DNA from: Saccoglossus kowalevskii
Taxonomy: Eukaryota; Hemichordata; Enteropneusta; Harrimaniidae
NCBI RefSeq assembly: GCF_000003605.2
Contig: NW_003123903.1
Span: 244,420-279,225, forward strand
DNA length: 34,806 nucleotides
Direction of reading: 5' to 3'
The translations under genes were made by a program, and so were the position numbers. Shown here one piece after another: positions 1-34,806 of this stretch. The notes under the pieces were generated by a model. The model was not told where the DNA came from, did no database searches, and saw only the letters and a list, made by a program, of their open reading frames with translations. The stretch's first letter is position 1. Every line of letters begins with the position of its first letter.

Positions 1-489
1 TCTCTCTAACCACGCTACGATGAATCAGCTTTGAGCTTTGTTACAGATAAAATCACAAGACTAAAGAGCCTTCGAATGACGTGAAGACGTGCCAAGCGTG
101 AGAATGTCGGGAGGCAACTGCCCGCCGTCACGAGATCGCTACCAAGGAGAACTTAATCACCGATTCAATTAATCCACCCACTTTCACCAAACACAAAGAA
201 CGTTATACTTCCGATGGAATTTTAATATGAGTAGATAATTAATAATATAATAACAATTAAGTGTTAATAGTTTAGATACTTTCCTTGAATATTAAAAAAT
301 ACACCATTAAACTGCGTGGAGTTCAAGGACTCTCGAATGCGATTGCTAATCTATCCACACGTATTTCGCTAAATTATGAGTTTGAAAGGTACAAGACCAG
401 CTCCATGAATCCATACAAACTAGAATTAGAATGATTGACAATACGTCTCACGAATCCGTAATTAAAAATAAACACCGAGCAGAAAAAAT

Positions 490-514
490 GTCTCTCTCTC
501 TCTATATATATATA
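490..514. repeat. (TC)n(TA)n microsatellite
   Basis: A short TC run passing directly into a TA run. Confidence 0.8.
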
Positions 515-3500
515 CATGTACGTATTATGTTAGAGTGACGACAGCGACCAATCACGGTGCATGGCGTTGTCGTTCTTCATTTGGTCATGAGTTTTAGCCC
601 CGGGGCAGAAAGCATAATTCAAATGTAATAATCCATTTTTCCACGCTCGAAAGAAAGTTCAAAATTGATACTAGTTTTCAGAGTTTATATTATGTTAGGA
701 ACATTCAGTTTTAGTTAAGGTCTTACAAAATAAACTCTATAAACTGTGGGACCGAGAACAGATTTTATAAATGTTTTGAATAAAACATAATATATTTTGA
801 TAGCTGTTCACTTTCAGTCACACGCACTCAGTTAATTGCATGAACATGCTGTCAGTGTGTATGGGTTAGGACATTTCACGAATGAACGAATCACAAATTA
901 TGGTTCAACAAATCCATAATAAATGTTGATCTATGATACTGCAAACACTTTTTTTTTAATATAACTGTCGTTCGTGTTGAACAGGGGTGCGCAGTTCGAT
1001 ATGCGCCGCCATTTTGACTATATTTTAATAATAATTATTTGTTTAACAATGGTTGAAACCCCACAAAAAGCTTTGCAATACACGGACCCCTCACCTATCC
1101 CTTACTCTGATCCCAAATGTTTCCCCTAATAATGCCTAAACCTAAATTCATAACTTCCTAAAAACCTAACTCTGCACTGAACTGCTATGACTTGACACTT
1201 GTCGGGCATTTCGGGTACTGAACATTCCTACACCCACGTGACTAGTTAGTCCGGACTTTCAGATATTATACTATATTATATAGAATCTATTACTAGTATT
1301 TGCCTGGCTAGTTTATTTAGGTGATGTTTTACAAATAAATTTGTAAAAAATATTGTTTTTTTTCTCCCTCTTGCCGTATGATCGTTGCCGACGTCACCCC
1401 TTACCAACCGCGCCACGTTTAGCACCAACTGAACTATTGTATGGGCGTGCGATATTTCCGGATACGAGAACCATATCAATAACATCTTGTATTGTACCTA
1501 ATAAATAAATAATGGTTTCACGTAGTTCATGTGTGGCATCGTATGTGCAAGGTTATTGACCAATGTCTCTATTTATACGTACATATAACAATATTAATTA
1601 TATTGATGTCCATCAGTTTAAATTATTCTTTTGTAACATGGAAAATATATCGAGTATTATTGTTTTTTGGGGTTAACATATGATCCGACACCATGACCTC
1701 GTGACATATGGGGAGGTGAACTTCAAGGAAGTGATTTGTTGTGAACAGAAGGTATTTTTGAGAATGACCCTACTTGAAGGATGGGTTATCACATGATGAT
1801 TTAGAGGGAAAATATACAAATAGCGATTAAGTTCATCTTTCAAAAACTAATGCTCGTTTGTTATGTTTAGATGTGAGAATAGGCTGTGGTTTTTAAAAAA
1901 AAGACCATTCTTCCGGTTTAGCGTGAATGAATATGTACGTGCGAATGCTCACTAATATTCAGTCTTCAAACGTGGTATATAAACATTACTCAACCGGGGA
2001 AATTGAAGGCAGAGAAGGAAGTACGTGACTTGACTATTAACAAAGCTGGAGTGAGTGGTATGGAACAGATGTTGACAATAAATCTGCCATAGTGCATGGC
2101 AGCGAATATGTGTATGAACAAATATTGTTAACGTATATATGCAATGCCCGCGTTTCAAGGGGTCACTGGATAACCCGTAACAAAATAAAATGAAAATAAA
2201 TAAAATCAGCAACGTGTTTTGTGTATACCATACGATGCGTACAGAGTTACATGTACCCGTGCAATCATGATAAAAACACGCCTCCGCGCCAATTAACAGA
2301 AACATCCGGCCTCCTATTTTGTTCTTCCAATCCAATATAAAATAATAGTCGAATACATTGCGACAACAATTTTAATTGCGTTTGGTGGCTGTTTTTATCC
2401 CCATATGTCGCGTGTAATTAACCTATTTCCCTAAAGCAATGCGTGAAACGGAATTTGAATTTAATAATGAGGTTTATAAATACAATAAAGACAATTACAA
2501 CGTCCTGTTTTCTCTAAGCTTAAAAAGTTATAGAATATTACTCCATTTCTGAACACAGAGTTGTTCCATTCAGTTATTTTTTATCCACAGCGATGAAGTT
2601 TTTAAGTAGATATTCTTTTAAAGATGAGTACAATCGATGGTGGCTTGAATAGACATGATACGAATCACTACAAAGTGCATGTGCATTAAGTTTATCATTT
2701 CAATACACAGATAATGCAGCATGTGTGCAAAATAAACCAACATCGAGTCGACAAAAAGAGTGTGTATTCACATATGTAGAGACACGTATACATATTACCT
2801 ATTTAGCCATTTCTATATTAACTTTAAAGTGGTACAGGAAGGACATGCATGTTCATTAGTATAGGTGTTTTCATATAAAATAATTTTATTAAAATGTCTA
2901 TATATGTACATAAATGACATTATGCGTGTGTCTAATTTCACAGTGCATGGCTGCCGAGCAATTCGCGCATACGGATTAACACAACAAATATCTTGCAAAA
3001 CACGCAGAAAAAAACATGTTTCAAACCGGCTTGACCGTCGCCCACGCACGATTTATATATACCACAACTACCGCCACAGCCGTAAATGGATTGGGCAATG
3101 AATGCGCTACAGTTCGTGCAGTTGCTATGAATGGGCCACTGTGTTTTTAAACAACATGATGTAGGGTTATACATTTGACTAGACGTGTCATGCCGTGAAA
3201 ACAGGGTATTTAGTAAAAATAGTAAATGACGTCCTAAAGGAACAGCATATTTTTTTAGCTGGCAGAATTATCTATCATTAAGAACAATGTTGAATGTTAA
3301 CACATACGTGTTACTAGTGTCTGTTGTGTTAAACAAAAAAGTTAGAAATTGAATCTGTGTGACTTCATAATAAATTAACAGTGAAAATAGTATTTGAGTC
3401 ATTTTGTAAAAAAAATGATGTTATATGGTACACCGCGGTTATTCCAATATGGTAACCGGTTTTGGATATATATGGACTTGTTTTCATTCGGTGTATTGCA

Positions 3501-6500
3501 AATAGCATTTGAATATCCAGTGATAAACACTACGAATTAATAAACAGACTTGTCGTGGTTTTCCGTATGTCTACATAATAATTGTATCTCCATTACGGCG
3601 CCTCGTGTTCTCCTCTATTTCTGGACAATACTATCTATTACATAGACGTCTGTGTACAAGTCCCTTATTGCCATGACGTCAACTCTAAGTCTCTCAGTTA
3701 AACGAGAATGTTACGAGTTACTTTCGAGGAAATGATCGCATCAACTCTTCTAAGAGTGACGTCATAGCTATCACGATGCACGGGTAGGGGGTGGTGAGTT
3801 GCTACGGTAACTATAAACAATCATGAAGGGATCACCGAGTCTCGCGCAGACGGATTATGTTTGGATCAGAGTCCCGTAGCACAGCTGCAACAACGGTCTG
3901 AGAAAGTAAACTACCACGACCAACCAATACATTTGATATCAGACAACTAATATTAGTGGTCAGTGATTTGCCTTGTGCGCGATAATGGGTATACCATGAT
4001 ACTGTTACTAGAAGGTAGCCTCGATTCGTTGCTAATGTTTGTGGCACGAATATTAATCGTAGACTGCGTGTGTTCAACACGGTTTAATACATTCATTGCC
4101 TGGAAACGCAATCACGTTACCACATATTTGTTGAATATTATGGAAGTTTCTAATAAAGATGGCGGACAGAAATGTCGCTGTGACTTGTGCATATATTCAA
4201 CATTTCAAATGCATGCATGCAGCCGTCATCGCGTCTAACCCCAACCAATCCGACATATGCATGTGGCGTTGTTAGTAAATGTCCATATAGTAATTCCTTG
4301 GGAATGTATATTGGTTGGAAACCAAAACATTCACGCAGGAAATGTGTTCGTGATGTACCCCCTAAATGGGTTACTTGTTCTCGGCCATGGTCATGCAACC
4401 CCTGACAGAGACAACTTCTTATGTGCAATGTGGATTATAATTACCTGTCCAGATAATCTCAATAATGTCAATTTTAGCATTTCACTCGTTACCTTTTAAA
4501 ACTTATTTATATGCTTGAAAAATTGTGCTTTGTTAATATTCACATGTGTCATGGTATAACGAATGGACTATGATATATCAATTCTAAATATGATAAAAAA
4601 TCACTCTTTACTGTTTATTTGTAGATGAAACTGGTCCTGATTGTTACTTTTGTATTCATGATGGGATAAAATCCGTTACCATCACAATTTGTAGTTTCCC
4701 TCGTATTAGTAGAATATAGACTGTTCTAATAAAATGTAATTATTTTGATTATATCCTAACCACAAATTTGGCTCATTTTGTGTAGCTACACCCTGGCAGG
4801 CATGGCACGCGGTAAAAATAACACCAGAAACAATGGCATAGTGGTACTGTCCTAGTTGGTAATCATGACACTCTGTTTTTGTAAGATATGATCTTACAAA
4901 TAAAAACAAAACCACATTAAGCTGATGCAACAACACAGGATATCACATTGGCGTTGACGTAGCTTTGTTGTCAGACCCTCTGAGGTCCAATGTTAAAAAG
5001 TGACCCACGGTTGCATATCCCAGTTTTCCAAGGTCTATGATATGGGTAAACTTTTTCGGGAAATAAAGTTAACGTAAACACGAGTCAGAATTCGTAAAAA
5101 GAGCCAAATTTGGACAAACATTTTTTTACGCTCTTCAAAATGGATTTAATTTTTTTAGACCAAACTTTGTTTAGAACAGGGTTGATGTTTTGAGTAATAT
5201 TTTTGAACCGCCAGAAGAAAGATTTATGTGCAGGGAGATATTCTTTTTCTTCAAACACGTGGCTTAAACTTTTACTCTCGGTTACTCTCATGGCAAATGT
5301 CTGGGGAACCAATGTAGACGGTAATACCATCTGAATTCTCAATTCGCAAGCATCTTTATAGTTAAGCTTTCGAGAATACGCTGGAGATTTTTTTCACAAA
5401 AGCCTTTATAAACGAGAACAAAGTCGTCTAGAAAAAGCTTATGGTTACTCTTACCATTGTAAAGAGATTTCCTGCTAGCACTCAGGCAGGGGGTGCGTGA
5501 TCGCGCGAGATTGTAACGCATTTCATCAGTTATATCCTGGTTTCTATAGCATATTAAACAGCTAATTCAATGATTTCAACTTCTACTGAAGTGTTGAATG
5601 TCCGTGCAAATTCTGCTTTTTTAGGTATAAATCAATGCATCATTAGAATCGTAATTGTTTTGTTAATGTAGTCACTATCATTGTATCTTTAACGCTTTAA
5701 CTTTTCTGTCTATAGCGATTCTCGGGAGATTCGACGTACGCTATATCTGTTGTATGTACTGCCGTCTTGTCGGTTATGACAACTACAACATGTCATTAAG
5801 TGATGAACTAGGACACTTATTCCAGTTGTTTTTATAGCAATTTAAACAATCCGTTAAATAATGAGGCTTTTGACATAGTACATGTATATCATATTTTGAT
5901 ACCAAGTGAACGTGTTCCAGCTGCTGACCCAAATCGGCTTTACAACAGAGTTGCACTTTCATGCAAAGATTAACAAAATACTGAATAAAGCGTTCGATAC
6001 ACGTTAGAGTTCATGAAAATGTCCACCAACTAATTGTGTAGTTTTACTTTCATAGATGTCAATGCGTAGTGAAAGTCCATGGCCTATTTTTACTGAGTTT
6101 GATAGATTAGAGTTAGACAGCCGCATATTTATCGATATTAATTTTCTATAGAGAACCTAACACTTACAACATTTTCTTGCGTTACTATTTTCTAAAGCAG
6201 TTCAGTTACCCTGGTAGAATGGTTATGGCACCCACTTTAACCCTACCATGTTTAAATTGGAATAAACAAGGACCTAATCGCTCGGTATGAGACGAAACTG
6301 GACATTACATGATTACCCCTACGTGAAAGGTAATTTATACTGTCTGCTTGTGCAAATAAATCAATAATGAGCGCATTTTTCATATTAAGGTTTCAAATTT
6401 GATAAATGGACACCTTAATCCAAAATGACTGGAGGCTAATCACATTGGATTGTACAATGTATAAGATTAGAGACTAGTAAGACAGACAATCAGTGTCATG

Positions 6501-8615
6501 TTAGACATGTTTGTATGTGTGCAGTCAGAGAGTTACCCAAATCCATGTAAACATTTAGAGTACACAGGATGCGAACATGAAACTAGCAACGCGCGGGGAA
6601 ATGTTGACAAAATTTATAGCACTATCAGGGGTAAAATTCTTCTCATCGGGGTACTCCACACTTGCCAGGGGGGAAACTCGTCTCGTCTCTCTATTTCGTC
6701 CCCTTGAGGTACGGGATCGGGAAAGTCACTTTAACTTTACAGTCAAATAAGACACACACAACGGAATACGTTTCAACTCTCGTCTTAGTCGATCTTTTGG
6801 AGCACTCTATAAGACACAGCGCCCTGGGGAAAAGTCCCCAAGACTCTCACAAGGCTGAACCAAGACTCGCCCAAGACTGGACTGCCTCAAGGCTCGCCCC
6901 TGGACTGGACTCTCCTTACTGCGTCTATCGTGCTGTGTTCGTCAAGACCAACTCAAACTCTCTTTATTCATTTTCAAAACTCTAACCAATTACAAAACAG
7001 TAAAAGACTCTAGGGCGTAACCTTCAATCATAAAGCCAATCACACTAAGTACTGAATACGTCATATCTTTTGATTAATCGTTCACTACATTAATAACTAT
7101 GGATACCAACTGTCAGAATCGCGACGGATATCTCGTAATTAGTTCCAAATCACTGAGCCAAGTTCCGTCCAAAACTTCAAATAGGCCTACACGATGACAG
7201 ACATAACACAGCAATTCGCTAATGATCAGTTAATTAAGTCGGTTAACAGATACGCGAAAACAAATTCATGACAGCACCAATTAATATTCACGCGTTTATC
7301 AGTTTGTGCATTTTGGTATTTAATGTTCTTTTGAATGCTATTGTCAATTTTTGTTATTTTTCACAAAATAAAAAATAACTTGTCCACTATTTTACAAAAA
7401 TTCTAGTCAATTCAAGTGGTCGATTGTCAACAAATCACTGCCAATCAAGCTGCATACAAGAAGATGAGGTTAACTGAATTTGCATTGAAATGGGTTTTCT
7501 CGTAACGCGTCAAGATGAGTTCAAGTGTTTTATGATGAAAAGAACTTGAAGTTCACTTTGAAACCATTAACCTATCAAGTGCCTAAGGCAGCATTGATAC
7601 AATTACATGGCAGTTTGTTTGCCTCGATTAAATTGGATTTAAAGTTGCGCTTCCATGATCTACACCGCCAACAATTCGAGTTCAAATATTTTTTTTATTA
7701 AATGCTTGAAATATCGTGTTATAAGTCTTGTTTAATGTCATGCCTGTCATTCTATGTAAACACGATGTATGTTTTTCGTGGGATAAACAAGTACGCAGCT
7801 AAACCACGTGGTTGTCATAACAGTTTGGCCAATATTATCGAGCTATTAAAAGCTTTTTGTATAGCAAGCCGCGTCAATTAGAAACAAGATCTTTCCAAAA
7901 ATCGAGTGATTTTGTCACACCAATTCAAGTAAATACACTGATCATTGAGTTATTCGCTTGAACTACATGTAAGCAACTGCTACTAGCATTATTCAATCAC
8001 ATTATAGTTCACAATATAACCCATAACCCATGCTTTAATGCATAAATGCCCGGATGTATTTTCCCTATCCACCCATCCATATACACATATCTGTAAATAG
8101 TTAAGGTGTGTTTACAGGTTCAAATGTCACGAATATGGCACACGACAATATGGTGTTAAAATAAAGTAGTAATAACCACGAGGCTCCATATGGGCCTCTG
8201 CTCTCCTAAAATCACCGATGCAACCACCACATACACAAGGGAAAACATCTCTCGCAGGTATGATAAAACTATGCAAACAGAATGCATCAAGAGCGGCGCG
8301 TTTTATATGTCTGTTACTCCTATTAGCGAAATTTGTTTTATTGCTTAATGGCAAAATTAAGTTAATAGTTTGACCACAAGCGTTAGCTATTAGTGGGTTA
8401 TACAGTATTAAGAGTTGTATAGCACAGGTTAAGCGGTAAGTACGTGGATTGGATGCAGATACCATAATTGGCCAGGGTATAACTCGCGTGGTACGAATTC
8501 GAACTAGCCAAGAGTAAAACACAAAGAATGACAAATTTGACATTGAGATTATTAAACTCATTATGAAGTCAATACGTGCATGTAAGAAACCCACCGTTTG
8601 CAAACTCAATTACAT

Positions 8616-8649
8616 GTAATGTAATGTAATGTAATGTAATGTAATGTAA
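8616..8649. repeat. (GTAAT)n microsatellite
   Basis: About seven uninterrupted GTAAT units followed by an A run. Confidence 0.9.
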
Positions 8650-10536
8650 AAAAAACATTGAGTCAATTGTACCATTGTCATCCATGACCCGTGCCTCGCA
8701 AAAAATGCAATAATTAAATACAATCTTGTGTTAGTACAGCCAACTTACAATCAAATAAAGTTACTTTAAATTATAAAAATGTCAACAAGAATGTTTAGCC
8801 TCAAGGTGAGCGCATGTTTTCCGGGGGGAAAGAGTAAACAATTAAAAAACAGATCCTCACATCCATTATGGCAGAAGAGCGTACTTCCGGTGAAGGTTCG
8901 GTGAACATTGTTTTAAAGGCGCTACACGTAAAACATGTACAAGAAGAATTTAATTTAAGTTGCTTGTTTCGTTCTCATCAGTGAAATTTAGCCAAATTTG
9001 CACATGCGGCACAGTGAAATGAAAGGTGCGGGTGTATTTACTTCACGAATCAATGAACCCTTGAGCGACTGGGTCATTTAGCATACTAAGATGAAGCACT
9101 ATATCTCATAATTGCCTCAGCGCACAATCACAAACTGTGATACGTTTTAGCGTTACATATTCGCACTGATACGGTATAATCAACGCATTGAATGTTTCAA
9201 GGTTTGTCGTCATACAGACTTATTAGGTACATGTAGGTGGGTAGACTATATTCACAAGTATCTTTATTATAGACTGGGCTTTCTACGAAGAGGTCACTTA
9301 AACTGAGTATAATTAAGTTTGTACAGACTGAAGGCAAAATATCCTCACAAATCATATTAACATAATTCGGCTTAATTTCACAGTAGTTCGTGAATTGTCG
9401 GCTAAGCGTAAAGCACCGGCTGTGGGATTTCAAACTAAATTAATTAAAAGGCACACTCCACTCAAACTCTTTAACCCGTCACATCAGAACTGAAAAGTAT
9501 AAAAGCTATGCATGTGAAATTATCTGTACTACAAGGTAAATGGTTCACACGATCATACGGAGAAGTATCTTCGAGGAACACCACATACTTGAATGCGCAG
9601 GACTGAATGATTTCAGACTCCGTTCGTTGTCATTTATACCTAGCCTCAGTACTCCTTGCTTGCATATTATTGTAGAAATCTGGAAAATCTCTGCCTTTCC
9701 ACTCCTTTCAATATTTTTCTGTATTCCGTCGTCATCACATACAAAGAAATTATTCTAGCCTTTGTATGTCTGGTTCACAGATTACGAGGTGCCGTGAGTA
9801 ACTGCCGCCAGTTGATATTTAACAAAATATCAAACATAGTATATTTCTTTTATATGTTTTACCTGAAGCTACCTATGAGTCGATAAACTGTTCCACACGC
9901 ACGTTTACCGGGACTGATAACTCCTCTAATGCCCTATCTACATATCTGGCTTGTATGATACCCTCACGTTCGATGTTTTGCACGTTATTGGTCTCATAAA
10001 AACCTAAATAGTGTATCACAACCCTGTCCAACCTACTTAAGATGATCCTATCGAGTCGTACATTTAATTAATTGAAATCCAAGTGTAGTCATTATTTCGT
10101 GCTGTGTGACAATTTGTCACAGTAAACGTGATACTAGTTCCTACGGGGAATTTCTATGCCAAGAAACTCGTCAAAGCCATTTAAATTGTCGATTCCCCGG
10201 TGGGGTAGAACAATTATTCTTTCGTATATAGCTTTTATGTCGAACGTTTGTTAAGGCGTTTATAAACAAGAATATCAGCTACATCAGATGTGCGCAGTAG
10301 CGCCAACTGGGGTTGGTGACCTGAACGTATTTTAGTATCGCAATCATGGCCAATATTCGCTAGTTTAGCCTAATTACTCACGTTGTTGCCGATCCATGAT
10401 ACCGCAATAAACAAATGGTTAATTATGAACCTTCGTACTTCGTACTCAACATAGTAATATTAAAAACAAACATGACAATGTACTATGAAGCATACCTTGT
10501 TTTGATTTGAAAGTGATACAGAAAAATTACCCCCAC

Positions 10537-10764
10537 CTGAGATTGACTACTCTCCCGGCTGCTGGTTCTTTTTTCTCTGGCTTCCCACAGTCGCCGTTGT
10601 CTCCTTTCCCATCCCTCTTTCAATGTTCGACGGCGAGACGGGTCAAATTCCTCAACAGAATTTGATGCCGATAGTGAAGATATAGCTGGAGTTCTGGCTA
10701 GTGGGGGTGTCTTGCGTGGTTTCGGCAGTCTGTCTACCTCCATTGCGATGAATTTACGTAGCAT
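10537..10764 (-). CDS. Possible first coding exon of an unidentified protein
   Basis: A minus-strand frame starts at ATG 10764 (MLRKFIAMEVDRLPKPRK) or at the inner ATG 10743 (MEVDRL) and runs to a donor CAG|GTGGGG at 10536, phase 0, giving 76 or 69 residues. Composition is unlike the chance frames nearby: proline/serine-rich and basic (KPRKTPPLARTPAISS), then a charged, probably helical stretch (TLKEGWERRQRRLWEAREKR) and a serine/arginine end. This is typical of the disordered-then-coiled start of a cytoskeletal or centrosomal protein, but I do not recognise the family. The next exon should lie to the left (lower coordinates); I could not locate it. It could still be chance. Confidence 0.4.
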
Positions 10765-13700
10765 TTCATTCAAAACAAACAAACACAGTCACAATGCCAC
10801 ACTAGCGTCATTGTAAACAGTGATCACAGTTATACAGCGCTGGTTCAAATCTCCATAGGGTAGAGAGGCAGTATCAGTCAGATGGAAATATATAACAAAT
10901 ACAATTACGAGGTTGTTACAGATCTACCTAGTACGGTGTTCAGCCTCCCGTGACCGGGCTCCCTATAGCGCAAGCAGTACGTGGGATTTTTTCACTGAGG
11001 CAAACCATACGACGTATTTAAAACCACGCCACGTCGGTAGGTTTATGAATTACACATAGAACGGCATTTGACATTGGCCAACCAGTGCGCGCGTGATTTG
11101 GTAATCGTGTATACCGTATGCAAACACGGGGTAATATGAAGACGACTCTTCGAGTCACACGCACTTCGTGAGTATTAACATGAAGGGAAAACCAAAGGCA
11201 GGAAAACAATGACGTCATTCATGGATAGGCACGTTGCAGTTTGAGTGATAGCGGGTGAAAACAATCAGCCGCCAGATTGCTGCACTCAGAATAGCGTAGA
11301 ATGGTTGAAAATGGTGGTATTCAAATGGACGAATCCACTGTCTATCTAGCAACATGATTGTTTGTTTACTATTGTGTTAAATCTACCACGTGGCATCAAC
11401 ACGTGACCCAGAAGTCACTAGTACTCCGTGTTACCAAGACATCGTTACTCGTGTAGCTATTAATTTATCGCTACTAACGTCAATGGACATCTGCCGATCA
11501 CTCGACCTCCGATTTATTTGACATAAAAACTATCATCCAACCCTTTGGGATCTCTGGCGTGATTAATTAAAAAGACACACACTTATCACCCTGCGCGTGT
11601 GCATGCTTTATCATTATCTCCACTCAGTTGTAGGTCTAACATTACCGTTAGTCTCTAAACATTAAATGTAAAAACGCAATCATTGAATTCTACCTAAAAA
11701 GTTGACAAAAAACGACTTTTTTTTCTAGTTTTCAAAGTTGAGCCAACAACTCTAGTACTTTCACCATTGGTCATGCGCTGCGCGACGACCACCGCCCTTT
11801 ACATCTTATTCGGGAATGGACGGATTGGTTATAACCATGGAGGTAAGAGACAGTCTGTCGTTTACCCCCATTGTTATAACGGTATAATGATATTTAACAG
11901 TTTGAAAAAATAAGCTTTACAGCATTTGAAATAAAGTGCGCATGTGACCTTGCGCCTGCTGAGCGAAGCGTATGGCCGGCTAACATGGGTAGCCATGAGA
12001 ACGATATTGGGTAAACCAGACGACTATTTTTTGTATAACCCGCAAAATAACTATTTATTACAGATATATGGTCATCGATCCTAAAAAAGTTCTATAAAAG
12101 AGTACGATATTCACAGTATTTCTATTTAAATCATTACGGGTTTTAACAAATGAACAAATATAACCAACTTGAATGCAATGCATGAATGCATTATTTTTCA
12201 ACAGAAATGTCATCAAACGTTTGAAATGAATTCCATTAACGTGTCATGGTGATCGTGTCACTTGCACGGCGACAAGCTGAGGTCCCTAACACACATTAAC
12301 ACGTGTACACGTATGGAGATTTTAACAGTTCGACGAACCCATCATTTTCTATGTAATATTGTCACGGGAGGTGACACAGTACTATACCTGATATGAACGC
12401 GCACTGCGCATGCCCACAATTAGACATATAAATGAAAAAATACCAAAGTAGTATTATTTAAAATATAATTACAAGCGTGGGCGACGACGATCAGCGGGTA
12501 CAGCTGACTCTTACATTTTAATCGAATGACCCATTGACCTTTGTCTCAACATCAGCAGTTTGTGGAGTTCCGATAAATGTGTTCGAGGCTTAAACAGGTA
12601 TTTTATTCGAATCCTACTATATGGTAGACAGAATGGCGTGGTATTAAACTGATCGGCGCTGACTTTTGAAGCAGTAACTGGCAGCCATATCACAAGTACG
12701 ATCAGCAAGTCTGGTTTTTCAACATGCATTTAAAGTGCTTATATAAGCCGTAGTTGTCAAATGAACTGTACTCTGCCGCCCGACTCAAAACATAGACGCT
12801 GTTTTAGGAAAAAAATAAGCTGCGAAATGCGCTTGCTGTTCTCGGGATCACATAGTGAATACATGAGTTATAGTCTACTGAACGTAACACAGCCACAGCA
12901 TTAACATATGCAACATTTAAAATAAATAATGCAAATAATAAATTTATAGCTAACATTTATAATATCATTAACATACATGCCAGATTGTTAAAACCAGCAT
13001 TTGCACTTAGCAGATGAAGAAACGATTGTTGTTTTTTAGAATATTCTCATTATATATAAAAATGGTGTTTTATAATCGTACATTTTTATTATCTTGTTCC
13101 ATATATCCAATTAGCGAACACATTGCCATCATACTGATTATGACATAGAGTACATGCTCTTTCCTTCTATACACCCTGGTGTGTCACGTTTTTCAATTGG
13201 TAATGTATTTGCTGGGATTGTGAACTTATTGTATGATTAACAATTTTCACCTGGTTTAAATAGAGCTCAAATTGATGTAAACAAATAATTAATTGTAAGT
13301 ACGTATTATTATTTATTATTAGTACATATTCTGATTTTTGAAAAGTTGGCAATCAAATACTATCAAAAAACTTGTTTCATTTCTGTTCTGTTTCTGTTTT
13401 GAGTCACATCCAGACAATATCACCAATATAGTTATGCAATGCAACTTACTGATAAATGTCGCCTCTGGGTTACTTTTGAAAACACAGTGTACTAACAAGA
13501 TTGCTATATTCACTATTTTTGCTCTTTTCCAGAATTTCAAGTTTTGTTTACAGACACAAATAATGATAGGGTAACTGCTCTAGTATCCACGTTGTTTGTT
13601 TGTTTGTTTGTTTGTAAAAATCTAAAATTTGTTCTTAAATAATTACTGATTTAGGAATAAACATACCGTCTGTTGTTTGTCGATTTTTCTAAATCCAGAT

Positions 13701-16039
13701 TGTGATTCCCGGAAGTTTAGTTTACTAATAAGCAAGTTTTGTAAATATACACACAGGGCAATGAGGATTTATCGAAACGTTTACAGCGCCACAGTCGTGG
13801 CTCCACGCCGTGTTCGAACTGGGTTCCACGTGACACATGACAACCAGTGTTTGTTTCAGACACATTTAGAATAAACTGAGTTTTCTGTTTCGTGAAAAAC
13901 AACGCGACCTTAGTCACCGATGTGTAATCAAATACACGAAGCCGGAGGGCGAATTCCGGCACTTACCACTATTACAAAATTGATCAGTTCGCCCGGCTAA
14001 CTGCACAGCTTTTGTTGGTTTAGTTTACTGCATGATAGGAACCTTCAAAGAGAAATGTCTCGCGAAGAGTCGATGTAAAAAGAACGCGTCTTTCAACCAC
14101 CTGTGTGATCAGATGACAAACGCTGCAGCTTTAAATATTACTACACGCATGACATTGACTGCACTACTGGAATCGCTGAAAGTTATTATGCTGAATATGT
14201 ATATGATAAACAAAAAATTATCACCAATGAGAATAGTCAATGAAATGAAAAGTAACGACAAAGCATATACCAACTCAGCTTATGTAGTATTCCAATACAA
14301 AATGGCGGTTTCAGTATTTGTCTAACTACTGTTGGTCAGTGGAAACATGCTGCACGTTGTCGTCAGAACAGGACACTTTAGTTAAGAAACAACGTTCACT
14401 TATATGGGGAGTAGGTTCAATGTTGTGTGTTTACAACGCACAATTATTAATGTTGTTTCGAATTAACCAAGGTATTTCTTGTTGCTGTGCTTATGCAACC
14501 CTACACCCCCCCAAAAAACACCTTGAAAAATATCAGCTGTTTGTGGTTATCAGCGAAGTTGTTTTGCGAAAACTGTGTGTTCATCTTACCCAGGGAAACA
14601 CTTAATACCTTAAAACAAGATTGTATAAGGGGAAAAGGTTAAGTGTTGTTGACAACAATCCATTTCCAGGACCAACATCTTCCAACATAGATACAACTTT
14701 TCTCACTTCCCTCACTACTAGTACTTAAGATCAAATTGGTGACAATGGTGAGTAGGTGTTTATGAAGTCATAGTGACGAAAGGAGCATATCATTTGCGTT
14801 TACACAGAAAATTCCGCTAAAATAGAAATTGGCTCACTAGTGAAAGTTAATGTTGCACCAATAGACCCAACATCTGCCAAATCCACGATGGAAGACTGTA
14901 TTAGTGATCACATCATAACTAGCTACGATCTATGATGAACAAAGATGGCGGTTGTGACTGCGTACTATAATATCATGTTATACTGAAAATCCACAAATGA
15001 CGATTAGAAAGTCGGTCACAGTCAATCCTTTTTATGTGATTAAATAAGCAAAGATGGCTGCCGAGTGGAAATTATCATTCATATCACTACAACGCCTCCA
15101 TCTTCGATCATGAGGAAGGGGGGGGGTGACAATAACAGGTTCACATATTATAGGTCTATTTGCTTGCTAGTTTGATTTATATCTTATATTTGACTGCACT
15201 TATATCTGCAATCAGACGCATTTGTGTACAGCTGCAATGGGTTGAGTAACATGCACGACTTTGCCTTGATTGTCTATCATCACTATAACATGGCAGTCAT
15301 GTGATATCTTATCTTGCTCTCGTCTAGAATTCTAAATTCAGAGAACAGCAGATAGCGTCATTATAAGATGATGTCTCCAAGATCAGTCCAAAATTGCTAA
15401 CATACTGCGCAACCGACTGCATGCATCGAGTACAATTAGTTCTGGTCACAACCCGGGGGCACACGTTCGTTTTAAATTCGACTAATTTGCATTAATCACG
15501 TAACATCACAGTTGGATAGGCGTTATATATATATATTGTAATTTTCCTTGGATAGGAGTGTTTTCTCTGTTAAATACAAATTAAATACAATAAAAAACAC
15601 GTCAAAAAACGTAGGAAACCAGAAGCTACGAGCTTTGGAGAAAATGGAGATTCTACGTTCTTCTACGTGCATAACACTAAATTAAAGGTGTTTATTGTGT
15701 TATAAAGTTTATAGTGCCGGGTTATAAGAGAGGGTGGTCACGCAAAGAGCTGTATGCTATTTTTGTCCAATTCTCTTATTATGGAATTGTAATAACGATG
15801 GTCTGAGTACAACACGTATGACACGCAATAAACTCGGTGCTCCAAGTGTGGACACCTACTGGGCACCTTCTCAACAGTCTACGGGGCAAAACACAATCAG
15901 TCGCAAAACCGTATGATATTGGATTACGCGAAAAGAAATATAATAACATAATTATATTAAAGCTGCAAAGTAGCTTTGTCGGGTCCAATTGTGAAGGCTA
16001 TGCCCTAATATGTATGTTATTTTCATAAACAGATGTTCA
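10765..16039. other. CpG-rich flanking DNA with no recognisable gene
   Basis: If the segment at 10537..10764 is a first exon, its promoter would lie at the left end of this stretch; no clear TATA box is seen there. A short hairpin TGTCAC-GGGAG-GTGACA lies near 12360. Frames at 14032..14325 and 14318..14605 (plus) show no domain features and look like chance. Confidence 0.5.
13593..13615. repeat. (TGTT)n microsatellite
   Basis: Five to six TGTT units. Confidence 0.85.
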
Positions 16040-16420
16040 TACACGCCGCAAGTTGATCGGATAAAGCAGTCCTGAGTAACAGATCCGCCAAATTTTGGCC
16101 ATTTTTAGAGAAATGTTTGCGGCCAAACTATGATACTGATAAACATTGTTTTATTTTTCGCAGCATAAGCTTTGGCCTTACATGTTACAAGCAACACATG
16201 ATGAATTTGATCGGTTAAGTACTCATAAGTAACAAATTACCCAAATTGTGACAATTTTTGCCAAAAATCTAAGATGGCGGCCAAAGCATATGCCTGATTC
16301 CAATTATTTTATTTTTCTCATAAACGCTACACCATGTTGATCGGTTGAAGCGCTCCTGAGAAACAAATGTTTTGACATTTTGGCAAAAATCCGAGATGGT
16401 GGCGAATTAGTGTCCGAGAG
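16040..16420. repeat. Three degenerate repeats around TTGATCGG
   Basis: TTGATCGGATAAAGCAGTCC (16053), TTGATCGGTTAAGTACTCAT (16207) and TTGATCGGTTGAAGCGCTCC (16337) are each followed by GAGTAACA-like sequence. The last two then read GCCAAAAATCTAAGATGGCG or GGCAAAAATCCGAGATGGTG. Spacings are 154 and 130 bp. This is an old tandem repeat or transposon remnant. Confidence 0.65.
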
Positions 16421-16805
16421 AGTATAAGAAAGAAAGAAATTTCAGAAGTCAATGCTGTTCTGGTTCTAGGACGACAAGGAAACGGCGGAAGAAAACAACG
16501 GAACAAAAACAATAGGGTTTAAACGGACCTTAATACGTGGGTATGAAATATAACATAAAGGTTACATAGCATGCATGTAAATAATTGCGTACATGTATTA
16601 TGTTTAACCCGCCAAAAACATTTTGGCACACGGAGAAATTCAATTATAATTTCTAGCGGGCTGATATTTTTTCGTTAATTCAAATATTTTGGCAGGTAAC
16701 ATTTCCATATGATCAACAGTATGAGTTTCCGGTGTATTTGATCTCTTTTATATGTTTTATATTGGACTCAATTCACTTATAATAATGTGTTTATTCCACA
16801 CTATA

Positions 16806-17077
16806 TGTTACTATATGTCCAAAAGTACACACAGCAGTACCAACAAATATACAAGGGTTGAGAGAGCACACAGGACAAAATAAGTAATATATGTCATGAT
16901 ATGTAAACAACAAAGCATGTTAACTACTAACATATGGCAATTGACCCTGTACACACAGGAAGTCCTCATTATGCAAATTATGTAACCTTGTTTACTTATA
17001 CTTGTTTGGAGTTGAATAAATCAGTTCTTAGTAGTAGTAGCTAGAGACAGTGTCTTTGTCAATTAATAAACATAACA
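16806..17077 (+). repeat. Putative 5' LTR
   Basis: It begins TGTTA and ends TAACA immediately before the primer-binding site, the usual short inverted ends. Internally it has ATGCAAAT (16971), a TATA-like TTACTTATA (16992) and AATAAA (17015-17020). The right boundary is firm. The left boundary rests only on the TGTTA match, because no second LTR is present for comparison. Confidence 0.6.
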
Positions 17078-17089
17078 TGGTATCAGAAG
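17078..17089 (+). other. Putative retrotransposon primer-binding site
   Basis: TGGTATCAGAAG follows the LTR end directly. It resembles the complement of a methionine tRNA 3' end (TGG from CCA), with mismatches to the usual animal initiator tRNA. Confidence 0.55.
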
Positions 17090-17334
17090 TGCTGATTCCT
17101 GCATGACAGTTGTTTGAAACTCACCATAGAGAAGTGACAACAGGTTGAGCTGAAGAGGAAGAACTTCTGAGAAAATCTTTTAAAAAGCGAGATTTTCAGA
17201 GTCACCCAAGATCAAGCTACAACAGTGCAGAGAACAAAGAGAACAAAGGACTTCACAACAAGATACTGTGACCTTTTGAAAAGAACAAAGACGACTGAGA
17301 AGTAAGTGTTTCTAGAAGTCATTCATGGTAAATT

Positions 17335-17736
17335 ATGGCACACAATAATTTTAGACAACCACCAGAAATGGATTTTACCACTGAAGGCAATAAGGCTGAA
17401 AGATGGAAACAATGGAGGAAAACAGTAGAGTCGTATTTAGATGTTGGTATGGCAGACAAAACTGATGCTGAGAAAAGCAAAGTTATTCAGTACATCATAG
17501 GCCCTGAAGGTAGGGAAATCTTTGAAACTTTTGAGTTCACTGAAGAAGATGATGACAAAAGCACTGTACCAAAAGACATCCTAGACAAGTTTGAAAAACA
17601 TTTCGCCTTAAAGAAAAGCCTTGTAATTTCTCGTCACAAGTTCAACACTAGAAATCAAGGAAGAAATGAATCCATTGATGATTTCGTCACAGCACTAAAT
17701 ATTAGCAAAGGATTGTGCATTTGGCACAATGCGTGA
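17335..17736 (+). pseudogene. Gag N-terminal part of Ty3/gypsy-type element, broken
   Basis: The frame starts MAHNNFRQPPEMDFTTEGN and has the gypsy Gag pattern of tryptophan- and charge-rich helices (WKQWRKTVESYL), VIQYIIGPEGREIFETF, KFEKHFALKK and RHKFNTRNQGRNESIDDFV, as in K02A2.6-like gypsy elements. It is a capsid-type structural protein of the particle. After DDFVTAL the expected motif is displaced by one extra base near 17710. A TGA at 17734 ends the frame, a further two extra bases lie near 17737, and IRDRI follows before the gap. The frame is therefore interrupted twice, and the copy is likely dead unless these are assembly errors at the gap edge. Confidence 0.75.
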
Positions 17737-17767
17737 TATGAACTGATTCGTGACAGAATAATATGTG

Positions 17768-18269
17768 NNNNNNNNNNNNNNNNNNNNNNNNNNNNNNNNN
17801 NNNNNNNNNNNNNNNNNNNNNNNNNNNNNNNNNNNNNNNNNNNNNNNNNNNNNNNNNNNNNNNNNNNNNNNNNNNNNNNNNNNNNNNNNNNNNNNNNNNN
17901 NNNNNNNNNNNNNNNNNNNNNNNNNNNNNNNNNNNNNNNNNNNNNNNNNNNNNNNNNNNNNNNNNNNNNNNNNNNNNNNNNNNNNNNNNNNNNNNNNNNN
18001 NNNNNNNNNNNNNNNNNNNNNNNNNNNNNNNNNNNNNNNNNNNNNNNNNNNNNNNNNNNNNNNNNNNNNNNNNNNNNNNNNNNNNNNNNNNNNNNNNNNN
18101 NNNNNNNNNNNNNNNNNNNNNNNNNNNNNNNNNNNNNNNNNNNNNNNNNNNNNNNNNNNNNNNNNNNNNNNNNNNNNNNNNNNNNNNNNNNNNNNNNNNN
18201 NNNNNNNNNNNNNNNNNNNNNNNNNNNNNNNNNNNNNNNNNNNNNNNNNNNNNNNNNNNNNNNNNNNNN
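17768..18269. other. Assembly gap (502 unknown bases)
   Basis: A run of N. It interrupts the LTR element. The true length is unknown, and open frames crossing it have no meaning. Confidence 1.
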
Positions 18270-19008
18270 CCATGACAACACTCTGTATATGTCAATCTCA
18301 ATTTTCTGGCTATAACAGAATTTAAATATAATATCAACATGTGAACTGAAATATAACCATCATGCTCTGTATTCGTAGAGTATGTACTATATTCATCAAG
18401 TCTGTCTTGTTGCCTTCTTGGGTAGAATCCCATATCTGATAATCTCACTCATTTCCATGGTTACAAGAGTCCAGGATGTTCTGAGTTACCAAGTCCATTA
18501 ACTAGTTTGACTGACATACAAATATACAGAAATGCAAACCATCACAATGAATACATGTTTTCAATGAGATTATTATATCTTTCTCATTGATGTAACCTGT
18601 ATTTTTATCTATTTAAGAAAGTAAAGTGGGAGTTAACATATACATGTACAAGGTTTAAAACAATATACAACTAAAATAAAAACAAAATTTACAATACAAC
18701 AATATATACATGTGTCTTGGACAATTGTAGGTTTAACATGAAACCAGAAAATATAACCAGAAAATATAAAATGTTTTAAAATAAAAATACAACCAAGAAA
18801 TAATTCAAGATTTTGTATAGTTGATAAACCACTGTCTTTCAGTCCCTGGCTTCAAAGAAGGAGTACGATTGTAATCCAATGTACATGCAAAGAAATAATT
18901 GAATGCTCTCTATATATATCAAACTATACGAAAATGAAAACTTTAAGTTTTGATACTGAGATTGATAACTAAAAAAAGAAAGTAGACATATTAAAATAAA
19001 CAACAGAC
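18270..19008. other. AT-rich single-copy DNA between the gap and the tandem element
   Basis: Nothing coding is visible. A-rich segments with AAACCAGAAAATATAA-type short repeats occur near 18740. No LTR or other retrotransposon sequence is recognisable on this side of the gap. Confidence 0.5.
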
Positions 19009-19664
19009 TACTGTAAAACGACTAATTTTCACTGGGTTTAAATTTCGCTGATTTACCATTCCAGGCATATTCAGTGACATTTAAATTAAAGGTTTTATCA
19101 TTTAGATAATGTGTTCTATGCTTAATTTTACATATTCACTTGGTTTTAATTTAGCGCATTTTCCTGTCAGTGAAATAAACAAAATTAAAACCCAGTGAAT
19201 AATTAATCCTTTTACAGTATGATCAGCTTTACGCATTGTGAATGGTCCATGACAGACGACTGTAAAATGACTAATTTTCACCGAGTTTAAATTTCACTGA
19301 TTTACCATTTCAGGCATATTCAGTGGATTTTAAATTCACAGTTTTATCATTTAGATAATGTTTTCTATGCTAAGTTTTACATATTCACTGGGTTTTAATT
19401 TAGCACATTTTCCAGTGAGTAAAATAAGCCCAATTAAAACCCAGTGAATAATTAATCCTTTTACAGTATGATCAACTTTACGTTTAAATTTCACTGATTT
19501 ACCATTTCAGGCATATTCAGTGAGTTTTAAATTCAGTTTTTGCATTTAGATAATGTGTTGTTTGCTAAATTTTACATATTCACTGGGTTTTAATTTAGCG
19601 CATTTTCCAGTCAGTGAAATAAGCAAAATTAAAACCTGATAAATAATTAACCCCTTTACAGTAT
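19009..19664. mobile_element. Three tandem copies of a terminal-inverted-repeat element
   Basis: Copy 1 (19009..19220) starts TACTGTAAAACGACTAATTT and ends TAATCCTTTTACAGTA, inverted ends of roughly 36 bp that also include the CACTGGGTTTTAATTT motif. Copy 2 is 19258..19469. Copy 3 (about 19482..19664) lacks its left end. The spacer GATCAGCTTTACGCATTGTG plus AATGGTCCATGACA follows copy 1 and recurs after copy 3, so flanking DNA was amplified with the element. It lies in the 3' flank of MEGF8. Confidence 0.8.
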
Positions 19665-21173
19665 CGATCAGCTTTACGCATCGTGAATGGCCCATGACAT
19701 ACTATTCAATACATGTCATATCTGGGAACTGAGAGACTGTGAATAAATCAACCATAAATTACAGACTGAAATCTGTTTAAATTGAGTACTCTATACAATA
19801 AGCCTCTAGGTGAATTCATTGATAGTAAATGCAAAGGTTCAACTGTGAAGTATGGTAACAGAATGGTCATCACGTCAACCTCAAGTTTTTCCAGTTAGAA
19901 AAGTATGAGAATGTTGACATGGATAATTTTATTAGTTGGAATTACATATTATTGTTAACAGATTAATTTTAGCAATTTGATGATTTTATAGTATTCGTGA
20001 AACCAAAATATCTTGCAAAATTGAAATGATTTACAGTATAGAAAGTAGGTAATTTGTGTGAAAAGGTATCTTATTGGTTCATATATGTCACATGGTAAAA
20101 TAATCAGCCAATCACAGTTTTACCAAAATAATCAACATATGGAACAGTTTCATATTCATAATTTACAGTTGCATTTCTGATTAATTCTAAATATAGCATG
20201 AAATTTAGCGAGGTTGTTGGTTAATGATTCAAAACTCATGATTTTTTTGTTGGGCAACAACCACATCAAGTACCCTGGTAGTAATAATATGCAAATAAAA
20301 CAACCCTGGAAACAAAAATGTCCTCATAGCTTAGCCCCCACTCTGGTGACCATTTTGAAATCTTCACATAATTAGGCAACTAAACCAGTCTGAAGTTTAT
20401 CATTTCGGACTCACTGTAGGAAAAATCCTTACAAAACTATAGAAAATTCTGGTGTGAAAAATGAGCTATTGCTAAATGCTTAAAATTATGTACAATATCC
20501 CAGGACCCTAAACTGAATATTCTTGTCCAATCCATTCTGCATAAACAGGTTAGTATACAATAATTAACAATTGGTGTTCAATTTGATCAAGATTTGTAAT
20601 ATAGTTTTTCAACCCCTTCTTGTAACCTTCCCCAAAATAGTCCAGTTGTTTCCATAGCAACTAATACAGATCAGTGTTTGCAACCTATGATTGAATCTGT
20701 AAACAATATCGTATTTGCCTAGCCATTTTGGTAGGAAACAGAGTTTTTATTCAAAAATGTATTCCAAATGTACTTTAACATATTTTGGCCATTGCAACAA
20801 TGTCTGTCTTGACCCTACCAAAAAAACTACTAAAAATAAGAAGAGTTTTTATTTTTCACTTTTCACAATTTTTTTTTTACCAAAAATGAACATGCAGGAC
20901 CCAGCGTAGAAACTTTAATGAAAATAATGTTGTATGACGGAAAAGCACCATGTTTTTTTGATACTTGGTGGTACTCGGCTCATCTAATATGACCCTCTGA
21001 ATGTCTGCATTTTTCAACAAAAATGATTGCTAATTTGTAAATTTTTTGTTATTTTGAGCTAAATAGACATAATTTTCTGTTGGCTACAGTTTTTGCTCAA
21101 ATTATACAGATTTTTATGAATGGTGGCAAAATTAACGAGACGTTCAAAGGGTGATACAGACTGAAAACTATTA
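19665..21173 (-). other. MEGF8: 3' flank and probable 3' UTR of MEGF8
   Basis: AT-rich, with candidate poly(A) signals at 20848 and 20746 on the minus strand. The UTR probably takes up the 21173-20830 part or more. A small plus-strand frame at 20715..20909 has no recognisable features. Confidence 0.45.
20848..20853 (-). terminator. Candidate polyadenylation signal AATAAA
   Basis: AATAAA on the minus strand about 320 nt past the MEGF8 stop codon. A second AATAAA is at 20746-20751 and a CATAAA variant at 21113-21118. Any of these could end the transcript; the sequence does not decide between them. Confidence 0.35.
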
Positions 21174-21410
21174 CTACACATGCACGGGAACCCTGGGAGG
21201 CTGCATCCTCATATGCATGCTTGGTTTCGGCCGTGGTGGTGGTCGTGTTTCAGTCATGCGATTAGGTGAGCGTAGTATCACTAGTGAGGACCCCAAGCAG
21301 CCCCGTACTGGAGCAGTGCTACCACCAGGAAGGCAGAACATAACAGTAGTTACTGCCGATATGCCATCATCAGTCGGCTCCGCTGCTAGTGGATATATTT
21401 TAAACGCCTC
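21174..21410 (-). CDS. MEGF8: MEGF8 terminal coding exon: conserved cytoplasmic tail
   Basis: 237 nt including the TAG stop at 21174-21176. Acceptor TTTTAATTCACAG, phase 0. It reads EAFKIYPLAAEPTDDGISAV, then LPGGSTAPVRGCLGSSLVIL, matching the vertebrate MEGF8 tail pattern EPT(E/D)DG...LPGG...CLGSALV. It ends in a methionine/arginine/proline-rich stretch and PVHV. It contains internal methionines but no initiator, since it starts at a splice site. It is much shorter than the vertebrate tail after this block. The assignment rests on the motif match, the good acceptor and the correct phase. Confidence 0.9.
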   Translation of the reverse strand, partial: EAFKIYPLAAEPTDDGISAVTTVMFCLPGGSTAPVRGCLGSSLVILRSPNRMTETRPPPRPKPSMHMRMQPPRVPVHV

Positions 21411-24400
21411 CTGTGAATTAAAATAAATAAATATGAAATTATTGTTGTTATTACATTATAACCCATCTGGCACTGAAAACAATAGAATGTAGCATTCCAC
21501 AAAACAATTGAATGTAGAATTTCATAAAACAATGAAATGTAGTATTCCATAAAAAAAATAGAATGTATCATTCCTTAAAATAATAGAATGTAGCATCCCA
21601 TAAAACAATGGAATGTAGTATTCCACAAAACTGTGGCAGTGTGATATCATCAGTAAATGTGGCAGTGTGATATCATCAGTATTTGTGTAGGGGTGTCATC
21701 AGTAAATGTGGCAGAGTGACATCATCAGTATTTGTGTAGGGATGTAATCAGTAAATGTGGCAGAGTGACATCATCAGTATTTGTGTAGGGATATCATCAG
21801 TAAATGTGGCAGTGTGATATCAGTATTTGTGTAGGGATGTCATCAGTAAATGTAGCAGTGTGATATCATCAGTATTTGTGTAGGGATGTCATCAGTAAAT
21901 GTGGCAGTGTGATATCAGTATTTGTGTAGGGGTGTCATCAGTAAATGTGGCAGAGTGACATCATCAGTATTTGTGTAGGGATGTCATCAGTAAATGTGGC
22001 AGTGTGACATCATCAGTATTTGTGTAGGGATATCATCAGTATTTGTGTAGGGATATCATCAGTATTTATGTAGGGATGTCATCAGTATTTATGTAGGGAT
22101 GTCATCAGTAAATGTGGCAGTGTGATATCATCAGTATTTGTATAGAGATGTCGTCAGTAAATGTGGCAGTGTGATATCATCAGTATTTATGTAGGGATGT
22201 CATCAGTAAATGTGGCAGAGTGACATCATCAGTATTTGTGTAGGGATGTCATCAGTAAATGTGGCAGTGTGATATCATCAGTATTTGTGTAGGGATGTCA
22301 TCAGTACGGTATTTATGTTGGGATGTCATCAGTAAATGTGGCAGTGTGATATCATCAGTATTTATGTAAGGATGTCATCAGTAAATGTGGCAGAGTGACA
22401 TCATCAGTATTTATGTAGGGATGTCATCAGTATTTATGTAGGGATGTCATCAGTAAATGTGGCAGTGTGATATCATCAGTATTTATGTAGGGATGTCATC
22501 AGTAAATGTGGCAGAGTGACATCATCAGTATTTGTGTAGGGATGTCATCAGTAAATGTGGCAGTGTGATATCATCAGTATTTATGTAAGGATGTCATCAG
22601 TAAATGTGGCAGAGTGACATCAGTATTTGTGTAGGGATGTCATCAGTAAATGTGGCAGTGTGATATCATCAGTATTTATGTAGGGATGTCATCAGTAAAT
22701 GTGGCAGTGTGATATCATCAGTATTTATGTAGGGATGTCATCAGTAAATGTGGCAGAGTGACATCATCAGTATTTGTGTAGGGATGTCATCAGTAAATGT
22801 GGCAATGTGATATCATCAGTATTTGTGTAGGGATGTAATCAGTAAATGTGGCAGTGTGATATCATCAGTATTTGTGTAGGGATGCCATCAGTATATGTGG
22901 CAGTGTGACATCAGTATTTGTGTAGGGATATCATCAGTATTTGTGTAGGGATGTCATCAGTAAATGTGGCAGTGTGATATCATCAGTATTTGTGTAGGGA
23001 TGTCATCAGTAAATGTGGCAGTGTGATATCATCAGTATTTGTGTAGGGATGTCATCAGTAAATGTGGCAATGTGATATCATCAGTATTTGTGTAGGAATG
23101 TCATCAGTAATTGTGGCAATGTGATGTCATCAGTATTTGTGTTGGGATGTCATCAGTAATTGTGGCAGTGTGATATCATCAGTATTTGTGTTGGGATGCC
23201 ATCAGTAATTGTGGCAATGTGATGTCATCAGTATTTGTGTAGGAATCTCATCTATAAATGTGGCCATGTGATTTGTGCAGTCAGTAATGTTGGGAAAATT
23301 CAGAATATGAAAAGAAAGTTAAAAAGTGTTTTCTTAGGTAAACAACAAAAGATATTTTACACACCTCTGGTGGAGGGCTCTTTGGTCTTGTTAATGAGTC
23401 ATGACCTCTCCTGGATAACTTAGGGAGTCTATTATTGGGCCTCCTAGGTGGTATTATAGGTGAAATGGCCGACTTCACTGGATCAATAAAAACAAGTACT
23501 TTTGAAAATGGCCTACTAGCCATATTTTCCATTTCAACTGCACGCCTTCTGCGATCACGGCGACTGTCAAAAAACAGTTTAACTTTCCAAATAATGACGC
23601 AGAGTGCAAGGAAAAGGAAGAAACAAGAAAAGAAAACAGAGAAAAAAACAAACAAGTCAATGTGTGGCTGATCTTGTCGGAAAGTTAGGATTCCATGAGT
23701 CTCATTTTGACTGAATTCCTCCTTGCTGAGTAACACAATGTAGAATTTACGAGTCTCCAGCTCGTGTGGAACATGTGGAAATGTAACCACTAATCTATTC
23801 CTCAAACTATACACAATAAGAAACGTAAACGGGTTGTGGATCGTCACAAATGTATTCAACCCATCAGCGTAGATTTCAAGTAAGTCATTCACAATGCTTT
23901 GCTGTGTGGGTGGAGCGGTGATTGCATCCGTGGTTTGTGTCTCCCTAGCATAACGATGGTCTTCATCACGTCGACGACGACTGTGTTCCCAATATTGTTT
24001 ATCATCAATGTTTATAATATGTCTTCCATTGTTGGGGTCGGGAGTTACAACCCACGTGTCTTCCGAATAAGATAAATAGACATCAAGTGCACCAACAGTC
24101 ACGTCAATAAGAAGACGTATATCAACATTTGTGTACTTCGGTTGGATAGCAAAGAAAACACTCTTGCCTCCTGGAAGAGGCTTAGGGGGTGTTGCTGTAT
24201 CACACTCTGAAATAAAAAACACAACATTATATAACATGTATGAAGTGGCTCATAAAGTGGCTCTGTCACCTGCACAAGACAGACTTGATTACATTTCATT
24301 TGGATGATTTCTGCTTCAAGTGTCAAGGCGCACCAAGCAACAAGATGCAGGTAATTAGTAATGGTCTCGGCATTCTGATTGGTCAGTCAAGTTTTCATTT

Positions 24401-27400
24401 TTTGTTCTATTTCCCTTGGTTACCTGACATCAGCGCTTACACTCGTGTTTGTTCTATATATAAAGCAGGGTTTTCCTTTTACTTTCGTGAATATAAAACT
24501 GTTTCTTTTGTTACACAAATAGGGAGAAATTATACCAGAACCATCTCAAATAGGTCTAAGATGGCAGAGTGAATTGGCATATGGCTTTATTGCAGTATTA
24601 CACAAACCTTTACACAGAACGGAACTTGGAATGTTTTCAAATTACATCACTTAGTCACGTGCCTTTGGACCGGAATCCCGGTCCAGTGGAACAATATGGC
24701 GATTACTAGTTACCTGCGTCCTACTTGCCGTTTGCAAAGGACGCCGGGAACCAGCAAAAATATTTCATCTGAATATTGAAGACTAAAACCTACGTCACCT
24801 GCAGAGGGCAGACTAGATCATATTTCAACCAACTGCATAGTTTAGTTTATCAGTTGACACACATAAATACCTGATTGAGTTGTTGCAAAGCAATATACAT
24901 TGTTATACTGCATTTGTCGATAACACTGATGACTATTGGTGGGTTCCCCAATATAAAGTTCTTTACACGAGGCACATTGTCTTTTCCAGCAAGGTTCATT
25001 ATTGTCTCCTGTGCACACAGTCTCTGTGTGATTGTCACATTGGCATTCTAGTCCTGTTTCTTTATCACACCAGTCCCAGTGACCATTACACTCACACCTA
25101 CAATTTGGTTTTAAAATAAATATGTAACAGTATATCTGAGATATGGATAGGACATTTTGAAAAAGTGACATGCAATTTTAGCGAATTGTGGTAAAATGAT
25201 GTAATAGCGAAATGTTGATTTAGCGAATCTCTTTTGTCATTGTTGATTTCCTGTTTTCACAATTCTTGTCTGTCGCCTGCCAAAACAAATGCGTAGTTAT
25301 CACCTCCATAAAAACAAAGAAAAACTGTCAAGTGTAACTAGGAAGCACCCCAGATTTTTATGCTCCGGATTACTGTACACAAATCCCCAAGCATTTGCCA
25401 TTTTGAATTTAGAATGAAGTCATTAGCGACATCTCGAATTAGCGAATCAGTTCTGACATGTTTTACAGTTACTGTAGTTCATTACTGGCAAACAGAAAGC
25501 TGACTGAAGTATGTGTGGGGATCAAAATCGGTACTCTGCACCACCGGAATGCGCCAGCGCAATTCCAAAAATGAGCATTGTGTGTCCCCCCTAGTTGCAC
25601 CATCATTCTGGGTTCAAGCTTTTAAAAATGAAATCATAGAAAATGTTGATGAAGTTTTGATGTCCCTACAAATGTTATATAATAGTATTTCATGTGAAAA
25701 TAACATCCCTATTGCGCTGATTAACAGGCTTGAATATCATTGTCCTAACTTCATTTTGAACACAGATTAGGGCACAGTATGAATTGTCTTGATGGCGCAG
25801 AATGAGGGGGGCACAATGATGGCACAATGCTCATTTTGTGAAATGCGTCAGCGCATTCCAATGGCGCAGAGTAACGATTTTCGAGCCTCACAATACCTCG
25901 CTGACTCTTTAGAGAATACTGTATCGCCTGTATATTTGCTATGGAGGACAATAATTGTTCACACAAAACACCACTGATGTAAATTTTGATAATTGGAGAC
26001 ACAAATTTTGATAATTGGAGACACAAATTTTGATAATTGGAGACACAAATTTTGATAATTGGAGACACAAATTTTGATATTTGAAGACACAAATTTTGAT
26101 AATTGGAGACACAAATTTTGATAATTGGAGACACAAATTTTGATAATTAGAGACACAAATTTTGATAATTGGAGACACAAATTTTGATATTTGAAGACAC
26201 AAATTTTGATATTTGGAGACACAAATTTTGATAATTGGAGACACAAATTTTGATAATTGGAGACACAAATTTTGATATTTGGAGACACAAATTTTGATAA
26301 TTGGAGACACAAATTTTGATAATTGGAGACACAAATTTTGATATTTGGAGACACAAATTTTGATATTTGGAGACACGAATTTTGATAATTGGAGACACAA
26401 ATTTTGATATTTGGAGACACGAATTTTGATAATTGGAGACACAAATTTTGATATTTGGAGACACGAATTTTGATAATTGGAGACACAAATTTTGATATTT
26501 GAAGACACAAATTTTGATAATTGGAGACACAAATTTTGATAATTGGAGACACAAATTTTGATATTTGGAGACACAAATTTTGATATTTGGAGATTGGAGA
26601 CACAAATTTTGATAATTGGAGACACAAATTTTGATAATTGGAGACACAAATTTTGATAATTGGAGACACAAGTTCATCATCAAGTTGGTACTCACGGAAT
26701 ACACTGTCCATCCATCTTAAAGAATCCATCAATACACGTTTCACACTGATCTCCTTCGCTGTTATTTTCACATCCAATACATATTGCATTACTTATAGCT
26801 CCAGATGAAACAAATTCATTGGCCTAGAGAATTAATAACACATGTATTACATTATGTAATTATTATCCCCAGATACAACAACAGCATAAGGTCATGATTA
26901 TGTTAATGGAACATGCTATCAATATTTGATCCAGGTCATATCTGATATTATTATACATATATATTATATGTAATTTTGCAGTATTTTACGAGGCATTTTC
27001 ATTCTACCATATAAAGAAATGTAAATTTCAATTATGGAATGATTACGTGCGTAAACTTCCTCTAATAATAAAAACAAACATGGCTGCTACCAGGGTTTGA
27101 CCTGACTCCACACAAAGAAGTTCGCTGATTCTGTTCTAAACTTTTTGGATTTCGGCATTCCCATGATGTATCTTTGGAAGGAAAAGATGTATAATAATAA
27201 GGTTATTGTGAGGATACCTCAAAGTATGCACTCAGACAGTACACCGTTGCATCAACCTCTGCTGCACGTTGGTCGATACTCTCGCTGTACTGTCTTTGTG
27301 CATAAGTTTTGAGGTATCCTCGTAATAACCTCATATTATTATACATCTAGAGGCAAAAATAAAAACAAACCTACTTTATTTTGAAAAAGTGCATTAGTGA

Positions 27401-30400
27401 AATAGTGGCATTCAAACACCATTCTTTGCTTACATTGGACAATACAGAAAGTGGAAATAGGGAAATAGAATCCTGTGACTAAAATCAAATAACTGTGAAG
27501 ACAAAAATCTCCTAAAACATTTGCATTTCAGGTTGCACTAAATTATGACTAAAAGCAATAAGAATGTTTAATAATAAAGAATACCGCAAAGTATTCTCTC
27601 AGGCAGTAAGAGATCACATCAACCTCCATTACATGTCAGCCAACACAAACAATGTACTGCCTGCCTTTGTGCATATTATTATAACATAATGTTAACCTGA
27701 GTCATGTTGGATTTATTTGATTTTCATCATGCTAATATTATATGACCTGGGTCATGCAGACATCTATTGACTTGGATCATATACTGCTATTTTGATCTGG
27801 GTGTGCAAGTCTCAAAATACTCACCTGTGATTGCGTAATCTTAGATTCTTGCAGCATGTTATATTTTTGCATTGTTAGATTGTAGTCTGTTATACTCATA
27901 CAAATATCGGAGTTACCATTACAGTATGCTCTGCACGGCTGACATGTGCCGTTATTTTCGGGATTACCAACATAAAACGGAAGACATTCCTCACAATGAT
28001 CACCCTAAAAATTAAATAGATAAACATGTGTTAATTCACATACCTAACCTGTGTGTTGTTGTAACAATGTATACATTCATGTAACTAACCTGTGTGTTGT
28101 TGTAACAATGTATACATTCATGTAACTAATCTGTGTGTTGTTGTAACAATGTATACATTTATGTAACTAACCTGTGTATTGTTGTAACAATGTATACATT
28201 CATGTAACTAACCGTGTTGTAACAATGTATACATTCATGTAACTAACCTGTGTGTTGTTGTAACAATGTATACATTCATGTAACTAACCTGTGTGTTGTT
28301 GTAACAATGTATACATTCATGTAACTAACCTGTGTGTTGTTGTAACAATGTATACATTCATGTAACTAACCTGTGTGTTGTTGTAACAATGTATACATTC
28401 ATGTAACTAACATGCGTGTTGTTGTAACAATGTATACATTTATGTAACTAACCTGCGTGTTGTTGTAACAATGTATACATTTATGTAACTAACCTGTGTG
28501 TTGTAACAATGTATACATTCATGTAACTAACCTGTGTGTTGTTGTAACAATGTATACATTTATGTAACTAACCTGTGTGTTGTTGTAACAATGTATACAT
28601 TCATGTAACTAACCTGTGTGTTGTTGTAACAATGTATACATTCATGTAACTAACCTGTGTGTTGTTGTAACAATGTATACATTCATGTAACTAACCTGTG
28701 TGTTGTTGTAACAATGTATACATTTATGTCTGGATTCAATACTTTCACAGTTGGAATGTCCATTACATTCACACTCAATGGAACAATTGCCTCCGACATA
28801 TCCAAAGTAGCAATCACAGACATTAGGTTGAACACACTGTCCATTGAAGCAACCTTGAGTACAGACTGGCTTACACACACCTGAAGACCTATTAATGAAT
28901 GCACATTCATTACTTGACATATAATCAACAGACTCTCTCAAGATTATATCATGACATCGGAATTGCAACTCCTACCAGATTCTGTCGTAAATTCGCCCAT
29001 CCAAATAATCATGCTGGGCAGTTTCACAGCTGGTGGGCCCTTATTTGGGGATCAAAATTTAAAAATATTATCATCAAATATTGGGGGGGGGCTTATATTT
29101 TCATTGAAAAATCCACCTACGCCAGCAGTTGGACCACCCAAAACAAAAGAAACTACTGCAGAAGCTAATCTAAAATTTGTAGAATCTTGCTGTAGAAATG
29201 AATATTCGCCATGTTTTGATCTGGACGGGGTTCTTTGACCTGACAGGTAAAATTAACCAATGAAAATGATGGATGATGCCAACGTGTTCAAACTACCATA
29301 GCTCATTTAAATATGTTAATGTTATTGAACATAGCACGGAAGATATTTGCCAATGTTGTTGTACAATCCTTTGGCATGGATTTTGATGGGAAAACGACAT
29401 GATTTGTTTTTAAATGGTTTCCTTCCACAGGTCACCATCCAATTACTAACCTGTCTCTCTCATATCCTTCTTTACAGTCACATTGATATGATTCTAATGT
29501 ATCATTACATTTCTCAGTCTGTGCGCAGTTATGATGACCATTACGACATTCATTCTCTGGTGGACATCCTCCGAACGACCAAACAGGAGGACCATTTAGA
29601 TCAAGGGTATAGTTTGCAATTTCAGCTGAATGAAAAAAAAATACAACAACTAATAAAACCTGAAAATTGAATTGCCAAACACAATATATGAAGTACACAT
29701 CTGGTTTTACAACAAGCAGCCTCTCGGCTGAGATAGCTCCGCTGTTAGCAATGCACATTTCAATTAAAGAACAGAAGATATCATTAGAAAATGAACAATA
29801 TGCATAGTATCAATGCAATGGGACTTGCTGTTTTCAACAAGAATTCAAAAATATCATTTTTCACCATAAATGATTGTGGTTTTTAACAAGAAGAAAATAT
29901 CACTTTTTACCAAAAATGACAAAAATATTCACCAAAATTAGAGAATTGAAGATATCATCATGAAATGAACAAATTTGAGAGTGGTCCACATGTAGTACCT
30001 ATATATGTAATATCAAAGCAATTGGACTTGCGGTTTTTAACAAGAAGTTGAAAATATCACTTTTTACCAAAAATGACAAAAATATTCACCAAAATTAGAA
30101 AATTGAAGATATCATCATGAAATGAACAAATTTGAGAGTGGTCCACATGTAGTACCTATATATGTAATATCAAAGCAATTGGACTTGTGGTTTTTAACAA
30201 GAAGTCAAAAATATCACTTTTTACCAAAAATGACAAAAATATTCACCAAAATTAGAGAATTAAAGATATCATCATGAAATGAACAAATTTGAGAGTGGTC
30301 CACATGTAGTACCTATATATGTAATATCAAAGCAATTGGACTTGTGGTTTTTAACAAGAAGTTGAAAATATCACTTTTTACCAAAAATGACAAAAATATT

Positions 30401-33400
30401 CACCAAAATTAATAGAGAATTGAAGATATCATCATGAAATGAACAAATTTGAGAGTGGTCCACATGTAGTACCTATATATGTAATATCAAAGCAATTGGA
30501 CTTGCGGTTTTTAACAAGAAGTTGAAAATATCACTTTTTACCAAAAATGACAAAAATATTCACCAAAATTAGAGAATTGAAGATATCATTACAAAATGAA
30601 CAAATCTGAGAGAGGTCCACATGTAGTACCTATATATGTAATATCAAAGCAATTGGACTTGCGGTTTTTAACAAGAAGTCGAAAATATCACTTTTTACCA
30701 AAAATGACAAAAATATTCACCAAAATTAGAGAATTGAAGATATGATCATGAAATGAACAAATCTGAGAGAGGTCTACCCAAGGTACATATACACCAAGTA
30801 TCAAAGCATTCAGGCTTGTAGTTTTCAAGAAGAAGTCGAAAAAGTAAAACATTGTCACGGACGCCGGACGCCGACGGACAATCACTCATATGATAAGCTC
30901 CGCTCGACAAAGTCGACAGCAGAGCTAAAAAGTGAGATCGTCTTAAGGTAGAAGTCTACTCATAAACTAAAAAAACCCAGAATTTATTCATTTTGCAATA
31001 AATTGTACTCCAAGGCAATCTAAGTATATTGACGTAAAAAAAGTTGGGAGTCACCAGCCTTATTTTCGAGAAATTGATGGTTGTATTTTAGTGGAAAGTC
31101 GCCATTTTGACACTATTATAACACTTTTACCACAGGTTCCTATGGCAGAGATATTATGCAATATCTCAAAATCTTGACTGGTGACATAGGCTGAAAAAAT
31201 TATATATTGTTAATAATGGAGTGTCTTTTGTTGTTCTGAATTATTAAAAAAATCTGGGTTTTAAAAAGTGTCAAAAAATGCAATTTTTCTTTAACATTAT
31301 GTTTTATGGAATTGTTTTAAAAATAGCAATTTTTAAGAAATATTGGAACACGTTTCTCAAAAAGTATAACTGTAACACACAAAATAATGCTATTTCATTG
31401 TACCATGGGACATTAGCTTCATGATTGTACATAATAAACTAATGAACATTGTTATGTGATTTATGACCAATTTTGTCAAAAATTATGACTAGGCTTCTAC
31501 CTTCCATCCCCCCAATACCCCCTACAGCTTACCTGGCAGTGGATCAACCCTTAGTGAGACATTCTGTGCTGTACAGACACCACCTTCAGCTGGCCCATGT
31601 ATGCCTCCAGCCATACATACACCAACACCATTTTCACCGGCAAAAGAACACCAACCACATCCTGGTTGATTTAAGCATGTAGAACACATTGTGTTTAAAC
31701 TGCATGGTGTAGGACATCCATCTACTGTGTATCGAACCACATGTTCACATATACCATTGACACATTGTAACTGTATATAGGTTGGTGACATGCACTGTAA
31801 AACAAACATTGTACAGTCAATACAGTCAATACAGTGATAGTTGATTGCTTATTTTTTTTCAATATTATTACCTACATATATCAATAGTTTTTTTGTAATT
31901 GTATTTTTTTTTGTTTTTTTTAAACCATTGTTGTGCTTTAGATAGTAATCTAATTAATAATAAACTAACTAAACAACACAAGTAGATAATAGACCATTTT
32001 CCGTTCACTCTGAGATCCCACATTATACATGAAATCAAACACAGAACACAAAAAAGAAGCAGCCTGTCGGCTGAGATTGCTCCGCTGTTAGCAATGCACA
32101 TTTCAATTAAAGAACTAAAGATATCATTAGAAAATGAACAATATGTATAGTATCAAAGCAATTGGACTTGCTGTATTCAACAAGAAAAATATTCATCAAA
32201 ATTGGAGAATTGAAGATATCATCACAAAATGAACAAATCTGAGAGAGGTCTACCTTAGGTACCTATATGTATAACATAAAAGCAATCAGACTTACAGTTT
32301 TTATTAATGAGAAGTCGAAATCACTTTATACCAAAAATGACAAATATATTCATTTAAATTAGATAATTAAAGATATCATCACGAAATGAACAAATCTGAA
32401 AGAGGACCACATGTAGTACCTATATATGTAATATCAAATCTAAGGTACATATACACCAAGTATCAAAGCAATAAGAATTGTAGTTTTCAAGAAGAAGACG
32501 AAATAGTAAAAAGTTGACACGGATGACGACGGACGACACCGGACAATCACTCATATGATAAGCTCCACGACAAAGTCAACAGTGGAGCTAAAAAAGTCAC
32601 ATGGAAATTGACAGTGCTTAATATATGCTATACACATTTCAAGATGTTAAATTTCGATAAAGTAAGGGTATCCCTGAATGATCTGTATTTTGACATTTAA
32701 AAATTATTTGATGTAACAACGGTAAATGCCATATTACTGACCTGCTGTAAGCCTTCACTCCAGACACATTCCTGCCAACCTCCGTCAGCTCCTTTAGAAC
32801 TTAGACACTTATAACAGGTAGAGTGTTCATGGCATAATACTGGACATTGTGATGGTGGTACTGAGTCAATATCAAAAGATGAGAGATCTCTTAAAGTACT
32901 ACTAAAACAACTCCAGTCATAGATTGGATATTCGTGGGCTGTGCTTCGGGTTTCACCTATCAACAACACAATAAAGAAATAAGGCAATTATTAAATATAG
33001 TAAAAAACAAACCAATGGCTGCGGCATTCATGGCTATTCAGTAACAGTGATATCTTCAGAATCATTCAAAAGTTATTAACTAATCATGAAGAGGCTTACA
33101 CAATAAACCACCAATCAAATCTCACCTTCTTTCTTTATCTGTCTAGTCCACATACATGCAGATATTGAGATGCATTTATTACAGTCTGATGCCTCACATA
33201 TCAACTCAGGACAACTTTCAATGTTTTTTAATGCTTGTTGGTCTTTATCACAGTTGTGTTCTATTTGACATGATAAGTCTTTGTCAATACATCTACCAAC
33301 AGGACAGCTGTAACACCACTGACATTGCTGCAATAAGACACAATGATAAGTCATGTAACTGACAATGGCATGTCACTGTAGATGATCACGCAAACACTAC

Positions 33401-34782
33401 ATGTGCACGCAGATTAAAATTATCTTATACAAATAATGTTACATACATTGTACATGTATATGATGTATGGAAACCACTTTGAGAGCATTCTAATGACTGC
33501 GGCTATCTAAAGGATACTGCAAAGTATCCTACTCAGGCAGTAAGAGAAAACATTGATTTCCACAACATTTTGTCAATATACTGCAATTTTGAAAGGTTTA
33601 GAAGACTCAAATTTTTACTGAAGACAGTGTTCTTTATAGAACACTGTTTATTCAAGAAAAATCTGGGAAATGCTTACAAGATCTGCATCTGGATATACTG
33701 GATATGGAGACAGACATTCACTACATGTTGATAACATTTCACATTCACGGTTCTCTATGGTTTCTCTGTTGCAATAAACTCCAGCAATTTCATCTTCACA
33801 ACTGAAACAAATATATAAAGAACACTTTGAATATAATATTGTGCAGTCAAGTGTAATTTATGTACTTGTCACTGTCCAGAATATGTCACATGGAAGGAAA
33901 ACACATTTTTAGTTCATTTTTCAAAATTTTGACAAAAACAAAGAATATATGGTGCACACATTTTTAACCTATTTGTGCAATGACCAGAAACATGAATATT
34001 TCTATTCTTGACTTAAGCTCTCAACTGTACTCAACTTTTTTTGTCTAATTGGTGTGTTGAATTGAAAGCACACCAGTAGCAGCCATCTTGAATTGGTTGC
34101 TATGCACAATACTGTCAATGGCATTATATTTTATATCTTGTATTTTATATTATTTATGTAATAAATCAAATTTTTCCTGCCATGAAATTTAAAATTTTCA
34201 TTGACTAACAAAAGTCATTTATCTCATGCAAAAGTTTTTCAGAGTAAATTTTGAGTAATTCATGAACTATTATGATTTTTTTTAATTTTATTTCATTTTA
34301 TCATCTTACACACTCTTTCTTTAAGTACTGCCCTCTAGTGATGCAATGTGAAAATGAAGCACATGGATATAGTCAATGTCAGTCAAATCAACAACTGTAT
34401 GTGGTTTATAATATCTCTTAAAGAAATGATACTTTGTTGAATTGCTCTATACCATAAGTTCAATGCTGTGAAAGGCCTTTCTTTCATCCATTTACATCAC
34501 TAGAGGGCGCTACTTGTGGTACCTAAACTTACCTTGGAGGTTGGCTGAGAGCATTTGAAAAACAAGCTGTTGTATTAGAACTCACACATGCTGAACATCC
34601 ATGAGATTGTAAACAGCCAATCGTAGTAGAGTGCAGAGTGCAAAGGTCATCAGGTAAAGTTAATTGGACCAGAGTACCATGGGTAATCCCATTAAATCCA
34701 CCCATGATGTAAATATCATTGCCAATGGCAACAGCTGCTGAGGAAACTGTTGGCTTCATGGGTTCACCAATAACTTTTATAT
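21174..34782 (-). CDS. MEGF8: MEGF8 orthologue, 3' part of gene (12 exons)
   Basis: Single-pass membrane protein. In vertebrates MEGF8 acts with the E3 ligase MGRN1 and with MOSMO to lower surface Smoothened and so dampen Hedgehog signalling. Exons in transcript order: 34782-34533, 33801-33678, 33327-33126, 32956-32742, 31794-31533, 29625-29451, 28888-28696, 28004-27825, 26823-26696, 25097-24871, 24206-23365, 21410-21174. Every junction is AG/GT and all phases match, giving 1,010 residues after a 2-nt split codon. Residues 1-45 end a Kelch repeat; 47-350 hold PSI-type cysteine clusters; 371-409 and 414-447 are EGF-like; 448-496 and 577-634 are laminin-EGF; 653-832 form the stalk; 833-858 is the membrane helix; MASRPF is at 880-885; the tail ends at 1010. 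The block EPTDDG...LPGG...GCLGSSLV in the tail identifies MEGF8 rather than attractin, which shares only MASRPF. The N-terminal CUB and first Kelch block lie outside the window. Exon calls were made by eye. Confidence 0.93.
21478..21631. repeat. 25-bp tandem repeat with internal dyad GAATG-TAG-CATTC
   Basis: Six copies at a 24-25 bp spacing (GAATGTAG at 21485, 21510, 21534, 21561, 21586, 21611). Several units contain the small palindrome GAATGTAGCATTC or GGAATGTAGTATTCC, separated by A-rich stretches. The array directly abuts the 49-bp minisatellite and lies about 70 bp from the acceptor of the terminal MEGF8 exon. Confidence 0.85.
21632..23275. repeat. 49-bp minisatellite filling the last MEGF8 intron
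   Basis: About 33 copies of a 49-bp unit made of two half units, one with CATCAGTATTTGTGTAGGGA and one with CATCAGTAAATGTGGCAG. Some copies have lost or gained a half unit. Most contain GATGTCATCAG and GATATCATCAG or GACATCATCAG. The array occupies most of the intron between exons k and l, starting about 90 nt after the donor. Confidence 0.95.
23365..24206 (-). CDS. MEGF8: MEGF8 exon k: stalk, transmembrane helix and proximal cytoplasmic tail
   Basis: 842 nt, the largest exon here. Acceptor TTTATTTCAG; the split codon G|AG gives ECDTATPPKPLPGG. The extracellular stalk contains VFFAIQPKYTNVDIRLLIDV, as in other MEGF8 proteins, and a polybasic RRRRDEDH run (residues 728-735). LTFRQDQPHIDLFVFFSV leads into the membrane helix (about 833-858), followed by basic residues (stop-transfer) and MASRPFSKV. 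The open frame continues to a stop at 23281, but a donor GTGTGT at 23364 after PPPE joins in phase 0 to exon l, which carries the conserved MEGF8 tail, so the read-through end is unlikely to be the main product. Confidence 0.93.
24871..25097 (-). CDS. MEGF8: MEGF8 exon j: last laminin-EGF module
   Basis: 227 nt. It completes the proline codon of exon i (CC|G), then CECNGHWDWCDKETGLECQC, DNHTETVCTGDN, CASCKELYIGEP and HQCYRQM. This order (NGH, NHTETV, CASC, QCYR) is diagnostic of the final laminin-EGF module of MEGF8. Donor GTATTT at 24870 is a weaker match to consensus. Confidence 0.92.
25546..25859. mobile_element. Foldback element family 4 in the intron after exon i
   Basis: The left arm begins GGAATGCGCCAGCGCAATTC and continues to AATGAGCATTGTG; the right arm reverse-complemented begins GGAATGCGCTGACGCATTTC and continues to AATGAGCATTGTG. 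Arms are about 60 bp with small indels, separated by about 190 bp. An 85-codon plus-strand frame spanning the left arm and centre is probably chance. Confidence 0.65.
25978..26670 (-). repeat. 22-bp minisatellite in the intron after exon i
   Basis: About 31 copies of a 22-bp unit (plus strand: ACACAAATTTTGATAATTGG plus AG), with a variant GATATTTGG/GATATTTGAAG interspersed and one truncated unit near 26590. In transcript sense it starts about 25 nt after the donor at 26695. Three units (66 bp) restore frame, and all three minus-strand frames stay open, giving overlapping open frames of roughly 185-276 codons that repeat KFVSPIIKICVSNYQNLCLQ. These are treated as artefacts of the repeat, not genes. 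Confidence 0.95.
26696..26823 (-). CDS. MEGF8: MEGF8 exon i: laminin-EGF half module
   Basis: 128 nt. After ATTCTCTAG it reads ANEFVSSGAISNAICIGC, then ENNSEGDQCETCIDGFF and GQCIP, the back half of a laminin-EGF module. Donor GTGAGT at 26695. In the MEGF8 frame, retention of the following intron gives an immediate TGA. A 22-bp minisatellite begins about 25 bp inside that intron. Confidence 0.9.
27190..27345. mobile_element. Foldback element family 3, copy 1
   Basis: Arms of about 52 bp: the left arm contains GGTTATTGTGAGGATACCTC and the right arm, reverse-complemented, GGTTATTACGAGGATACCTC. They flank a roughly 43-bp loop and run out to ATAATAATA on both sides. It lies in the intron between exons h and i. 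Related pieces are at 27565..27675 and 33511..33590. Confidence 0.7.
27565..27675. mobile_element. Foldback element family 3, copy 2 (diverged)
   Basis: Shares GCAAAGTATTCTCTCAGGCA on the left and TGTACTGCCTGCCTTTGTGC with ATATTATTATA on the right with the copy at 27190..27345. The arms still pair in part around AGGCAGTA / TACTGCCT. It lies in the same intron. Confidence 0.55.
27825..28004 (-). CDS. MEGF8: MEGF8 exon h: laminin-EGF module
   Basis: 180 nt, phase 0 at both ends. It starts GDHCEECLPFYVGNPEN after CTTTTTAG-type acceptor sequence and closes the laminin-EGF fold at CQPC. It then encodes the MEGF8-specific stretch CRAYCNGNSDICMS and a polar linker to QESKITQSQ. Donor GTGAGT at 27824. 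Confidence 0.93.
28042..28728 (-). repeat. 41-bp minisatellite made of an exon 3' end plus its splice donor
   Basis: Seventeen copies of a 41-bp unit, a few shortened or mutated. The rightmost copy overlaps the last 33 nt of MEGF8 exon g. In transcript sense each unit holds TACAACAACACACAG followed by GTTAGTTACATGAATG, that is, the exon end and donor. Most copies keep CAG|GTTAGT. The copy whose donor lies near 28130 has lost the GT (reads ATTAGT), and the ones near 28212 and 28411 are altered just before it. Since 41 is not a multiple of 3, use of the next donor would shift the frame, and a TGA appears within the second unit. Confidence 0.95.
28696..28888 (-). CDS. MEGF8: MEGF8 exon g: EGF module and start of laminin-EGF module
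   Basis: 193 nt, entered at TTCATTAATAG|G. It encodes RSSGVCKPVCTQGCFNGQC, CDCYFGYVGGNC, then the laminin-EGF start CECNGHSNC and CIHCYNNTQ. The protein motif continues perfectly into the next exon as GDHCEECLPFYVGNP, so the donor at 28695/28694 (CACACAG|GTTAGT) is the functional one. The last 33 nt of this exon are the exonic copy of the 41-bp tandem array described separately, so near-identical donor sites recur many times downstream. Confidence 0.92.
29451..29625 (-). CDS. MEGF8: MEGF8 exon f: EGF-like (calcium-binding type) module
   Basis: 175 nt. It completes the split alanine codon from exon e and reads AEIANYTLDLNGP, then ECRNGHHNCAQTEKCNDT and YQCDCKEGYERD, a calcium-binding-type EGF module (about residues 376-409). 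Donor GTTAGT at 29450; the split arginine is finished by the next exon. Confidence 0.91.
29714..30930. mobile_element. Inverted-repeat element family 1, long copy with internal 157-bp array
   Basis: It starts AGCAGCCTCTCGGCTGAGA and TAGCTCCGCTGTTAGC, and ends ATAAGCTCCGCTCGAC, then CAGAGCTAAAA. The ends are partly inverted (TAGCTCYGCTGT against ACAGCAGAGCTA). Inside, a 157-bp unit containing ATTGGACTTG and GGTTTTTAACAAGAAG recurs at 30021, 30178, 30335, 30495, 30652 and, degenerate, 30808. There is no coding capacity, so it is probably a non-autonomous DNA element. It starts 89 bp from the acceptor of MEGF8 exon f. Confidence 0.75.
30945..31503. mobile_element. Inverted-repeat element family 2 (559 bp)
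   Basis: Ends are AAGGTAGAAGTCTACTCATA on the left and, reverse-complemented, AAGGTAGAAGCCTAGTCATA on the right: 18 of 20 positions match. The interior is AT-rich and non-coding. No clear target duplication is visible. It begins 15 bp after family 1 and ends 29 bp from the donor of MEGF8 exon e. Confidence 0.75.
31533..31794 (-). CDS. MEGF8: MEGF8 exon e: PSI repeat with GCGWC core
   Basis: 262 nt, phase 0 at entry after TTTTACAG and one base over at exit (GTAAGC donor at 31532). It reads CMSPTYIQLQCVNGICEH, then CPTPCSLNTMCSTC and QPGCGWCSFAGENGVGVC, the classic PSI core. The donor lies only 29 bp from the end of an inserted inverted-repeat element (30945..31503). Confidence 0.92.
32058..32595. 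mobile_element. Inverted-repeat element family 1, short copy
   Basis: Same start (AGCAGCCTGTCGGCTGAGA, TTGCTCCGCTGTTAGC) and same end (CAATCACTCATATGATAAGC, then GTGGAGCTAAAA) as the copy at 29714..30930, in the same orientation, but about half the length, with only one or two diverged internal units. It lies in the intron between exons d and e. The two shared termini define the family boundaries better than either copy alone. Confidence 0.75.
32742..32956 (-). CDS. MEGF8: MEGF8 exon d: PSI repeat
   Basis: 215 nt. The glycine codon is split with exon c (G|GT). It encodes GETRSTAHEYPIYDW, then CPVLCHEHSTCYKCLSS and a QECVWSEG end, a PSI-type repeat with the usual tryptophan-containing tail. 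Donor GTCAGT at 32741. Confidence 0.9.
33126..33327 (-). CDS. MEGF8: MEGF8 exon c: PSI repeat
   Basis: Starts QCQWCYSCPVGRC after a TTATTGCAG acceptor, phase 0, and ends at a GTGAG donor (33125), 202 nt long. It carries a C..C.KC.S...C.W pattern (ICEASDCNKCISISACMW), typical of the PSI repeats in MEGF8 and attractins, which space the propeller and EGF domains outside the cell. Confidence 0.9.
33511..33590. mobile_element. Foldback element family 3, fragment
   Basis: Contains AGGATACTGCAAAGTATCCT and ACTCAGGCAGTAAGAGA, followed by a right end around ATATACTGCA. It matches the left part of the other two copies, with a weak or missing right arm. It lies in the intron between exons b and c. Confidence 0.5.
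33678..33801 (-). CDS. MEGF8: MEGF8 exon b: cysteine-rich PSI/linker segment
   Basis: The 124-nt exon completes the serine codon split with the previous exon (AG|T), then reads SCEDEIAG with six more cysteines, ending at a GTAAG donor (33677). It lacks a methionine near its start. It continues the PSI-like region. The frame is confirmed by exact phase continuity on both sides. Confidence 0.87.
34323..34516. mobile_element. Foldback element with CCCTCTAGTGATG ends
   Basis: The left end is AGTACTGCCCTCTAGTGATG and the right end reverse-complemented is AGTAGCGCCCTCTAGTGATG, with arms of about 27 bp. The interior is AT-rich and non-coding. The right end is 16 bp from the donor of MEGF8 exon a. 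Confidence 0.6.
34533..34782 (-). CDS. MEGF8: MEGF8 exon a: end of Kelch repeat and start of PSI cluster
   Basis: Entered through an acceptor after a pyrimidine-rich tract (34783-34806) and left through a GTAAGT donor at 34532. The exon is 250 nt: a 2-nt split codon, 82 codons and 2 nt over. It shows the Kelch signature IYIMGGFNG, followed by LPDDLC and the first cysteines of a PSI-like cluster (C47, C56, C62, C65, C73). It is the most upstream exon in the window; the gene continues beyond the right edge. Confidence 0.9.
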
Positions 34783-34806
34783 CTGATCAAAAAAAAGAAA
34801 GAAAAG

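What the first reader, a model, noticed from the sequence alone, without database searches (positions are those of the whole stretch)
28042..28728. Minisatellite seeded on an exon-intron junction multiplies a functional 5' splice site
The 41-bp unit contains the last codons of MEGF8 exon g (laminin-EGF residues CYNNTQ) joined to its donor. Seventeen copies run into the intron, and most keep CAG|GTTAGT. Only the first donor keeps the reading frame and the conserved CYNNTQ-GDHCEEC join; the next adds 41 nt and shifts frame, and later ones add a stop. The cell must either choose the exon-proximal site among near-identical neighbours or produce length-variable transcripts sensitive to decay. Some distal copies have lost the GT or altered exon-like bases, perhaps by drift. 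Copy number could vary between individuals and tune MEGF8 output. That last point is inference.
Basis: partly seen in the sequence, partly recalled or inferred. Interest (0 to 1): 0.85.

Follow-up and report, generated by a model that had tools for sequence, protein, structure and literature searches.

The report
Repeat array copying a splice donor
In an animal MEGF8 gene the last bases of one exon and its splice donor are copied seventeen times into the next intron; only the first copy can make the normal protein, and the same genome shows the same pattern at a few other genes.

Summary
On the minus strand, 17 copies of a 41-bp unit run from the last 34 nt of a MEGF8 exon (28888-28696) through nearly all of its 691-nt intron. 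13 of 17 copies keep CAG|GTTAGT exactly; 16 of 17 keep GT. MEGF8 identity is firm: 11 exons join into one open frame, and PDB MEGF8 matches at E=3.5e-80. Only the exon-proximal donor gives an open frame: donor 2 meets a stop in exon h; donors 3-17 and full retention meet one TGA in the array.

Most likely this is a neutral minisatellite seeded by a short duplication across the junction, tolerated because the authentic donor stays exon-proximal. It belongs to a printed kind: the IFI6 minisatellite (Turri 1995) and tandem repeats at exon-intron boundaries (De Grassi and Ciccarelli 2009).

New here: of 12 arrays with repeated donor-like motifs that I inspected (20 contigs listed), four begin at an apparent coding exon end: MEGF8, an alpha-2/delta-like gene, a C-type lectin and, less surely, a FASTK-like gene. 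This shows recurrence, not enrichment. No RNA or population data were available, so donor use and copy-number tuning are untested.

The parts
28044..28729 (-). 41-bp minisatellite, 17 copies, running from the last 34 nt of exon g into the intron
28696..28888 (-). MEGF8 exon g (193 nt), ends ...KCIHCYNNTQ; its last 34 nt are the first repeat copy
   Evidence: Pfam PF24973 E=2.8e-15 across the g-h join
28690..28698 (-). Donor 1, CAG|GTTAGT: the only donor of the 17 that leaves an open frame into exons h and i
28005..28695 (-). Intron g-h, 691 nt, nearly all of it array; an intron from the last donor would be 44 nt
28043..28657 (-). Donors 2-17: 12 of 16 exact CAG|GTTAGT, 15 of 16 keep GT; each one gives a premature stop
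27825..28004 (-). MEGF8 exon h (180 nt), begins GDHCEEC; acceptor TTTTTAG|GG
23365..34782 (-). Span of 11 MEGF8 exons (a-k, called by eye) that join into one open frame of 932 aa
   Evidence: PDB 9qty MEGF8 E=3.5e-80

Best explanation
A short tandem duplication took in the last 34 nt of MEGF8 exon g plus about 7 nt of intron (GTTAGTT). It then expanded by slippage or unequal exchange to 17 copies inside the intron. Splicing still uses the first, exon-proximal donor, which leaves the protein unchanged. The distal donors are passive copies: any use of them, or retention of the intron, gives an mRNA with a stop in the array or in exon h, which should be destroyed by nonsense-mediated decay. Shown: the array, its register on the junction, the gene identity, and the frame fate of each of the 17 donors. 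Inferred: the mutational route, the dominance of donor 1 (exon definition of a 193-nt exon, and donor 1 being transcribed first), and decay of the rest.
For: Array and copies. Eleven exons including g-h joined at donor 1 read through without a stop and match MEGF8. The Laminin/attractin EGF profile spans the join, and two domains elsewhere in the genome without an intron there have the same spacing, so the exon end is old coding sequence and the array derives from it. 34 of 2798 exon bases of the window lie in arrays, and these are the end of exon g. Array GT is kept no better than other columns here, as in the C-type lectin array (18 of 21; 36 of 48 pairs kept more often) and the FASTK-like array (26 of 30; 29 of 50). 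The window is minisatellite-rich: 4826 of 34806 bases. Junction-seeded arrays occur at other genes of this genome (weaker 59, 61).
Against: No transcript evidence that donor 1 is used. The donors share 34 nt upstream and 7 nt downstream, so nothing local marks donor 1. By an approximate, recalled weight matrix GTTAGT is a middling donor (8.6 against 12.7 for the consensus), which could allow leakage. In the alpha-2/delta-like array GT is among the best kept column pairs (53 of 54 copies; 4 of 39 pairs kept more often), which neutrality alone does not predict, though that array was found through its donor motif.
Confidence: 0.77

Rival explanations
1. A regulator: the extra donors compete with donor 1, a fraction of transcripts goes to nonsense-mediated decay, and the copy number sets MEGF8 output (a poison-donor rheostat).
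For: 15 of 16 extra donors keep GT and 12 of 16 are identical to donor 1; each leads to a premature stop.
Against: No RNA or copy-number data; no sign that donors are kept better than the rest of the unit in this array.
Confidence: 0.1
2. Intron gain: the intron itself arose by tandem duplication of an exonic AGGT segment, with one copy giving the donor and the last copy the acceptor.
For: Copies carry CAG|GTTAGT; tandem duplication of AGGT segments is a printed route of intron gain (passages of PMC3443670).
Against: The acceptor is not in a repeat copy. The 39-nt tail before exon h is not related to the unit: local score 8 against a shuffle mean of 8.9, 1596 of 2000 shuffles as good; in register 3 against 5.5, 1973 of 2000 as good. 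The unit contains GTTAGTT, which exon h does not (by inspection).
Confidence: 0.05
3. The true exon end lies elsewhere, or splicing uses a distal site, and the repeats are incidental.
For: Identical donors make choice ambiguous; the last copy carries an overlapping TAG|GTATGT of similar score (8.06 against 8.64).
Against: Only donor 1 keeps the frame and the conserved join; donors 16 and 17 leave introns of only 85 and 44 nt.
Confidence: 0.04
4. Assembly artefact: the copies are collapsed or expanded by the assembler.
For: Arrays of near-identical units are hard to assemble; copies 9-12 are identical.
Against: Copies 4, 6, 7, 8, 13, 14, 15 and 17 carry variants or length changes; no gap nearby. 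The exact copy number may still be wrong.
Confidence: 0.04

Closest known systems
IFI6 (6-16) minisatellite with multiple splice donor sites (Turri, Cuin and Porter 1995; seen only as cited in PMC4526556, PMC3618361 and PMC2915984)
   Same: A minisatellite whose units carry splice donor sequences used with an exon.
   Different: In IFI6 two downstream repeat units are reported as used, giving three mRNA species (passage of PMC4526556); here use of downstream copies is untested and would give a premature stop. The unit here is 41 bp and holds 34 nt of conserved coding sequence. The original paper was not held.
Internal tandem repeats at exon-intron boundaries of human duplicated genes (De Grassi and Ciccarelli 2009, PMC2812944; outline and passages seen)
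   Same: Minisatellite units at exon-intron boundaries; 27 intron modifications reported.
   Different: Those vary between recent paralogs and can create new introns; here one gene, found at one locus, with an apparently pre-existing intron.
Human introns from tandem arrays (Zhuo et al. 2007, seen only in reference lists) and intron gain by tandem genomic duplication (PMC3443670, passages)
   Same: Tandem copies that carry AG|GT splice-like sites.
   Different: Here the acceptor is not in a repeat copy.

Membership tests
Minisatellite | Head-to-tail units of about 10-100 bp, several copies | tested here: met
   41-bp unit, 17 copies, 94% matches
Minisatellite | Copy number varies between individuals | not testable with these tools
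   One assembly; exons g and h found at one locus
Donor minisatellite of the IFI6 type | Repeat lies at an exon end and its units carry donor sites | tested here: met
   13 of 17 copies CAG|GTTAGT; first copy is the exon end
Donor minisatellite of the IFI6 type | More than one donor is used in mRNA | not testable with these tools
   No transcript data
Intron gained by tandem genomic duplication | Acceptor lies in a repeat copy; intron is made of duplicated exon | tested here: not met
   Tail unrelated to unit
MEGF8 | Sequence match to MEGF8 over the C-terminal part of the window's conceptual protein | tested here: met
   PDB 9qty MEGF8, E=3.5e-80, residues 577-897 of 932
MEGF8 | Laminin/attractin-type EGF domains | tested here: met
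   PF24973 E=4.3e-16, 2 stretches

The most novel reading that the evidence does not exclude
In this animal genome exon-intron junctions repeatedly become seeds of minisatellites that multiply the 5' splice site, so that a number of genes carry long trains of near-identical donors. These form a natural class in which copy number sets the share of transcripts sent to decay, and they are a natural test of the rules by which the spliceosome picks among identical donors.
Probability: 0.15. Interest if true: 0.68.

Novelty: new member of a known kind. Interest (0 to 1): 0.42.

Why it matters
Choice among competing 5' splice sites has mostly been studied with engineered duplications (recalled). Here are natural trains of about 17 to 54 near-identical donors with shared local context, so that chiefly position (distance to the upstream and to the downstream acceptor) differs. 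If transcripts show one donor used, positional rules alone suffice; if many, array length is a dosage variable in a developmental gene (MEGF8's role is recalled). That several genes of one genome share the pattern makes a genome-wide count worth doing.

Tried and rejected
Intron tail as a diverged 18th copy, which would have pointed to intron gain: rejected (the last part of that script, a control on the other introns, crashed and was not rerun). Selection on the extra donors: no excess or deficit of GT in the MEGF8 array. RNA structure of the array: the unit contains the palindrome AATGTATACATT, and copies can pair, but a 321-nt stretch folds no better than shuffles (z 0.80, 76 of 100 shuffles as good). 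Second allele in the assembly: none among four protein matches. A DNA search for the 41-bp unit elsewhere did not complete, so its dispersal is untested apart from the pattern search, where only C1644 among the places listed carries it (the forward listing was cut). A GTGAGT census was swamped by a 65-bp satellite on C92. The window's species was not identified. Literature: searches were listings; of the papers named I saw an outline and passages (PMC2812944) or passages only (PMC4526556, PMC3618361, PMC2915984, PMC2586383, PMC3443670). Searches for MEGF8 with splice donor and tandem repeat and for minisatellite splice donor sites in invertebrates found 0 papers in the held library.

Full report
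What is there. On the minus strand of the window, 28044-28729 is a 41-bp tandem repeat of 17 copies (TRF score 1239, 94% matches). Read in gene direction the unit is ATGTATACATTGTTACAACAACACACAG|GTTAGTTACATGA. Copy 6 is 38 bp, copy 13 is 35 bp, and copy 17 leaves the repeat after GTTAG; 9 of 17 are identical to the consensus. The first copy is the end of a coding exon: 34 of the 2798 exon bases called in the window lie in arrays, and these are the end of exon g.

The gene. Eleven exons called by eye, with AG/GT boundaries, join into one reading frame of 932 aa without a stop, while the other two frames hold 34 and 113. The conceptual protein matches MEGF8 chains in the PDB (9qty, E=3.5e-80, residues 577-897) and carries Laminin/attractin EGF domains. 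The exon g-h join lies inside such a domain (PF24973, E=2.8e-15). Two other loci of the genome encode the domain uninterrupted at that point, with the same spacing: CQHNTIGAHCEEC and CTDNTTGDKCELC against CYNNTQ|GDHCEEC. So the exon end is old coding sequence and the array was seeded from it, not the exon from the array.

Donors. 13 of 17 copies keep CAG|GTTAGT; copies 8, 13, 15 and 17 are changed and only copy 15 has lost GT. Donor 1 gives a 691-nt intron and an open frame. Donor 2 (+41) ends at a stop in exon h. Donors 3-17 and full retention end at one TGA within the array, also where the added length is a multiple of three. So none of the 16 extra donors makes an open extended frame. CAG|GTTAGT is also the donor of exon f, so it is an ordinary donor for this gene. 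The weight matrix used is recalled and approximate.

How it works. The simplest account is a neutral minisatellite seeded by a duplication across the junction. It is compatible with the gene's function because the authentic donor remains next to the exon and everything else is intron. In this array the GT of the donors is kept as well as other parts of the unit, neither better nor worse (16 of 17; 18 of 40 pairs kept more often). The idea that the intron itself was made by the duplication fails: the 39-nt tail before the acceptor is not a repeat copy. RNA folding gives no support for a special structure.

Is it alone? I searched the whole genome (572 Mb, 4830 contigs) for three donor-like motifs at minisatellite spacing. 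By my own estimate from base frequencies (no call) chance gives almost none, so matches are arrays. The tool's control, the pattern read backwards, gives fewer matches in three of the five searches and more in two: 201 against 1280, 160 against 950, 1614 against 1185, 184 against 433, 1583 against 734. The donor-like counts that I could see are ruled by a few large satellites, so they show no general excess of donor-like arrays. Listings were cut at about 100 places, so no total can be given.

Of the 20 contigs with arrays that were listed I looked at sequence next to 12. Four arrays begin at an apparent coding exon end. C1644 is MEGF8. On C2604 (40 bp, 54 copies) the exon peptide IACDNKGAWFSL aligns with MACENKGYYYEI of the calcium channel alpha-2/delta-1 subunit (E=1.4e-4 for the joined pieces; the Pfam VWA match, 21.2 bits, is under its cut-off of 23.8). 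On C777 (49 bp, about 20 copies) a C-type lectin exon ends FWIGLNDLE|GTAAGT (Lectin_C E=1.7e-7). On C224 (51 bp, about 30 copies) the exon is only weakly identified (FAST_1 E=0.0043, 17.4 bits against a cut-off of 27.4, in the open frame before it; no credible family match in the exon itself), and most of its copies lack the G before GT (37% keep it), so this array multiplies a good donor only in part.

Six show no evident coding exon at the array start, judged by eye from reading frames of about 250-300 nt, so that a short exon could be missed: C642, C991, C998 and C2225, C128 and C850. Two are undetermined: C808, where N adjoin the array, and C1113, where the fetched piece is array throughout. 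Not looked at: C92, C1089, C1331, C1550, C1685, C1954, C2086, and C2872 (which carries the same unit as C991). The set is conditioned on the search motif, which favours arrays seeded at donors, so it shows recurrence, not enrichment.

What is known. Minisatellites that supply multiple splice donors are in print for IFI6 (Turri 1995, seen as cited), and tandem repeats at exon-intron boundaries were counted in human duplicated genes. This case is a new member of that kind, notable for 17 copies, for the conserved coding sequence within the unit, and for company in the same genome.

Limits. No transcript, no second individual, no related species and no species name were available. Use of the extra donors and any effect on MEGF8 amount are untested.

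Noticed in passing
L059-L060 (G000:C2604:73973-76150, minus): A 40-bp array of about 54 copies begins at the end of an alpha-2/delta-like exon and repeats its CAG|GTTAGT donor; GT kept in 53 of 54 copies.
   Followed up: partly
L065, L068 (G000:C777:23221-24232, minus): A 49-bp array of about 20 copies begins at the end of a C-type lectin exon (FWIGLNDLE) and repeats its GTAAGT donor; GT kept in 18 of 21 copies.
   Followed up: partly
L064, L067 (G000:C224:33602-35146, minus): A 51-bp array (17 codons) begins at the end of an apparent exon of a FASTK-like gene; long stretches of it stay open in frame.
   Followed up: partly
window 25981-26671: A 22-bp array of 31 copies starts 25 nt downstream of the end of MEGF8 exon i, without including its donor.
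   Followed up: no
window 27000-27350: A dispersed repeat of about 340 bp; dozens of places across the genome match it, the best-scored at 87-92% identity.
   Followed up: no
window 28044-28729: Each copy contains the 12-bp palindrome AATGTATACATT, which might favour slippage; RNA folding is not better than shuffles.
   Followed up: partly
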